A stretch of DNA of 64,000 nt from positions 62,001-126,000 of the forward strand of contig CANQEH010000003.1 of NCBI GenBank assembly GCA_947594835.1. The letters are read 5' to 3'. Under the pieces are notes generated by a model, which ran no database searches, had not been told where the DNA came from, and saw only the letters and a list, made by a program, of their open reading frames with translations. This stretch comes from an uncultured Acetatifactor sp. (GTDB lineage: Bacteria; Bacillota; Clostridia; Lachnospirales; Lachnospiraceae). Positions 1-64,000 of the stretch are shown piece by piece. Numbering within the stretch: position 1 is the stretch's first letter; each line of letters begins with the position of its first letter. The translations under genes were made by a program, and so were the position numbers.

Positions 1-865
1 CAATAAACTCTGCCATATCCTCAAGGCCCAGCTTCTGCGCCAGCTGTCTGTACCGGGGAAGCTCCGGCCCGTCGCCCACAAGCAGCATTTTAAATTCCTT
101 TCCTGTGAGCCCCCGGGCCAGGGCCAGGCTCTCCAGCAAAAACGCCACATTCTTCTCATGGCTCATCCGGGAGACGGTCAGAAAGAGCGTCTTTCCCACA
201 GCGCCGTACTTTTCCCGCAGCGCCCGCTTTTTCTCCTCATCCGCTTCAAACTGCTCCCCGGACAGCCCTGTGGGCAGGACGCCCACCCGGTCTTTTGGGA
301 TGCGCAGAACCTGATTCAGATACCGCTCCATGCCCGCCGTGGGGGCAAACACAAAGTCGCAGGATTTCAAAAAGGTGCGCAGGTAGGCGGGCAGCAGCTT
401 TTCCTTCAAAAGATGCAGGCAGTCCCCGGAGAGCCGCGCCGCTCTTTTTCCCTCTCCCCGGGCCATTCGCTCCAGGGCCGCCACGCCCTTTCCATAGCTC
501 AAATACTGCTCATAGCGGGTATGGTAGGTAAACACCAGCGGGATGTCGTACTTTTTTGACAGATAGGCCGCCGTCCTGCCGATGAGCACGGGATGGTGGA
601 CGTGGATCAGGTCAAAGGAGCGCCGCTTAAACTCCCGCTCGATCCGCCAGTCCAGGGGATTGGGCAGAACGATCCCGCCGATAAAGCGCTGGGTGAGCGC
701 AGCGTAGCGGAACACGTCTTCCTCCGTTTCCTGACGGTCGTAGGTGGGCGCAAACACGGTGACGGAATGTCCCAGGGCTCTCAGCCCCTGCGCCAGCCGC
801 TCAATGGAGATGGGCACGCCTCCCACAAAGGGTTTGTAGTTGTTTGTCATAAGCGCTATGTTCAT
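1..865 (-). CDS. GT4 family glycosyltransferase (3' end cut by window)
   Basis: This gene is missing from the ORF track because its stop lies outside the window. Reading back from the ATG at 865 gives an open frame of about 288 residues. It starts MNIALMTNNYKPFVGG, the Gly-rich N-terminal loop of GT-B glycosyltransferases, and continues with LIHVHHPVLIG and a TVSRMSHEKN segment that opens the C-terminal nucleotide-sugar domain. Family knowledge: GT4 enzymes with this layout include diacylglycerol glucosyltransferases and mannosyltransferases that act at the inner membrane face. The acceptor cannot be read from the sequence. An AGAGGAAA ribosome site precedes the start. The gene lies 23 bases downstream of the DedA gene on the same strand, so the two probably form a membrane or envelope lipid operon. 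Confidence 0.85.
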   Translation of the reverse strand, partial: MNIALMTNNYKPFVGGVPISIERLAQGLRALGHSVTVFAPTYDRQETEEDVFRYAALTQRFIGGIVLPNPLDWRIEREFKRRSFDLIHVHHPVLIGRTAAYLSKKYDIPLVFTYHTRYEQYLSYGKGVAALERMARGEGKRAARLSGDCLHLLKEKLLPAYLRTFLKSCDFVFAPTAGMERYLNQVLRIPKDRVGVLPTGLSGEQFEADEEKKRALREKYGAVGKTLFLTVSRMSHEKNVAFLLESLALARGLTGKEFKMLLVGDGPELPRYRQLAQKLGLEDMAEFI

Positions 866-888
866 GGCAATTTTCCTCTTTTGTCCTT

Positions 889-1404
889 TCATCCTGCCCC
901 CAGCAGGGCAAACACCCGGTCTCCCATCAGATATCCGGCTCCCACAAACACCAGGTTCCACAAAAAGATCCCCAGGGCAGAGCTTATGATATAAGACCGG
1001 AGCGGCATTTTCAGCACGCCCGCGGGAATGGACACCAGGGTGCGCACCATGGGCAGGAGCTTTGCGCAGAAAACGCCAAGGGCCCCTTTCTCCTGCACCC
1101 AGGCCATATTTTTTTCTACGCCCTGGCGGTGTCTGGGAAACCGTTTCAGGTAGGCCCCCAGGAACAGTTCCCCGCCGTGGAAGCCCAGGGCATACAGCGC
1201 CAGGCTGCCTAAAAGCCCCGCCGCCACCGTCAAAAGCATCACCGCCAGAAAGCTGATGTTTCCTCTGGCCGCCATCACCCCGGACAGGGGCATGATGACG
1301 CCTGCAGGAAATCCGGGCAGGTTTAAGTATTCCAACAGGACGATGGCGAAAATGGCGATGGCGCCGTATCGGGTGAAGCAGGAGGTCAGGGTTGTTATGT
1401 CCAT
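889..1404 (-). CDS. DedA/VTT-domain membrane protein
   Basis: A 171-residue hydrophobic protein of the DedA (SNARE-associated, VTT) family. It shows the family pattern: an N-terminal reentrant-type segment with EYLNLPGFPAG, long hydrophobic stretches, then a KLLPMVRTLVSIPAG motif that resembles the conserved F.RF.P..R...AG signature, with Lys in place of the usual Arg. Family knowledge: DedA proteins are inner-membrane flippases or transport-like proteins linked to undecaprenyl phosphate or phospholipid recycling. It is slightly short for the family (about 200 residues) but has no obvious truncation. It is followed at once by the glycosyltransferase, which fits a shared envelope role. The start at 1404 is taken from the ORF; the upstream AAAGG is rather distant. 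Confidence 0.85.
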   Translation of the reverse strand: MDITTLTSCFTRYGAIAIFAIVLLEYLNLPGFPAGVIMPLSGVMAARGNISFLAVMLLTVAAGLLGSLALYALGFHGGELFLGAYLKRFPRHRQGVEKNMAWVQEKGALGVFCAKLLPMVRTLVSIPAGVLKMPLRSYIISSALGIFLWNLVFVGAGYLMGDRVFALLGAG

Positions 1405-1699
1405 GGTCGGGGGTGCCTTTCTTTTAGTTTTTGTTTCTTGAAAAGGAGTATAACCATAAAATCAAAAGGGAAGGTACAGATAAATCAAAAGATTTTTGAA
1501 AGAAAGGGGAAAGAAAAGTAAAACTGGGGGCGCAGGCTTCGCTTCGCTGGCCTGCGAGGGAGGCGAAAGTTGGGAGTTTTTGCGGGGGAGGATTGGAAGG
1601 ATGGAGACGCAGGCTTCGCTTCGCTGGCCTGCGGGGGAGGAAAGTTACGGCAGAGTACGCCGGGAGAAAAGGAATCTCCCGGCGGTCGCTTTGCTCCTC
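1405..1699. other. non-coding region with repeated hairpins between dedA and ilvC
   Basis: I see no convincing gene here. ORFs called in several frames are interrupted by self-complementary repeats. The region holds two exact copies of a 26-base hairpin unit (1531-1556 and 1608-1633) and a third hairpin with 10-base arms (1658-1667 and 1675-1684). The purine-rich plus strand (GGGGGAGG-type runs) differs from the neighbouring genes. Confidence 0.6.
1531..1633. repeat. two copies of a 26-base hairpin repeat
   Basis: The unit CGCAGGC-TTCGCTTCGCTG-GCCTGCG appears identically at 1531-1556 and 1608-1633. Each copy has perfect 7-base inverted arms around a 12-base loop that itself contains the direct repeat TTCGC TTCGC. 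The copies are 77 bases apart. Confidence 0.75.
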
Positions 1700-1764
1700 A
1701 AGGTGAAACAAGAAGCGCCCCTCATTCAAGCAAGCTTGATGAGGGGCGCTTCTTGTTTCACCTT
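1700..1764 (-). terminator. bidirectional terminator after ilvC
   Basis: A perfect 26-base inverted repeat (1700-1725 and 1739-1764) with an inner 4-base stem and a CAAG loop. The outer flanks read AAACAAGAAG and CTTCTTGTTT, so a U-rich tract follows the GC-rich core on either strand. It sits 16 bases past the ilvC stop and probably ends the metH-ilv operon. Confidence 0.8.
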
Positions 1765-1780
1765 GACTCTGCCTGATCCG

Positions 1781-2848
<1,068 letters not shown>

Positions 2849-2869
2849 TCATGCGGGATTTCACGCCGG

Positions 2870-3370
2870 TTAATCGATAAACGTGATATTCTCCGTGCCC
2901 CTGCCCAGACCGGCGATGCCGGTTCTGGCCAGTTCCAGAATCTCATAGCCCTCCAACAGGCTGATGAAGGCGTCCAGCTTCTGCTGGTTGCCGGTGAGCT
3001 CGATCATCAGGCTCTCCGGGGCCACGTCGATGATCTTGGCCCGGAAGATATCCGCCACTGCGATCACGCTCTGGCGCTGCTCTGCCACCGCCCGCACCTT
3101 CACCATGATCAGTTCCCGGTACACGCTCTCCTCCGGCTTTAACTCCTTGATGTCCCGCACGTCCACCAGCTTGGCCAGCTGTTTCTCGATCTGCTCTAAG
3201 ATCTCGTCCGCGCCGGAGGCCACAATGGTGATGCGGGTAAAGCGCACGTCCGCCGTCACCCCTGCGGTGATGCTCTCGATGTTGTAGCCCCGCCTGGAAA
3301 ACAGGCCGGTGATCCGGCTCAACACGCCGGAAGTATTGTTGACAAGCAGCTGAAATACCCGTTTGTGCAT
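2870..3370 (-). CDS. ilvN: acetolactate synthase small (regulatory) subunit
   Basis: A 166-residue ACT-domain subunit that activates the large subunit and gives it valine sensitivity. The N-terminal ACT domain (MHKRVFQLLVNNTSGVLSRI, then GLFSRRGYNIESI) is the classic IlvN/IlvH signature, followed by the C-terminal ACT-like half with ELTGNQQKLDAFI. The start at 3370 (MHKRVF) is preferred over 3388 because AAGGGGG lies just upstream. It sits between a second, divergent ACT subunit and ilvC on the same strand. Confidence 0.93.
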   Translation of the reverse strand: MHKRVFQLLVNNTSGVLSRITGLFSRRGYNIESITAGVTADVRFTRITIVASGADEILEQIEKQLAKLVDVRDIKELKPEESVYRELIMVKVRAVAEQRQSVIAVADIFRAKIIDVAPESLMIELTGNQQKLDAFISLLEGYEILELARTGIAGLGRGTENITFID

Positions 3371-3472
3371 CTGATGCCCCCTTTTCATCCACTGCGGTGA
3401 AAATATTTTTCTATCTGATTCATAAATATAGCAACTTCTCCCGGGAATGTCAACCGTCCCGGACGGCGCAGA

Positions 3473-3967
3473 CTATCCCTCGTCGTTTTCGCTGCACTTT
3501 GACAGCGCCAGGGTGCCTGTGCGGGCCACTTCCGCAATGCTGATGGAACGCAGCAGCTCGATCAGCAGCTTAACCCGCTCCGGGGTGTCGCAGATCTGGA
3601 GCATCATGAAGTGCTTCGACATATCCACCACCTGGGCCTGCATGATCTCGCTAAGCTCCATGATCTCCCGGCGGTTATTCCGATTGTACTTTACCTTGAT
3701 CAGCATCAGTTCCCTGGTGATGCACTGGCTCTCGGAAAAAGTCTTCACCTTGATGACATCCAGCTTCTTATTCAACTGTTTTTCGATCTGCTCGATGGTG
3801 CGCTCGTCGCCGCTGCTGACAATGGTCATGCAGGAGGTGGCGGCATCGTCCGTCTCTCCCACCGCCAGGCTCTCGATATTGAAACACCTTCTGGAAAACA
3901 GCCCCGCCACCTTGCAGAGCACGCCGGAACGGTTCTCCACCAGCACAGAATAGATTCTCTTTTTCAC
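3473..3967 (-). CDS. second ACT-domain acetolactate synthase small subunit
   Basis: A 164-residue protein that begins at a GTG (VKKRIYSVLVENRSGV) six bases after AGGGGG. The track start at 4054 would overlap ilvB and adds 29 residues unlike the family. The N-terminal ACT domain keeps the RSGVL.KVAGLFSRR..NIESL pattern. The second half (REIMELSEIMQAQVVDMS and so on) is much more diverged from IlvN next door, so this is a paralogue and not a fresh duplication. It probably partners the upstream ilvB product, while ilvN may serve the second large subunit at the right edge of the window; that pairing is inference. Confidence 0.85.
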   Translation of the reverse strand: MKKRIYSVLVENRSGVLCKVAGLFSRRCFNIESLAVGETDDAATSCMTIVSSGDERTIEQIEKQLNKKLDVIKVKTFSESQCITRELMLIKVKYNRNNRREIMELSEIMQAQVVDMSKHFMMLQICDTPERVKLLIELLRSISIAEVARTGTLALSKCSENDEG

Positions 3968-4023
3968 ACTGATACCCCCTGTGCGCTCCCGCGCACATTC
4001 TGTCCTCTTTGCCGCGCCCTGCC

Positions 4024-5637
4024 TTACACCAGATCCATGGGATCGATGAGGCATTCCAACAGCATGGCCTCGTCCTTTTGTAAGAACGCCTGGATCGTCT
4101 CATCGCAGCGCTCCATGTTCTCCAGCCTGAGAAACGGGATGCCGTAAGCGGCGGCAAGCTTCTCCAGGTCCGGGCTGCCGGAGAGATCCACCACGGAATA
4201 GTGATCCTTGTAGGTGAAGTGCTGATATTGGCGCACCATGCCCAGACAGTTGTTTTTCAGCACCACGATCTTTACGGGAATGTGATGCTGGCACATGGTG
4301 GCAAGCTCCATCATGGACATCTGAAAGGAGCCGTCCCCGCAGACCGCCACCACCTGGCGTTTTGGCTGGGCTGCCTTCACACCCATGGCCGCCGGAATGG
4401 AATAGCCCATGGTGCCCATCCCGCCGCTGGTCATAAAGCGCCCTTTTTTCACCTTCGCATAGGCGCAGGACCAGATCTGGTTCTGTCCCACATCCGCCAC
4501 ATACACCCCGTCCTCTTCCATCCTGTCGGTGAGCTTTGCGATAAATGCCGCCGGATCCACATAGGCAGGGTCTGGCCTGCGCTTTCTCCTCATGGTCTCC
4601 CGGTAGCCGTCCAGCACCTGCAGCCACTCCTCAGAATGGCAGACGCACTCCTCCTTGTCCAGATCCTCAAAGATATGCTTCGCGTCGCCCACCAGAGGAA
4701 TAGTAGGCCCTGCGTTCTTCCCGATCTCCGCCGGGTCTACGTCGATGTGCACCAGCACCTTATCCTTTGTGATCAGATCCGGCTGGTTCACGGCCCGGTC
4801 CGCCACCCTGGCGCCCACCATAATCAAGAGATCCGACTCGTTCATGGCGCGGTTTGCGTAGGCCTCCCCGTTATTGCCCACCATGCCGTAATACAGGGGA
4901 TGTTCCGTGGGCAGCACCCCTTTCCCCATCATGGTGCTCACCACGGGGATACGCCGCTTTTCCACAAAGGAAGCCAAAACCCCCTGGGCGTCGCTCAGCA
5001 GCACGCCGCCTCCCGCGCAGAGCAGGGGACGCCTGGCCCGCTCCAGCTCCTTTACCACCTTTTTGATCTGCACTGCATGACCCTTTACCGTGGGCTTGTA
5101 GGTGCGCAGGGACACCTCCTCGGGATAGCGGAATTTTGAGATGGGCCTGTTCTGCACGTCGATGGGCACGTCGATGAGCACCGGCCCCTTCCTGCCCGTG
5201 TTTGCGATGTGGAATGCCTCCTTAAAGATCCTGGGGATATCCTCCACATTCCGCACCAGATAGCTGTACTTGACGAAGGACTCCACCGCGCCGGTGATAT
5301 CCGCCTCCTGGAATACATCGCTGCCCAAAAGCTCGCTGTTGACCTGGCCCGTGATACAGATTAACGGTATGCTGTCCGCAAAGGCGGTGGCAATGCCGGT
5401 GATGACATTGGTAGCGCCGGGGCCGGAGGTCACGGCGCAGACCCCGGGCCTTCCCGTGATGCGGGACAGGCCGCTTGCCGCATGAGCCGCATTCTGCTCC
5501 GTGCGGATCAGGATCGTGCGGATATCCGATTCCAGAATACTGTTATAAAAGGGGCAGATGGCCACGCCGGGGTAGCCGAATACTGTGGTAACCCCCTCTG
5601 CCTCCAGGCATTTTATCATTGCGTCTGCACCGATCAT
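4024..5637 (-). CDS. ilvB: acetolactate synthase large subunit
   Basis: A 537-residue thiamine-diphosphate enzyme that condenses pyruvate with pyruvate or 2-oxobutyrate. The N-terminal PYR domain has the catalytic-Glu context RTEQNAAHAASGLSRITG and the GPGATN motif. The central FAD/transhydrogenase-like domain is followed by the PP domain with GDGSFQMSMMELAT and NNCLGMVRQYQ for ThDP-Mg binding. Its ATG overlaps the metH stop by four bases (ATGA), so translation is probably coupled. Two ACT subunits follow. A separate paralogue (62612 to the window end) shows this organism has at least two large subunits. Confidence 0.95.
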   Translation of the reverse strand: MIGADAMIKCLEAEGVTTVFGYPGVAICPFYNSILESDIRTILIRTEQNAAHAASGLSRITGRPGVCAVTSGPGATNVITGIATAFADSIPLICITGQVNSELLGSDVFQEADITGAVESFVKYSYLVRNVEDIPRIFKEAFHIANTGRKGPVLIDVPIDVQNRPISKFRYPEEVSLRTYKPTVKGHAVQIKKVVKELERARRPLLCAGGGVLLSDAQGVLASFVEKRRIPVVSTMMGKGVLPTEHPLYYGMVGNNGEAYANRAMNESDLLIMVGARVADRAVNQPDLITKDKVLVHIDVDPAEIGKNAGPTIPLVGDAKHIFEDLDKEECVCHSEEWLQVLDGYRETMRRKRRPDPAYVDPAAFIAKLTDRMEEDGVYVADVGQNQIWSCAYAKVKKGRFMTSGGMGTMGYSIPAAMGVKAAQPKRQVVAVCGDGSFQMSMMELATMCQHHIPVKIVVLKNNCLGMVRQYQHFTYKDHYSVVDLSGSPDLEKLAAAYGIPFLRLENMERCDETIQAFLQKDEAMLLECLIDPMDLV

Positions 5638-8165
5638 CTTTCTTCCCCTGCCTCCACTTTCTTTCCCACAAGCCTCTTTGCCACCCGCACGGCCTCCGCC
5701 GCGTCCCGGGAATATCCGTCTGCGCCGATCTCCTCCGCGTAATCCTGGGTGATGACGGCTCCCCCGATCATTACCTTCGCGGGCAGATTCTCCTTCCTGA
5801 CCAGCGCCACCACCTCCCGCATCCGCTGCATGGTGGTGGTCATTAACGCCGACAGGGCGATGATCCCGGCGCCCTTTTCCTTGGCCGTCTCCACGATGGT
5901 TTCCGCGGGCACATCCTTGCCCAGGTCGATCACCTCAAACCCGTAGTTCTTTAACATGAGGGCCACCAGGTTCTTTCCGATGTCATGGATGTCCCCCTCC
6001 ACAGTGGCGATGACCACCACAGGCATCTCCTGTTTTTCCGACTGCTGCGCCAGAAGGGGTTCCAGCACCTGGATGGCGTTTTTCATGGCCTCCGCGCTGC
6101 CGATGAGCTGGGGCAGGAAATACTTCCCCTGATCGAACCATTCCCCCACCCGGTTGATGGCAGGCAGCAGAACCAGATCCAAAAGCGCCTGGGGCTGTTC
6201 CCCAGCCTCCAGAGCCTCCCCGGTCAGGGCGGCGATGCCGTTTCTGTTTCCCTTAAGCACCGCCTGGTACAGAGCTTCCCTGCGGGGATTTCCCATGGGC
6301 TGACCGGCGCTTTCCTCCTGCTTTGGCGTTTTCCCTCCGGCTGCCTCTGCCCTTGCAGCCGTCCCGCCGTTTGCGGCCAGGGCCGCTTCCCGGGCCTGCC
6401 TGGCCTGGGAAGCCTGTTCCGCACAGGCGATGTAGCGCAGATCCGCCCCTTCCTTGGCCAGCAGAAGATCCGTCGCCATGGCACAGCACACCAGAAGCTC
6501 CTGGGAGGGATTGGCGATGGCCATGGTAAGGCCCTCCCGGATGGCCAGGGCCAAAAAGGCGGCGTTTACAAACCCCCGCTGGGGCATCCCGAAGGAGATG
6601 TTGGAGAGGCCGCAGATGGTAGCCAGCCCCTTCTCCCTGCAATAGCGGATGGTCTCCAGGGTCTCCAGTCCGGCGCGGCGGTTGGCGCCGATGGTGGCCA
6701 CCAGCCCGTCCACCACCACGTCCTCCTTCTCCAGCCCGCAGGCATACGCCCGGGCCAGGATCTTCTCTATGATTGCTTTCTTCTCCTCCAGATTTTCCGG
6801 CAGCCCCTGATCCGACAGGGGAAGCAGGATAAACATGGCGCCGTACTTTTTTGCCAAAGGGATCAGCTTCTCAAATTTCTCCTGCTCCAGGGAGATGGAA
6901 TTGATCAGCGCCCGGCCCGGATACCGGCGCAGCGCCGCCTCCAGCACCTCCACATGGCTGGAATCCAGGCAGAGGGGAAGGTTGGTGACTCCGCCCACCT
7001 CCTCGATGGCCTTTAACATCATCTCCTTTTCGTCGATGCCGCTCATCCCCATATTGACGTCCAGCACCTGGGCGCCGCACTGCTCCTGCTCCTGGGCAAA
7101 CTGCAGCACCATGTCCATAGAGCCTTCCCGCAGCTGCTGCTGGAGCTGTTTCTTGCCGGTTGGATTGATGCGCTCCCCCACCAGAAAGAAGCCGTCCTGT
7201 AAGCCAAAGCGCAGCGTCTTGCGCTCGGAGGCCAGAACCCGGACGCCCTCCGGCCTGCGGGAGGCAGACTGTCCGATCTGCCTGCCGAAACGCTCCCTGA
7301 TCTTTTGGATGAACTCCGGCGTGGTGCCGCAGCAGCCGCCTAAGATCACAGCCCCCGCCTCCGTCAGCTGGCCCATCTCCTCCGCAAAGGTGTGGGCGTC
7401 CATGTCGTAGCAGGTCATCCCCCGGGCGTCCAGATAGGGAAGCCCGGCGTTTGGTTTGGCCACGATGGGGATCCGCCTTGCCGCCCCGGCCATGGCCTCC
7501 ACGGCCTGCCGCATCTTAGCCGGCCCGGTGGAACAGTTGACTCCCACGGCGCAGGCCCCAAGGCTTTCCAGCACCACCGCCGCAGTGGCGGCGTCCGTGC
7601 CGTAGAGCGTCCGCCCGTCCTCCTCGAAGGTGAGCGTCACCATCACCGGGAGGCTGCTGACCTCCTTCGCCGCAATCAGCGCGGCCCTGGCCTCCCCCAG
7701 GCTCATCATGGTCTCCACCGCCAAAAGATCGACGCCTGCCCTCTCCAGGGCCCGTATCTGCTCCTTGTAGACGTCGATCAGGTCTTCCAGCTCCAGATCC
7801 CCTATGGGCTTCAGCTGCCTGCCCGTCATGGTCAGATCCCCGGCCACATAGACCCGCCGCCCTGCCGCAGAGGCCGCCGCCTGTTTCGAGAGAGCCACCA
7901 GGGCACTTATCATCTCCTCCATGCGGTCTTCCAGCCCGTATTCCGCCAGCTTGATCCTGTTTGCCGTAAAGGTAGGGGCATACAGGATGTCCGTGCCCGC
8001 CTGCACATAGCCCTCCTGCAGGGCAAGGAGCGCCTCCGGATGCTCCAGGATCCACTGCTCGGGGCAGACCCCCGAGGGCATCCCGGCCAGCACCAGATTG
8101 GAACCTGTCGCCCCGTCCAAATACAGATATTCCTTTGTGCGCTCTAAAAATTCTTCCCGGGTCAT
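5634..8165 (-). CDS. metH: cobalamin-dependent methionine synthase (no activation domain)
   Basis: Transfers methyl groups from methyltetrahydrofolate to homocysteine through cobalamin. Domains in order: homocysteine-binding barrel (about 1-300) with zinc ligands in GVNCSTGP and GGCCGTTPEF; pterin-binding barrel (about 310-570) with the FFLVGERINPTGKK entry; an Ala/Gly/Glu-rich linker with AALAANGGTAARAEAAGG; then the cobalamin cap and the B12 domain with DIHDIGKN, whose His is the lower axial ligand. The 843 residues end with the B12 domain, so the AdoMet/flavodoxin reactivation domain of E. coli MetH (about 1,230 residues) is absent, as is common in Firmicutes. GGAGGG precedes the ATG. It is first in the ilv operon, an uncommon partner. 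Confidence 0.95.
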   Translation of the reverse strand: MTREEFLERTKEYLYLDGATGSNLVLAGMPSGVCPEQWILEHPEALLALQEGYVQAGTDILYAPTFTANRIKLAEYGLEDRMEEMISALVALSKQAAASAAGRRVYVAGDLTMTGRQLKPIGDLELEDLIDVYKEQIRALERAGVDLLAVETMMSLGEARAALIAAKEVSSLPVMVTLTFEEDGRTLYGTDAATAAVVLESLGACAVGVNCSTGPAKMRQAVEAMAGAARRIPIVAKPNAGLPYLDARGMTCYDMDAHTFAEEMGQLTEAGAVILGGCCGTTPEFIQKIRERFGRQIGQSASRRPEGVRVLASERKTLRFGLQDGFFLVGERINPTGKKQLQQQLREGSMDMVLQFAQEQEQCGAQVLDVNMGMSGIDEKEMMLKAIEEVGGVTNLPLCLDSSHVEVLEAALRRYPGRALINSISLEQEKFEKLIPLAKKYGAMFILLPLSDQGLPENLEEKKAIIEKILARAYACGLEKEDVVVDGLVATIGANRRAGLETLETIRYCREKGLATICGLSNISFGMPQRGFVNAAFLALAIREGLTMAIANPSQELLVCCAMATDLLLAKEGADLRYIACAEQASQARQAREAALAANGGTAARAEAAGGKTPKQEESAGQPMGNPRREALYQAVLKGNRNGIAALTGEALEAGEQPQALLDLVLLPAINRVGEWFDQGKYFLPQLIGSAEAMKNAIQVLEPLLAQQSEKQEMPVVVIATVEGDIHDIGKNLVALMLKNYGFEVIDLGKDVPAETIVETAKEKGAGIIALSALMTTTMQRMREVVALVRKENLPAKVMIGGAVITQDYAEEIGADGYSRDAAEAVRVAKRLVGKKVEAGEER

Positions 8166-8215
8166 CGGCCCTGTCCCTCCAAGCTGGCGCAGCGGTTCCG
8201 CCCAATTGTTTACAT

Positions 8216-8245
8216 AACATCATACCACAGACTTGTTTTGGTCGT
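8216..8245 (-). promoter_or_regulatory. probable metH promoter
   Basis: On the minus strand a TATGAT -10 is preceded, 17 bases upstream, by the weak -35 TTACGA. No riboswitch-like aptamer is evident in the short leader before metH. Confidence 0.35.
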
Positions 8246-8352
8246 AAAGGGGCGGTTTTAACCTTTTCCTGGAAAGTAGTTGCGAAATTGCTCAAATTGT
8301 GTTACATTTTTAATATATTGCAGTTTATCGATATTTATTGGAGGGAAAACAA

Positions 8353-8829
8353 TTGAATCAGAAAATCCGCGTGCTTCTGGCGGCAGGGCTTTCCTCTATC
8401 CTGCTGGCCGCCTGCGGGGAAGACCCTGCAGCGGCACAGTTTCAGCAGAGCATGGATGCGTTCTGCACGAAGATTTCCGAAATAGATACTTCCATCAACA
8501 GCATTGACGCTCAGTCAGACAACGCTCCCTCAGAGCTCCTCTCCTATCTGGATCAGCTGGATGAAGCGTTCCAGACATTCGGCAGCTTAGATTTCCCGGA
8601 AGACTTCAACTATCTGGAGGAAATTGCAGACGAATCCAGCGCCTACATGACGGAGGCTGTGGCCAATTTTCACACCGCCTACGGCGGCGGTTCCTACGAC
8701 GAGTACACAGCCGCCTACGCCAAACAGTGCTACTCCCGGGCTTACAAGAGAGTCCAGATCATCATCACCTTCCTCCACGGGGAGACGCCGGACGACGCCG
8801 ATCTGACCATCGAGTACCAGGAACAATAA
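8353..8829 (+). CDS. small lipoprotein of unknown function
   Basis: I do not recognise the family. A type II signal peptide (charged NQKIR, hydrophobic core, lipobox LLAAC) predicts an outer-leaflet-anchored lipoprotein of about 158 residues. The mature part is acidic and helical, with no recognisable motif. A TTG start at 8353 is favoured: GGAGGG at 8340-8345 sits seven bases upstream, whereas the track start at 8338 overlaps that site. The gene stands alone, between divergent metH and the convergent chemotaxis receptor, and is followed by a repeat-rich stretch and a shared terminator. The cysteines outside the lipobox are few. Confidence 0.75.
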   Translation: MNQKIRVLLAAGLSSILLAACGEDPAAAQFQQSMDAFCTKISEIDTSINSIDAQSDNAPSELLSYLDQLDEAFQTFGSLDFPEDFNYLEEIADESSAYMTEAVANFHTAYGGGSYDEYTAAYAKQCYSRAYKRVQIIITFLHGETPDDADLTIEYQEQ

Positions 8830-8852
8830 ATCCGAAACTTTATCAACGGAAA

Positions 8853-8940
8853 TCCATCAAATAACAGTCAAAATCAGACAACCATCAAAATCAAGCAGCG
8901 ATCAAATCACGATCAAATCAGTAACAGAGATCCGTCAAAA
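8853..8940. repeat. degenerate ATCAAA(A)TCA repeats
   Basis: Five to six imperfect copies of a short unit (CCATCAAAT, CAGTCAAAATCAG, CCATCAAAATCA, CGATCAAATCA twice, CCGTCAAAA) lie between the lipoprotein stop and its terminator. The spacing is 12-20 bases and there are no unique spacers of CRISPR type. Confidence 0.5.
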
Positions 8941-8943
8941 AAG

Positions 8944-8977
8944 AAAAGCGGCCCGGGAAATTCCGAACCGCTTTTTT
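8944..8977. terminator. bidirectional terminator between lipoprotein gene and mcp
   Basis: The stem AAAAGCGG / CCGCTTTTTT around a 16-base loop has a T-run on the plus side and a complementary A-run on the other, which suits the two converging genes. Confidence 0.75.
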
Positions 8978-9028
8978 CTTATGCTTTTTTGCTTATGTTT
9001 TTTACTTATGCCCTTTTTCTGTTCACGC

Positions 9029-10744
9029 TCACTCTTTAAAATAAGCCACTATTTCCGCCAGTTCTGTGGCCAGCGCACTGATCTCCTGGGTGGAACCGTT
9101 CAGCTGCTCCATGGACGCCACCATCATGTTGGCCGATGCTGTTGTCTGCTGGCTGGACGCCGCGTTCTCCTCGGACAGGGCGGACAGGTTCTCCACGATG
9201 CCCTCGATGGTCTTGCGGATATCGTTGATCTTTCTGATCTCCGCCTGCACAGCCAGGGTGTTCTCAAACATCTTGTTGACGTTCTGAAGCACAGTGTCAA
9301 AGTCTTTTCTGGTGGTCTCCAGCTTGTCGATCTGCTTTCTGGTATTGTCGTTGAGAAGCGCCGTCAGATCGGAGGTTTCGGAAATATTTTCCACCAGTTC
9401 CTTGATGATCTCCTCAATCTCTGCCGCAGACCTGGAACTGTCGTCGGCAAGCTTGCCTACCTCCAGCGCCACCACGCCGAAGCCTTTGCCCTGCTCTCCT
9501 GCCCTTGCCGCCTCAATGGAAGCGTTTAAGGACAGCAGGTTGGTCTGGGAGGCAATGTCGGAAATCACGTTCACCACCTCCTGGATACGGGAGGCAGCGT
9601 TTACATTTGTCTCAGACTGCTTCACGATCTTCTCCACAGAGACCTTGGTCTCCATGTTGATGCTGATCAGCTCCTCCATAGCGGTTTCCGCGCTTCTGCT
9701 GGTCTCCTTGGACAGCTGCGCCGCGGACGCCAGGCCGTTGATATCGGAGACAATGGTCTCGATGGAGCTGCCCATCTCCGCAATGTTGGTTGCGGCTTCC
9801 TGGGTATCGTTGGCCTGGGAGGTCGCCCCGTTTGCCACATCCTCGATGGCGGTGGAAACCTCTCCGATGGAGATGTTCGTCCTGTCTGCCACCGATGCCA
9901 GCATATCGGAATTCTGCTTCATCACGTCGGAACTGCTGCGGATCTGCTTCGTGATATCGGAAAACCGCTCCGCCATGCTGTTGATGCTCCTTGCCAGAAG
10001 CCCCAGCTCGTCCTTTTCGTTGAATCTGCCCACCTCAGCGTGCGCGTTCAGATTGCCGGACGCCAGGGTCACCACTGCGTCCACGCAGTTGTTGATGGCC
10101 TTTACCAGCGCAAGGGTAATCATGGACACGATCACCACATCAAGGACGATGAGCAGGACAGCCACCACCGCCACCGCCAGAATCGCGCTGTTGATCATTC
10201 TCAGCACATCCACCCTGGGCGCGCCCACAAAGAACATACCCACAATGGAGCCGTCCGAATTGGTCAGGGGCGTGTAATAGCTGAAGTATTCCTCATTGTT
10301 GATCACCGTGTTGGTGGAAAAATAAGTCTTGCCCTGCTTCAATACGGTGTCGATGGCCTCCTGGCCCGCCTGGGTGCCGACAAACCGGGAACCGTCGTCC
10401 CCCAGCACCGTGGTCATCCGGCGGGTGTCGCCATAGAAAATGGTGATGTGGGTGCCGTTTTTCTCCTTCAGGGCATCCAGCATACCATATGTCCCATAGA
10501 GATCATGGCCGCCCTTGGTAAAAGCGCCCGACGCCTCGTCATAAGCCCAATCCCCCTCGTAGAGCGTGCCGTAAGCATACGCCAGGGATTCCCCCACATC
10601 GCTCAGCCGGGATTCCGCCATGTCCTGCAGGTTGGAGTTCATCTTGCTGATGCTCATAAACATGATCCACAATCCAACAAGGAGCACCGGCGCCACAGTC
10701 AACAGATACAGTTTTGTCTTTAGTCCGCTTACTTTCTTTTCCAC
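9029..10744 (-). CDS. methyl-accepting chemotaxis protein
   Basis: A membrane receptor of 571 residues. TM1 (about 5-28) is followed by an extracellular Cache-like sensor (about 30-180, with [14 protein letters not shown] and [22 protein letters not shown]), TM2 (about 183-210), a HAMP linker, and the cytoplasmic signalling domain with the conserved hairpin tip [20 protein letters not shown]. The start is taken as the GTG at 10744, nine bases after AAGGAGG; the track TTG at 10753 directly abuts that site. Family knowledge: single-Cache receptors often bind small carboxylates. The ligand here is unknown. No other chemotaxis gene is in the window. Confidence 0.92.
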
Positions 10745-10803
10745 TTGGGTCAACCTCCTTGTGTCGAAATTTCTCTGTCGAGTCCCCCTCTGAAAGTAAT
10801 TCT

Positions 10804-10832
10804 ATTATATTAAAAAATTTGTCTAAATTCAA
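10804..10832 (-). promoter_or_regulatory. promoter of the chemotaxis receptor gene
   Basis: On the minus strand TTGAAT (10827-10832) and TATAAT (10804-10809) are separated by exactly 17 bases, about 60 bases upstream of the GTG. Confidence 0.7.
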
Positions 10833-10866
10833 TATGAAAATAGGGTTATTTGTTGTTTTTTTTGCC

Positions 10867-10911
10867 AAAAAGGGACGCCGGATTGTCAACCCGGCAATCC
10901 AGCGCCCCTTT
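10867..10911 (-). terminator. terminator after the PTPS-like gene
   Basis: On the minus strand an imperfect stem (AAAGGGGCGCTGGATTG with CAATCCGGCGTCCCTTT) is followed by a T-rich tract. Confidence 0.75.
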
Positions 10912-10937
10912 CCTATTTTCCTTCTATCAGCTTAAAC

Positions 10938-11501
10938 TTACTTCCGATATCCGCACTTGGGGCAGACGCCGTTTTCATCCAGCCGGACGCCGCACAGCGG
11001 GCAGCGGTCTGTCTCTTTCCCCGGCGCATACTCTTCCGTCGCGCCGTTTACGCCGCTGGTGAAGGTGATCTTCACAATGTTCAGCTTGTCTTTGAGCAGA
11101 TCATGAACAATCCTGATCATGCCCTCCACGGTCATCGTCTCTTTTGTCACAACCAGGCGGCAGTCGGGATAAGCCGTGGCAAGCTCCGTCTGAAAGGCCG
11201 GGCCTTTCTGTCTGTTTGTGGGTGTGCCGTCTTTGATGCCCTGTTCCTCATAGACCTTGCATATGGCGGGCAAAATCGGGTCGTCCTCCCGCAGGATCAG
11301 GGCGTGGTCAAAGTTCTGCAGAACCTCCCATGCGGTTTTCTTGATTTCATTGCAGGGAAACACCATGTTGACCCCTTCGTTGACGCTGTCCTCCACTTCC
11401 AGCGTCAGCACCCCCGTATGACCGTGCAGGTACTGCGCCTCTCCCTGAAAGCCATAAAATCTGTGCGCGTATTGCAGTTCAAAAGTTGTAAAGCTTCTCA
11501 T
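10938..11501 (-). CDS. 6-pyruvoyl-tetrahydropterin synthase/QueD-like protein with C-terminal zinc ribbon
   Basis: A 187-residue T-fold protein of the PTPS/QueD superfamily. The three zinc-binding histidines are visible in YAHRF and LHGHTG, an FDH segment matches the catalytic Asp-His, and TVEGM matches the pterin-anchoring Glu. The catalytic cysteine that sits four residues before HGH in QueD is alanine here (EAQYLHGH). The C-terminus carries an extra CPLC...CPKCG zinc ribbon. The usual 6-carboxytetrahydropterin synthase reaction is therefore doubtful. No queC, queE or queF is nearby. Start at 11501 (MRSFTTF), chosen for GAGGAGG just upstream. It is divergent from an AraC regulator. Confidence 0.8.
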   Translation of the reverse strand: MRSFTTFELQYAHRFYGFQGEAQYLHGHTGVLTLEVEDSVNEGVNMVFPCNEIKKTAWEVLQNFDHALILREDDPILPAICKVYEEQGIKDGTPTNRQKGPAFQTELATAYPDCRLVVTKETMTVEGMIRIVHDLLKDKLNIVKITFTSGVNGATEEYAPGKETDRCPLCGVRLDENGVCPKCGYRK

Positions 11502-11544
11502 CGTGATCCTCCTCTTTTCGATTTCCATTGACAGGCCCGTCAGG

Positions 11545-11607
11545 CTTTGATAGTATTTTAGTGTGTATCAAAGCAAAAATATAGCATTATTTTCTCTGGT
11601 TTTGATA
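11545..11607. promoter_or_regulatory. three TTTGATA boxes in the AraC/PTPS divergent promoter
   Basis: CTTTGATA (11545-11552) and TATCAAAG (11566-11573) form a perfect 8-base inverted repeat with a 13-base spacer. A third TTTGATA lies at 11601-11607. They sit between the two divergent starts and are candidate binding sites for the adjacent AraC-type regulator. Confidence 0.45.
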
Positions 11608-11657
11608 CGATTGTATTTTTATAAAATTTATTGAGAGAATTTGGAGGAAACTGCTCG

Positions 11658-12473
11658 ATGGTGGTGACTCTGGAATCCTTTGCACAGGAGGACAACCTCC
11701 ATGATCTGACGCACTGGCATGATGCGCTGGAAGTGATCCGGGTCGTGGAACATTCTATGTCCTGCGTCGTCAACGGAATCGAATATGTACTTCACAAGGA
11801 TGACATCTGTATCATCAATCATGGGCAGCTGCACCGCATCTGCTGTATCAGCGGGAAAAATTGCACCTTCCAGCGTCTCATGATCGATCCCTCCCTGTTC
11901 ACAGCGGATCGGACGGTCTATCAAAAATATCTCGCCCCGATGCTGACTGACGAGACCTTTGCCCACGTCCGCCTGAAAAGCGGGAACCGGATCGCCGCAG
12001 AGATTGTAAAGGTGATCGAAGAGATTGCCGATGTGGAGCGGCACGGCGCCGTGGCGTTTGAACTGCAGGTGCTCTCGCTGCTGTTTTTATTTTTCCAGCG
12101 CCTGTACCAATATTATTGTGCGCTGAAGGGACAGCCAGCCTCTCCCGTAAACCCGGATGTCTTGCTATACCGCCGGATCGCAGATTTCATCTACCAGAAT
12201 TATGGGGAAAAGCTCACGCTTGACGCCATTGCAGCCTCCGGGAATGTGAGCCGGAGCAAATGCTGCGCGGTGTTTAAGGAATACGCCGGGCACTCCCCCA
12301 TTGCATTTTTGAACCTCTACCGCCTGCAGGTCAGCGCCGGGCTGTTGAAGGATACCGCCGAGCCAATCGCTTCCATCGCAGCCGCCTGCGGCTTCGGTCA
12401 GCAGAGCTACTATAACCGGCTTTTTCTGCGGGAATACGGCGTGACGCCAAAAGAATACCGCGCCGCCTCCTGA
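11658..12473 (+). CDS. AraC family transcriptional regulator
   Basis: A 271-residue regulator. The N-terminal cupin-like sensor (with HWHDALEVIRV and NHGQLHRI) is followed by a C-terminal double helix-turn-helix (about 170-271) whose second helix pair ends in the signature AAACGFGQQSYYNRLFLREYGVTPKEYR. Cys-rich spots (CCIS, KCCAVF) are unusual but scattered. The ATG at 11658 lies 10 bases after GGAGG; the track start at 11631 is a TTG without a site. It is divergent from the PTPS-like gene, which is its likely target. The ligand is unknown. Confidence 0.9.
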   Translation: MVVTLESFAQEDNLHDLTHWHDALEVIRVVEHSMSCVVNGIEYVLHKDDICIINHGQLHRICCISGKNCTFQRLMIDPSLFTADRTVYQKYLAPMLTDETFAHVRLKSGNRIAAEIVKVIEEIADVERHGAVAFELQVLSLLFLFFQRLYQYYCALKGQPASPVNPDVLLYRRIADFIYQNYGEKLTLDAIAASGNVSRSKCCAVFKEYAGHSPIAFLNLYRLQVSAGLLKDTAEPIASIAAACGFGQQSYYNRLFLREYGVTPKEYRAAS

Positions 12474-12539
12474 CCAGGCCTTTTCCCATACTTTGCGGAA
12501 GCGGACGGTAAATTGGCCGTCTGGCCGGAAATTCCATTC

Positions 12540-12580
12540 AAAAAGCGCCCTGGGCATCTCTCGATACCCAGGGCGCTTTT
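12540..12580. terminator. bidirectional terminator
   Basis: The near-perfect stem AAAAAGCGCCCTGGG / CCCAGGGCGCTTTT lies between the convergent AraC and zinc-ribbon/TPR genes and has A- and T-rich flanks for both directions. Confidence 0.85.
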
Positions 12581-12598
12581 ACGCCGTCTTTGCCGTCA

Positions 12599-14662
12599 TC
12601 AGCCCGTGTAGGCGTATTCGTACGTCCATGTGCAGTCTTCCACATCGTCATAATAGCCGATGTCGGGCAGACCAGGCAGGTCAAGGCCAAGTCTTAGAAG
12701 CACCGAATATCCATTCCAGCTGGCCACGTTTCCAAAGCTATCATACGTTATCTTCCAACTGTCCTCCACTTGGCCGTCTCTGCCATACTCTGTTGCGCTG
12801 AGCACATTCCCGGAGGCGTCATAGGTGTATTCCTCCCAACTGCTCGCACTTCCGTCTGCACTATAATACCCTGTCCTGCGCAGCACATGGCCGTTGTCAT
12901 CATAGGTGTATTCCCTTCCCCACACGCCGCCATCCGCGTAATAGTTCATCTCACTAAGCATATGTCCAGAGTCGTCATAAACATATTCACCCCAACCAGT
13001 CACATCCCCATACTCGTCATAAAATGTAGAACTCATCATATGCCCGGAGTCGTCATAAGTATAGGTGTTATAACTATACCCATCTCCAGATCCAGATTTC
13101 AATAGATTCCCGTACTCGTCATAGGTCAGTTCATGAGTATCATATATGTTTCCATATTCGTCACAGTCATAGTATACCCAACTCCGCTGCTGCCCGGCCT
13201 CGTCATAGGTAGATTCGTCAGAGATATATGTATTCCCATACTTACCAAACCTATATTCAACTTTGCTCTGTACCTTTCCGTTCCCACCATAGGTATATTC
13301 ACACCAGGAGTCCACATCTCCATCCGAATCGTACCATGTGTCACTCAGTTCATTTCCGGCTTCGTCATAGGTGATCTCCCGATACAGATGATTGTTGGAT
13401 CCACTATAATAAGTAAGCCGCAGCAGCACCCCTTCTGGACTGTACTCCTTCATCGTCCTCAGTTGTCCTGCACGATCGTACTGGGACGCTTTTGTGACAC
13501 GGACATTTGCCACAACATACGCTTTCCTTTCTGTCAGCGCCTCGGAGCCTGTGGCTTCGATCCCGCTCTCCAGAATCTGGATGGCAGACAGGATATCCGA
13601 CGGCAGACTCGCATCCGCCCAGGCCAGGTACACCTGACTTTTCTCCTCCAGCAGGGCGGTATCCTGGGTCGCCTCATAGCCCTCCTCCAACAAGGCAAGA
13701 GCTGTCTCATATGCCCCCTGGGCCATGTCTTCCCGGGCCAAAGCCAGGTACACCTGGCCCTTTTTCTCCAGCAGGGCGGTATCCTGGGTCGCCTCATAGC
13801 CCTCCTGCAGCACGGCAAAGGCCGTCTCATAGTCCGACTGTCCTATATAATACTCTGCTTCCGCGCCGTACACCTCAGACCGCTTCTTTTCCAGGGCAAC
13901 GGAATCCGTCTCCTCTATCCCCTCCTCCAAGAGGGAATGAGCCCCGCTGTAATCCGCCTGTCCCACCAGTGTGTCCACGCCCAGGACGTAGGCTTCCTCC
14001 TGCTCTTTGGACGCTTCCTCCAGATACGCCTCTGCCGCATCCCCGTCCTCGTCATCCTCTGCCAGCTTTGCACCCTTCTTTAAAATTTTCAGGGCGTCCT
14101 CATATTTTCCCTGCGCCAGATAACACTCCGCCGAGCCCAGATACGCCTCCCACTGTGTCTCGTCCAACTCCAGGGCGTCCTTGTAGTGCTTCAGGGCGTC
14201 CCGGTACTCCTCCTCTTCCAGACAGGCCGCAGCCAGCTTCATGGCCTTTTTGCACTGGTATGTGTCACCGGTAAAGTACAAGAGACAGAAAAGCCCTGCG
14301 ATGACTGCCACCGTTGCCGTCGCTGCCAGGGCGATCCATTTCTTCTTTCCCGGCCGGCGCGCTGCCTTCGCCCCTGTCTGTGCGCTCTCTAAGGCGTCCA
14401 CGGATGCTGCCCCAGGCGCCTCCCCGGAGATAGCCGCAACCCCGCCTGCCAAGTCGCCTGCGGATGCACTCCCCAAAATGCCTGCGGACACACCTTCCTG
14501 CAGATCTCCAGACGCGCTCACAGGCCCGTCTTCTGGAATGCTCCCGGGCGTCCCCGCCTCCGGGACGGGCCCGGCTCCTTCCCATGCTCTCACCGCAGTC
14601 CCGCAGGCATCGCAGACTGTGGCTCCTTCCTTTAATTCATTCCCGCAATTTTCGCAGAACAT
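12599..14662 (-). CDS. zinc-ribbon, TPR and YD-repeat membrane protein of unknown function
   Basis: I recognise the domains but not the family. The N-terminus is a treble-clef zinc ribbon (MFCENCG...VCDACG, residues 1-21). An Ala/Gly/Pro-rich linker follows (about 25-105), then one membrane helix (about 108-130, WIALAATATVAVIAGLFCLLYF region), TPR-like helical repeats (about 135-375), and about 300 residues of YD/RHS-like repeats with a YDEAGN/YDDSGH pattern recurring every 20-25 residues. The topology places the ribbon inside and the TPR and YD parts outside. Two TPR units are nearly identical at DNA level. Start at 14662 (MFCENCG), set by GGAGGAGAGGAAAG; the track start adds 20 basic residues. 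It has no toxin core or secretion partner nearby. Confidence 0.8.
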   Translation of the reverse strand: MFCENCGNELKEGATVCDACGTAVRAWEGAGPVPEAGTPGSIPEDGPVSASGDLQEGVSAGILGSASAGDLAGGVAAISGEAPGAASVDALESAQTGAKAARRPGKKKWIALAATATVAVIAGLFCLLYFTGDTYQCKKAMKLAAACLEEEEYRDALKHYKDALELDETQWEAYLGSAECYLAQGKYEDALKILKKGAKLAEDDEDGDAAEAYLEEASKEQEEAYVLGVDTLVGQADYSGAHSLLEEGIEETDSVALEKKRSEVYGAEAEYYIGQSDYETAFAVLQEGYEATQDTALLEKKGQVYLALAREDMAQGAYETALALLEEGYEATQDTALLEEKSQVYLAWADASLPSDILSAIQILESGIEATGSEALTERKAYVVANVRVTKASQYDRAGQLRTMKEYSPEGVLLRLTYYSGSNNHLYREITYDEAGNELSDTWYDSDGDVDSWCEYTYGGNGKVQSKVEYRFGKYGNTYISDESTYDEAGQQRSWVYYDCDEYGNIYDTHELTYDEYGNLLKSGSGDGYSYNTYTYDDSGHMMSSTFYDEYGDVTGWGEYVYDDSGHMLSEMNYYADGGVWGREYTYDDNGHVLRRTGYYSADGSASSWEEYTYDASGNVLSATEYGRDGQVEDSWKITYDSFGNVASWNGYSVLLRLGLDLPGLPDIGYYDDVEDCTWTYEYAYTG
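13644..13810 (-). repeat. 120-base direct repeat inside the TPR region
   Basis: A stretch of more than 40 identical bases (TCTCCAGCAGGGCGGTATCC and onward) recurs exactly 120 bases later, encoding GYEATQDTALLE twice. This is a recent duplication of one 40-residue helical unit. Confidence 0.85.
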
Positions 14663-14859
14663 CTTTCCTCTCCTCCGTCCTTCGGGCTTTCCAGCCTTTT
14701 TCCCTGCCGTCCAACGATACATTTTGACAGCTTTAGCTTATCCCCCCTGCATATCTTTGTCAATCTTTTTTTACTTTTGGCGGAGGAGTGTTCTGCGCTG
14801 TCCTGCATATTCTGCTTCAGAATTTGCAGGTATTTCAGATGGCATATACAATATTTGTA

Positions 14860-14888
14860 TTGTCAGTCAGATATACTTATGATATACT
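14860..14888 (+). promoter_or_regulatory. toxin promoter
   Basis: TTGTCA (14860-14865) and TATACT (14883-14888) have exactly 17 bases between them. Transcription would start near 14895 and give a leader of about 80 bases before the mini-toxin. Confidence 0.7.
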
Positions 14889-14936
14889 ATGTGACATGGG
14901 AAACCAGAGAGCCAGGCGGCTTACCCTCTTTTCGAT

Positions 14937-14971
14937 GGAGGGGCTGACCCTCCAGACGAAAGAAAGGAGGG
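14937..14971 (+). promoter_or_regulatory. mutually exclusive hairpins masking the toxin ribosome site
   Basis: GGAGGG (14937-14942), CCCTCC (14948-14953) and GGAGGG (14966-14971) follow each other. The last one is the Shine-Dalgarno. CCCTCC can pair with either copy, so translation may switch between open and closed forms. Confidence 0.5.
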
Positions 14972-14977
14972 ATGCCA

Positions 14978-15067
14978 ATGATTACATATTCTGATCTGAT
15001 TCAGATAGGTATCTTCATTGTGGCCCTTGTGGGATTGTGTTATACAATCTTTCAGGGCAAAAAATAG
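14978..15067 (+). CDS. Hol_Tox-type small hydrophobic type I toxin
   Basis: A 29-residue peptide too short for the ORF track. It begins MITYSDLIQ, continues as a single hydrophobic helix (IGIFIVALVGLCYTIF) and ends in the short basic tail QGKK. This matches the family usually annotated as putative holin-like toxin in Firmicutes, whose members insert into the membrane. The ATG at 14978 is seven bases after AAAGGAGG; an in-frame ATG at 14972 is too close to that site. A promoter, a structured leader and a converging antisense RNA surround it, as expected for a type I toxin-antitoxin locus. Toxicity itself is inferred from the family. Confidence 0.8.
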   Translation: MITYSDLIQIGIFIVALVGLCYTIFQGKK

Positions 15068-15163
15068 CCGCCACTACTGCACTAGTGACGGCTGGTGCCT
15101 TAAGGCACTAAGCATATTGTCATTGTGAGGGTAGAGCCGCTTCTCTGGCTTTCCCTCTTTCTA
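15059..15163 (-). ncRNA. antisense RNA antitoxin
   Basis: The minus strand has a promoter at 15170-15198 and, about 100 bases on, a terminator hairpin AGCCGTCACTA / TAGTGGCGGCT followed by A and six Ts that fall at 15059-15064. The predicted RNA of about 105 bases is fully complementary to the toxin's last codons and 3' untranslated region and carries an internal perfect palindrome GTGCCTTAAGGCAC. This is the arrangement of txpA/RatA-like systems. Confidence 0.7.
15127..15160 (+). terminator. possible toxin mRNA terminator
   Basis: The stem GAGGG..AGCC / GGCT..CCCTC is followed by TTT. The tail is short, so this is a weak call. If it is used, the toxin mRNA spans nearly all of the antisense RNA. 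Confidence 0.4.
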
Positions 15164-15169
15164 TATCAC

Positions 15170-15198
15170 AATATAACACAAACCCTCTATGATTGCAA
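15170..15198 (-). promoter_or_regulatory. antisense RNA promoter
   Basis: On the minus strand TTGCAA (15193-15198) and TATATT (15170-15175) are separated by exactly 17 bases and point into the toxin 3' region. Confidence 0.7.
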
Positions 15199-15232
15199 GC
15201 GCCATTTGTCTATCATGAGGCGGCATAAATTC

Positions 15233-15269
15233 AGGGCTCCCGCCGACCATTCATGTCAGCGGAAGCCCT
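15233..15269 (-). terminator. hairpin after the GGGtGRT gene
   Basis: AGGGCT-CCGC / GCGG-AGCCCT arms around a 15-base loop, with a modest T-rich tail on the minus strand, 18 bases past the stop. Confidence 0.5.
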
Positions 15270-15286
15270 TGATTTTACGCTATTTC

Positions 15287-16297
15287 TTAGAAACGGCCAG
15301 CCTTCGCCGCTTCCTCAATGGACACGGCCACAGCCACGGTAGCGCCCACCATAGGGTTGTTGCCCATTCCGATCAGGCCCATCATCTCTACATGGGCGGG
15401 AACGGAGGAAGATCCTGCAAACTGCGCGTCGGAGTGCATACGGCCTAAGGTGTCGGTGAAGCCGTAGGATGCAGGGCCTGCCGCCATGTTGTCGGGATGC
15501 AGGGTGCGCCCGGTGCCGCCGCCGGAGGCAACGGAGAAGTACTTCTTGCCGGCTTCCGTCCTCTCCTTCTTATAGGTGCCTGCCACGGGGTGCTGGAACC
15601 GGGTGGGGTTGGTGGAGTTGCCGGTGATGGAAACGTCCACGTTCTCTTTCCACATGATGGCAACGCCCTCGGGCACGGAGTTTGCGCCGTAGCAGTTTAC
15701 CTTGGAGCGGAGCCCGTCAGAGTAAGGGATGCGCTCGATTTCCTTCACCGTGTTGGTGTAAGGATCGTACTCCGTCTCCACGAAAGTAAAGCCGTTGATA
15801 CGGGAAATGATCTTTGCTGCGTCTTTTCCAAGGCCGTTTAAGATAACCCGCAGGGGTTTCTGGCGAACCTTGTTTGCCTTCTCTGCGATACCGATTGCGC
15901 CCTCTGCAGCTGCAAAGGACTCATGGCCTGCCAGGAAGCAGAAGCAGTCGGTGTCCTCCTCCAGGAGCATCTTGCCCAGATTGCCATGGCCCAGACCCAC
16001 CTTACGGGTGTCTGCAACGGAGCCGGGGATGCAGAATGCCTGAAGCCCCTCGCCGATGGCTGCCGCAGCCTCGGATGCCTTTCTTGCGCCCTTTTTGATG
16101 GCGATGGCAGCGCCTACGGTATAAGCCCAGCAGGCGTTCTCAAAGCAGATGGGCTGAATCTTCTTCACCTGCTCGTAAACGTCCAGGCCGGCGTCCTTGG
16201 TGATCTTCTCCGCTTCTTCGATCGAGGAGATGCCATAGCTGTTCAACACTTCGTTGATCTTATCGATACGTCTTTCATATGATTCAAATAAAGCCAT
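15287..16297 (-). CDS. GGGtGRT protein
   Basis: A 336-residue protein carrying the family-naming motif GGGTGRTLHPDN near residue 260 and a Gly-rich C-terminus (GLIGMGNNPMVGATVAVAVS). The family is widespread in anaerobic Firmicutes and has no established reaction. It repeatedly sits next to an NifU/IscU-like Fe-S scaffold gene, as it does here, 21 bases downstream of one. Several conserved Cys (PICFENACWAY, CFCFLAGHE) could bind a metal or cluster, which is inference. The ATG at 16297 follows GGAGGACAGG. It ends the argH-to-GGGtGRT run of minus-strand genes. Confidence 0.9.
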   Translation of the reverse strand: MALFESYERRIDKINEVLNSYGISSIEEAEKITKDAGLDVYEQVKKIQPICFENACWAYTVGAAIAIKKGARKASEAAAAIGEGLQAFCIPGSVADTRKVGLGHGNLGKMLLEEDTDCFCFLAGHESFAAAEGAIGIAEKANKVRQKPLRVILNGLGKDAAKIISRINGFTFVETEYDPYTNTVKEIERIPYSDGLRSKVNCYGANSVPEGVAIMWKENVDVSITGNSTNPTRFQHPVAGTYKKERTEAGKKYFSVASGGGTGRTLHPDNMAAGPASYGFTDTLGRMHSDAQFAGSSSVPAHVEMMGLIGMGNNPMVGATVAVAVSIEEAAKAGRF

Positions 16298-16318
16298 TTT
16301 TCCTGTCCTCCTTCACCT

Positions 16319-17009
16319 TTATTCTTTTCTGGGGTCGATAATCTTCACAGCATCGTCCACACGGCCGTACTGACCCTTTGCCTTCTCCCATGCGGTGTTA
16401 GGGTCGTCGCCCTTCTTGATGAAGTCGGTCATTTTCCCAAGGCTTACGAACTGATAGCCGATGATCTGGTCGTCCTTGTCCAGGGCGATCCCGGTCACAT
16501 AGCCCTCTGCCATCTCCAGATAGCGGGGGCCCTTCGCCAGGGTGCCGTACATGGTGCCCACCTGGCTTCTCAAGCCCTTGCCCAGATCCTCCAGACCTGC
16601 GCCCACAGGAAGGCCTTCCTCAGAAAATGCGCTCTGGGAACGTCCGTACACAATCTGTAAAAACAGCTCTCTCATAGCGGTGTTGATGGCGTCGCACACC
16701 AGGTCGGTATTGAGGGCTTCCATCGGTAAGCCCGGGAAGGATTTCAGCCGCCATAGCCGCGGAATGGGTCATACCGGAACAGCCGATGGTCTCTACCAGC
16801 GCCTCCTGGATGATGCCCTCCTTTACGTTCAAGGACAGCTTGCACGCGCCCTGCTGGGGAGCACACCAACCTACACCATGTGTAAAGCCGGAGATGTCTT
16901 CCACTCTTTTGGCCTGAACCCATTTTGCTTCTTCGGGAATGGGTGCGCAGCCATGATGTACGCCCTGCGCTACGGGACACATTTCTTCAACTTCCTTTGA
17001 ATAAATCAT
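16319..17009 (-). pseudogene. Fe-S cluster assembly scaffold protein, frameshifted
   Basis: Two overlapping frames encode one familiar protein of about 230 residues. The first (from the ATG at 17009, after AAAGGAGAT) gives MIYSKEVEEMC...HGVGWCAPQQGACKL...ETIGCSGMTHSAAMAAEILPGLT. The second picks up as MEALNTDLVCDAINTAMRE and runs to 16319. The switch lies near 16722-16727 (CTTACCGATGGAAGCC on the coding strand): by comparison with the remembered family consensus PGKTxLEALNTD, two bases appear missing. No slippery heptamer is present. The conserved cysteines C-A-P and IGCSGM fit the NifU/IscU-like scaffold that partners GGGtGRT. It may be a true mutation, an assembly error, or translation restarting at the ATG. 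Confidence 0.8.
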
Positions 17010-17096
17010 GTGAAATCTCCTTTCAATATGTATCTACGCTATTATTTTATCAGTGATTTTGACAAAATAATATCATTCGGGTACATTCTCTCATAT

Positions 17097-17795
17097 TTAC
17101 TGCGAAAAATCCAGTGGTTTTTCAAAATTCTCCTGCCTTTTTACAAGATGGCCCTGATCCTTGAAAATATGGCCTGCAGGAAGGACGCCCCGCACACAGG
17201 AGACAGGGTAGACGCTTGTGCCCCGGCCGACGACGGTGCCGGGATTTAAGACGCTGTTGCAGCCGATCTCCGCCCGGTCCCCCAGCATGGCCCCCATCTT
17301 CTTTAAGCCGGTCTCTATGCTGACGCCGCAGCCCTTCACGGTGACCAGGGTTTTGTCGCTCTTTACGTTGGAGGTGATGGAGCCCGCCCCCATATGCGCC
17401 CCAAAGCCCAGCACACTGTCCCCCACATAGTTGTAATGGGGCACCTGTACCTTGTCAAAGAGCACCACGTTTTTTAATTCCGTGGAGTTTCCCACCACGG
17501 CCCCCTTCCCCACAATGGCGTTTCCCCGGATAAAAGCGCAGTGGCGGATCTGGGCCTCCTCGTCCACGATGAGCGGCCCGTTTAAGCAGGCGGTAGGAGC
17601 GATCTGGGCGCTTTTTGCCACCCAGATATGCTCTCCCCTCTCCTCAAACCCCAAATCCGGCAGCTTTTCCTCCAAAGCCAGGATAAAATCGTGTATCCTG
17701 GGCAGCACTTCCCAGGGGTATTCCACCCCCGCAAACAGGGGAGACGCGATGGTATGGCTTAAGTCAAACAGTTCTTCTACGGTGATACCGTTCAT
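17097..17795 (-). CDS. left-handed beta-helix (GlmU-like hexapeptide) protein
   Basis: A 232-residue protein with the hexapeptide-repeat pattern of left-handed beta-helix acyltransferases, for example IAPTACLNGPLIVDEEAQIRHCAFIRGNAIVG and later GDRAEIGCNSVLNPGTVVG. It resembles the C-terminal half of GlmU (UDP-GlcNAc pyrophosphorylase/acetyltransferase) but lacks the N-terminal nucleotidyltransferase domain, so pyrophosphorylase names given to such proteins are probably misleading. An acyl- or nucleotidyl-sugar-related role is likely and the substrate is unknown. Its ATG overlaps the topB stop by four bases (ATGA), so the pair is translationally coupled. Confidence 0.85.
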   Translation of the reverse strand: MNGITVEELFDLSHTIASPLFAGVEYPWEVLPRIHDFILALEEKLPDLGFEERGEHIWVAKSAQIAPTACLNGPLIVDEEAQIRHCAFIRGNAIVGKGAVVGNSTELKNVVLFDKVQVPHYNYVGDSVLGFGAHMGAGSITSNVKSDKTLVTVKGCGVSIETGLKKMGAMLGDRAEIGCNSVLNPGTVVGRGTSVYPVSCVRGVLPAGHIFKDQGHLVKRQENFEKPLDFSQ

Positions 17796-19846
17796 GGTTG
17801 TCCGCCTTTCTTATAATTTGCCGCTGCCGCCTGGAACTGCCGGTACAGCGCGCTTTCATTGTTTAAATGCTTCACATATTCCGTCCGCCTGCCCACAAAG
17901 CCCGCAAGCTTCTCCATATACTCCCCGGAGGTGATGCCGCCCTCCGCCACCAGGGTCAGCCCTTTTTCCCAGCTGGCCGTCAGCGCCGGATCCAGAAGGG
18001 GCCTGATGGAGCTTCCCACCACATCGTAGACCATCTCCCCCATCAAGGTCGGCGTCAGCACCTGGGTCTTTTTGTTGAGGGAAAGGTATTCGATGTTCAC
18101 CAGTTTTTTCAAAATCTCCGCCCGGGTGGCGCTGGTTCCGATGCCGCTTCCCTTGATCTGGGCCCGCAGCTCCTCGTCCTCGATAAACTGTCCCGCGTTC
18201 TCCATGGTGAGGATAATGCTGCCGGAAGTATAGCGCTTGGGCGGGGAGGTCTCCCCCTCCTTGATCTCATACCCGGCGGTCTCCAAAGGCGTCCCCGCCT
18301 TGAGGGCGGCCAGAAGTCCGCTCAGCGCCCCTTCGCTGATCTCGGTCTCCCCGCCTTCCTCCTTTTCCCGGTCAGTCTCCTCATTCTTCTCCTCCGGCCG
18401 GGCTTTTGACGTCCCGGCGTCCCGCTGGAAGGGCAGGCGGGCCACCGCCAGATACCCCTCTTGAAGCAGCACCTTGTAATTGGCAAAAAAGCGCTCCCCC
18501 TTCACCCGGATGGTCAGCGCCGATTTCTGATACACCGCCGGGGGATAAAAAATGCTCAAAAACCTGCGGACAATCGCCTCGTACACCTTCCCGGACAGCT
18601 CCGGCAGGCCCTTTAAGGCGGAAAGCCCCTGGCCCGTGGGGATGATGGCATAGTGATCCGTGATCTGCTTGTCGTTTACATAGCGGGTGCGGGCCAAATT
18701 TTTGTAGCTTCCATTTTCCAGAATCTGCGCCGCAAAGGAGGAAACCGGCCCGTACCCCCGGAGGCCGCCGATGTTCTTTGCAATCTCCTTTGCCACCGCC
18801 CCGGACAGCACTCTGGCGTCTGTCCTGGGATACGTCACAAGTTTTCTCTCATACAGCTCCTGCACCACCCGCAGGGTCTCGTCCGGGCTGATCTTAAAGA
18901 GCTTGGAGCAATGGTTCTGCAGCTCCGCCAGATTGTACAAAAGGGGAGGATTTTTGCTCTCCTTTTTGCGCTCGATGCGCTCTGCACAGGCCGTTTCCCG
19001 GGGTTCGGCCTCCAGGTCTGCAATGAGCGCCTCCGCGCTCTGCCTTTCCACAAAACCGTTCTCCTTATACAGCTTTGGAGACTGGTAAAAGCGGGATCCC
19101 TCCGCCGCCCTCCACTCCCCCGTGAGGGTGGTTCCCTCCAGGGAAAAGCTGCCAAGCACCCTGTAAAACGGCGTCTTTACAAAGGAGCGGATCTCCCTTT
19201 CCCGGTTCACCACGATGCCCAGCACGCAGGTCATCACCCGGCCCACGGAAATCACTGCCTTATCCCGCTTTAAGTATTCCTTCACCGCCCTGCCGTACTT
19301 TAAGGTCAGCACCCGGGAAAAATTGATGCCCATCAGATAATCTTCCTTGGCCCGCAGATAGGCGGCGGCGCTCAAGTTGTCGTAGACGGAGAGGTCTTTT
19401 GCCTCCCGGATGCCCCGCAGGATCTCCTCTTCTGTCTGGGAATCGATCCAGACCCTTCTCCTTTCCTTTCCCGTGACGCCGGACATCTGCTCCACCAGCC
19501 GGTAGATGTACTCTCCCTCCCGCCCGGAGTCGGTGCAGACGTAGATCACGGTCACGTCGGGCCGCTTCATCAGGGAACTCACTACAGTATATTGCTTTCG
19601 TGAACTGTCGATGACCTCATATCGGAATTCCTGGGGCAGGAAAGGGATGGTGTCAAAGCTCCATCTCTTGTACTTCCCGTCGTAGGCCTCCGGGTAGCTC
19701 ATGGTCACAAGATGCCCCACGCACCAGGTGACAATGGCGTTTTCCGATTCCAGATAACCGTCGCGGGAGGCGGTGTTGATTTTCAGGGCCTGGGCAAACT
19801 CCCTTGCCACGCTGGGTTTTTCCGCGATGAACAAACTCTTTCCCAC
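17792..19846 (-). CDS. topB: DNA topoisomerase III (type IA)
   Basis: Relaxes and decatenates DNA by single-strand passage. The TOPRIM domain opens with LFIAEKPSVAREFAQAL and holds the acidic motif CTDSGREGEYIYR. The active-site tyrosine is in RKLVTYPRTDARVL at about residue 345. The 684 residues match the plasmid/chromosomal TopB of Firmicutes, with no zinc-finger tail. A GTG start at 19846 (VGKSLFIAEK) is chosen: GGAGGAG is six bases upstream, while the track TTG overlaps it. Acidic, Glu-rich DNA-binding insert (EEKNEETDREKEEGGETE) at about 505-520. A hairpin sits just upstream. Confidence 0.95.
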   Translation of the reverse strand: MGKSLFIAEKPSVAREFAQALKINTASRDGYLESENAIVTWCVGHLVTMSYPEAYDGKYKRWSFDTIPFLPQEFRYEVIDSSRKQYTVVSSLMKRPDVTVIYVCTDSGREGEYIYRLVEQMSGVTGKERRRVWIDSQTEEEILRGIREAKDLSVYDNLSAAAYLRAKEDYLMGINFSRVLTLKYGRAVKEYLKRDKAVISVGRVMTCVLGIVVNREREIRSFVKTPFYRVLGSFSLEGTTLTGEWRAAEGSRFYQSPKLYKENGFVERQSAEALIADLEAEPRETACAERIERKKESKNPPLLYNLAELQNHCSKLFKISPDETLRVVQELYERKLVTYPRTDARVLSGAVAKEIAKNIGGLRGYGPVSSFAAQILENGSYKNLARTRYVNDKQITDHYAIIPTGQGLSALKGLPELSGKVYEAIVRRFLSIFYPPAVYQKSALTIRVKGERFFANYKVLLQEGYLAVARLPFQRDAGTSKARPEEKNEETDREKEEGGETEISEGALSGLLAALKAGTPLETAGYEIKEGETSPPKRYTSGSIILTMENAGQFIEDEELRAQIKGSGIGTSATRAEILKKLVNIEYLSLNKKTQVLTPTLMGEMVYDVVGSSIRPLLDPALTASWEKGLTLVAEGGITSGEYMEKLAGFVGRRTEYVKHLNNESALYRQFQAAAANYKKGGQP

Positions 19847-19867
19847 TTGGCTCTCCTCCAAAAGGAA

Positions 19868-19888
19868 GGCAGCCTAGGAGAGGCTGCC
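19868..19888 (-). terminator. hairpin between the GGDEF/EAL gene and topB
   Basis: The stem GGCAGCCT / AGGCTGCC with a CTCCT loop overlaps the stop of the upstream gene and is followed by TTCCTTTT on the minus strand. It probably lowers readthrough into topB. Confidence 0.65.
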
Positions 19889-21601
19889 CTCAAATACTTT
19901 TTCCAGTTCGTCGGCGGGAAGCGGCTTCCCGAAAAGATAGCCCTGTATCACGTCACAGCCGATGGCGTGCAGATACTGGTACTGCTGTTCCTTCTCCACT
20001 CCCTCCGCCACAGATTCATACCCCAGGGCCTTCACCATGTGCAGGATGGATTCCAGGATCACCCGGGTCGCCGTATCCGTCAGCACGGTATCCACAAAGG
20101 ATTTGTCGATCTTTAAGGTGTCGATGGGCAGCTTCATCAGATAGGACAGGGAGGAAAAGCCCGTGCCGAAATCGTCCAGGGAGATGCGCACGCCCTGCGC
20201 CCGCAGAAGCTTTAACCGCTCGGACACGGCGGTGAAATCATCGATCAAAACGCTCTCCGTGATCTCCAGCTCGATCTCGCTGGGGCGCACCTGATACTTG
20301 TCCAGCACGCCCATGAGAAACTCTACAAAGTCCTCCCGCTTGTACTGCAGGGCGGAAATGTTGATGGACATGACGAAGGGGAAGCCGAACTGCCTGCGCC
20401 AGAGGGCGTACTGGCGCACGCTCTCCTCCACCACCCATTTCCCGATGGGCACGATGGCGCCGTTTTTCTCTGCCACCGGGATAAAGGTGCCAGGGCTTAC
20501 CATATCCCCTTCCTTGCTGCGCCAGCGGATGAGGGCTTCCACCCCCCGCAGCCGCCTGTTCCCCGCATAGTACTGTGGCTGATAATACATGACAAAGTCC
20601 TTTTGGGCCACCGCCCGCTTCAGCTTGTCCTCCAGATCCACGGAATTCATGAAATCGCTCAGGATGGGCGCGTCAAAGTACTGGATCGCGTTCCGGCCCG
20701 ATGCCTTCACCCGGAACACCACCAGCTCCGCATAGTTGATCAGCTCTAACGCCGTGCGGGCCGCTTCGGGGTACTCCGCCACGCCGACGCTGACCGTGAT
20801 GTTCACTTCCTGGCCGTTGCTGAGCCGGAAGGGAGCCCTGATCCTCTCCAGAATTTTCTTGTAGAGATACTCCGGCGTCCTGTTCCCGCCGGGGTCGTAG
20901 ATGGCAATGCTGTATACGTCGCTGTGCAGATGGCAGGCGATCACCTTCTCCGTACAAAGCCCCTTTAAGAACATACCGAACTGCTGTACCAGCTCATCCC
21001 CCATGATGATGCCCAGCCTGTCGTTGATCTTGTTGAACTCATCAATGTCGATGTTCATCACGCTGACAACCGTGTTCGCCGTCTCGGAGGCGTCCCGGAT
21101 GTACTCGCTGAGCAGGCGCACATAACAGTTGCGGTTGTACAGCCCGGTCAAACTGTCGTAATAGGCCATGTAGAGCAGTTCCTCGCTCTGATAGCGGTGC
21201 TTCGTCACATTGGCGATATGCACCACCTTTTCCGTGGGCTTTCCGTCCTCGCCGCAAAAAACCTGCACCTCAAAGGAAAGCCAGATGCGGCGCTCCTTCA
21301 GCAGGCACTCCACAGAGGCCGCCTTCTCCTCCCTCCGCTCCGGGTAAAGCGTCTCTAAGAGTTTTTCCCTGCCGGATTCGTCCACTGCCTCCAGAATCCG
21401 CTCCAGATCGGCGTTCTCGCGCACGTCAAAGTCGAAAAACTCCCGCCAGTTTCCGATCGTAGTAATCCGGTTCTGCTCCATGGAAAAGTAGAGGAAGGCC
21501 CCAGGGGCTGCCTCGCAGACCATGCGGTACATCCTCTCCTTTTCCGTCAGCTTCTGGTTCATCGCTTTCAACAAGTCCAATTGATAGTGCAGTTCACTCA
21601 T
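19874..21601 (-). CDS. EAL-domain c-di-GMP phosphodiesterase with degenerate GGDEF domain
   Basis: A 575-residue cytoplasmic signalling protein. A PAS-like domain (about 20-140) is followed by a GGDEF-fold domain (about 145-305) and an EAL domain (about 315-570). The GGDEF site reads LHSDVYS, so the cyclase is almost certainly inactive and may only bind GTP or act as a switch. The EAL domain keeps VEALIRW, ELEITESVL, DDFGTGFSSLSYL, KIDKSFV and the terminal EGVE, so c-di-GMP hydrolysis is likely. The ATG at 21601 follows AGAGGG. It lies between asd and topB, 33 bases after asd, probably cotranscribed. Confidence 0.93.
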   Translation of the reverse strand: MSELHYQLDLLKAMNQKLTEKERMYRMVCEAAPGAFLYFSMEQNRITTIGNWREFFDFDVRENADLERILEAVDESGREKLLETLYPERREEKAASVECLLKERRIWLSFEVQVFCGEDGKPTEKVVHIANVTKHRYQSEELLYMAYYDSLTGLYNRNCYVRLLSEYIRDASETANTVVSVMNIDIDEFNKINDRLGIIMGDELVQQFGMFLKGLCTEKVIACHLHSDVYSIAIYDPGGNRTPEYLYKKILERIRAPFRLSNGQEVNITVSVGVAEYPEAARTALELINYAELVVFRVKASGRNAIQYFDAPILSDFMNSVDLEDKLKRAVAQKDFVMYYQPQYYAGNRRLRGVEALIRWRSKEGDMVSPGTFIPVAEKNGAIVPIGKWVVEESVRQYALWRRQFGFPFVMSINISALQYKREDFVEFLMGVLDKYQVRPSEIELEITESVLIDDFTAVSERLKLLRAQGVRISLDDFGTGFSSLSYLMKLPIDTLKIDKSFVDTVLTDTATRVILESILHMVKALGYESVAEGVEKEQQYQYLHAIGCDVIQGYLFGKPLPADELEKVFEGSLS

Positions 21602-21634
21602 CTATAGCGCCCTCTGTGTTTTGTCTGGTGCCGC

Positions 21635-22720
21635 CTATCTCCTCGTGATATACCCCTGGGCCTTCAACAGCTCCGCACACAAAATCGCGCCGCCCGCAGC
21701 GCCTCTCACCGTGTTGTGCGACAGGCCTACAAACTTGTAATCGAACAGCACATCCTCCCTCAGACGGCCAACGCTTATGCCCATGCCATTCTCATAGTCC
21801 ACATCCAGCGCGATCTGGGGGCGGTTATCCTCCTCCAGATAGCGGATGAACTGTCTGGGCGCGCTGGGCAGCCCCAGCCTCTGGGGCTCTCCGCAGAAGC
21901 TGTTTAACTTCTCGATGAGCTGTTCCCTTGCGGGCTTTTGACGGAATTTCACAAACACTGCGGCCGTGTGTCCGTTCAGCACAGGGACGCGGATGCACTG
22001 GCAGGTGATGACCGGCCCCTTGGCGGGCACGATCTGGCCGTCCTCGATATGGCCCCAGATGCGCAGGGGCTCTTTTTCACTCTTTTCCTCCTCCCCGGCG
22101 ATGTAGGGGATAATGTTTCCCACCATCTCCGGCCAGTCCTGAAAGGTCTTGCCCGCGCCGGAAATGGCCTGGTAAGTCGTCGCAACCACTTCCGTAGGCT
22201 CAAACTCCTTCCAGGCGGTGAGCACGGGGGCATAGCTCTGGATGGAGCAGTTGGGCTTTACCGCCACGAACCCTCTCTGCGTCCCCAGGCGCTTTCTCTG
22301 GAAGTCGATGACTCTCATGTGCTCCGGGTTGATCTCCGGCACCACCATCGGCACGTCCGGCGTCCATCTGTGGGCGCTGTTGTTGGAGACCACAGGCGTT
22401 TCCGCCCGGGCATAGTCCTCCTCGATCTTCTTGATCTCCTCCTTGGTCATGTCCACTGCGCTGAACACGAAATCCACCTGGGAGGCCACCGCCTCCACCT
22501 CGTTGACATTCATGATCTCCAGCTTTTTGACCGCCTCCGGCATGGGGGTGTCCATCTTCCAGCGGCCCTCTACGGCCTCCTCATAGGTCTTTCCCGCAGA
22601 CCTGGGACTTGCGGCGATGGTCGTCACCTCAAACCAGAGATGATCCTGCAGCAGGGCGATGAACCTCTGCCCTACCATTCCCGTGCCGCCCAAAATGCCT
22701 ACTCTCAACTTTTCGCTCAT
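21635..22720 (-). CDS. asd: aspartate-semialdehyde dehydrogenase
   Basis: Reduces aspartyl phosphate to aspartate semialdehyde, the branch point to lysine, threonine, methionine and diaminopimelate. The NADP loop GILGGTGMVGQRF, the catalytic cysteine in KPNCSIQSY and the acid-base histidine in RVPVLNGH are all present. About 361 residues, closest to the archaeal/Gram-positive type with EINPEHM. Start at 22720 (MSEKLRVG) because GGAGAG precedes it and the ATG overlaps the argH stop as ATGA, which implies translational coupling. Downstream is the EAL protein. Confidence 0.96.
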   Translation of the reverse strand: MSEKLRVGILGGTGMVGQRFIALLQDHLWFEVTTIAASPRSAGKTYEEAVEGRWKMDTPMPEAVKKLEIMNVNEVEAVASQVDFVFSAVDMTKEEIKKIEEDYARAETPVVSNNSAHRWTPDVPMVVPEINPEHMRVIDFQRKRLGTQRGFVAVKPNCSIQSYAPVLTAWKEFEPTEVVATTYQAISGAGKTFQDWPEMVGNIIPYIAGEEEKSEKEPLRIWGHIEDGQIVPAKGPVITCQCIRVPVLNGHTAAVFVKFRQKPAREQLIEKLNSFCGEPQRLGLPSAPRQFIRYLEEDNRPQIALDVDYENGMGISVGRLREDVLFDYKFVGLSHNTVRGAAGGAILCAELLKAQGYITRR

Positions 22721-24153
22721 TTTTCTCTCCATTCCGCCGCCTGAAGCAGCCCCGTCCAATGAAATGTTTCCCCCCTGTTTTCCTCCAGCCGCTTTCTGCA
22801 GCTTTCCAGCACTTTTTCCATGGCCTCCGGCCCCGGTGCGCCCACCGTCAGCCGCCGCTCCACGCAGGCCTTTAAGGACACCGCCTCGAAGATATCTTCC
22901 TCAAACCGATCGCTGATGCGCTGTAACTCCTCCAGCGAAAGCTGTTCGATGGAAATCTCTTTTTCCATGCAGTACAGCACCAGTCTGCCGATGATGCTGT
23001 GGGCGTCCCGGAAAGGAACTCCCTTTCCCACCAAATAATCCGCCGCGTCCGTGGCGTTGGTAAACCCTTTCATGGCGCTCTTTTCCATCCGATCCGTCCG
23101 AAACCGCATCGTCCCTATCATCCCGGTAAAGAGCCGCAGACAGTCCGCCGCCGTATCCATGGCGTCAAAGGCCATCTCTTTGTCTTCCTGCATATCTTTA
23201 TTGTATGCCAGGGGAAGCCCCTTCATGGTGGTCAGAAGCCCCATCAGGGCGCCGTAGACCCGCCCGGTCTTGCCCCGCACCAGTTCCGCGATATCGGGGT
23301 TTTTTTTCTGGGGCATGATGCTGCTCCCGGTAGAATAGGCGTCGTCTAACTCTACAAACTGATATTCGTTGGAATTCCAGAGGATGATCTCCTCCGAAAA
23401 ACGGCTTAAGTGCATCATCACCGTGGCAAGCGCCGCCAGAAATTCGATCAGGTAATCCCGGTCTGAGACGGAGTCCATGCTGTTTAAGGTAGGCCCTGCA
23501 AAGCCTAAAAGCTCCGCCACATAGTCCCTGTCCAGAGGATAGGTGGTGCCCGCCAGCGCCCCTGCTCCCAGGGGGCAGTAATTCATCCTGCGGTAGATAT
23601 CCCCCATTCGCTGCCTGTCCCGTTCAAACATTTCAAAATAAGCGCCGTAGTGATGGGCCAGCGTGGTGGGCTGGGCCTTCTGCAGATGGGTAAAGCCCGG
23701 CATATAGGTGTAGAGGTTCTCCTCCATGGTATGTAAAATGACCTCTAAAAGCTCCTCCAGAAGCCTTGCGGTCTCCTCCACCCTGCCCCGCACATAAAGC
23801 CGCATATCCAGAGCCACCTGGTCGTTGCGGCTCCTGCCCGTGTGGAGCTTCTTGCCCGCCTGGCCGATGCGCTCTGTCAGCTGCGCCTCTACAAAGCTGT
23901 GGATATCCTCCTGGGTCTCATCCACCTCCAAAGCGCCGCTCTCCACATCCCTTGCAATGCCCTTTAAGCCCTCTAAAATCTGATCCCGCTCCTCCTGCGA
24001 GAGAATCCCCTGCTTTGCCAGCATCCTGACATGGGCCATACTGCCCTCTACATCCTGCCAGAACAGGCGCTTGTCAAATCCAATGGACGCATTGAACGCA
24101 AAGACCGCCTGATCCGTCTCTTTTGTAAAGCGTCCTCCCCACAACTGTGCCAT
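22717..24153 (-). CDS. argH: argininosuccinate lyase
   Basis: Last step of arginine synthesis: argininosuccinate to arginine and fumarate. The fumarase/aspartase superfamily signature GSSIMPQKKNPD is present, along with HTGRSRNDQ and GFTHLQKAQPTT. The 478 residues are slightly longer than the usual 460. The ATG at 24153 follows AGGAGAG. No argG is in the window. It is translationally coupled to asd. Confidence 0.97.
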   Translation of the reverse strand: MAQLWGGRFTKETDQAVFAFNASIGFDKRLFWQDVEGSMAHVRMLAKQGILSQEERDQILEGLKGIARDVESGALEVDETQEDIHSFVEAQLTERIGQAGKKLHTGRSRNDQVALDMRLYVRGRVEETARLLEELLEVILHTMEENLYTYMPGFTHLQKAQPTTLAHHYGAYFEMFERDRQRMGDIYRRMNYCPLGAGALAGTTYPLDRDYVAELLGFAGPTLNSMDSVSDRDYLIEFLAALATVMMHLSRFSEEIILWNSNEYQFVELDDAYSTGSSIMPQKKNPDIAELVRGKTGRVYGALMGLLTTMKGLPLAYNKDMQEDKEMAFDAMDTAADCLRLFTGMIGTMRFRTDRMEKSAMKGFTNATDAADYLVGKGVPFRDAHSIIGRLVLYCMEKEISIEQLSLEELQRISDRFEEDIFEAVSLKACVERRLTVGAPGPEAMEKVLESCRKRLEENRGETFHWTGLLQAAEWREK

Positions 24154-24226
24154 GGCATCTCTCCTGTCCGCCCCGCATCAAATCGGTCGCATTGAAATAA
24201 AACCCGGCCCTCCCAAGAATAAAGTT

Positions 24227-24255
24227 ATGTTACCATAAAAGACAGAATCATGCAA
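24227..24255 (-). promoter_or_regulatory. argH promoter
   Basis: On the minus strand TTGCAT (24250-24255) and TAACAT (24227-24232) are 17 bases apart, about 70 bases upstream of the ATG. Confidence 0.6.
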
Positions 24256-24312
24256 GAACTCCTTTTTCTCTCCCGTCATACATTAAGAGAAAGCAAATCG
24301 AGAGGAAAACCA

Positions 24313-25083
24313 ATGCCTACCATTCTGGAACTAAAAAACATCGGTTACTCCTACCACAGCCTCCACGGGGAGACCCAGGCGCTGCGGGACATCTCCTTTG
24401 GCATCGAGGAAGGGGAATTTGTGGCCATTGTCGGGCCCAGCGGCTGCGGCAAGTCCACGCTCCTCTCTATCATTGCAGGACTCCTGGCGCCGGAGCAGGG
24501 CACCATCCTGGCAAACAACCCGGACGGCTCCCTGCGCTACCCCAGGATTGGCTATATGCTCCAGCGGGATCATCTGTTTGAATGGCGCAGCGTCTACCGC
24601 AATGTAACGCTTGGCCTGGAAATCCAGAACAAAAAGACGCCAGAGCGCCTGGCACAGGTCGACCGGCTCCTGCAGGAATACGGCCTGGCCTCTTTCAAAG
24701 ACAAGCGGCCCAGCGAACTGTCCGGCGGCATGAAGCAGCGGGCGGCCCTGATCCGTACCCTGGCGCTGGAACCCCAGCTCCTGCTTTTGGATGAGCCCTT
24801 CAGCGCCCTGGACTACCAGACCAGACTCATGGTGTCCGCGGACATCTGCCGTCTCATCCGCCAGGCGGGAAAAACCATGGTCATCATCACCCACGATCTG
24901 GCGGAGGCCGTCAGCCTGGCCGACCGGGTCATCGTCCTCTCCGGCCGTCCCGCCGTGGTAAAGGCCCAGATTCCCATCCGGCTGACCCTGGAGGACAACT
25001 CGGCCCTGGCCGCCAGGAACGCGCCGGAATTTCCGTTTTATTTCAACAAACTGTGGGAGGAAATGACAAATGAAACCGCATAA
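24313..25083 (+). CDS. ABC transporter ATP-binding protein, nitrate/sulfonate/HMP type
   Basis: A 256-residue ATPase of the SsuB/TauB/ThiZ class. Walker A is GPSGCGKST, the signature is LSGGMKQR, Walker B is LLLLDEPFSALD and the H-loop is IITHDLAEAV. Start at 24313 (MPTILELKN), supported by AGAGGAAAA; the track start lacks a site. It overlaps the permease gene by 14 bases. The substrate-binding protein usually encoded beside it is absent, so the substrate cannot be assigned. Confidence 0.9.
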   Translation: MPTILELKNIGYSYHSLHGETQALRDISFGIEEGEFVAIVGPSGCGKSTLLSIIAGLLAPEQGTILANNPDGSLRYPRIGYMLQRDHLFEWRSVYRNVTLGLEIQNKKTPERLAQVDRLLQEYGLASFKDKRPSELSGGMKQRAALIRTLALEPQLLLLDEPFSALDYQTRLMVSADICRLIRQAGKTMVIITHDLAEAVSLADRVIVLSGRPAVVKAQIPIRLTLEDNSALAARNAPEFPFYFNKLWEEMTNETA

Positions 25084-25885
25084 AAAACAGGAATTGACAA
25101 AACAGGAGGCCTTTGTGCGCCAGCACAGGCGTCTCCACCACCAGATTGCCGCCTGGCGCACCGTATTGTTCCTATTGTTTCTGACGCTCTGGGAGGCGAG
25201 CGCTTCCCTGGGGTGGATCGACAGCTTTTTCTTTTCCAGCCCCAGCCGGGTCTTTTTCTGCTTTCTGGACCAGCTGCGGCACAATTCCATGCTGACCCAT
25301 ATCGGCATCACCCTGTTTGAGACCATCGCCAGCTTTTTTCTGGTGCTTGTTTCCAGCCTTGCCCTTTCCACCCTCTTGTGGTATTTCCCAAAATTTTCCC
25401 GCGTGCTGGAACCTTACCTGGTGGTGCTCAACAGCCTGCCAAAGTCCGCCCTTGCCCCCCTGTTTATCGTCTGGCTGGGCACCGGCCCTGTCACCATCAT
25501 CGTTGCCGGGATCTCCGTGGCGGTCTTTGGCTCCATCATCAGCCTCCACACCGGCTTCCAGCAGTCGGATGAGGAGAAGATCACCCTCATCTACACCCTG
25601 GGAGGCACCAGACGGGACGCTTTCTTTCAGGTGGTGCTGCCCGGCTCCATCCCCATCCTGCTCTCCACCTCCAAGGTGAACATCGGGCTGGCGCTGGTGG
25701 GGGTCATCATCGGGGAATTTCTGGCGGCCAGACAGGGGCTGGGCTACCTGATCATCTACGGCTCCCAGGTGTTCCGCCTGGACATGGTGATCACCAGCAT
25801 CATTGTCCTGTGCCTCATCGCCCTGCTGTTTTACCGCTCCATCCAGGCCATAGAGCACCAGATCAGGAAGCGCTTTTCATTCTGA
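25070..25885 (+). CDS. ABC transporter permease, nitrate/sulfonate/HMP type
   Basis: A 271-residue inner-membrane permease with about six helices. The cytoplasmic EAA-like loop reads TLGGTRRDAFFQVVLPGSIPILL, characteristic of the SsuC/TauC/ThiX class. A long basic N-terminus (HRRLHHQ) precedes the first helix. It is encoded in a 14-base overlap with its ATPase and is followed by a strong terminator, so the operon has two genes only. Confidence 0.9.
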   Translation: MKPHKKQELTKQEAFVRQHRRLHHQIAAWRTVLFLLFLTLWEASASLGWIDSFFFSSPSRVFFCFLDQLRHNSMLTHIGITLFETIASFFLVLVSSLALSTLLWYFPKFSRVLEPYLVVLNSLPKSALAPLFIVWLGTGPVTIIVAGISVAVFGSIISLHTGFQQSDEEKITLIYTLGGTRRDAFFQVVLPGSIPILLSTSKVNIGLALVGVIIGEFLAARQGLGYLIIYGSQVFRLDMVITSIIVLCLIALLFYRSIQAIEHQIRKRFSF

Positions 25886-25890
25886 GAAAC

Positions 25891-25933
25891 AAAAAAGTTT
25901 TGGGACAGCACACAGGCTGTTCCAAAACTTTTT
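25891..25933 (+). terminator. terminator of the two-gene ABC operon
   Basis: The stem AAAAAGTTTTGGGACAGC / GCTGTTCCAAAACTTTTT around ACACAG. It is bidirectional in form and also lies just past the 3' end of tRNA-Thr. Confidence 0.85.
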
Positions 25934-25944
25934 CAGAGAGGAGA

Positions 25945-26017
25945 AGCTGAAAATGGGACTTGAACCCACGACCCCTTCATTACGAGTGAAGTGCTCTACC
26001 AACTGAGCTATTTCAGC
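25945..26017 (-). tRNA. tRNA-Thr (anticodon CGT)
   Basis: The minus strand folds as a full cloverleaf. The acceptor stem is GCTGAAA / TTTCAGC, the D arm contains GCTCAGTTGGTAGAGC, the anticodon arm is CTTCA-CTCGTAA-TGAAG, and the T arm is GTGGGTTCAAGTCCCAT. The anticodon CGT reads the threonine codon ACG. CCA is not encoded. No integrase or repeat of the 3' end is seen nearby. Confidence 0.95.
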
Positions 26018-26194
26018 ATCTTTGCTGCACCCTCAAAGCGCAACAAAGTTATTATAGCAGTTCCCGTTTCTTTTTTCAACTATTATTTTTCCGCCGGGTA
26101 TTATTCTTTTTCACATTTTTATTCTATTGGTAATTGTCAGAACAAAACTTCTATGATAAAATACCGTTCAAGGACTTTTGTAAGTAGCCCTACA

Positions 26195-26283
26195 TAGAAA
26201 AACCACCCTAAACTTTGGCAGGTTGCAGGGTGGATTTTCTACTTTGTTAATCGGTCAACCCACCTTGTGGGCGGTTGTTCCTT
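26195..26283 (-). ncRNA. candidate small RNA with its own promoter and terminator
   Basis: From a strong minus-strand promoter (26290-26317) a transcript of about 89 bases would end at a perfect-looking terminator: TAGAAAA-CCACCCT / AGGGTGG-TTTTCTA with T-rich tail (26195-26241). Inside it is AACCGCCCACAAGGTGGGTT, which can form a second hairpin. No credible ORF fits. It lies between the nucleoside permease and tRNA-Thr. Confidence 0.5.
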
Positions 26284-26289
26284 TCTTTT

Positions 26290-26317
26290 AGTATAACCCT
26301 TCCAAAGGAATTGTCAA
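26290..26317 (-). promoter_or_regulatory. strong promoter facing tRNA-Thr
   Basis: On the minus strand a consensus TTGACA (26312-26317) and TATACT (26290-26295) are 16 bases apart. Confidence 0.7.
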
Positions 26318-26353
26318 CCTTTTTATCGTCTTCTACCTTCCTATCTCTCCCGC

Positions 26354-27313
26354 CTACCTGGCCCCCTTGTCGTAGATCTCTCCCAGGGCTTTCGGCGCGC
26401 CGTTTTGCTTGGAGAAGAACAATAAGAGCAGTAACGTCAGCACATAGGGCAGGATCATCACCAGATCCTGGAAGCTGCTGGGCATCTGTAAGATCTGCAC
26501 CAGACGGTAGCCGCCGGAACGGGCCAGGCCAAAGATCAGGCAGGCGCCCAGGGTGGGCAGGATCCGCCAGTTGCCGAAGATCAGCGCAGCGATGGCCAGA
26601 TAGCCGTACCCTACATAGATGCTGGCAGAAAAGTTAGCGGAGATGGAGTAGGCAAAACAGATGCCGCCCAGCCCCGACAGAGCGCCGCAGATGACGATGG
26701 CCGCCAGGCGGATGTGGTTCACCTGCCGTCCCGCCGCGTCCACCGCATGGGGATTGTCCCCGCAGGCTCTAAGGTGCATCCCGAAACGGGTACGATACAG
26801 CACGAACCAGGCGACCAGGGCCACCGCCACGATCACCAGCTCAAAGGGATACAGATTGGTAAACACCGCTCCCAGCACTGGAATTTTGGACAGGCCGGGC
26901 ACTGTCAGGCGGGCGGACACGGTGAGCATGAACTTGTCCGAAGCAGCCCCAAAGAGCACGCGGTTCAACAGCTTGGTCAGGTAAGCGGTCAGCGCCATGG
27001 CCATGATGTTGACCACCACGCCGCTGATGACCTGATTGGCCCGGAAGCGCAGGCACAAAAGCGCGTGCAGCAGGGCGAAAACGCCGCCGCCCAGCGCGGC
27101 AAAGCACATGGCGATATAAAAGGGCGCCGGAGAATTGCCCGAAAAGGCCCCGGACACCAGCACCGCTGCAAAAGCGCCCACAAAGGCTCCAAAGCCCTGC
27201 AGGCCTTCCACCGCCAGCATGGTGACGCCGGATTTTTCACAGTAAATGCCGCCGATGGCCATAATGAACAGAGGCAGCGCAAAAGACAGTCCGTCAATAA
27301 TCATGGTATTCAT
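26354..27313 (-). CDS. ABC permease, BMP/nucleoside type (second permease)
   Basis: A 319-residue permease of the BPD_transp_2 class used by simple-sugar and nucleoside importers (YufQ/NupQ-like). Hydrophobic helices alternate with the diagnostic cytoplasmic loop RTRFGMHLRACGDNPHAVDAAGRQV. It starts directly after the stop of the other permease. A partner BMP lipoprotein is not adjacent, but one is encoded at 52557-53684. Confidence 0.9.
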   Translation of the reverse strand: MNTMIIDGLSFALPLFIMAIGGIYCEKSGVTMLAVEGLQGFGAFVGAFAAVLVSGAFSGNSPAPFYIAMCFAALGGGVFALLHALLCLRFRANQVISGVVVNIMAMALTAYLTKLLNRVLFGAASDKFMLTVSARLTVPGLSKIPVLGAVFTNLYPFELVIVAVALVAWFVLYRTRFGMHLRACGDNPHAVDAAGRQVNHIRLAAIVICGALSGLGGICFAYSISANFSASIYVGYGYLAIAALIFGNWRILPTLGACLIFGLARSGGYRLVQILQMPSSFQDLVMILPYVLTLLLLLFFSKQNGAPKALGEIYDKGAR

Positions 27314-28426
27314 CTATTTGCCCTCCTTTGCCGTCTGTCCGGCCTCCTGCTTCCTGCGCTCCAGCTTCCATCGGATGTAGACGCTGCAGGCGGAAAACAG
27401 CAGGATGACGCCGGTGATCACCGAAGCGATTTCCGCGTCCACTCCCGCCGCGGAGCGCATATAGGTGGAGCCCTTGCTGATCAGGCTGATGAGCATGGTA
27501 GAAAAGATGATGCCGAAGGGATTGTTGTTTCCAAGCAGCGATACGGCGATGGCGTCAAACCCCGTGCTCAGAAGCACCTTCGGCTGGATCGTCCCCACAT
27601 AGCCCAAGTAATAGGTCACGCCTGCCAGCCCCGCCAGCATCCCGGAGATGGTCATGGAAAGCACCATGCACCGCCCCACCCGGATACCTGCATAACGCGC
27701 GGCGCTTCTGGAAAATCCCACCGCTTTCAGCTCATAGCCCAGTTTTGTCCTGTCAAAGAGGATCCAGACCAGCACCACTGCCGCCAGGGCCGCTATAATC
27801 CCCAGCGGGATTTCCACCTTCAGGTTCCCGATCGGCAGATCCATCAGAGTCAGCCGGGCCGCAGCAGAGATCTCCACGGACTGCCGGGATACCGGATCCA
27901 CATAGTAGGTATTGATTAAGAAGCTGGCCACATACTGGAAGATATAGTTCAGCATGATGGTGGACACCACTTCGTTGATGTTAAACCGATACTTGAGAAA
28001 CCCTACCAGGGCACCCGCCAGGCCGCCCACTGCCATTCCGATCAAAAGCACCAGGGGCTTTGCCACAGCCGCGCCAAGCCCACTGTACCCCACAAGCACC
28101 GTTGCAGTAAAGCCCGCCGCAAGCATCTGACCCGATACGCCGATATTGAACAGGCCTGCCCTCAGCGCCACTGCCACCGCCAGGGCGGCAAAGATCATGG
28201 GGGTAAAAAAATTGACATAGCTCAAGAAGTCCGTCAGCATACTCTTGTAGTTGGCGTAAGAGGACTTGGGCGCCAGGCCGCTGCCCTGGAGCAGGGCGTA
28301 ATATGCCCGGAAGGGGTTGCTCCCCGTGACCGCAATGACCACGCCTGCGGCCACCAGGCTGCATAAAATGGCAAACAGAGGAATCTTCACCGCGTTCCAG
28401 ATCCTGTTTTTCTTTTGATTTTTCAC
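27314..28426 (-). CDS. ABC permease, BMP/nucleoside type (first permease)
   Basis: A 370-residue permease (YufP/NupP-like) with about ten hydrophobic segments and the loop KLGYELKAVGFSRSAARYAGI. It starts at a GTG whose sequence GTGA contains the ATPase stop, giving a four-base overlap; GGGGAGG is eight bases upstream. The C-terminus is a basic tail. It forms the importer with the 26354 permease and the double ATPase. Confidence 0.9.
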   Translation of the reverse strand: MKNQKKNRIWNAVKIPLFAILCSLVAAGVVIAVTGSNPFRAYYALLQGSGLAPKSSYANYKSMLTDFLSYVNFFTPMIFAALAVAVALRAGLFNIGVSGQMLAAGFTATVLVGYSGLGAAVAKPLVLLIGMAVGGLAGALVGFLKYRFNINEVVSTIMLNYIFQYVASFLINTYYVDPVSRQSVEISAAARLTLMDLPIGNLKVEIPLGIIAALAAVVLVWILFDRTKLGYELKAVGFSRSAARYAGIRVGRCMVLSMTISGMLAGLAGVTYYLGYVGTIQPKVLLSTGFDAIAVSLLGNNNPFGIIFSTMLISLISKGSTYMRSAAGVDAEIASVITGVILLFSACSVYIRWKLERRKQEAGQTAKEGK

Positions 28427-29988
28427 GCCGATACCTCCCCGCCTTCTTCCGCGGCGTTCTGTTTTACACCCATCATAAACTCTCCCACCTGGCTGGTGGT
28501 GAGGCTCCCCGCCGGGGCGATCTTCTGGATCTGGCCGTTGTAGAGCACGGCGATGGTGTCCGCGCAGTCCATGATCTCGTCCAGTTCCAGGGAGATGAGC
28601 AGGATCGCCCTGCCCTTGTCCCGCTCCGCAATCATCTGTCTGTGAATGTTCTCAATCGCGCCGATATCCAGTCCCCTGGTGGGCTGTACAAAGATCATAA
28701 GCGGGGAGGCAAGCTCGATCTCTCTCCCGACAATGGCCTTCTGCTGGTTGCCGCCGCTCATGGAGCGCACCACCGAAGCGCTGCCCTGGCCGCTGCGGAT
28801 ATCGTATTTTTCAATCAGGCGGCGGCTGTTTTCCTCAAAAACCTGCCTGTCCAATATCCCCCTTCTGCAGAAGGGCTCCTTGAAGTAATCCTTTAAGGCC
28901 AGGTTTTCCGAGAGCGTAAAGTCCATGACCAGCCCGTAATTCTGTCTGTCCTCCGGGATATAGGAAATGCCCTTCATCGTCCGCTCCCGGATGGGAAGAT
29001 GGGTCACATCCTCCCCGTTTAAGAGGATTTTGCCGCTTCGGACACTGGTCAGACCCGCAATGGCATCCGCGATCTCCACCTGGCCGTTGCCCGCCACTCC
29101 GGCGATGGCCAGGATCTCCCCCGCGTGCACCTGGAAGGACACGTCCTTCACCATCTGGATGTTCTGACGGTTGTATACGTTTAAGCCCGACACATCCAGC
29201 ACCACCGGGCCGAAACTGGCGGCCTTTTTCTCCGTCTCAAAGTTCACTTCCCGGCCCACCATCAGGTTGGCCATAGTCTTTGTGGAGGTCTCGGCCACGT
29301 CTAAAACTGCCGCCAGCTTCCCCCGGTTTAAGATGGCGCATCGGTCGGCGATCCGCTTGATCTCCTCCAGTTTGTGGGTGATGAGGATGATCGTCTTTCC
29401 GCTGTCCCGAAGCCCTTTGATGATCTCCAGCAGAAAATCGATCTCCTGGGGCGTCAGCACGGCGGTGGGCTCGTCGAAGATCAGGATCTCCGCCTCTCTG
29501 TAAAGCATCTTTAAGATCTCCACGCGCTGCTGGATGGAGACGCTTAAGTTTTCAATGACGTCCGTGGGGTTGACCGCCAGGCCGTAGCGCTGGGACAGGG
29601 CCTTGATCTCCCTGTTGGCTTTCTTCCTGTCTACCACCGGGATGCACCCCAGCACCTTTTTGACCGGCTCGATCCCCATGACGATGTTCTCCGCCACGGT
29701 GTAGTTGGAGACCAGCTTGAAATGCTGGTGTACCATACCGATGTTGAGCCGGGTGGCGTGGTTGGGCGACTCCAGCTTCACCTTTTCCCCCCGGATATAG
29801 ATCTCCCCCTGATCCGGCTCGTACATCCCAAACAGCATACTCATCAACGTGGATTTGCCCGCGCCGTTTTCCCCAAGCAGGGCGTAAATCTCGCCCTTTT
29901 TGATCTGTATGGTCACATCGTCGTTGGCCACGATGCCCGGGAAGCGCTTGGTGATATGCCTCATCTCCACGATATATTCTTCTGCCAT
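28423..29988 (-). CDS. ABC transporter double ATP-binding protein, nucleoside/simple-sugar type
   Basis: A 521-residue protein with two fused ATPase halves (RbsA/NupO class). The first has GENGAGKST, LSVSIQQRVEILK and LIFDEPTAVLTPQE. The second has GVAGNGQVEIADAIAG, a degenerate P-loop, then MSGGNQQKAIVGRE and FVQPTRGLD. Asymmetry of the two sites is normal for the family. Start at 29988 (MAEEYIVEMRH), set by GAGAGGAACT; the track start adds 36 unrelated residues. It is first of the three importer genes and follows the GH3 gene by about 110 bases, possibly as part of the same transcript. Confidence 0.92.
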   Translation of the reverse strand: MAEEYIVEMRHITKRFPGIVANDDVTIQIKKGEIYALLGENGAGKSTLMSMLFGMYEPDQGEIYIRGEKVKLESPNHATRLNIGMVHQHFKLVSNYTVAENIVMGIEPVKKVLGCIPVVDRKKANREIKALSQRYGLAVNPTDVIENLSVSIQQRVEILKMLYREAEILIFDEPTAVLTPQEIDFLLEIIKGLRDSGKTIILITHKLEEIKRIADRCAILNRGKLAAVLDVAETSTKTMANLMVGREVNFETEKKAASFGPVVLDVSGLNVYNRQNIQMVKDVSFQVHAGEILAIAGVAGNGQVEIADAIAGLTSVRSGKILLNGEDVTHLPIRERTMKGISYIPEDRQNYGLVMDFTLSENLALKDYFKEPFCRRGILDRQVFEENSRRLIEKYDIRSGQGSASVVRSMSGGNQQKAIVGREIELASPLMIFVQPTRGLDIGAIENIHRQMIAERDKGRAILLISLELDEIMDCADTIAVLYNGQIQKIAPAGSLTTSQVGEFMMGVKQNAAEEGGEVSA

Positions 29989-30100
29989 AGTTCCTCTCAC
30001 TTCCGCCGCCTGCACGGCTCTCTTTTCTGACACTGTACAGATCCAGTATAAAAGAAAAGAGGCGCTTTTGCAAGCACCTCTCTGAACTGTTTCCATTTTC

Positions 30101-32236
30101 TCACGACAGCTGTACCTGGAAGACCACTGCCTCCTGCCCCGTCAGGGCTTTGGTCCGATCGTCCGGCTGTCCGAATCCTGCGCTGATCTGGAACAGGGCT
30201 CCTTCCACCAGCCGCAGACCCTCCTCGTTTACCACCGTAAAGGCGTCTGCGTCCACGGGCACTTCCACCCGCTTTTCCTCCCCCGGCTTTAAGGACACCC
30301 GGGCAAACCCGCACAGGCGGGGCGCAGGCTCTGCGTCCTCCGATTCCAGCGCCTTGATGTAAATCTGGATCACTTCCTCTGCGGCGCAGCTGCCCTGGTT
30401 TTGAACCGTTGCGGCGATGGTGAACGCCCCATTTCCCGAAAGGCGCACCGTCTCCCCTCTCCCGGCTTCCATACCTGCGCACTCCACTTTTTCCAAAGCC
30501 ATCTTCCCATAGGTCAGGCCATAGCCGAAGGGGTAAAGGGGCGTGCCGGTAAAGTAGCGGTAGGTTCTCCCCTTCATGGAGTAATCTTCAAAATCGGGCA
30601 GTTCCTCCGTATCCCGGTAGAAGGTGACGGGCAGTTTGCCGGAGGGCGAAATCTCCCCGAACAACAGGCGGGCGATGGTGCTGCCGCCCCGGGCTCCGGG
30701 ATACCAGGCCTGCAGCACTGCCGCACAGTGTTCCTGGGCGTACCTTAAGTCCATGGCGCTGCCTGTCATGTTGATCAGGATGACAGGCTTTCCCTCCTTT
30801 ACCACCGTCTCAAGAAGCTCCCGCTGGGGCGCAGGCAAAAGCAGGTCTGCCTTGTCGCCGGAGGCGTAGCTGTTTCCAGTGTCGCCCTCCTCGCCCTCCA
30901 GGCTTTCGTCCAGACCCAGGCAGAGAACGACCACGTCGCTGTGCTGTGCCGCCGCAGCCGCCTCGCTCAAGCGGTCTGGCCTGGAGGCGAGGCCCTCCAC
31001 CTTCTCCAAAAAGAGATGGCACCCCTGGGAATAATGCACCTTCACCTCTTCTCCCACATAGTCCTGGATACCCTCCAGCACAGTGATGTAGCGGGAGGAA
31101 GTGCCGTGATAGTTTCCGATCAGCGCTGCCCGGCTGTCGGCGTTTGGCCCGATGACGGCGATGGAGCGAACCGCTTCTTTCCGCAGGGGCAGGATGCCGT
31201 CGTTCTTTAGCAGCACCACGGACTCCGCCGCTGCCCTGTCCGCCAGGGCCAGATGCTCCCTGCACTCGATCTTTTCATAGCCGATCTGGTCGTAGGGCGT
31301 TTCGTCGAACATCCCCAGCAGGAAACGGGTGGTAAACAGCCGTTCGGCTGCCCGGGTGATGTCCTCCTCCGAGATCAGCCCCTGTTCACAGGCCTTTAAG
31401 AGATGCAGATAGGTATTGCCGCAGTTGACGTCGCAGCCAGCCTGCAATGCCATGGCGGCAGATTCCTCCGCGGTGTCTGTCACCATGTGCTGGGTGTGGA
31501 AATCCCGGATGGCCCAGCAGTCGGACACGAAATGCCCCTCAAACCCCCAGCGTCCTCTCAGAATATCCCCGATCAGCGTGGTGCTCCCGCAGCAGGGCTC
31601 GTCGTTTGTCCTGTTGTAGGCCCCCATCACAGCCTCCACCTTCGCCTTTCTGACCAGCTTCTCAAAGGCGGGCAGATAGGTCTCCCACAGATCCTTCTGG
31701 CTGACCCTGGCATTGAACTGATGGCGCAGCGCCTCCGGCCCGGAATGAACCGCGTAATGCTTTGCGCAGGCCGCCGCTTTCATGTATTCTCCCTCTCCCT
31801 GGAGCCCTTCTACAAAGGCTTCGCCCAGCTCTCCCGTCAGATAGGGATCCTCCCCGTAGGTCTCATGGCCCCTGCCCCACCTGGGATCCCGGAAAATATT
31901 GACGTTGGGCGCCCAGAAGGTCAGCCCCTTGTAAATGTCCCTGTCCTCCCGCTCCCTGTAGGTGTTGTACTTGGCGCGGCCCTCGGTGGCGATGGCGTCG
32001 CCCACCTGCCGCATCAGCTCCTTGTCAAAGGCCGCCGCCATGCCGATGGCCTGGGGAAACACGGTGGCCACGCCGGCCCTGGCCACGCCGTGCAGCGCCT
32101 CGTTCCACCAGTTGTAGGCAGGGATGCCCAGCCGCTCTATGGCGGGCGCGTCGTATCGCAGCTGTCCCGCCTTTTCCTCCAGTGTCATCTTTGCCACAAG
32201 TTCCCTTGCCCTGTTTTGGGCTTCTTTTCTGTCCAT
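30101..32236 (-). CDS. GH3 family beta-xylosidase/beta-glucosidase
   Basis: A 711-residue exo-glycosidase. The N-terminal TIM barrel has NIFRDPRWGRGHETYGEDP and the catalytic nucleophile Asp in GHFVSDCWAI. The alpha/beta sandwich domain follows (AVIGPNADSRAALIGNY), then a C-terminal fibronectin-III-like domain (IQIYIKALES...PRLCGFARVSLKPGE). It has no signal peptide, so it acts inside the cell on imported oligosaccharides. The closest remembered group is xylan 1,4-beta-xylosidases, which fits the GH115 and esterase genes directly upstream. ATG after GAGAGGG. Confidence 0.93.
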   Translation of the reverse strand: MDRKEAQNRARELVAKMTLEEKAGQLRYDAPAIERLGIPAYNWWNEALHGVARAGVATVFPQAIGMAAAFDKELMRQVGDAIATEGRAKYNTYREREDRDIYKGLTFWAPNVNIFRDPRWGRGHETYGEDPYLTGELGEAFVEGLQGEGEYMKAAACAKHYAVHSGPEALRHQFNARVSQKDLWETYLPAFEKLVRKAKVEAVMGAYNRTNDEPCCGSTTLIGDILRGRWGFEGHFVSDCWAIRDFHTQHMVTDTAEESAAMALQAGCDVNCGNTYLHLLKACEQGLISEEDITRAAERLFTTRFLLGMFDETPYDQIGYEKIECREHLALADRAAAESVVLLKNDGILPLRKEAVRSIAVIGPNADSRAALIGNYHGTSSRYITVLEGIQDYVGEEVKVHYSQGCHLFLEKVEGLASRPDRLSEAAAAAQHSDVVVLCLGLDESLEGEEGDTGNSYASGDKADLLLPAPQRELLETVVKEGKPVILINMTGSAMDLRYAQEHCAAVLQAWYPGARGGSTIARLLFGEISPSGKLPVTFYRDTEELPDFEDYSMKGRTYRYFTGTPLYPFGYGLTYGKMALEKVECAGMEAGRGETVRLSGNGAFTIAATVQNQGSCAAEEVIQIYIKALESEDAEPAPRLCGFARVSLKPGEEKRVEVPVDADAFTVVNEEGLRLVEGALFQISAGFGQPDDRTKALTGQEAVVFQVQLS

Positions 32237-32271
32237 GCCGTTTTCCCTCTCTTTTTTCTCTGTCTTTCCGC

Positions 32272-35142
32272 CTATCGGCGCGGGCTCTCCAGAGGGCCCA
32301 GATAGCTCTCTTTCAGTCTGTCCTCTGCAGGATAGATGCGGATCCGCTCCAACACCACGCCCGGGTCAAGGGCCTCCACCTTCAGCCTGCACAATCCTGC
32401 GTCCCACTCTGTCTCAAAGGAAGCCGTCCTGCCCTGTTCCAGCACGCCCTGGCACCAGTCCCGGTCCCTCAGATCCCCTGCCCGGAAGGTGTCCGGCACC
32501 AGCTCTACGACCCGGGAATCGCCCTCCCCGGGCGTGGCCTGTATCCGTAGCGCCGTCCGGGGCGCCGCAGGGTTGGTGGGCGCGGTCAAAAGCTCCACCC
32601 GGTAAAGCCCCCCTTCCTCCAGCCAGAACTGGTAGGTCAGACAGGGTTTCTCCCGCTCGGCCACAAAAGAACGGGTCACTGGAAATACCTTCACGGCGCT
32701 CCCATATCTGCCGTACCCGGAAAGCACCTCAAAGGATCCCGCCTGGGTGTCCTTTTTTTCGCAGTAGTGGCAGGCATCCATGGTCACCACGCCGTTTAGA
32801 GGCAGGAAGGTCATGGGCGGCAGCTGCCCTTCCCCTGCCCTCCGCGCCTTGACTTCCACGCAGACCACCGTGTCCCCGTCCGTCACCGCAAAGCGGGCCT
32901 GCGCCTCCGCCTCCGGCAGCTTCTCCCGCAGGCATCGGATCCTGATCTCCTCCAGGGTGCGCACCTGCCCTTCCATGGGCTCGACCTGCAGCCATCCCGG
33001 CAGCCCTTCCTTAGCCTGGATCCTGTAACGGAGCGTGCCCTCCCCGTCGTTTGCCGCCTCCAGGCTCACCTCGCCACAGCCCTCCTCCAGAAAATCATCT
33101 ACCCTGATCACCGCGGGAGCGCCGTACTGCTTATAATACACCTCCCCGCTGTCCTTGCGGGAGACGCTCAGCCTGGGTTTCCCCACCGGCGTCACATACG
33201 ACAGAATGGGATAACGGCACCCGTCCTCATTCCAGCGGGTAAAGCCGATGTGGGGCGCAAGCTGCATCCCGTCCCATTTGCCCCCTGCAAACTGTCCGAA
33301 CTCCAGTGCAAGCTGTCTGTCTTTTTCCATACAGGCCTTCGCCAGGCGGGCGTACTCGTTGGCCGCCGTCCTACCCTGGCTGGCGTAATGCCGGTTTTTG
33401 GCGGCGTAGAGGTGCAGCTTCATCAGGTTCATGCCCGCCGCCGCCGGAAAGTGCACCATGCTGTAATAGCCGTCCCTTTCCCGCTCCTCCAGGCTTTCCA
33501 GGATCTCCTGCGAGCGCTCCTCCACGTCCCGGGCCTGCCCCAGCATCCTGTCCGCCTCCAGATAATGGCAGGGATGGTAGACGTTCTCGTTTAAGGCCTC
33601 CGGCCTGCGCAGGGACAAAAGATAAATATAGTCCTCGAACACCTGGGCGATGCGTCTTCTGCCCTCCTCCCCCGCCGCCTGGAAATTCTGCGACGCCCAC
33701 TGTCTGACATACGCCTGGGCGCTGTCTGGCCGGGCCGTCCCCCAGGCGTCAAAATCATAGGCCAGGGCCATGAAATAAGACAGAGGAACCTCATGGAATT
33801 TGACGTCCCCCACATTCACGATCCAGAGCTTGCGCACGCCGTATTCGTAGGCGGTGCACATCTGCTCCCAGACCTTGGACAGGGGCGTGGAATCGATCCA
33901 CTCATAGGACACAGGCCCGCCGTGGTAGTCTAAGTGGTAGTACATACCGAAACCGCCCCTGCGGCGGCGCATTTCCTCCGTGGGCAGGGTGCGCATATTG
34001 CCGTAATTGTCCTCGCAGAGCATACAGATCACATCCTCGAGCCCCTCCCAGTCCTTGAGACCTTTCACGGCTCCGTCCCCATAAAAGAAGGGCTCCACCT
34101 CCTTATACAGCGCAAGCAGCAGCGGCTTTTCGCAGGCCTCCTGCCCCAGGACGTCCCCGATCAGCCCCCGCTGGGCCGTGATGATCTTCCGAAGCAGGGC
34201 GATGTTTTCCTCCAGGGATGCCTCCTCCCCCAGCATGGAGGAATCCCGCTCGCCCCGCATACCGATGGTGATCACGTTCTCGTAACGGCCGCTGCGCTTT
34301 AACCCGTCCTCCCAATAGCGCAGGAGCCCCTTTTCGTTGGTATGGTAATTCCACTCATTCCCGTAGGGGCTGTCTTCTCCCCGCACCTGATCCCACTCCT
34401 CGCTGGCCCTTAAGCAGGGCTCGTGGTGGGAATAGCCTATGATCACCCCGTAGAGATCCGCCAGTTCCTCGTTGGCGCTGCCCGGGCCGTCCAGGGGAAA
34501 AGAGGACGTCCACATGGCGGGCCAGAGGTAATTTCCCTTCATGCGAAGCAGAAACTCAAACACATGGCGGTATGCCTCCGTGCCAAAGCCGCCGAAATGC
34601 TCTGTCACCCAGCTGCCGAAGCAGGGCCACTCGTCGTTTATGAAAAATCCCCTGTACCGCACGCTGGGCTCCTTAGAGAGGACGCAGACCCCCTCCCCCA
34701 GCACAGGCGCCGGATTTTTGGGCGGACGCAGATCCCCCCAGTAGACAAAGGGCGTCACGCCCAAAGCCTCGGACAGGGAAAACATCCCGTAGATCGTCCC
34801 CCGCTTGTCGCTGCCGCAGACCACAAGCGCTTCCTCCACCCCTTCCCAGGGCCGCTCCACCCTCTCGATCTGGTAGACCTCCCATTTCCCCCACAGAGGG
34901 GAGAGATCCAGTTTTCCTTCCCGGGAAAGCTTCTCCAACAGAGGGCTCCTCCCACAGGTGGCGCAGAGAATCACCGCCCCGGAGGTAACATCCCCCTCCC
35001 GCGCAAAGATTTCCGGCCGGATCCCCATCACCAGTTCCATGTCCGAGGCCAGGGTGTGCGCAATCCGGCGCACGCCCTCCCAGGCTGTCTCCTCTGCCAA
35101 CAGCGGAACCGCCTTCCCGTTCCTGTTCAATGCAAATTCCAT
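32272..35142 (-). CDS. GH115 family xylan alpha-1,2-glucuronidase
   Basis: A 956-residue enzyme. Family signatures include VRYRGFFINDEWP near residue 160, LLRMKGNYLWPAMW, IGYSHHEPCLRASEEWD and ENVITIGMRGERD, then a helical region and C-terminal beta domains. GH115 enzymes remove (4-O-methyl)glucuronic acid from internal or terminal xylose units of glucuronoxylan. No signal peptide, so the substrate must be imported. Its ATG follows GGGAAAGGGGCGG. It sits between the SGNH esterase and GH3 in one transcript and complements a GH67 enzyme at 45463. Confidence 0.92.
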   Translation of the reverse strand: MEFALNRNGKAVPLLAEETAWEGVRRIAHTLASDMELVMGIRPEIFAREGDVTSGAVILCATCGRSPLLEKLSREGKLDLSPLWGKWEVYQIERVERPWEGVEEALVVCGSDKRGTIYGMFSLSEALGVTPFVYWGDLRPPKNPAPVLGEGVCVLSKEPSVRYRGFFINDEWPCFGSWVTEHFGGFGTEAYRHVFEFLLRMKGNYLWPAMWTSSFPLDGPGSANEELADLYGVIIGYSHHEPCLRASEEWDQVRGEDSPYGNEWNYHTNEKGLLRYWEDGLKRSGRYENVITIGMRGERDSSMLGEEASLEENIALLRKIITAQRGLIGDVLGQEACEKPLLLALYKEVEPFFYGDGAVKGLKDWEGLEDVICMLCEDNYGNMRTLPTEEMRRRRGGFGMYYHLDYHGGPVSYEWIDSTPLSKVWEQMCTAYEYGVRKLWIVNVGDVKFHEVPLSYFMALAYDFDAWGTARPDSAQAYVRQWASQNFQAAGEEGRRRIAQVFEDYIYLLSLRRPEALNENVYHPCHYLEADRMLGQARDVEERSQEILESLEERERDGYYSMVHFPAAAGMNLMKLHLYAAKNRHYASQGRTAANEYARLAKACMEKDRQLALEFGQFAGGKWDGMQLAPHIGFTRWNEDGCRYPILSYVTPVGKPRLSVSRKDSGEVYYKQYGAPAVIRVDDFLEEGCGEVSLEAANDGEGTLRYRIQAKEGLPGWLQVEPMEGQVRTLEEIRIRCLREKLPEAEAQARFAVTDGDTVVCVEVKARRAGEGQLPPMTFLPLNGVVTMDACHYCEKKDTQAGSFEVLSGYGRYGSAVKVFPVTRSFVAEREKPCLTYQFWLEEGGLYRVELLTAPTNPAAPRTALRIQATPGEGDSRVVELVPDTFRAGDLRDRDWCQGVLEQGRTASFETEWDAGLCRLKVEALDPGVVLERIRIYPAEDRLKESYLGPLESPRR

Positions 35143-35157
35143 GGCCGCCCCTTTCCC

Positions 35158-36909
35158 TCAGTCCTGCCCGGTCCCGTCTGACCCCTGGGGGCCGTCGTCC
35201 ACAAAGCCAAAGCCCAGGATCGTAAACTGCTTTTCTTCCTCGCCGGGCGCCATCCGTATCTCCACATGGTGCTCTTTCCTCTCCATCCCCCTGGCCAGGA
35301 TCAGGGCGTTGCAGTGCACCCAGCCCACCTCCCTGGGATCGATGAGGCGCACCTTTTCCCCGTCCACAAAGGCCTCCGCCTTTCCGGCCCGGACAGAGGC
35401 GGAGTCCTTCTCCACCACAAGCAGGGCGCTGCAGACAATGTCCATGGAAAAAGGCTGACCGCCCTCTTCGTGTTTCCAGTTGTGGGGAAACTCCGGCGTC
35501 CTGTCCAGATCCAGATCCCGCTCCACCTCCTGAAGTTCTGTGTCCGTCCTGTCAAAATCCCCCGGGGAGATTCGAACAGACGCCGGGACGCTGTCCCGGT
35601 CAAAGAACCTGACCTGGGTAAATTCCTTGCCGTAGACGGGCTCCACCAGGTCTGCGCGGCTTTCCTCCGGCTGAGCCTGGGCCTGGTCGGCCTGGCTGAT
35701 CAGATGCATAAGACAGTCTGCCATCACCCTGTGCCCCAGCCCTGACGGATGGTACACATCGTAAAAATACTGGTTCTTGCTGATGACGCGCCCTTCCCCG
35801 GGACTGAAATAAAACTGGCCGGTGACGCCGTTTTTGATGCTGACCATGGGAAGATGGTAGGCCTCTCCCACCTTCGACAGGCGCTCCTGCAGGTTATAGT
35901 CGTCGGCAAACACGGAAAACAGCAGAATCACCGCCGGTTCCTGTGGGGAGAGCAGGATCTTTCTCACCAGGCACTCATAGCTCTCGCCCTCCGTCTCGTC
36001 GCCCGCATCGTTTACCGCAAACTCCACCACCACCACGTCCGGCCTGACTTTGCCCCCGCAGCAGACCTCCCTGTCGTAGCGCAGCATCCCCAGTTCCGAG
36101 GAGGTTCCCCCCACCCCGGCCTTCACATAGCGGATATTTTCGTCTGTCCCCCTGCCGCAGAGCCTGCAGAACCCCTCAAAGGTTTTCCAGGCATAACACT
36201 GGTCGTTGATGGGAATGGCTCCGGCCCCCTGGGTGATGGAGCCCCCGATGAAGGCCACCGTGGTCTCCTCCCCGCTCCGCGCCCTGGCCAGGGCTTTTTT
36301 CAGACGGCTCACATTGCCCAGGCTGTAGAGTGACTGGGACAGGATACGGCGATACCCCGGGCCGTCAAAATCCACCGCCCCTTCCTCCACTGGTTCCGGC
36401 GCTTCAAAGCCGTCTGTCAGGTAGAGTCTTACAGACACCTGGGCAAGCGTGTTTGCCCTGGGAAACACAAAGCGGATCTGTCCCGGCACGTCGTCGTCCG
36501 AAGACCAGTCCACCTCCGACAGCTTAATCAGAGTTTCCATTCCGTCGCCCCCTACCGGCGCCGAGCAGACCGTGCCCGTCACATAGGGATCCGTTTTTCC
36601 GTACATCTGCAGGACAAAGCGCACCTGCTCCCTGGGGTCTTTTGTCTCCACGGACACGCCCACAGCATAGACCAGCCGCCGGAACCCCTCCGCCGTCTTA
36701 AGAAGCGCAAGCATCCCTTCATCGGTGATGCCGCCTGCGATTCTGGCAAAGCTCACCAGCCTGTCGTCGTTTAAATAAATGTACTGTACGCCGCTTCCGT
36801 CCTCCTGGGGAGAACCTGCCGTCTGCTTATTGCGCAGGATGTAAAAACTGCTCCGCTTCTTCTCCGGGTCTTTGGGCGCCCTGACCTCAAGACTGCTCTT
36901 TTCCGCCAT
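35158..36909 (-). CDS. SGNH/GDSL hydrolase, probable acetyl-xylan esterase
   Basis: A 583-residue protein with an N-terminal beta domain (about 1-190) and a C-terminal SGNH hydrolase domain. Block I is FIGGSITQGAGA, with Ser nucleophile. Block II is GVGGTSSELG, block III is FAVNDAG, and block V is YHPSGLGHRVM with the catalytic Asp/His region nearby. Family knowledge: such enzymes deacetylate xylo-oligosaccharides. The sequence itself supports only an SGNH esterase; the acetyl-xylan role comes from the neighbours (GH115, GH3, importer). Cytoplasmic. ATG after GGAGG. Confidence 0.85.
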   Translation of the reverse strand: MAEKSSLEVRAPKDPEKKRSSFYILRNKQTAGSPQEDGSGVQYIYLNDDRLVSFARIAGGITDEGMLALLKTAEGFRRLVYAVGVSVETKDPREQVRFVLQMYGKTDPYVTGTVCSAPVGGDGMETLIKLSEVDWSSDDDVPGQIRFVFPRANTLAQVSVRLYLTDGFEAPEPVEEGAVDFDGPGYRRILSQSLYSLGNVSRLKKALARARSGEETTVAFIGGSITQGAGAIPINDQCYAWKTFEGFCRLCGRGTDENIRYVKAGVGGTSSELGMLRYDREVCCGGKVRPDVVVVEFAVNDAGDETEGESYECLVRKILLSPQEPAVILLFSVFADDYNLQERLSKVGEAYHLPMVSIKNGVTGQFYFSPGEGRVISKNQYFYDVYHPSGLGHRVMADCLMHLISQADQAQAQPEESRADLVEPVYGKEFTQVRFFDRDSVPASVRISPGDFDRTDTELQEVERDLDLDRTPEFPHNWKHEEGGQPFSMDIVCSALLVVEKDSASVRAGKAEAFVDGEKVRLIDPREVGWVHCNALILARGMERKEHHVEIRMAPGEEEKQFTILGFGFVDDGPQGSDGTGQD

Positions 36910-36943
36910 ACCTTTTTGCCTCCGTCAGCTTATTTTCACTCCA

Positions 36944-36977
36944 TAAAAAAGGGGAGACTGCACCCACAGCCTCCCCA
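36944..36977 (-). terminator. attenuating terminator after the binding-protein gene
   Basis: GGGGAGGCTGTGGG...CTCCCC followed by TTTTTT on the minus strand, between the solute-binding protein and the downstream esterase/GH genes. Partial readthrough would keep the binding protein more abundant. Confidence 0.75.
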
Positions 36978-37002
36978 ATCCCCGTCAGATGACTTATTTC
37001 AT

Positions 37003-38727
37003 TTAAGGGAGCATATCGGCATCGCCAAAAGTAGCTTCCCATTTCTCTGTGCGCTCGTCGATAATCGCCTGTCCGCCTGCGCCCAGATAATCTTTGATGG
37101 CCTGATCCCAGACTTCGTCAAATTTATCCACAGATGCGCTCAGCGCGGTGTCATACACAATATCCCTCTTCTCAGAGAGGACAGCGCCCATACCTTCCTC
37201 GGCTGCAATCGCGCCCACATTGACGTTTTTGCCAACCTTTAAGCCGGTCTGTGCCACTGTGTTTGCATTAGCCACCACTTCCGGATCCACATTCGCATAG
37301 CTGTGCGCCGTGGATGCAGTGGTCTTCGCCTCGTCAGAGAGTCTGAGGCCGTTGCAGGTAATGGTATAGTCAATGTTCATGCCGGAGTTCTGGATGGCGT
37401 CGCCCTGTGCCGCTATGATCTCCACTGCGCCGTCCTCCAGCACATTGTGGGTCACGCCCTCGTCGCCGATCTGCAGATACTCGATGTGGGCAGGATCACT
37501 GATCCAGTCCAGATACAGCATGGACGCCAGAGGCTCGTCGTTGGTGCTGGGGAAGAAGATCTTGCGGTCGATGGGGCCGGGCACGAACTTGGTGTAATTG
37601 CCGTTCTTGTCCTCAAAGCAGTCGATGGCAACAAACTGTGCGTCCTCGCCTACGATCTCCTGCAGGGTGGCGTTGATGCTGTCCTCGCCGCCGCGGAAAG
37701 GATAATCCCAGTTGTGGGAGAATGCGCCCACATAGCCAGCCTTCATCATGTCGTCCTCGGTGGAATCCCCGCTTCCGTACAGGGCGAAATCATTCCACAT
37801 CAGGCCCTCGTTGTACCACTTGTTCAGCAGGCGGATAGCCTCCTTGGTGCCGTTCTGGGTCAGCTTCCTGTCGTCGAAGCCGTTGATATAGTACTCCTTG
37901 TCAGAGATATCCGGGTCGATAAAGGACTCGATCAGAGTCGCTGCCCTCCAGCCTACGTCGTAGCTGACAGAGTACGGTACGATCTTGTCTGCGTCGTCGC
38001 CCAGCAGAAGCTCTGCATTGTCTTTGAAGGCAACCAGCATATCGTAAAACTCCTGCTTGGTCGTCGGCGCTTTCATGCCCAGCTTATCCAGCCAGTCCTG
38101 ACGCACAAAGGTATTGATGCGGTTGCTGGTGGCCAGCTTTGCCTCGATGCCCCAAACGGTGCCGGTGGCAGGGTCTTTGTCCCAATAGAGGTTCGTCTCG
38201 CCCAGCCAGTTCCACAGGTTCGGCAGCACATCCTTGTATTGGTCGATGTAGGGCGCCATATCCAGCACGCCGCCCATGTTGGCGTAAGTCTGGATGGTGG
38301 GGTAGTCATAGGTCACGCAGATGTCCGGTGCGGTGCCTGCAGCCAGCAGATTGTTGAGCTCTTCCACTTCCGTCCAGCGGGGAACAGAGACAAATTCCAC
38401 TTCTACGTTGTAGGTGTCCAGCATCCCTTTCTTGATGTATTCGGTATACATATTGTTGGTGGGATCGGAGCCGCCGTCGTTGCCGCGGTCGTACACTTCC
38501 ACCGTAATGCTCCTGGTCTCGGCGAATTTACCGTCTACCAGTTCCCCGTCCGCAGCGCCGCCTGTGCTCTCTGAGCCGCCTGCCGTCGCGCCAGCGTCAG
38601 ACGCCCCCCCTGCGCCGGAATTCCCTGTCTGAGTTCCCGCACCGGGATCCGCAGCATCGCTGCCGCACGCCGCCATGGATAATACCATGGTGCCTGCCAG
38701 AAGGATAGACAATACTTTCTTCTTCAT
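37003..38727 (-). CDS. sugar-oligosaccharide-binding lipoprotein (Lpl/Ytc type)
   Basis: A 574-residue extracellular solute-binding protein. The signal peptide MKKKVLSILLAGTMVLS with lipobox SMAAC is followed by a Gly/Ser/Thr-rich tether to about residue 60, then the two-lobed family 1 binding fold with DGGSDPTNNMYTEYIKK and LLAAGTAPDICVTYDYP. The size (over 500 residues) is that of LplA/YtcQ-type proteins that bind complex oligosaccharides. It belongs with the two permeases upstream. The neighbouring enzymes suggest decorated xylo-oligosaccharides as ligand (inference). No ATPase is encoded; these importers usually share MsmX/MsmK. Confidence 0.92.
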   Translation of the reverse strand: MKKKVLSILLAGTMVLSMAACGSDAADPGAGTQTGNSGAGGASDAGATAGGSESTGGAADGELVDGKFAETRSITVEVYDRGNDGGSDPTNNMYTEYIKKGMLDTYNVEVEFVSVPRWTEVEELNNLLAAGTAPDICVTYDYPTIQTYANMGGVLDMAPYIDQYKDVLPNLWNWLGETNLYWDKDPATGTVWGIEAKLATSNRINTFVRQDWLDKLGMKAPTTKQEFYDMLVAFKDNAELLLGDDADKIVPYSVSYDVGWRAATLIESFIDPDISDKEYYINGFDDRKLTQNGTKEAIRLLNKWYNEGLMWNDFALYGSGDSTEDDMMKAGYVGAFSHNWDYPFRGGEDSINATLQEIVGEDAQFVAIDCFEDKNGNYTKFVPGPIDRKIFFPSTNDEPLASMLYLDWISDPAHIEYLQIGDEGVTHNVLEDGAVEIIAAQGDAIQNSGMNIDYTITCNGLRLSDEAKTTASTAHSYANVDPEVVANANTVAQTGLKVGKNVNVGAIAAEEGMGAVLSEKRDIVYDTALSASVDKFDEVWDQAIKDYLGAGGQAIIDERTEKWEATFGDADMLP

Positions 38728-38739
38728 TCTGATACCTCC

Positions 38740-38818
38740 CTGTGATATTTATAGTTACATATATGTCTGAATAACGGGCTGCCGCCAGGGCGGCCCGGTC
38801 ATTCCCCAATTTAAGCCG
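38740..38818 (-). other. intercistronic hairpin before the binding-protein gene
   Basis: The minus strand holds CGGGCCGCC-ctgg-CGGCAGCCCG without a long T-run, in the gap between the second permease and the lipoprotein gene. It may stabilise the mRNA or partly stop transcription. Confidence 0.4.
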
Positions 38819-39703
38819 TCACTCTTTCACCGCACCCAGCGTCACGCCGTGGATGAAATACTTCTGCAGCCAGGGATAGACGCAAAGGATGGGCACCGTG
38901 GAGAACATGACGATGGCAGCTTTTAAGGACTCGGACAGGCCCGGCGAAGAGAAGCCCTCCTGGGTCGCCACCTCCACAGAGTTGATGTTGTTTAAGATAT
39001 TGTACAGCAGAAGCTGCAGGGGATAATAATTTTTATCCTTCATATAGACCAGCGCATCGGAGTATCCGTTCCAGCGCCCCACCGCATAGAACAGCGCCAG
39101 CGTGGCCAGCACCGGTTTGGAGAGGGGCACATAGATGCGGGCCAATATGGTAAAGAAGCTGGCCCCGTCTATCTCTGCAGATTCCCGCAGGCTCTCGGGG
39201 ATACCGTAGAAAAAGCTCCGCATGATGATCATATTGTAGACGCTCAAGCAGCTGGGCAGGATCAGCACCAGCGGATTGTCCAAAAGCCCCAGCGCTTTCA
39301 TCAAGAGATAGTTGGGGATGGCCCCTGCGTTAAAAAACATGGTGATGGTGATAAAAATATTGATTGCCCCGCGCCCTTTCAGCTTATCAAAGATCAGAGG
39401 ATACGCGCAGAGCGTCGTCATGGCCAGGGATACCAGGGTGCAGACCGCCGTCAGAAACGCCGTCCAAAAGAACGCCCGGATATACTTCATGTCCGTGAGC
39501 ACCATGCCGTAAGCGTCTAAATTCCACCCCTTGGGCCACAGATAAACCTCGTGCTTGATCAGGGCGTTCGTGTCGCTCAAAGATCTGGCCAGCAGGTTCA
39601 GCATGGGCAGCAGACAGATCGCGCTGACCAAAATGCAGATGAGCACAAATATCCAGTCTCCGATTTTTCCAGATTTTGATCTTACTTTCATATTTACCTT
39701 CAT
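38819..39703 (-). CDS. sugar ABC permease, LplC/YtcP type
   Basis: A 294-residue MalG-like permease with six helices and the cytoplasmic EAA motif ESAEIDGASFFTILARIYVPLSKPVL. It has the family's extended C-terminus (HGVTLGAVKE). A second ATG four codons in (39691) is also possible. It partners the LplB-type permease immediately upstream. Confidence 0.92.
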   Translation of the reverse strand: MKVNMKVRSKSGKIGDWIFVLICILVSAICLLPMLNLLARSLSDTNALIKHEVYLWPKGWNLDAYGMVLTDMKYIRAFFWTAFLTAVCTLVSLAMTTLCAYPLIFDKLKGRGAINIFITITMFFNAGAIPNYLLMKALGLLDNPLVLILPSCLSVYNMIIMRSFFYGIPESLRESAEIDGASFFTILARIYVPLSKPVLATLALFYAVGRWNGYSDALVYMKDKNYYPLQLLLYNILNNINSVEVATQEGFSSPGLSESLKAAIVMFSTVPILCVYPWLQKYFIHGVTLGAVKE

Positions 39704-39753
39704 TTCCGCGCCGCTTTCCGCGCATGATGCCGTATTTTACGCTCCCGTCCCTG

Positions 39754-40701
39754 TTACCAGATTCCTCTCTCGCCCAGCCTTCTGGCGATCCAGTTTGCCA
39801 GAAGCAGGAAGAAGACGCCCACTACCGACTGGAACAGGCCTACCGCTGTGGTCAGGGAGAACTGCAGGCCCTTGATACCCACCTTGTAGACGTAGGTGGA
39901 GATCACGTTGGCCACATCCATGACCAGCTTGTTCTGCAGGGCAAAAGGTCTGTCAAAGTTGCTGCCCAGAATGCTTCCCAGGTTCATCACTAACAGCACC
40001 ACGATGGTGGGTTTGATGCCGGGCAGCGTGATATGCCACATCTTTTTGAACCGTCCGGCCCCATCTACAGAAGCCGCCTCATAGAGCTCAGGGCTGATCC
40101 CGGCGATGGCCGCCAGATAGACGATGGAACCCCAGCCGAAATTCTGCCATACGCCCAGTCCCGCATAGGTCGCCACCCAGTGGTGGGATTCGTTCAAAAA
40201 CGGCACCGACTCCATCCCTAAGTTGTTCAGGATCATATTGATAAACCCGGTAGAGGGTGCAAACAGCTGCAGGGCCAGTCCGTAGATAATGACCCAGGAG
40301 AGGAAATGGGGCATATAGGCGATGGTCTGCACCACTTTTTTAAACCGTTTGAATCGAAGTTCGTTTAAGATCAAGGCAAACAGGATGGGCGCAGGGAAAC
40401 CGATGATCAGATCCAGCAGGTTCAGACCCACCGTGTTGCGCAGCGCCAGCAGAAAATCCTTGCTCTGGAACGCCTTGATGAAATATTCAAACCCATGATT
40501 GGCCGCCAGAGGCAGCTTCCAGACGCTCTCCACGATACTGTACTTTTTGAATGCGATCTGGATATAGATCATGGGCACATACTTAAAGATCAGCAGATAG
40601 AGAAGCGGCAGGGCAAGCAGGGCATACAGCTGCCAATACCGTTTCATATAGACCTTCAGATCTGTTTTTTTCTGCAGGGCTGCCTGTTTTTCACGTTTCA
40701 C
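39754..40701 (-). CDS. sugar ABC permease, LplB type
   Basis: A MalF-like permease of about 315 residues with six helices and the EAA loop YEAASVDGAGRFKKMWHITLPGIKPTI. A GTG start at 40701 is proposed: AGGAGGG lies 11 bases upstream, and the track start at 40734 has no site. It is first of the importer/xylanolytic operon, divergent from an AraC regulator. Confidence 0.9.
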   Translation of the reverse strand: MKREKQAALQKKTDLKVYMKRYWQLYALLALPLLYLLIFKYVPMIYIQIAFKKYSIVESVWKLPLAANHGFEYFIKAFQSKDFLLALRNTVGLNLLDLIIGFPAPILFALILNELRFKRFKKVVQTIAYMPHFLSWVIIYGLALQLFAPSTGFINMILNNLGMESVPFLNESHHWVATYAGLGVWQNFGWGSIVYLAAIAGISPELYEAASVDGAGRFKKMWHITLPGIKPTIVVLLVMNLGSILGSNFDRPFALQNKLVMDVANVISTYVYKVGIKGLQFSLTTAVGLFQSVVGVFFLLLANWIARRLGERGIW

Positions 40702-40761
40702 GGTGTCCCATCCCTCCTGTCCCTGGTTCTGCACCTGTCTTGATGCGTTTCTTTCCCTTTC

Positions 40762-40767
40762 ATTATA
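40762..40767 (-). promoter_or_regulatory. -10 element of the importer/xylan operon
   Basis: A perfect TATAAT on the minus strand, with only a poor -35 (TAAGCA) 17 bases upstream. This suits an activator-dependent promoter next to an AraC gene. Confidence 0.5.
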
Positions 40768-40859
40768 ACATCCCGTCCGCTGTGTGCTTATCAGATATTG
40801 CGGTCTGTTTTTCTTATATTGCTATTTTCCGCCGGATGAAGGTGCTGTTTTTGGTTTTC

Positions 40860-40888
40860 TTGCTTTTTTTAGACGCTTGTGCTATGAT
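40860..40888 (+). promoter_or_regulatory. promoter of the AraC regulator
   Basis: TTGCTT (40860-40865) and TATGAT (40883-40888) are 17 bases apart on the plus strand. Confidence 0.6.
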
Positions 40889-40913
40889 TTTTTATGGAAG
40901 TTTTGCATAGATA

Positions 40914-40953
40914 GGAAATCGATTTCCACAGATTATCTGGCAGAATGCCAGAT
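40914..40953. promoter_or_regulatory. two palindromes in the AraC leader
   Basis: GGAAATCGATTTCC (40914-40927) is a perfect 14-base palindrome with a central CG, typical of LacI-family operators. ATCTGGCA-GAA-TGCCAGAT (40935-40953) is a perfect inverted repeat with a three-base centre. Both lie downstream of the promoter and are candidate operators. Confidence 0.5.
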
Positions 40954-41030
40954 GAGGGTTTTTACAGGCCGGCAATTTCTGCACATCAAAACGGTGACAC
41001 CGCAAGGTTTTGGGGAAAGAGGGGGACGAT

Positions 41031-41984
41031 ATGGTTATGGAAGAAACAGGGCTGATCTGCCTGGACGAAGAACTGCTGGAAAAATATAAAAAACAGCAGG
41101 AGAAAAATCATTTTGTCAGGACTCTGGACGGAAATTCCGAGTCCGTGTCCTATCTGCCGGGGTCTACGGTGCGCTTCTGGTTAAACGACGAGCCCGCGGA
41201 ATACGCCCTCCACTGGCATCCCGCCGTGGAGATGATCATCCCGCTGGAAAACGGCTACACTGTGATCGCAGGGCAGAAAAAATACCAGTTAAACCCGGGG
41301 GATATCTTCCTCATCCCGGGCGGGGAGCTGCACCATCTGATCGCACCGTCCACAGGCAAGCGGCTGATCTACCTGTTCGAGTTAGAGCCCCTCTCCCGCA
41401 TCAAGGGCTACTCCTACCTGACCTCGTTTTTGTCCCAGCCGATCCTGATCAATAAGGAAGAGTACCGTCCCATCTACAACGAACAGGCCTCCCTCATCTC
41501 CCTGCTCTGCCGGGATTATTTCAACAGCGACAGCCTCCGCGAGATGATGATCTACTCCCATCTGCTGGCTTTCTTTGTCAATTATGTCCGATACCGCCTC
41601 TCCCTGGACGATTCGGAGGACGGATCGCCCTCCGACGGCGCAAGGAGCCGGGAGCTCGCGGAAAAGTTCCACGCAGTGTTCGAGTTTCTGGAGGAGCACT
41701 ACGCGGAGGATATCACCCTGGAAAAGGCCGCGGATGTGGCGGGATTCTCCAAATTCCATTTTTCCAGGCTGTTCAAGCAGTGTTCCGGCTATCACTTTTA
41801 CGACTATGTCTGCTATCGGAGGATCAAAGCCGCCGAGGCGCTCCTTTTAATCCCCTCCAACTCCATCACGGAGGTGGCGCTTTTGTCCGGCTTTTCCAGC
41901 CTGTCCACCTTTAACCGCACCTTCAAAAAGCTCAAAGGCTGCACGCCCTCCGAGTACCGCAGCCTTTTCAAGGCCCAGGGTTAG
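41031..41984 (+). CDS. AraC family regulator of the xylan locus
   Basis: A 317-residue regulator. The N-terminal cupin sensor (ALHWHPAVEMIIPLENGYTV...GDIFLIPGGELHHL, about 50-125) probably binds a sugar. The C-terminal double helix-turn-helix (about 215-317) has KFHFSRLFKQCSGYHFYDYVCYRR and LLSGFSSLSTFNRTFKK. The ATG at 41031 follows GAGGGGG; the track TTG at 41010 is rejected. It is divergent from the importer/xylan operon, its likely target, and its 3' end overlaps the convergent GH2 gene by 17 bases. Confidence 0.92.
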   Translation: MVMEETGLICLDEELLEKYKKQQEKNHFVRTLDGNSESVSYLPGSTVRFWLNDEPAEYALHWHPAVEMIIPLENGYTVIAGQKKYQLNPGDIFLIPGGELHHLIAPSTGKRLIYLFELEPLSRIKGYSYLTSFLSQPILINKEEYRPIYNEQASLISLLCRDYFNSDSLREMMIYSHLLAFFVNYVRYRLSLDDSEDGSPSDGARSRELAEKFHAVFEFLEEHYAEDITLEKAADVAGFSKFHFSRLFKQCSGYHFYDYVCYRRIKAAEALLLIPSNSITEVALLSGFSSLSTFNRTFKKLKGCTPSEYRSLFKAQG

Positions 41985-44900
41985 CTTCGGTTCTGCCAAA
42001 CTGCAGGGCCGTTAAGTCAAACTGGCTGCCCGGCAGGAAGATGATCTCCACCCTGCCCCGCCCGGCGAGTTTCTCCAGGTGGAAAACCTGCGCTTCTTCC
42101 CTTCCTGCTCCTCCCAGAAACTCTGCCGCCCGGTCCGCCCTCTCCCCGTTTTCATCCGTAAAGCGGATATGGACGGTATTTTTCTCCAGGGGCGTGCTGC
42201 CCCAGATCGTGACGGTATCCGCTCCCTTCTCCGTAAAATCCATGTCTTCATAGACAAGCGTCACATTGTTGCCGATCCCGCGCACCGCCCTCTGTTCCCG
42301 GCGGAAGCTGTCCCCGTAGACGCTGTCCGCCTCCGCCGCCCAGAGACGGCTGAAAGCTTTCTCCAGCCGGGCAAAGCGAAATCCCTTCAGATGCACTTTG
42401 GCGTGCAGGACAAATCCGATGGACGCCACCCCAAAAAGCCGCTGGGGCAGCCGGTAGGTCTCCTCCTGGTACACATTCCACTGGGATGGCTTTTGATAGG
42501 TCACGGTGCACAGGAGACGCCCTCCCTGCCCTTTGGGGCCGCCCGTCCATATCTCGATGGGATAGGCCTCGTCCGAAAGGGCGAACACCCAGAGCGTGAT
42601 CTGATCCGAGCCGAAGGCCCCGAAATCGATATCCCGGTAGAACACGCCGCTCTCCCCGTCCCGGGCGGTGGAGACGCCTTTTTCATTCCCGTTGCCGATC
42701 TCCCCCAGCGCATCCGTATACAGCCCTGCCGAGATCATCTGATAGGGATTTAAGAGCGGCCGCCCCAACCCCGAAGCCTGAAATTCCAACTGGGAGATGA
42801 CTGTGACGCGCTCTCCGTCCCCGGCCAGGCATCTGACCAGAAAATCTCCGTCCCCCCAGGCCGATACCCTGGCCCGCACAAGGCCCTTTTCAAGCGCCTG
42901 CCCGTCCTCCATCCGCCGGGCAGACGCAAAGCAGGTCTCAATGCCTTTTTCATTGACAGTCTGAAAGCGCAGACTGGGAGCTGCCTTTTGGGGAAAGATC
43001 AGAGCTTCCACCGTCACTTCCCGCCTGACAGGGTCCAGACGCCGTCCATGGGGGGATAAAAGTTCCACCTTCCGCACAGGAGGCATCTCTGGAAAGGGCT
43101 CCCTGCCCTCCGGCACGCGCTCAAGAAAGCCTGCGGGATCCAGATCCCCCTCCCAGGGGCGTCCGGCCTCCACAGACGTGAGCACAAGGCTGTCCGGCAC
43201 AAGCCCCTCCCCCTGTGCAGTGACGGTGATCGTCCCGGCCTCATAGGTGCTGCCCACTACCGCCAGAAGCTTCCCCGCAAAAAGCCTGCGCCTGTCCGTC
43301 TTGTACTGGTCATAATCCGTGCTGTCCCCGTTGTCCATGCCCAAAAGGCGGCCCTGCCCCCGGACTTTGATCTGCACATAGTCCACAGCGTTTTCCACCG
43401 GCCTGCCCTCCTCGTCCAGTGTTTCTATCGTGAGGAAGCACAGATCCTCCCCGTCGGCTCTTATCACCGTCTTGTCTGCGGACAGGCGGATCCTCTTACT
43501 GTCCCCGAAGGAGCGGCGCACCGCCCTTGCCACCTCGCGCCCCGCCTCGTCATAGGCCACCGCCGTGATATCGCCGGGCTGGTACTCTACCTGCCAGTCC
43601 CCCAGAAGCTTTGTCCCCCCTGAATGGCTGACCGCCTGCTTTCCCTGGGAGACGCCGTTTACAAACAGCTCCACAAAAGGAGCGTTGGTGCAGGCGCGCA
43701 CGTCGATCCTCTGTCCGGGGTTAAAATCCCAGTAGGGGAACAGATGCACCATGGGCGCTTTGCGGTAATCCGTCCAGGCCGACTGATAGACATAGTAGGA
43801 ATCTTTTGGAAACCCCGCCGTGTCGATCTGTCCGAAATAGGAGTTCTTCGTGTGGTAGGGCGTGGGCTCCCCAATGTAGTCCGATCCGCTCCAGATAAAC
43901 TGTCCCAGGAGATAGTCCCTGTCCCGGTGAACCGCGATACACTCTTCCAGGCTCTTTGCCCCCCAGCTTGTGGTGGAATTGCCCAGCGCCGAGCACTGCC
44001 CGTCCTCCTCCGCCAGCAGGCGGCTGCGCAGGGGGAAGTGATAAATGCCCCTGCTCTGGACGATAGAGGCCGTCTCGCTGCCGTACATGATCCAGTCCGG
44101 GTGGGCCGCATGATGCGCCTCATAGTACTTCTCCCCGTAGTTATAGCCTGCAAATTTCAGGACATCCGCACATTTCTGGGCGTTCTCCCAGGGCATATAG
44201 TTGGAGCCGATGGTGACGGGCGCGTTCCCCCTGGAGTCGTGTTCCCTCACATACCGCAAAAGGCGTCTTGTGATCTCTACGCCATGCCCGTCCGCGTGGG
44301 TATCGTAAATCTCATTGCCGATGGACCAGAACAGCAGGCTTGGATGATTGCGGTCCCGGCGGATCCAGCTTCTCACGTCCCGTTCGGCCCAGTCCGGGAA
44401 AAAGCGGGCGTAATCGAACTCTGTCTTGGGCCGCTCCCACATATCAAAGGCCTCGCTGACCACCAGAAAACCCATCCGGTCCGTCAGGTCAAAAAATTCC
44501 GGCGCCTGCATATTGTGGCTGGTGCGGATCGCATTGACCCCCATGGCCTGAAAGGCTTTCAGCTTCCGCTCCAGGGCAGGCAGATGGAAGGCGGCTCCCA
44601 GACACCCCAGGTCGTGGTGCTCGCACACGCCGTTTAGCTTAAGCTTCCTGCCGTTTAAAAAGCAGCCCCTCTGGGGATCAAAGGCGATTGTCCGAAAGCC
44701 CACTGTGACCTTCTGGGCGTCCAGGATCTCCTCCTGCCCGGCCCGGTTCTTTTTTGCCAGCTCCACGGACAACTCGTAACACTGCGGGTCTTCCACGTCC
44801 CACAGCAGAGGGCGCTCCACCCACATCTGCAGGCTTTGGCCGCAGGAAACTTTCACAGGCTCCCCAACCGTCTCCCCATCTTTTATCAGGCGGTAGCGCA

Positions 44901-45444
44901 GAAAACAGGAGGCCGTCTCTCCCGCCGTCTCCGTATCCGCTTCCAGCACATAGCCCTCCCCTTTTTGCCTGACAGAGACGTAAGTGCCGTCCCAGGGCAG
45001 ATACGCCTGTGCGCAGAGCTTGAGCCAGACCCTGCGGTAAATGCCCGCCCCGGAATACCATCTGCTGTTGGGCGCCTGGTATCTGACCTGCACCAGAATC
45101 TGGTTTTGCCCCTCTCTCACCGCCTCCGTCACATCCATGTCAAAGGTGGAATAGCCGTACTTCCAGTCCCCGATCCATCTGCCGTTCACATAGACAGAAG
45201 AATCCATATACACGCCGTCAAACCGCAAGATCACAGGCCCCTGGGGCTGCGGGAGCACAAAGTCTTTCCGATACCATCCGCAGCCGTCCTGATACAGCGC
45301 GTTCACATCATAGATCAGCCAGTCATGGGGAAGCTCCACAGGTTCAAACCACTCCCCGTGGGACAGGACTTCCCCGGGCGTCACCCCCAGACTGGTTCTG
45401 CAGAATTTCCATCCATGGGAAAACGGCACAAGCTTCGTCTCCAT
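41968..45444 (-). CDS. GH2 family glycoside hydrolase with C-terminal beta-sandwich modules
   Basis: A 1,158-residue enzyme. The order is sugar-binding domain (about 10-180, GWYRKDFVLPQPQGPVILRFDG), immunoglobulin-like domain, and TIM barrel (about 285-580) with acid/base Glu in WSIGNEIYD and nucleophile Glu in YGSETAS. Next come a DUF4982-like domain (RIDVRACTNAPFVELFVNG), further Ig-like domains, and two CBM6-like modules near 940-1040 and 1070-1155. GH2 includes beta-galactosidases, glucuronidases and mannosidases; the exact activity cannot be read. No signal peptide, so cytoplasmic. It follows GH67 by 18 bases. Confidence 0.9.
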   Translation of the reverse strand: METKLVPFSHGWKFCRTSLGVTPGEVLSHGEWFEPVELPHDWLIYDVNALYQDGCGWYRKDFVLPQPQGPVILRFDGVYMDSSVYVNGRWIGDWKYGYSTFDMDVTEAVREGQNQILVQVRYQAPNSRWYSGAGIYRRVWLKLCAQAYLPWDGTYVSVRQKGEGYVLEADTETAGETASCFLRYRLIKDGETVGEPVKVSCGQSLQMWVERPLLWDVEDPQCYELSVELAKKNRAGQEEILDAQKVTVGFRTIAFDPQRGCFLNGRKLKLNGVCEHHDLGCLGAAFHLPALERKLKAFQAMGVNAIRTSHNMQAPEFFDLTDRMGFLVVSEAFDMWERPKTEFDYARFFPDWAERDVRSWIRRDRNHPSLLFWSIGNEIYDTHADGHGVEITRRLLRYVREHDSRGNAPVTIGSNYMPWENAQKCADVLKFAGYNYGEKYYEAHHAAHPDWIMYGSETASIVQSRGIYHFPLRSRLLAEEDGQCSALGNSTTSWGAKSLEECIAVHRDRDYLLGQFIWSGSDYIGEPTPYHTKNSYFGQIDTAGFPKDSYYVYQSAWTDYRKAPMVHLFPYWDFNPGQRIDVRACTNAPFVELFVNGVSQGKQAVSHSGGTKLLGDWQVEYQPGDITAVAYDEAGREVARAVRRSFGDSKRIRLSADKTVIRADGEDLCFLTIETLDEEGRPVENAVDYVQIKVRGQGRLLGMDNGDSTDYDQYKTDRRRLFAGKLLAVVGSTYEAGTITVTAQGEGLVPDSLVLTSVEAGRPWEGDLDPAGFLERVPEGREPFPEMPPVRKVELLSPHGRRLDPVRREVTVEALIFPQKAAPSLRFQTVNEKGIETCFASARRMEDGQALEKGLVRARVSAWGDGDFLVRCLAGDGERVTVISQLEFQASGLGRPLLNPYQMISAGLYTDALGEIGNGNEKGVSTARDGESGVFYRDIDFGAFGSDQITLWVFALSDEAYPIEIWTGGPKGQGGRLLCTVTYQKPSQWNVYQEETYRLPQRLFGVASIGFVLHAKVHLKGFRFARLEKAFSRLWAAEADSVYGDSFRREQRAVRGIGNNVTLVYEDMDFTEKGADTVTIWGSTPLEKNTVHIRFTDENGERADRAAEFLGGAGREEAQVFHLEKLAGRGRVEIIFLPGSQFDLTALQFGRTEANPGP

Positions 45445-45462
45445 AAGCCACCCCTTTTGTCT

Positions 45463-47475
45463 TTAATAAATCTCCCGGCCTTTCTCGTCCGGTATGCCGC
45501 TCTTTCGGTAAAAATAAGCGTTGACCTGGTCGCGCCATTCCCTGGCGTTTTCCAGCTGTCTGTCCATCCGCTCCCGCACCCTGTCATAGACCTCCCCGGA
45601 AATGCTCTCCTTTAAGCTCTCCCACAGGGCGATCATCTCCTCCACCTCTTCCACGCCCTCAAAATGCGTGTCGTAGATGTGCTGGATCAGCGTCTTCCCC
45701 GACTTTAAGCGGTGGAGGTAGGGCACGCGGTGGAAGAACAAAAGCAGTTCCTCCGGGCAGTCCTGCAGGCTGTCATACCGCTCTGCGTTCGGCTTCTGAT
45801 ACTGTCCGGCATACCCCGTCCCCCGCATACTCCTGTCCACGCCGATCCCCAGATGATCCGCCCTGTGGTACGTCCCCCAGCGGGAATACTCATATCCGTC
45901 CACGCTGCACCCGTAGTGGGTGTTGGGCGTCACCATCCAGCCGATCCCCAGAGGGCTGGTATATTTTTCGTATACCTCCCTGGAGCAGAGCAGGATTTTT
46001 TTGACCTTGCGGACGACCTCCTCCTCATTGGAGAGGGTGAGCCGGATCCACTCCTCTGCGATCTCCTCCGCCGTCAGGCCATGGCAGAAGGCCAGGCGGC
46101 CAAAACCGTAGAAATTGGCGGCGGCCAGGTCGCTGCCCGTCCAGTTGAAATCGTCCCCCGTGTTGCACACCGCCGCGATACCCGTGTTCTGATTGCCAAA
46201 GGTGTGGCCGCTGATGATGTCGGAGACCAGGGCGTTGTCCTCCTGGCAATAGGTGTCAAAATCCAGCACCTCCCGAAAGAGCGGGATCAGATAGCAGACG
46301 TCGATCTGCTGTCCCGTGTACTCCTGGGCCACCTGAACCTCCAGCATCTGGTTGGTCTTTCTCATCCCGCCAAAAAGCGGGGATACCGGCTCCCTGATCT
46401 GGAAATCCATGGGGCCGTTTTTGATCTGCAGGATCACGTTGTCCAGATAGTCCCCGTCCTGGCCGATGAAGCTGTCGTATCCGGCCTTGGCCCGGTCCGT
46501 CTTCCTGTCGCGCCAGTCCTGGGTGCAGTTGTACACAAAGCAGCGCCACAGGATCAGCCCGCCGTAAGGCTCTATCAGCCTGGCCAGCATATTTGCGCCG
46601 TCCGCCTGGGTTCTGCCGTAGGTAAACGGGCCGGGGCGGCCTTCCGAATCCGCCTTTACCAAAAACCCGCCCAGGGACGGCACCGCCTGGTACACCTGCG
46701 CAATCCTGTCCCTCCACCAGCCCTGCACCTCAAGATCCAGCGGATCTGCGCTCTCCAGGCCCCCCAGCTCGATGGGGGAGGCATAGTTCACCGCCAGAAA
46801 GAGACGGATGCCGTAATCCTCAAACAGCTCCGCCAGTTCCCTGACCTTGTCCAGATACCGGTCCGTGATCAGCCAGGTCGCCGCCTGCTTTACATTGACA
46901 TTGTTGATGACCACGCCGTTTATGCCCACGCTGGAGACCAGTCTGGCATAGTCCCGGGTGCGCCCGTCCACCAGCACCTCGTTTTCCCGGAAGAAAAAGG
47001 AATGCCCGGAATACCCTCTCTCGATGCTGCCGTCCATGTTGTCCCAGTGGTCGTACATCCGCAGAGGGCTGGAGGGATTGGACAGGGAGCAGATTCCCGC
47101 AAGGGACTTCTCCATGGCGATCAGCCGGAGCAGCCCGGCCACGCCGTAGAGAAGCCCGCTTTCATCCGCCGCCTCCACCGTCAGCACGCCGTCCTTCTCC
47201 AGAAGGCAAAAGCCCTCCTTCTGAATCTCCTGATCCGCCCCCGTCCCCCTCTTTAAGACAAGGGTCGCCTCCGCCGTCTCCCGCAGCCGATAGCCTTCTA
47301 TCCCCAACATCCCCCGGATTCCCGCCTGCAGCTCCTCCAGGGCCCGCTTTACCGTCCTGTGCTCCCCCGAAAAACCATTTAACGCCACGTCCGCCACATA
47401 AGCCCCGGCGCCTCTGTCCTGTCTCTTTTCATAGGCCAGCCAAAGCTGGCTCCAAGCTCCTTGTTCCATCCGCAT
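45463..47475 (-). CDS. GH67 family alpha-glucuronidase
   Basis: A 670-residue intracellular enzyme that removes 4-O-methylglucuronic acid from the non-reducing end of aldouronic acids. Diagnostic stretches include RMYDHWDNMDGSIERGYSG, KQAATWLITDRYLD, FLVKADSEGRPGPFTYGRT and PLGIGWMVTPNTHYG. The family is well defined, so the activity is a confident call. It is downstream of the isomerase gene, separated by a terminator-like hairpin, and upstream of GH2. Start is either the ATG at 47475 or the one two codons later. Confidence 0.95.
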   Translation of the reverse strand: MRMEQGAWSQLWLAYEKRQDRGAGAYVADVALNGFSGEHRTVKRALEELQAGIRGMLGIEGYRLRETAEATLVLKRGTGADQEIQKEGFCLLEKDGVLTVEAADESGLLYGVAGLLRLIAMEKSLAGICSLSNPSSPLRMYDHWDNMDGSIERGYSGHSFFFRENEVLVDGRTRDYARLVSSVGINGVVINNVNVKQAATWLITDRYLDKVRELAELFEDYGIRLFLAVNYASPIELGGLESADPLDLEVQGWWRDRIAQVYQAVPSLGGFLVKADSEGRPGPFTYGRTQADGANMLARLIEPYGGLILWRCFVYNCTQDWRDRKTDRAKAGYDSFIGQDGDYLDNVILQIKNGPMDFQIREPVSPLFGGMRKTNQMLEVQVAQEYTGQQIDVCYLIPLFREVLDFDTYCQEDNALVSDIISGHTFGNQNTGIAAVCNTGDDFNWTGSDLAAANFYGFGRLAFCHGLTAEEIAEEWIRLTLSNEEEVVRKVKKILLCSREVYEKYTSPLGIGWMVTPNTHYGCSVDGYEYSRWGTYHRADHLGIGVDRSMRGTGYAGQYQKPNAERYDSLQDCPEELLLFFHRVPYLHRLKSGKTLIQHIYDTHFEGVEEVEEMIALWESLKESISGEVYDRVRERMDRQLENAREWRDQVNAYFYRKSGIPDEKGREIY

Positions 47476-47498
47476 TCCGCCTCTTTCTCTCTCACCGC

Positions 47499-47530
47499 AA
47501 AAGGGCGGAGAAAACGTCTCCGCCCTTTTT
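47499..47530 (-). terminator. terminator or attenuator between isomerase and GH67 genes
   Basis: AAAAGGGCGGAGA-aaacg-TCTCCGCCCTTTTT, a 13-base perfect stem with T-rich flanks in both directions. Confidence 0.8.
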
Positions 47531-47543
47531 GTCTTTCCAGCCT

Positions 47544-49031
47544 TTACGCAAACGGATTCTCCGTCGGGTAAGGCAGGCTCTTCGGCTGATTGTAATTTAA
47601 ATCCTCCACTGGAACCCCGATGTACTTAAACACTTCATACAGCGCTTTCCCAAAGTGTCCAAAGGCAACCGCACCGTGATGAGGATAATTCTTTTCGATC
47701 AGCACATGGCGGTAGAAACGGCCCATCTCCGGGATGGCGAACACGCCGATCCCGCCGAAGGACTTGGTCGCCACCGGCAGCACCTCGCCCTGGGCGATGT
47801 ATGCCCTCAGCTTGCAGTCCGCAGTGGACTGCAGGCGGTAGAAGGTGATGTCCCCGGGGGCGATATCCCCTTCCAGGGTTCCGTTTGTCACCTCTACAGG
47901 CAGGTTCCTGGCCATGATCTTCTGATATTTCATCTCGCAGAACGCCAGCTTCCTGGAGCAGGTATTCCCGCAGTGGAAGCCCATGAACGTATCCTTGTGG
48001 GTGTAGGGATACTTTCCTTCGATGGCCTCCCGGTACATATCAGCAGGCACCGAATTGTTGATGTCAAGCAGCGTCACCGCGTCGCTGCTGACACAGGTGC
48101 CGATGAACTCGCTCAGGCAGCCGTAGATGTCCACCTCGCAGGACACCGGGATCCCCATGCCCGTCAGACGGCTGTTGACATAGCAGGGCACAAAGCCGAA
48201 CTGGGTCTGGAATGCAGGCCAGCACTTTCCGGCGATGGCCACATACTTGCGGTAGCCCCTGTGCGCTTCCACCCAGTCAAGGAGAGTCAGCTCATACTGC
48301 GCCAGCTTTTCCAGCACCTCCGGCTTCTTGTTGCCGGCTCCCAGCTCCTGGGCCATCTCTTTTACCTTTTCGGGAATCCGGCTGTCTCCGTCGTGCTTGT
48401 GGAACGCCTCGAACAGATCCAGCTCCGAGTTTTCCTCGATCTCCACGCCCAGATTGTAGAGCTGCTGGATGGGCGCGTTGCAGGCCAGGAAATTCAAAGG
48501 TCTGGGGCCGAAGGAGATGATTTTTAAGTCGTGCAGACCGACGATGGCCCTGGCGATGGGCTCAAACTCGTGGATCATGTCCGCGCACTCCTCCGCCGTG
48601 CCCACAGGATATTCAGGGATGTAAGCCTTCACGCCGCGCAGCTTTAAGTTGTAGCTGGCGTTGAGCATACCGCAGTACGCATCCCCTCTGCCGTCCATCA
48701 GGTCTCCCTGGCTCTCCTCCGCTGCAGCGATGTACATCGCCGGGCCGTCAAAATGTTTTGCCAGAAGCGTCTCCGAGATCTCCGGGCCGAAGTTGCCCAG
48801 ATAAACGCACAGCGCGTTGCACCCGTTCTTTTTGATGTCCTCCAGGGCCTGCACCATGTGGATCTCGCTCTCCACGATGCAGACAGGGCACTCATAGATG
48901 GCGTCCGTGCCGTACTTTTTCGTGTAGGCATCCACCAGCGCCTTCCTTCTGTTCACGGACAGGCTCTCCGGGAAACAGTCCCGGCTCACCGCTACGATAC
49001 CGATCTTTACCTGTGGTAAATTGTTCATCAT
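47544..49031 (-). CDS. L-fucose/L-arabinose isomerase family protein
   Basis: A 495-residue aldose isomerase of the FucI/AraA fold. Recognisable parts include an N-terminal Rossmann-like domain (VKIGIVAVSRDCFPESL), CVYLGNFGPE in the middle, and the metal-site region with CEVDIYG, GFHCGNT and the final HHGAVAFGHFGKALYE. The substrate is uncertain: it sits beside a xylulokinase, so it probably yields a ketopentose, yet it is unrelated to xylose isomerase XylA. An ATG pair at 49031/49028 follows GGAGGAAAAAGAAAGG. Confidence 0.88.
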   Translation of the reverse strand: MMNNLPQVKIGIVAVSRDCFPESLSVNRRKALVDAYTKKYGTDAIYECPVCIVESEIHMVQALEDIKKNGCNALCVYLGNFGPEISETLLAKHFDGPAMYIAAAEESQGDLMDGRGDAYCGMLNASYNLKLRGVKAYIPEYPVGTAEECADMIHEFEPIARAIVGLHDLKIISFGPRPLNFLACNAPIQQLYNLGVEIEENSELDLFEAFHKHDGDSRIPEKVKEMAQELGAGNKKPEVLEKLAQYELTLLDWVEAHRGYRKYVAIAGKCWPAFQTQFGFVPCYVNSRLTGMGIPVSCEVDIYGCLSEFIGTCVSSDAVTLLDINNSVPADMYREAIEGKYPYTHKDTFMGFHCGNTCSRKLAFCEMKYQKIMARNLPVEVTNGTLEGDIAPGDITFYRLQSTADCKLRAYIAQGEVLPVATKSFGGIGVFAIPEMGRFYRHVLIEKNYPHHGAVAFGHFGKALYEVFKYIGVPVEDLNYNQPKSLPYPTENPFA

Positions 49032-49050
49032 ACCTTTCTTTTTCCTCCTG

Positions 49051-49695
49051 TCATTCTTCGTTGATGTCTAAGTTCTTTCCCTTCAGGCCGAGGAAACTGC
49101 CCTCGTCCAGGCCGCCTTCCGCATGGCCGATCAGCCACTTGTTCACAGCGGCAAGCAGCATATCTTCCCGCTTCGCCCCTTCCCCTGAAGGCCTTGCGTG
49201 CTCCGCCTGCAGAGGATAATTGGTTCCTCTCGGCAGAACCACAGCCACCTGGAACCCCGCTCCCGAGACTCCGCAGGGCGCGTAGTGCAGCGTGGTGGCA
49301 TATATCTCCACGGCTGTCCCCGCAGGGAGCAAAAAGGCCTCCATCTTCCCTGTGTCATAGGTGTAGTCCGCCTCCACATCCTGGAGCATCCCCAGGATCA
49401 GAACCGCGTCTGCAGCCGCCACGTTGATCTCCGAATCCCTGTGGTATTCCACTGCGTTCAGTTTGGAATTGTGGCCGTTGCAGTAGCCGATCTGGATCGG
49501 CATCTCCCCGTAGACTACCCGGGAGAACTCCTGCATCACAGGCAGCGCTTCCAGCTGCGCCACGCTGGGCTCATAGACCACCCCGTCCGGCACGGGAGTC
49601 TTTTTCAGTTCCTCTAAAAGCCCCGTCATGTCCACATCCCCGATCACCCTGCCGTATTTTTGAAAGGCAGGGTCTGTCACCGGTAAAACCTTCAT
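49051..49695 (-). CDS. DUF4867 family protein
   Basis: A 214-residue cupin-like protein of the DUF4867 family. The pattern IQIGYCNGHNSKLNAVEYHRDSEIN and LPAGTAVEIYATTLHYAPC places conserved His and Glu residues as a likely metal site. Family members usually sit beside FGGY kinases and fucose/arabinose-type isomerases, exactly as here. A ketose or aldose epimerase/mutarotase-like role is plausible but not established. The ATG follows AAAGGAGGAAAGG. Confidence 0.8.
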   Translation of the reverse strand: MKVLPVTDPAFQKYGRVIGDVDMTGLLEELKKTPVPDGVVYEPSVAQLEALPVMQEFSRVVYGEMPIQIGYCNGHNSKLNAVEYHRDSEINVAAADAVLILGMLQDVEADYTYDTGKMEAFLLPAGTAVEIYATTLHYAPCGVSGAGFQVAVVLPRGTNYPLQAEHARPSGEGAKREDMLLAAVNKWLIGHAEGGLDEGSFLGLKGKNLDINEE

Positions 49696-49748
49696 CTTCC
49701 TTTCCTCCTTTCTAAGCCTTCTGCCATATGGCTTTTCTTTTCCCTCTT

Positions 49749-51224
49749 TTATTCTGACGCCATCTCTGCAAACAACGGTCTGCAGGCGGGATAAAGCTTC
49801 TTAAACTGCGCGTAACGCTTCTCGTATTTCTCCACAAGAACCGGATCCGGCTCCACCGTTTCCACCACTTTTACCACTTTCCCGGCGATTTCCTTGACGT
49901 CGCTGTACTCCCCGCAGGACACGGCTGCCAGCATTGCGGCTCCCATGGCGGGCCCTTCCTCGCTCTCCAGCACATCCACCTTCAGATTCAGCACATTGGC
50001 GATGATCCTGCGCCAGAGCGGGCTCTTTGCGCCGCCGCCGCAGATTCTGGTGCGCTCCGGGGCGATTCCCAGGGATCTGGCCACCTCCAGGGAGTCCCGC
50101 AGGGCGAAAGCCACTCCCTCTAAGACCGCCTGGGTCATGTCCGCCCTGGTGGTGTCCATGCTCATCCCCCAGAACACTGCCCTGGCATTGGGGTCGTTGT
50201 GGGGCGAGCGCTCCCCCATCAGATAGGGCAGGAAGAACACCCGGCCCTCTCCCAGATTTTTGATCTGCTCCTGCTCTCCCGCATAGTCCTTGGTGCCGAT
50301 GATGCCGTCCATCCACCACTTGTTGCAGCTTGCCGCGCTGAGCATACAGCCCATCAGGTGATAGCTCCCGTCCGCATGGGCAAAGGAGTGAAGGGCGTTG
50401 TTGGCGTCCACACAGAACTGGCGGGAGGAGATGAAGATGGTGCCGCTGGTGCCCAGAGAGATATTGCACATACCGTCCCCCACCGTTCCCGTGCCCACGG
50501 CAGCCGCCGCGTTGTCGCCCGCCCCTGCGGCCACGGCCACGGTATCGCGAAGCCCCAGCTTCTCTGCCACCTGGGGGAGAAGAGTTCCCACCTTCTCATA
50601 GCTCTCATAGCACTTCGCCAGCTGGGAAACCTTGACGCCGCAGAGATCGCACATCTCCTGGGACCATCTGCGGTTTTTCACATCAAACAAAAGCATCCCC
50701 GAGGCGTCGGAGACGTCCGTGCAGTGCACGCCTGTGAGCCGGTAGGCGATATAATCTTTGGGCAGCATGATCTTGGAGATCCGCGCAAAATTCTCCGGCT
50801 CGTTTTCCCGCACCCAGAGAAGCTTCGGCGCGGTAAACCCGGCAAAGGCGATGTTGGCCGTGTACTGGGACAGCTTTTCCTTTCCGACGCACTGGTTCAG
50901 ATATTCCGTCTCTTTTCCCGTCCTGCCGTCATTCCAGAGGATAGCGGGGCGGATGACCTGATCCTTTTCATCCAGAATAACCAGCCCGTGCATCTGGCCG
51001 CCGAAGCTGATTCCGGCCACCTGGCTCTTGTCCGATCCCTGCAGCAGCTCGCAGATCCCCTCCACCGTCTGCTCGTACCAGTCCTCGGGATTCTGCTCCG
51101 ACCAGCCTGGCTTGGGGAAATACAGCGGATATTCCCGCGACACGATGTTTACGATCTTCCCCCCGCCGTCCATCAACAGAAGCTTGACCGCAGAAGTCCC
51201 CAGGTCGATTCCGATGTATAGCAT
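49749..51224 (-). CDS. xylB: xylulokinase (FGGY family)
   Basis: Phosphorylates D-xylulose for the pentose phosphate pathway. The 491 residues open with YIGIDLGTSAVKLLLMD, keep the substrate-site motif GGQMHGLV, and end with the FGGY signature region GVAFALRDSLEVARSLG and ICGGGAKSPLWRRI. Start at 51224, chosen because AGGAGG lies seven bases upstream; the track start adds 25 residues. It is first in the xylB > DUF4867 > isomerase > GH67 > GH2 arm and divergent from a LacI regulator. Confidence 0.92.
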   Translation of the reverse strand: MLYIGIDLGTSAVKLLLMDGGGKIVNIVSREYPLYFPKPGWSEQNPEDWYEQTVEGICELLQGSDKSQVAGISFGGQMHGLVILDEKDQVIRPAILWNDGRTGKETEYLNQCVGKEKLSQYTANIAFAGFTAPKLLWVRENEPENFARISKIMLPKDYIAYRLTGVHCTDVSDASGMLLFDVKNRRWSQEMCDLCGVKVSQLAKCYESYEKVGTLLPQVAEKLGLRDTVAVAAGAGDNAAAAVGTGTVGDGMCNISLGTSGTIFISSRQFCVDANNALHSFAHADGSYHLMGCMLSAASCNKWWMDGIIGTKDYAGEQEQIKNLGEGRVFFLPYLMGERSPHNDPNARAVFWGMSMDTTRADMTQAVLEGVAFALRDSLEVARSLGIAPERTRICGGGAKSPLWRRIIANVLNLKVDVLESEEGPAMGAAMLAAVSCGEYSDVKEIAGKVVKVVETVEPDPVLVEKYEKRYAQFKKLYPACRPLFAEMASE

Positions 51225-51302
51225 ATGTAACCCTCCTTCTGCCCGTTTGGCCGGTATGTCGTATCTTTCCATACCATATGACGGACAATCAGAAAACATT
51301 CC

Positions 51303-51318
51303 GCGTGCCCGTGCACGC
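51303..51318. promoter_or_regulatory. inverted repeat downstream of the xylB -10
   Basis: GCGTGC-ccgt-GCACGC lies just past the expected xylB transcription start and is a candidate operator. Confidence 0.35.
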
Positions 51319-51326
51319 TTTTCTCT

Positions 51327-51355
51327 ATCATAACAAAAACGGCGGGAAAAAGCAA
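51327..51355 (-). promoter_or_regulatory. xylB promoter
   Basis: On the minus strand TTGCTT (51350-51355) and TATGAT (51327-51332) are 17 bases apart. Confidence 0.65.
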
Positions 51356-51378
51356 GTGGTTTGTGGGGCTTTGGCGTC

Positions 51379-51407
51379 TTGCCTTTTTGCGTTTTTTGTG
51401 GTAGTAT
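51379..51407 (+). promoter_or_regulatory. lacI-type regulator promoter
   Basis: On the plus strand TTGCCT (51379-51384) and TAGTAT (51402-51407) are 17 bases apart. It lies back to back with the xylB promoter. Confidence 0.55.
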
Positions 51408-51460
51408 TACTCCTCAGAAACAAGGAAAAACGCCGCGTTTTGCGGCAGGATGGGTAAGAG

Positions 51461-52480
51461 ATGGCTACGATCAAAGAGATTGCGGCCCTGGCGGGGGTCT
51501 CCCGGGGGACTGTGGACCGGGTGCTCAACCACAGGGGAGGCGTCAGCCAGGAAACCGCGGAAAAAATACAGGAGATTGCGAGACAACTGGATTATAAACC
51601 CAACCGCGCCGGCCTGGCGCTGGCCGCCCAGAAAAAGAGATGGAAGCTGGGCGTCGTCCTGTTCTCCGCCCAGAACCCTTTCTTTGCAGATGTGCTGGCG
51701 GGAATCATGGAAAAGGCGGAGGAACTCTCCGGCTACAACTGCTCGGTCATCGTCAGGCAGACGGCACTGGATGTGGACGCGCAGCTGAAAGCCCTGGACG
51801 AGCTGGCCGGGGAGGAGGTAAACGGCATCGCCCTGACCCCCTGCAACGACGAGCGCATCCGGGAGCGTATCAACGCCCTTTGGCGGCAGAAGATCCCCGT
51901 GGTGACGCTGAATACGGACATCGACGACAGCGCCCGCATCGCCTATGTGGGCAGCCACTACAAAAAGAGCGGCGCGGCTGCCGCCGGGCTTCTGCAGCTG
52001 ATGACCAGCGGGCCGGTTCATGTGGGGATCATCACAGGCTCCTCCAAGATCCTCTGCCACACAGAGCGGATCGCCGGTTTCTGTGAAACGCTGCTCCCCT
52101 ACCAGAACCGCATCCACATCGCGGATATCGTGGAGATGAACGACAGCGAGGAGGAAAGCCGGGAGAAGACACTGCGGCTTTTGGAGGAACACCCCGAGAT
52201 CAACGCACTGTTTTTTGCCGCTGCCGGGGTGGACGGCGGCTGCCGGAGCGTCAAAGCCCTTGGCCTAAAAGACCGCATCCGCATCATCGCCTACGACATG
52301 ATCCCCGCCACCAGAAGCCTTTTGGAGGACGGAACCATCGCCGCCGTCATCTGCCAGCAGCCAAAACTCCAGGGCAGTATGCCTCTGGCGCTTTTGTTCG
52401 CCTATCTGACCACAGGGGAGCTGCCCCAAAAGGAATACAATTATGTGGCCATCGACGTGCGCATCCGGGAAAATCTCTGA
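51461..52480 (+). CDS. LacI family transcriptional regulator
   Basis: A 339-residue repressor. The N-terminal helix-turn-helix and hinge read TIKEIAALAGVSRGTVDRVLN...KPNRAGLALAA. The periplasmic-binding-like sensor follows (FFADVLAGIMEKAEE, VVTLNTDID, YVGSHYKKSGAAAAGLL), of the ribose/xylose-binding type, so the effector is probably a monosaccharide. It is divergent from xylB, its likely target, and is followed by a bidirectional terminator. The ribosome site is weak (AGGATGGG). Confidence 0.93.
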   Translation: MATIKEIAALAGVSRGTVDRVLNHRGGVSQETAEKIQEIARQLDYKPNRAGLALAAQKKRWKLGVVLFSAQNPFFADVLAGIMEKAEELSGYNCSVIVRQTALDVDAQLKALDELAGEEVNGIALTPCNDERIRERINALWRQKIPVVTLNTDIDDSARIAYVGSHYKKSGAAAAGLLQLMTSGPVHVGIITGSSKILCHTERIAGFCETLLPYQNRIHIADIVEMNDSEEESREKTLRLLEEHPEINALFFAAAGVDGGCRSVKALGLKDRIRIIAYDMIPATRSLLEDGTIAAVICQQPKLQGSMPLALLFAYLTTGELPQKEYNYVAIDVRIRENL

Positions 52481-52494
52481 CGCAGACGCACCGC

Positions 52495-52529
52495 AAAAAA
52501 GCCGCCGGCCCAATGGGCCAGCGGCTTTG
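52495..52529. terminator. bidirectional terminator between lacI-type and BMP genes
   Basis: AAAAAAGCCGCCGGCCC-aat-GGGCCAGCGGCTTT; an A-run on one side and a T-run on the other suit both converging genes. Confidence 0.85.
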
Positions 52530-52556
52530 TCATATCCTCTTTTCCTTTGCTGGATC

Positions 52557-53684
52557 CTACCAGGTAAAGGTCTCAGGCGTCACGCCGTTAAAGTTTGCGG
52601 CGGGAACGATCTTTCCTGCCTTGAGCTCAGCCTGCGCTGCATCGATCTTCTCGATGGCTTCCGCGGACAGCTGGCAGCGGCCGGATTCGCTCACATAGCC
52701 GGTAGAATCGGTAGCGGCGGTCAGGGTCACATTGGCCCCTTTAAAGCTGCCGTCCTTCACCGTGTTCAGCGCGTTGTAAACGGTGTCGTGCATCACTTTC
52801 AGACCGCTGGTGAGCACCACGTTGGAGTCTCCGTTTGCGCCGTCGTCATACTGATCCACGTCGCAGCCGATGACCATCACGCCGTCTGCCTCCTTGGCAG
52901 CGGTGAACACTCCGTTGCCGGAGCCGCCTGCAGCCACGAACATCACGTCAACGCCCTCTGCGATCAGAGCCTCTCCCAGCACCTTGCCGGTTGCCTCATC
53001 CGCAAAGTCCCCGATGTAGTTGCCGCCAACGTTCGCGCCGGTCACATCGGTTCCTGCATAAGAGGGAAGCTCCACCACTTCCACATTCAGGCCCTCGGTA
53101 GCGTTTGCATAGATCACGCCGCACTCAAAGCCGTACTGATAGTTGACGTTGGAAGGATATGCGATGCCGTTTACCACAGCAACCTTCCCGGTCTTTGTGC
53201 TGAGCGCCGCAGCCATCCCGGCATAGAAACCGCTCTCCTGCTCTGCGTAATATGCGGCGTACACATTGTCCAAAGGCGCGTCGGTTGCCAGCTCGGTGCC
53301 CTCTACCGTAGGCCAGGAATCGATCAGGATGAATTTGGTGTCAGGATTCTCCTTTGCCACATCGCCGATGCCTGCAAACTGGAAACCGCAGCATACGATC
53401 ACGTCGTAGTCAGCCACCACATCCTTGACTGCCTGGACAGCAGCCACCGTGTCGCCGCTCTCCTCGCGGATGGGGGTCACGGTAGCGCCCTCGTTCTCCT
53501 CGATGAACTTGAGCACACCGTTGTAGTTGTCCTGGTTAAAGGAACCGTCGTCCACGCCGGAAGGGCTGGATACGATGGCAATCTTCAACCCGTCCCCGCC
53601 GGTGGACGCCGTTTCGCCGTTGCCACAGGCAGCCAGGGACAGAGCCATTACACAGCTCAGGGCCAGTGCCAGAAACTTTTTCAT
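52557..53684 (-). CDS. BMP family substrate-binding lipoprotein
   Basis: A 375-residue lipoprotein of the BMP/TmpC/Med class, which binds nucleosides or related small molecules. Signal peptide MKKFLALALSCVMALS with lipobox SLAAC; the mature part has VDDGSFNQDNYNG, the family's typical Asp-Gly-Ser-Phe-Asn motif, and VFVAAGGSGNGVF-like ligand contacts (DVMFVAAGGSGNG). Start at 53684 after AAGGAGGAAG; the track start is seven residues longer. It has no transporter genes beside it, so it may serve the ABC importer at 26354-29988. Confidence 0.92.
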   Translation of the reverse strand: MKKFLALALSCVMALSLAACGNGETASTGGDGLKIAIVSSPSGVDDGSFNQDNYNGVLKFIEENEGATVTPIREESGDTVAAVQAVKDVVADYDVIVCCGFQFAGIGDVAKENPDTKFILIDSWPTVEGTELATDAPLDNVYAAYYAEQESGFYAGMAAALSTKTGKVAVVNGIAYPSNVNYQYGFECGVIYANATEGLNVEVVELPSYAGTDVTGANVGGNYIGDFADEATGKVLGEALIAEGVDVMFVAAGGSGNGVFTAAKEADGVMVIGCDVDQYDDGANGDSNVVLTSGLKVMHDTVYNALNTVKDGSFKGANVTLTAATDSTGYVSESGRCQLSAEAIEKIDAAQAELKAGKIVPAANFNGVTPETFTW

Positions 53685-53841
53685 GTTCTTCCTCCTTTTT
53701 GACACGCAGAAACAGGCTATCCCGTCGGCACAGCTCTGTATCCGCTTGTCCGTTTTTCTACACGGACTAATATAACACCCCTTCCGCCAAATTTCAACCT
53801 CTTTTTCTCATTTCCGGCTCTTTAGGCGTTTTCCTTCTGGC

Positions 53842-53867
53842 AAAAAGGCTGTCCCGGGAGGGTCAGC
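53842..53867 (-). terminator. terminator after the MscS gene
   Basis: GCTGACCC-tccc-GGGACAGC followed by CTTTTTG on the minus strand; the stem overlaps the stop codon. Confidence 0.65.
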
Positions 53868-54762
53868 TTTCGGAAGAGGAGGCAAAGCCGCCGTTTCCCG
53901 CAAGATGCACATCCAGCTGGGGATAGGGAATCTCGATCCCGGCCTCGTCCAGCGCCAGCTTGCAGTTTTCCGTCACCCGCCATTTGCCGGGCCAGAAATC
54001 CTCCTGCAAAAACCAGCACCGCACGCCGATTTCCACTCCGGAATCGCCCAGGCGGCTCACAAATACCAGCTGTTCCTTTTCTTTGAGCGCCTTTTCCTCC
54101 CGGGCCAGCACCTGGCTCAGCACTTCCTTGGCCTGTTTCAGGTCTGCCTTGTAGGAGACGCTCACGGTGATATCCATCCGCCTCGTGTCCTGAGCCGTCA
54201 CATTGACCAGGCAATGGTTGGCAAGGCTTCCGTTTGGCAGCACCACGGTCTGGTTGTCGATGGTGAGCAGCTTGGTGTAGAAAATCTGGATCTCCTTTAC
54301 CGTCCCCTCCTTTCCCGTGACGCCCTCCACAATGTAATCTCCCACCTTGAAAGGCTTTAACATCAGGATCAGCACGCCGCCCGCCAGATTGGACAGGCTT
54401 CCCTGCACCGCAAGGCCGATGGCCACGCCTGCAGAGCCCAGCACCGCCACGATGCTGGCCGCATCCACCCCGCAGGCGGAGGCCAGAAAGAGGATGAGCA
54501 GCACATACAGGGACGCCTTCACAAACGAGTCCACAAACTGTACCGCCCCCACCTCCGCATTGGCCCGCTGCATGGAGCGGCGTATGATCCTGCGCACCAT
54601 CTTGATCGCCCAGGCTCCGATCAAAAAGACCAGAATGGCCACCGCCACCCGGAAGGCAAGATGCAGCGCCCCGGTGGACAGATCCGTGAAAAATCTGCTC
54701 AGGGTACTGCCGTTTACTTCTATCTGTTCAATCTTTTCTACGATTTCTTCCGCGCTCTGCAC
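53863..54762 (-). CDS. MscS family mechanosensitive channel
   Basis: A 299-residue small-conductance channel. Three N-terminal helices end in the pore-lining segment AVLGSAGVAIGLAVQGSLSNLAGGVLI, followed by the beta domain with KPFKVGDYIVEGVTGKEGTVKEI and the C-terminal alpha/beta domain. It releases solutes on hypo-osmotic shock. The start is a GTG at 54762 inside the 3' end of the glgB-like gene, with its AGGAGAG site also inside that gene. The 35-base overlap implies coupled translation. Confidence 0.93.
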   Translation of the reverse strand: MQSAEEIVEKIEQIEVNGSTLSRFFTDLSTGALHLAFRVAVAILVFLIGAWAIKMVRRIIRRSMQRANAEVGAVQFVDSFVKASLYVLLILFLASACGVDAASIVAVLGSAGVAIGLAVQGSLSNLAGGVLILMLKPFKVGDYIVEGVTGKEGTVKEIQIFYTKLLTIDNQTVVLPNGSLANHCLVNVTAQDTRRMDITVSVSYKADLKQAKEVLSQVLAREEKALKEKEQLVFVSRLGDSGVEIGVRCWFLQEDFWPGKWRVTENCKLALDEAGIEIPYPQLDVHLAGNGGFASSSES

Positions 54763-57025
54763 CTTTTTTCTCTCCTTTTGGAAGCTTCTGGCCTTTTTGC
54801 TCCCTCTTTTCCAGTTCTTTTTCGGTGTACGGGAGATATCTCAGAATACTCATGGCCAGAGGGGCAAGCCTGATGCTGACCGACTGCTCCCTGCAATCCC
54901 GCTCCACCGGCTTTGCCGCCTTCGCCCGGGGATTGACGATACCTTCCCCGCCGTAGCGCACGTCGTCAGTGTTTAAGATCTCCTTGTACCTTCCGTCCCT
55001 GGGCACGCCGACGGCGAGTTTCCTCTCGACGCCGGAGAAATTGGCGGCCACCAGGAAGATCTGATCCGCCCCGCCGCCCTTTCGCAAAAAGGTCAGGCAG
55101 CTCTCGTCGGCGGCGAGATGATTGATCCACTCAAACCCTTCCGCCCGGTCGTCCAGCGCATACAGCTCCGAACTCTCCCGGTACAGACGGTTTAAGTCCT
55201 TCACCAGGGCGGCCAGTCCGGCGTGCCCGTCCTGCTGCGCCAAAGACCAGTCCACCATCCTGGTCTCGTCCCACTCCGCCGATTCGCCCAGCTCCTGTCC
55301 CATGAACAGAAGCTTCTTGCCGGGATGGGTCATCAGATAGGCGTAACTGAGCCGCAGGTTGGCAAATTTTTGAACAAGTCCGCCGGGCATCTTCCCCAGC
55401 ATGGCAGCCTTGCCGTGGGTGACCTCCCCGTGGGATAAGGCCAGCAGGAATTTTTCGCTGTACGCGTAGATCATGCTGAAGGTGAGCTCCCCGTGGTGAT
55501 AGCTCCGAAAATAGGGGTCATAGCAGATATACCGCAGATAGTCCTGCACAAACCCGTTGTTCCGCTTTAAGCCAAAGCCCAGCCCGCCCTCCTCCAGGCT
55601 GCCTGTCACATTCGGGAAGGCCGTCCCCTCCGCCGCAATGGTCAAAACGCCTGGATTCCGTTTTCCCAGGATGGAATTGAGGTGCTTTATAAACTCGATG
55701 GCCTCCAGATTCTCGCTGCCCCCGTAGATGTTTGGCACCCACTGGCCGTCGCTTTTGCCATAATTTAAATACAGCATACTGGAGACGGCGTTGATGTGGA
55801 TCCCGTCCACATGGTACTTTTCCACCCAGAACAGCGCATTGGCGATGAGGTAATTGGAGACCTGGGGCCTTGCGTAGTTGAAAATCCGGGTGCCCCAGTG
55901 GGGTCTGCGTCCCCTGCGGGGATCCGGATGCTCATACAGGCAGGTGCCGTCGAAATCCGCCAGGCCGTGGACATCCTCCGGGAAGTCCGAGGCCACCCAG
56001 TCCAGGATCACGCCGATCCCCGCCTTGTGCAGCTCGTTGACAAGATACATGAAATCCAAGGGACTGCCGTAACGGGCCGTGGGCGCGTAATACCCGATCG
56101 TCTGATAGCCCCAGGAAGCGTCCAGCGGATGCTCCATCACAGGCATCAGTTCCACATGGGTATATCCCATCTCCTTCACATAGGGCACCAGCTTCCGGGC
56201 AATTTCCCGGTATCCGGCGTAAGGGGCCCCCTCCCCGGCCTCCACAAAGGAACCCAGGTACAGCTCATAGATGTTTACAGGCACATTTCCCTTCTGGAAG
56301 GCGGCCCGTCTCTCTAAAAACGCCCCGTCCTCCCACTGGAAGCCGTTTATGTCCGCAATGACGGAAGCCGTCTGCGGCCTGAGCTGGGCGGCGTTTCCAT
56401 AGGGATCCGCTTTCAGATAGGTCAGCCCCGTCTTTAACTTCAGCTCGTATTTATAGTTCTGCCCTTCCAGGGCGCCCGGCACGAACAGCTCAAAGACGCC
56501 TGACTCCCCCAGCCTGCGCATCTGATGCATTCTCCCGTCCCAGCCGTTGAAGTCACCCACCACGCTGACCCGCAGGACGCCGGGCGCCCACACCGCAAAG
56601 TAAGTGCCCTGGACGCCTTCCAGCTCCATGGGATGGGCCCCAAGCTTCTCGTAGACGGTATAATGGATGCCGCTCTGGAATTTGTCCAGATCGCCCTGGG
56701 TGATCTGGGGCCCATAGCGGTAAGGATCCCCAAAGGTCTTGGCCTGCCCCGCAGCATCCTTCACCTCATAGTGATAGGCGGGAAGCTGGGTTCCGGGCAA
56801 AAGCACCGCAAAAAAGCCGTCGTCGTCGGCCTGCTCCATTTCCACAGTCTCCCCTGTCCTGTCATAGACGAGGGACGCGCTTTCCGCCCCCGGGAAAAAG
56901 GCCTGAACCAGGGTCTGCCCGCCCACCTTGTGGGGGCCTAAGATGGCATGGGGATCCCGGCTCTCGGAATAAATAATCTCCTCAATGGCAGGCCAGTTCA
57001 TCATCTTATACAGTTTGTTCGTCAT
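54728..57025 (-). CDS. GlgB-like branching-enzyme pseudoenzyme
   Basis: A 765-residue protein with the full glycogen branching enzyme layout: two N-terminal CBM48-like domains (to about 225), a GH13 barrel (about 250-620) and a C-terminal beta domain. The three catalytic acids of GlgB are all replaced. The nucleophile motif DGLRVDAV reads DGIHINAV (Asp to Asn, also Arg to His). The acid/base motif AEEST reads AAEGT (Glu to Ala). The motif SHDEVVHGK reads SHGEVTHGK (Asp to Gly). Region I DWVP.HF reads DWVASDF. The rest is well conserved and the frame is open, so it looks selected as a glycogen-binding or regulatory protein. A basic tail (KKGAERGRNRRKD) ends it. Confidence 0.88.
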   Translation of the reverse strand: MTNKLYKMMNWPAIEEIIYSESRDPHAILGPHKVGGQTLVQAFFPGAESASLVYDRTGETVEMEQADDDGFFAVLLPGTQLPAYHYEVKDAAGQAKTFGDPYRYGPQITQGDLDKFQSGIHYTVYEKLGAHPMELEGVQGTYFAVWAPGVLRVSVVGDFNGWDGRMHQMRRLGESGVFELFVPGALEGQNYKYELKLKTGLTYLKADPYGNAAQLRPQTASVIADINGFQWEDGAFLERRAAFQKGNVPVNIYELYLGSFVEAGEGAPYAGYREIARKLVPYVKEMGYTHVELMPVMEHPLDASWGYQTIGYYAPTARYGSPLDFMYLVNELHKAGIGVILDWVASDFPEDVHGLADFDGTCLYEHPDPRRGRRPHWGTRIFNYARPQVSNYLIANALFWVEKYHVDGIHINAVSSMLYLNYGKSDGQWVPNIYGGSENLEAIEFIKHLNSILGKRNPGVLTIAAEGTAFPNVTGSLEEGGLGFGLKRNNGFVQDYLRYICYDPYFRSYHHGELTFSMIYAYSEKFLLALSHGEVTHGKAAMLGKMPGGLVQKFANLRLSYAYLMTHPGKKLLFMGQELGESAEWDETRMVDWSLAQQDGHAGLAALVKDLNRLYRESSELYALDDRAEGFEWINHLAADESCLTFLRKGGGADQIFLVAANFSGVERKLAVGVPRDGRYKEILNTDDVRYGGEGIVNPRAKAAKPVERDCREQSVSIRLAPLAMSILRYLPYTEKELEKREQKGQKLPKGEKKGAERGRNRRKD

Positions 57026-57055
57026 ACCCTTCCCTTTCTTTCCGCTTTCTGTTTT

Positions 57056-58300
57056 TTATCGGATCTCCAGGTCGTGGAGAAACAGCCCGCTTCTGAGCTT
57101 TGGCTCAAACCAGGTGGACTTCGGCGGCATCAGTTTTCCCGCGTCCGCCACTGCAAAGAGTTCCTGGATGGAGGTGGGATACATGGCAAAGGCTGCCTTG
57201 CAGTCCGTATGCACCCTTCGCTCCAGTTCCCCAAGCCCCCGGATTCCTCCCACAAAGTCGATCCGCCTGTCGGTCTTTGGATCCCTGATCCCCAGTATTG
57301 GATCTAAGAGATACCGCTGCAGCAGGGACACGTCCAGGCCCTCCACCGGGTCGTCTGTGAGAATGGCCTCCCTGGCGGTCAGAAGATACCACTCCCCCTC
57401 CAGATACATTCCAAAGGTTCCCTTTCTCTGCGGCCTGCAGGGCGTCTCTCCCCGCCTTTCCACGGCAAAGGCCCCGCTTATCTTCTCCAAAAATTCCTTC
57501 CCGTCGTATCCGTTTAAATCCCGCACCACCCGGTTATAGTCCATGATGCAGAGCTCCTCGTCGGGAAACAACACCGCCAGAAAGTAGTTAAACGCCTCCC
57601 GGCCGTTATATCCTGCATGGGCCTGCCTGCGCATCTGGCCTACTTTCACTGCGGAGGCACAGCGGTGATGGCCGTCGGCGATATAGAGGGAGGGGATGTC
57701 TGCAAAGCAGTTCTGGATCTGCTCCATGGTGCCGCTGTCCCCGATCACCCAGACCCGGTGCCCCACGCCGTCTTCGGAGACAAAATCATACACCGGCTCC
57801 CCGTCCTTTACCTGCCCGATGAGCGCCTTCATCACAGGATTCTGGCGGTAGGCCAGAAAGATCGGCCCCGTCTGCATATTGCAGGCGTCCACATGGCGGA
57901 TGCGATCCTCCTCCTTGTCCGCCCGGGTGTTTTCGTGCTTCTTTATCACGTTGTCCAGGTAATCGTCTATGGAAGCGCAGGCCACCACGCCTGTCTGGCG
58001 CCTGCCCTGAAAAGTCTGCTCATAGAGATAAAAGCAGGGCTTGTCCTCTTTGAGAAAGAATCCCTCGCCGATCCGCTGCTGCAAAAGCGCCGCCGCCCTT
58101 TCGTAGACCTGGGGCGCGTAGGTGTCCACCTGGGGCCCGAACCCGGTCTCTGCCCGGTCAATCGCCAGAAAAGACAGGGGATTTTCCCGCACCACTTCCG
58201 CAGCCTCCTCCCTGTTGTATACGTCGTAGGGCAGCGCAGCAATTTTTTCCTCGTTTCCCGGCGTCGGCCGGTATGCCGCAAATGGTATGATATGAGCCAT
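57056..58300 (-). CDS. DUF1015 family protein
   Basis: A 414-residue protein of the DUF1015 family. It begins MAHIIPFAAYRPTPG and continues with AALPYDVYNREEA, and has a YIADGHHRCASA segment with a likely metal or catalytic His pair. Function is not established. In Clostridia it commonly sits by serA and serC, which lie about 500 bases away here on the same strand. A serine-related or phosphate-handling role has been suggested from context only. Start at 58300 after GGAAGGAGG. Confidence 0.9.
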   Translation of the reverse strand: MAHIIPFAAYRPTPGNEEKIAALPYDVYNREEAAEVVRENPLSFLAIDRAETGFGPQVDTYAPQVYERAAALLQQRIGEGFFLKEDKPCFYLYEQTFQGRRQTGVVACASIDDYLDNVIKKHENTRADKEEDRIRHVDACNMQTGPIFLAYRQNPVMKALIGQVKDGEPVYDFVSEDGVGHRVWVIGDSGTMEQIQNCFADIPSLYIADGHHRCASAVKVGQMRRQAHAGYNGREAFNYFLAVLFPDEELCIMDYNRVVRDLNGYDGKEFLEKISGAFAVERRGETPCRPQRKGTFGMYLEGEWYLLTAREAILTDDPVEGLDVSLLQRYLLDPILGIRDPKTDRRIDFVGGIRGLGELERRVHTDCKAAFAMYPTSIQELFAVADAGKLMPPKSTWFEPKLRSGLFLHDLEIR

Positions 58301-58356
58301 GAAAGCCTCCTTCCCTGTAATCGGGGCAATCTGGAAAGCCCGGTTTACATGGATGT

Positions 58357-58385
58357 ATTGTATCAAATATTTCTGTACATCACAA
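58357..58385 (-). promoter_or_regulatory. DUF1015 gene promoter
   Basis: On the minus strand TTGTGA (58380-58385) and TACAAT (58357-58362) are 17 bases apart. Confidence 0.6.
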
Positions 58386-58449
58386 GCGTCCAGTGATAAA
58401 CTATAGGCAGGATGCCAAAGTAATTTTTTGTAAAGTGAGGGAAAATGTT

Positions 58450-58734
58450 ATGACGCAAGAGAATAAAAAACTATTGGAGCGGATCAACGCATACGCCGAA
58501 ACCACCCTGGCCGATATCGACCCCCAGAAGGTTCAGGTATCCAGACAGCTTGACGCTTTAAGGCCCATTCTGGAAGAACTGGCCGTAGAAAAAGGAATCT
58601 CTCTGGAAGAGATGTTTATCCTTTACATGGATCTGCAGAGCGAGGCCACCTGTGCCGCCGACCAGAAACTGCAGGAGAGCCTGCAGGACTTAAACGAAGG
58701 CTTCGACGGCGCTCCTCCCTTTTTGTTCCGTTAA
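58450..58734 (+). CDS. small helical protein of unknown function
   Basis: I do not recognise the family. A 94-residue acidic protein predicted to be all-helical, with MTQENKKLLERINAYAE followed by a second helix and a short C-terminus. The ATG at 58450 follows GAGGG; the track start adds 19 residues. It is the only plus-strand gene between the DUF1015 gene and serA. No signal peptide, no membrane segment, one cysteine. Confidence 0.75.
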   Translation: MTQENKKLLERINAYAETTLADIDPQKVQVSRQLDALRPILEELAVEKGISLEEMFILYMDLQSEATCAADQKLQESLQDLNEGFDGAPPFLFR

Positions 58735-58741
58735 ACAGCCG

Positions 58742-58784
58742 GGCAGGGGCCGTTTCGCCTGTCTTGTGCGGGACGGCCCCTGCC
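58742..58784. terminator. long hairpin between the small ORF and serA
   Basis: A perfect 12-base stem, GGCAGGGGCCGT / ACGGCCCCTGCC, with a 19-base loop but no immediate T-run. It may separate the converging plus-strand small ORF and serA. Confidence 0.5.
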
Positions 58785-58831
58785 TGGGTACTGCAATGCC
58801 CTTCTGTTTTTTTGCTTGTTCAGCTTCTTTC

Positions 58832-59995
58832 TTATTTCACGATCCGCACCCGGAACACGCCCTCAATGCGCTCCAGCGCTTCCGCAATGTCTGCGCTTGG
58901 TTCCGCCTCCACATCCAGAAGCGTGTAGGCCACCTCGCCTTTGGACTTATTGGTCATGTCGCTGATATTGATGCCCTTCTCGCCGAACACCGCCGCAAAC
59001 TTGGTGATCATGTTGGCAATGTTCTTGTGGAAGATAGCCACCCGCCCCGCCTTGGTGCAGACGCCCATGTCGCAGGCGGGATAGTTGACGCTGTTGCGGA
59101 TATTGCCGTTTTCCAGATAATCGATCAGCTCCTCTGCCGCCATCACGGCGCAATTGTCCTCGGACTCCTCCGTGCTGGCTCCCAGGTGGGGGATCACGAT
59201 GCAGCCGGGCTGTCCCGCCGTGGTGGGATTGGGGAAATCGGACACATAGTGGGCAATCTTCCCGCTCTGCAGGCCCTCCAGCACCGCTTCCTCATCCGCC
59301 AGAAGATCCCTTGCGAAATTTAAGATGGTAACGCCCGGCTTCATCATGGAGATCGCTTCCCTGCCGATCATTCCCTTCGTGGAATCCAGCAGGGGCACAT
59401 GGATCGTGATGTAGTCGCACTCCGCGTAAATGTCCTCCACATTCACAACGTGCCTGACGGCGCGGCTTAAGCTCCAGGCGGCGTTTACGGACAGATACGG
59501 GTCATAGCCGTACACTTCCATATCCAGGGCAACGGCGGCGTTCGCCACCTTCACGCCGATGGCCCCCAGGCCGATCACGCCCAGCTTCTTTCCCATGATC
59601 TCCGTGCCTGCAAATCTCTTTTTCTCTTTCTCCGCCGCCTTGGCGATGTTTTCCTCTCCCTTTGCGGACTGCACCCACTGGATGCCGCCTGCCACGTCCC
59701 TGGCCGCCAGAAGCATCCCGGCCAGTACCAGCTCTTTTACCCCGTTTGCGTTGGCGCCGGGCGTGTTGAACACCACGATGCCCTTCTCCGCGCATTTGTC
59801 AAGAGGGATATTGTTGACGCCCGCTCCGGCCCTGGCCACCGCCAGAAGCTTTCCGGGCAGCTCCATCTCGTGCATGGAGGCGCTGCGCACCAGAATGCCG
59901 TCAGCCTCCTTTACCTCCCCGGTGATCTCGTACTGGGGGCCGAATTTCTTAAGCCCTACCTGGGCGATGGGATTCAGACAGTTGATCTTATACAT
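58832..59995 (-). CDS. serA: D-3-phosphoglycerate dehydrogenase
   Basis: First step of serine synthesis: 3-phosphoglycerate to 3-phosphohydroxypyruvate with NAD. The substrate and NAD domains contain NTPGANANGVKELV, GVIGLGAIGVKVAN and the catalytic HLGASTEESEDNC region, followed by a C-terminal ACT domain (GINISDMTNKSKG...) for serine feedback. About 387 residues, with no intervening domain. Start at 59995 after GAGGAG; it overlaps the serC 3' end by 8 bases, so the two are cotranscribed. Confidence 0.95.
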   Translation of the reverse strand: MYKINCLNPIAQVGLKKFGPQYEITGEVKEADGILVRSASMHEMELPGKLLAVARAGAGVNNIPLDKCAEKGIVVFNTPGANANGVKELVLAGMLLAARDVAGGIQWVQSAKGEENIAKAAEKEKKRFAGTEIMGKKLGVIGLGAIGVKVANAAVALDMEVYGYDPYLSVNAAWSLSRAVRHVVNVEDIYAECDYITIHVPLLDSTKGMIGREAISMMKPGVTILNFARDLLADEEAVLEGLQSGKIAHYVSDFPNPTTAGQPGCIVIPHLGASTEESEDNCAVMAAEELIDYLENGNIRNSVNYPACDMGVCTKAGRVAIFHKNIANMITKFAAVFGEKGINISDMTNKSKGEVAYTLLDVEAEPSADIAEALERIEGVFRVRIVK

Positions 59996-61073
59996 GGTTT
60001 TTCTCCTCAAATTCTTTCATAAACGCCACCAGTTTCTCCACGCCTTCCATGGGCATGGCGTTGTAGATGCTGGCCCGCATACCACCGACGCTCCTGTGGC
60101 CCTTTAAGTTCTCAAGCCCCGCCTCTGCCGCCTCTTTCACAAACTTTGCATCCAGGGCGGCGTCCCCGGTGACAAAGGGCACGTTCATCAGAGACCTGTC
60201 TTCCTTCCGCACCGTCCCCTGGAACAGTCTGCTCTGGTCTAAAAAGTCATAGAGGATTTTTGCCTTCTTCTCATTTCTCTCCTTCATGGCTTCCAGGCCG
60301 CCCATCTTCTTCAGCCATTTGAACACCTTGCCGCAGATGTAGATGCCGTATGCGGGAGGCGTATTGTAGAGGGAGCCGTTGTCTGCATGGATCTTGTAGC
60401 GCAGCATGGTGGGCGTGCCGGGCAGCACGTCCTCCGTGACCAGATCCTCCCGGATGATCACGATGACCACGCCTGCAGGGCCGATGTTTTTCTGTACGCC
60501 GCCGTAGATCACGCCGTACTTCGTCACATCCACCGGCTCCGACAGAAAACAGCTGGATACGTCCGACACCAGGGTATGCCCCTTGGTGTTGGGCAGCGTC
60601 CAGAACTTGGTGCCGTAGATGGTATTGTTCTCACAGATGTACACATAGTCCGCATCCTCCGGGATGTCAAGATCGGAGCAGTCGGGTATGTAGGAAAACG
60701 TCTTGTCAGCGGAGGAGGCAACCTCCACCGCGTCGCCGTACAGCTTCGCCTCCTGGTAGGCTTTCTTTGCCCACTGCCCGGTGACGATATAGGCAGCCTT
60801 GCGGTGCTTCATCAGGTTCATGGGGATCATGGCAAACTGCTGGCTGGCGCCTCCCTGTAGAAACAAAACCTTGTAATTGTCCGGGATGCGCATCAGCTCC
60901 CGCAGATCCGCCTCCGCTTCCTGGATGATGGTCTCATACGCTTTGGAGCGGTGGCTCATCTCCATGACGGACATTCCGGTTCCTCTGTAATCCAGCATCT
61001 CCTCTGCCGCTTCCTTCAACACTTCCTCCGGCAGGACTGCCGGGCCTGCGGAAAAGTTATACACTCTTGCCAT
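59988..61073 (-). CDS. serC: phosphoserine aminotransferase
   Basis: Second step of serine synthesis. The 361-residue PLP enzyme begins RVYNFSAGPAVLPEEVL, has the phosphate-contact LFLQGGASQQFAMIPMN, and the Schiff-base lysine in GGVQKNIGPAG. Typical family length. The ATG follows AAGGAGGAACCCC. It leads the serC > serA pair under a clear promoter. Confidence 0.97.
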   Translation of the reverse strand: MARVYNFSAGPAVLPEEVLKEAAEEMLDYRGTGMSVMEMSHRSKAYETIIQEAEADLRELMRIPDNYKVLFLQGGASQQFAMIPMNLMKHRKAAYIVTGQWAKKAYQEAKLYGDAVEVASSADKTFSYIPDCSDLDIPEDADYVYICENNTIYGTKFWTLPNTKGHTLVSDVSSCFLSEPVDVTKYGVIYGGVQKNIGPAGVVIVIIREDLVTEDVLPGTPTMLRYKIHADNGSLYNTPPAYGIYICGKVFKWLKKMGGLEAMKERNEKKAKILYDFLDQSRLFQGTVRKEDRSLMNVPFVTGDAALDAKFVKEAAEAGLENLKGHRSVGGMRASIYNAMPMEGVEKLVAFMKEFEEKNHV

Positions 61074-61124
61074 GGGGTTCCTCCTTCACTTTATACAATG
61101 ACGCAGTTTTTTAAGGTCACCTAT

Positions 61125-61153
61125 AGGATAATCTTCCCCGGCGCTTTAGTCAA
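61125..61153 (-). promoter_or_regulatory. serC-serA promoter
   Basis: On the minus strand TTGACT (61148-61153) and TATCCT (61125-61130) are 17 bases apart, about 50 bases upstream of the ATG. Confidence 0.7.
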
Positions 61154-61181
61154 CTGCATTGTTAAAATATTTTGCGATTCT

Positions 61182-62585
61182 TTAGTAAAACAAGATCACC
61201 GGCGTGCCAATCTCCACCATCTCATAGAGCTGTGCCATCACTTCCGTGGGCGTGTTGATGCAGCCGTGGGAGCCGTTTTTCTGATAAATACTGCCGCCAA
61301 ATTCCGACCGCCAGGAGGCGTCGTGGATCCCCACATGGCCCCGCACCGGAACCCAGTACTTGACAGGCGTGGCATACCCCGGCCCGATCAGGGTTCTGTT
61401 GCGCTGCTTGTTGTAGACAAAATCGACCCCTTCCGGCGTTCCCATTCTGCGGCCGGTATTCCCTGTGACCACGTCGGTGTCCAGCGCCAGCTCTCCGTCC
61501 ACATAGTAATACATATGCTGCATCGTCATGTCCACTTCAATATAAGTGCCGCCGATGTCGTCAAGCCCCCGCACAAACCCTTCCTGCAGATAGGCGGGCA
61601 CATGGGGCTGCGGCCCTTCCTCCGAAGCAGACAATGCCTCCTCCAGATACGCCGCCTCCGCCTCCACGTTCAGCCTGGTGCCGTAGGTATCGTATTCCAC
61701 CTCCACCACATCCCCCCTGGTGGAGGCAAACTCCAGGGTGGTGCCCGCCGTGTCGTAGGCCTGGGCCAGTTCCTCCACCCAGCCCCGGATGCCCTCCCCG
61801 TCTAACATCAGATCGCCTTTCCCGTCCAGGGCCAGAATGCCCGCCGACTCCTGCACCAGGAAACGGCTGGTGATATCCGGCGTCAGGGGGATGTGCTCCG
61901 CCCCCATATCGTAGACAATCTCCTGGGCAAAAAACGCCTGCAGCTTCTCCCAGATTTCCCGCTGCTTTAAGTCTGCCCCGCTGTCCTCCAGCGTCTCGTA
62001 GCAGCCTCCCGCCGCCAGATCCACATAGGTCTCCCCTGCCCCGAGACAGTTCTCCAGATAGGCAAAGGCCTCCTCCGGCTTGAGCCTGTCAGTGTTCCCA
62101 TCCCGCAGCACATAGCCCTGCTTTGTGTATTCCAGGGTTACCCCCGGCTTACTCTGCCTCGCCTGCCGCACCGGCTCCAGCTGTTCAAACAATTCCTGCA
62201 AAAGCGCCCTTTCGTACCGATACCCCGTGGGCTCCAGCCGCTCCCGCTTCGGGCTTTCCAGATTTCTGGCCCAAAACAGGGAAGCGTTCTCCCGCAGGTA
62301 GCCCCGCAGGGCGCCCAGATAGTCCGCCCTGCCCGCCGCCTGGGACAGATCAAGCTGCCAGAGCTGCCCGTCCGCCCCGGCCACGGAGACAACAGGCACT
62401 TCCGTCTGTTCGGACAGGGCAAGATTTACCTGCTCCATCGTCTTGCCGGTGCAGTACACCCCGTTGATCCAGGTATTGACCGGGAAGTGATTCCGATAAT
62501 AGAGGGCAAGGCCCAGGCAGCCTCCCAGCGCAAGAACTGCGCCGGTTCCAAAAAACAGCGCCAGAGCACATCGTAGTTTTCTCAT
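61182..62585 (-). CDS. membrane-anchored L,D-transpeptidase (YkuD)
   Basis: A 467-residue cell-wall enzyme. One N-terminal membrane helix (about 8-30) is followed by a peptidoglycan-binding PG_binding_4-like region and the C-terminal YkuD domain with the active-site motif GSHGCINTP, whose cysteine forms the acyl-enzyme, and an upstream GHVGIHDASW histidine. It makes 3-3 cross-links or attaches proteins to peptidoglycan outside the membrane. The ribosome site is modest. It starts 26 bases after the second ilvB stop, so it may be cotranscribed. Confidence 0.93.
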   Translation of the reverse strand: MRKLRCALALFFGTGAVLALGGCLGLALYYRNHFPVNTWINGVYCTGKTMEQVNLALSEQTEVPVVSVAGADGQLWQLDLSQAAGRADYLGALRGYLRENASLFWARNLESPKRERLEPTGYRYERALLQELFEQLEPVRQARQSKPGVTLEYTKQGYVLRDGNTDRLKPEEAFAYLENCLGAGETYVDLAAGGCYETLEDSGADLKQREIWEKLQAFFAQEIVYDMGAEHIPLTPDITSRFLVQESAGILALDGKGDLMLDGEGIRGWVEELAQAYDTAGTTLEFASTRGDVVEVEYDTYGTRLNVEAEAAYLEEALSASEEGPQPHVPAYLQEGFVRGLDDIGGTYIEVDMTMQHMYYYVDGELALDTDVVTGNTGRRMGTPEGVDFVYNKQRNRTLIGPGYATPVKYWVPVRGHVGIHDASWRSEFGGSIYQKNGSHGCINTPTEVMAQLYEMVEIGTPVILFY

Positions 62586-62611
62586 ATGTCGTCCGCTTTC
62601 CCCGGCTTAAG

Positions 62612-64000
62612 TCATCCTTCCCGGGCGGCCAGGTCGTCGCCGTCAAACACCTCTGCAATGGGCGCCCCTGCGGGCACCATGGGAAATACCTTGTCGTCCT
62701 CCGGGATCACGCACTCGATGAGCACCGGGGCCTTCAGGGCGATGGCTTTCTTCAGCGCAGGCTCCACTTCTTCCTTCTTTGTCACCCGGATGGCGGCACA
62801 GCCCAGCCCCTCCGCCACTTTACAGAAGTCCACCCTGTCGTTTAACACCGTCTGGGAATACCGCTTCCCGTAAAAGAGGGTCTGCCACTGACGCACCATC
62901 CCCAGCACATGGTTGTTGATGACGATCTGGATGATGGGGATATTGTAGCGGCTGGCAGTGGCCAGCTCATTCATGTTCATGCGGAAGCATCCGTCCCCGG
63001 CAATGTTGATGCAGAGCTTGTCCGGCAGCCCCACCTGCGCGCCGATGCAGGCGCCCAGGCCGTAGCCCATGGTGCCCAGACCGCCGGAGGAAAGGAAGGT
63101 GCGGGGCTTTGTGTAGCGGTAATACTGGGCCGCCCACATCTGATGCTGCCCCACGTCGGTGGTGATCAGCGCCTCCCCCCCTGTCACCCGGTCGATGGTC
63201 TCCATCACATAGGGACAGGAGAGCTGGCTGTCGTCGTACTTCAGCGGATAGTCCTCCTTCATCTTCTGGATCTCATTCATCCACTGGGAATGATCCTGCT
63301 GTTCCAGCCTGCTGTTTAACTCTGTCAGCACCCGCTTTAAATCTCCCACCAGGCTTGCGTCCACCCGGATGTTTTTGTTGATCTCGGCGGCGTCAATGTC
63401 GATGTGCACGATTTTTGCGTTCTCCGCAAATTTCTTCGGGTTCCCGATAACGCGGTCGGAAAATCTTGCCCCCAGGGCGATCAGAAGGTCACAGCGGCTT
63501 ACCCCCAGGTTGGAGGTCTTGGTGCCGTGCATCCCGATCATGCCGGTGTAGCGGGGACTTCTTCCGTCAAAGGCCCCCTTCCCCATCAGCGTGTCGCACA
63601 CGGGCGCGTCAATCCGCTCCGCAAACGCGGCCACCTCTTCGCAGGCCCCGGACAGGATGGCGCCGCCGCCCAGATAGAGAAAGGGCCGCTTGGACTCCCG
63701 CAGGAAACCGAGCACCCGCTCCAGCTCTTCCTGGGTATAGGAACTGCTCCGAACCTTCTCCGGCGGCGTCTCCGCCTGGTATTCCCAGACCGCCGCCGTC
63801 ACATCCTTGGTGATATCCACCAGCACCGGGCCGGGGCGTCCGCTCTGCGCAATGTCAAAGGCCCTCCGCAGCGTAGGCGCCAGATCGGCCACGTTTTTGA
63901 CGATAAAGCTGTGCTTCGTGATGGGGATGGTGACCCCTGCGATGTCCACCTCCTGGAAGCTGTCCTTCCCCAGCATGGGAAGGTTCACGTTGGCGGTAAT
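62612..64000 (-). CDS. ilvB: acetolactate synthase large subunit, second copy (5' end cut by window)
   Basis: The frame runs off the right edge, so at least 460 residues of the C-terminal three-quarters are visible. The FAD-like middle domain (GAFDGRSPRYTGMIGMHGT) and the ThDP-binding PP domain (GDGCFRMNMNELATASRYN, NNHVLGMVRQWQTLFYGKRYSQT) identify the biosynthetic type. It differs clearly from the 4024-5637 enzyme, so the two are long-separated paralogues. The upstream gene lies beyond the window. A YkuD gene follows 26 bases after the stop. Confidence 0.93.
   Translation of the reverse strand: MTANVNLPMLGKDSFQEVDIAGVTIPITKHSFIVKNVADLAPTLRRAFDIAQSGRPGPVLVDITKDVTAAVWEYQAETPPEKVRSSSYTQEELERVLGFLRESKRPFLYLGGGAILSGACEEVAAFAERIDAPVCDTLMGKGAFDGRSPRYTGMIGMHGTKTSNLGVSRCDLLIALGARFSDRVIGNPKKFAENAKIVHIDIDAAEINKNIRVDASLVGDLKRVLTELNSRLEQQDHSQWMNEIQKMKEDYPLKYDDSQLSCPYVMETIDRVTGGEALITTDVGQHQMWAAQYYRYTKPRTFLSSGGLGTMGYGLGACIGAQVGLPDKLCINIAGDGCFRMNMNELATASRYNIPIIQIVINNHVLGMVRQWQTLFYGKRYSQTVLNDRVDFCKVAEGLGCAAIRVTKKEEVEPALKKAIALKAPVLIECVIPEDDKVFPMVPAGAPIAEVFDGDDLAAREG

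Follow-up and report, generated by a model that had tools for sequence, protein, structure and literature searches.

A probable antitoxin RNA beside tRNA-Thr, from a dispersed type I cassette of Lachnospiraceae whose toxin half is deleted here

The small RNA unit beside tRNA-Thr

In the window, by which we mean the whole stretch of 64,000 nucleotides analysed from an uncultured Acetatifactor sp., a small RNA unit on the minus strand neighbours a tRNA-Thr(CGT) gene (25945-26017), where an initial annotation of the sequence had placed it. The promoter described there as near-consensus (TTGACA-16-TATACT; 26290..26317, minus strand) matches the consensus at 11 of 12 positions, with TTGACA at 26317-26312 and TATACT at 26295-26290, 16 nt apart. 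Taken by itself, the promoter match is within chance expectation (3 promoter-like sites in 1.5 kb vs. 1.0 ± 1.2 in shuffled sequences); the unit is raised above chance because it is recurrent: this genome has 11 copies, and other species share an exact 22-nt core. The RNA gene, of ~80 nt, spans 26203..26283 on the minus strand (alignment; covariance model score 100.5 bits, E 8e-21), and its transcript would start ~7 nt past the -10 element. The near-invariant core of the family, CAACCGCCCACAAGGTGGGTT (26257..26277, minus strand), forms the 5' hairpin; this core and both promoter hexamers are unchanged across 11 of 11 copies in the genome.

The gene ends in an intrinsic terminator (26203..26233, both strands; sequence, folding and alignment) whose stem, CCACCCT/AGGGTGG, pairs 26203-26209 with 26227-26233 around a 17-nt loop (26210-26226). 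A T-run flanks the stem at either side, and the terminator is therefore bidirectional, common to the two convergent transcripts considered below. It is missing from the list of a consensus scanner because that scanner is limited to loops of 3-8 nt. The perfect terminator of the initial annotation, with no ORF between it and the promoter, agrees with these data: folding of 26190-26282 (minus strand) gives -32.4 kcal/mol (z = -3.9, with 0 of 200 shuffles equally low), and the minus strand between promoter and terminator contains no ORF of ≥50 aa.

The further suggestion that the unit can form alternating hairpins stands in part. RNAalifold pairs AACCGCCC with the 3' arm of the terminator and GGTGG with its 5' arm, which makes the alternation physically possible; when the sequence is folded singly, on the other hand, the local 5' hairpin is preferred (pairing probability 0.69 vs. 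0.08). Compensatory base changes are nearly absent from the alignment, in which the helices scarcely vary, and covariation is for this reason uninformative as proof of the RNA structure. When the window was searched against Rfam release 15, the tRNA was the only match above the gathering score, and with an intact array as query at a relaxed E-value the best sub-threshold match had E 0.29.

Sister copies, the convergent peptide gene and the deletion

The nucleotide search for copy number and context that the initial annotation recommended yielded 11 copies in the same genome (80-100% identity, E 3e-66 to 4e-16), the exact core in other species (at least 115 genome stretches, nearly all from Lachnospiraceae), and a peptide ORF convergent with the RNA. 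Of the 11 copies, contig C4 has four as a ~395-bp tandem array, C2 and C9 have a pair each, and C30, C21 and C3 a single copy each, that on C3 being the window copy; those inspected sit among ordinary chromosomal genes. A terminator-only remnant of the cassette (L241; G000:C36:178-285) adjoins another tRNA-like gene of this genome. The peptide gene, an overlooked coding partner that the sister copies have on the other strand, is intact in 8 of the 10 other copies (28-33 aa, hydrophobic, with its own promoter and Shine-Dalgarno (SD) sequence), frameshifted in one C9 copy, and missing from the C21 copy and the window. It encodes MGNHFDFKDMLTFGIFLLALLTFIFTFCK and close relatives, has a strong SD (e.g., GGAGGTGATGCCTATG), and runs towards the RNA gene.

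The encoded product is a small hydrophobic membrane peptide of 28-33 aa with a span of ~18 hydrophobic residues, and it is conserved as a protein. Both the pN/pS ratio of ~0.24, which indicates purifying selection, and the entropies at codon positions 1, 2 and 3 (0.61, 0.24 and 1.04 bits) come from sequences chosen by a partial amino-acid motif and are somewhat biased by that choice. The SD is folded in the predicted toxin mRNA (paired probability 0.84-0.88); long-distance pairing between the 5' and 3' parts of this mRNA is unsupported (mean probability 0.10).

Relative to the complete copy on C30, the window lacks 146 bp, namely the toxin leader and nearly all of the ORF, from just past the AAGGA of the toxin mRNA start up to the last three toxin codons. 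An independent view of the deletion comes from the window pieces 26102-26175 and 26175-26331, which match other copies separately, 146 bp apart. Alignment places the scar at 26170..26187 (plus strand), where the start of the toxin mRNA (AAGGAC) is joined at ~26175 to the last three codons and the stop codon (TTT TGT AAG TAG). The window still has the toxin promoter (TTGTCA-17-TAAAAT, its -10 preceded by TG; 26134..26162, plus strand; promoter scan and alignment), the stop codon, the terminator common to both transcripts and the complete antitoxin gene. With one of the two partners of a type I toxin-antitoxin system present, the small RNA gene of the window is, as read from these alignments, the intact antisense-RNA half of a predicted toxin-antitoxin cassette whose toxin half is deleted. 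Both halves of the earlier guess, "a remnant or a real regulator", were therefore right. The label "orphan" fits the window copy but not the family, in which ~70% of the copies have a convergent toxin gene.

At the matching tRNA-Thr/permease spacer of three congeners (G049, G012 and G047), DNA corresponding approximately to 26085..26340 is absent. Either a ~400-bp cassette therefore arrived here and then lost its toxin, or the others lost the cassette. By sequence comparison, the unit acts as dispersed cassettes do, the site being empty in the congeners.

The old toxin promoter of the window would yield a short RNA (26134-26233, plus strand) with full antisense complementarity to the orphan antitoxin's 3' half; such an RNA might act as a decoy. 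Within the window antitoxin (26203-26277, minus strand), CCACCCTGCAAC is perfectly complementary over 12 nt to the toxin leader GTTGCAGGGTGG; none of the other copies in the genome has CCACCCTGCAAC.

Coupling of RNA and peptide, and their distribution

Among 135 distinct exact-core loci with enough flank, 93 had an intact convergent toxin (96 reported, minus three ORFs that were unrelated by our own reading), 8 showed the toxin motif but no SD or start could be recognised, and 34 had no toxin; SD variants such as GGGGG were allowed in this screen. Loci retrieved by covariance model or similarity rather than by the exact core had a convergent hydrophobic ORF in 36 of 46 cases (a few of them repeat fetches of copies from the window's own genome), and diverged RNA members retain shortened versions of the core.

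For a reciprocal test, a profile of the peptide alone, blind to the RNA, was run over 250 sampled genomes of the family. It gave 80 good matches, 74 of which had a convergent antitoxin match, the stop codon and the antitoxin end being a median 12 nt apart. Of the 6 exceptional peptides, one has a diverged antitoxin (E 1.7e-7) and five have no convincing antitoxin match at the expected place, several of these five showing a shortened peptide or an interrupted terminator. The pairing at 74 of 80 peptides and the common terminator point to an antisense RNA whose 3' end would overlap the toxin transcript. Conversely, 27 of the 93 strong antitoxin matches in the 250 genomes have no toxin. Toxin without antitoxin thus amounts to ~6% and antitoxin without toxin to 29-31%, and this asymmetry, with the toxin almost never alone and the antitoxin often alone, fits the toxin-antitoxin prediction.

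Near 7410 in L026 and near 6261 in L112, the partner of the antitoxin core is a peptide of canonical Hol_Tox type (MMNTYEVLTLLILNNTFIVALLT...) and the terminator sequence is different; the 5' module of the RNA and the toxin type are apparently exchangeable. Another locus (L084, near 1320-1341) retains the core with a different terminator sequence and no toxin nearby, and in a congener at least 6 cassettes or antitoxin copies follow one another in tandem on one contig (L155; G013:C2:59921-61891).

The covariance model found the RNA in 64 of the 250 sampled family genomes (63 of 249 genera). Matches in a class-wide sample were confined to Lachnospiraceae, and those outside Lachnospiraceae in a phylum-wide sample were weak, mostly terminator-like and without the core, on which grounds we rejected a spread beyond the family. 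The core was also seen on contigs of bins labelled Phascolarctobacterium, Bacteroidales and Bacteroides (L053, L055 and L087); these three out-of-family records are metagenome bins and may be mis-binned, or may reflect transfer.

The initial impression that similar sequence recurs near mobile elements in Clostridia holds for the recurrence, which is found in Lachnospiraceae, but the mobile link is mostly unsupported. The cassette RNA is carried by three mobilizable Enterocloster bolteae plasmids (no gene is listed at the site in the collection's table, which is incomplete). A search of 50,697 phage records gave no match, one of 2.9 million viral contigs gave 4 stretches, and the copies inspected in this genome have ordinary chromosomal neighbours.

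Proposed mechanism, related systems and orphan antitoxins

Taken together, the architecture, the coupling, the deletion and the empty site make it very probable (~0.88) that 26203-26283 (minus strand) is the antitoxin RNA belonging to a dispersed type I toxin-antitoxin cassette, and that the window copy has lost the leader of the toxin and nearly its whole ORF by deletion. We further infer that the peptide would be toxic, that the cassette would be transcribed, and that the RNA would neutralise the peptide by an antisense mechanism. An intact cassette would have two promoters facing each other, one driving a ~220-nt mRNA that has its SD folded in a hairpin and encodes a single-span membrane peptide of ~29 aa, the other driving the ~80-nt antitoxin. 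Both transcripts would end in one palindromic bidirectional terminator, and the 3' half of the antitoxin would therefore be perfectly antisense to the 3' UTR of the toxin mRNA. Pairing would start between the two complementary terminator loops, and duplex formation would then block translation and/or trigger cleavage of the duplex, with loss of the toxin mRNA. The window keeps the antitoxin unit intact, and its former toxin promoter may still give a short transcript that codes for nothing.

Type I toxin-antitoxin modules are known, in Clostridia among others (PMC6563280). A close organisation is that of pAD1 par (Fst / RNA I-RNA II), with which the present cassette shares convergent promoters, a bidirectional terminator common to both transcripts, an SD in a 5' stem-loop and a short antisense RNA (PMC7472228). 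A YUNR U-turn loop is known in that system (PMC7472228), and the toxin-side terminator loop here has CUUUG, which fits this motif. The two differ in that the toxin is unrelated to Fst in the profile searches run (no match to an Fst model in NCBIfam), the PXXXG motif is absent from our alignment, and the DRa/DRb direct repeats were not found, the two 5' leaders here being alike as an inverted repeat. A second contact between antitoxin and toxin leader, as in pAD1 par, is also unsupported, since their duplex is no stronger than with shuffled leaders (mean z -0.7).

By profile score, the peptide is at the edge of Pfam Hol_Tox (PF16935), the TxpA-like type I toxins, which are likewise very short single-span hydrophobic peptides. 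The profile matched 17 of 17 representatives, the best one above the curated cut-off; scores of 25.0 and 35.2 bits exceed the gathering cut-off of 23.3 bits, and the others listed, which are the majority, lie below it at 13.5 to 21.7. The canonical peptides of L026 and L112, which share the RNA core, strengthen the likeness (L112, when tested, scored 35.2 bits), whereas the N-terminus here is FDFKD and canonical members start with YEVLxLxI. Two other models, ComI (pBS32, NF052249) and PepG1 (NF041589), match the hydrophobic segment weakly (best E 1e-4 and 4e-3), far under their equivalog cut-offs (55 and 70 bits), and NCBIfam contains no model naming the peptide. The C. difficile modules (CD2517.1-RCd8, CD2907.1-RCd9 and others) resemble the cassette in combining a convergent toxin and antisense RNA in Clostridia with many paralogues, but their toxins have 34-53 aa and lysine-rich tails and several lie in prophages or beside CRISPR arrays, compared with 28-33 aa at chromosomal intergenic sites of Lachnospiraceae (PMC6563280). 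The same article cites a survey that placed TxpA-like and Fst-like sequences in C. bolteae (PMC6563280). The system is thus of a known kind, and the family is apparently uncatalogued. The survey behind the C. bolteae statement is reportedly that of Fozo et al. 2010.

Orphan antitoxins match the promoter consensus at a mean of 9.1-9.3 of 12 positions, compared with 9.5 for paired antitoxins and 7.0 for random sites, and are therefore either young or still used. A serious contender, a little short of an even chance, is that the window copy is only a dead remnant, in which the antitoxin persists because the toxin deletion is recent and nothing removes the antitoxin. The internal deletion of the toxin ORF, the independent deletions of other orphans (e.g., L274 and L278) and the relic terminator surviving on C36 are consistent with this reading, whereas the promoter and the 22-nt core are whole both in the window and in many other orphans, some of them retrieved with no demand for an exact core. 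The retained promoters would also suit a functional window copy, acting in trans on paralogous toxin mRNAs or protecting against incoming toxin plasmids (anti-addiction), as would the CCACCCTGCAAC complement, leader duplexes slightly stronger than those of cognate antitoxins, and the presence of the cassette on E. bolteae plasmids. We consider such a function unlikely, given duplex energies of -44 to -52 kcal/mol with other toxin mRNAs vs. -90 to -124 kcal/mol in cognate pairs, the observation that mostly only cognate type I antitoxins are effective in C. difficile (PMC6563280), and the fact that a recent deletion accounts equally well for intact promoters. More doubtful still is its generalization, by which toxin-less antitoxins of Lachnospiraceae would form a trans-acting chromosomal immunity layer against paralogous or plasmid type I toxins, the repeated independent toxin deletions being selected for.

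The C-rich and G-rich single-stranded segments of the RNA, and the ~30% of loci without a peptide, could instead indicate a stand-alone family of regulatory sRNAs whose targets in trans are C/G-rich ribosome binding sites, in which case the peptide ORF would be a passenger; that >90% of the peptides lie at a near-fixed convergent distance from the RNA, that the peptide is conserved and that the terminator is common to both make this very improbable. The end of a mobile element, or the leader or attenuator of a lost resistance gene, can hardly be what recurs here and was rejected, for in spite of the dispersed copies, the empty site and the mobilizable plasmids, no transposase or common cargo adjoins the copies in the loci read, no ORF lies downstream of the RNA in the same orientation, and the sole constant neighbour is the convergent peptide ORF.

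As the antitoxin half of a type I toxin-antitoxin cassette, the window RNA would belong to a widespread, multi-copy and apparently unannotated family in a dominant family of gut bacteria, both halves of which annotators could find by the 22-nt core and the peptide signature FDFKD...FGxFxLALLTF. How often the antitoxins lack a toxin is the aspect that merits further work. The window copy and the other orphans would serve as natural toxin-deleted controls for asking whether RNA antitoxins act without their toxin.
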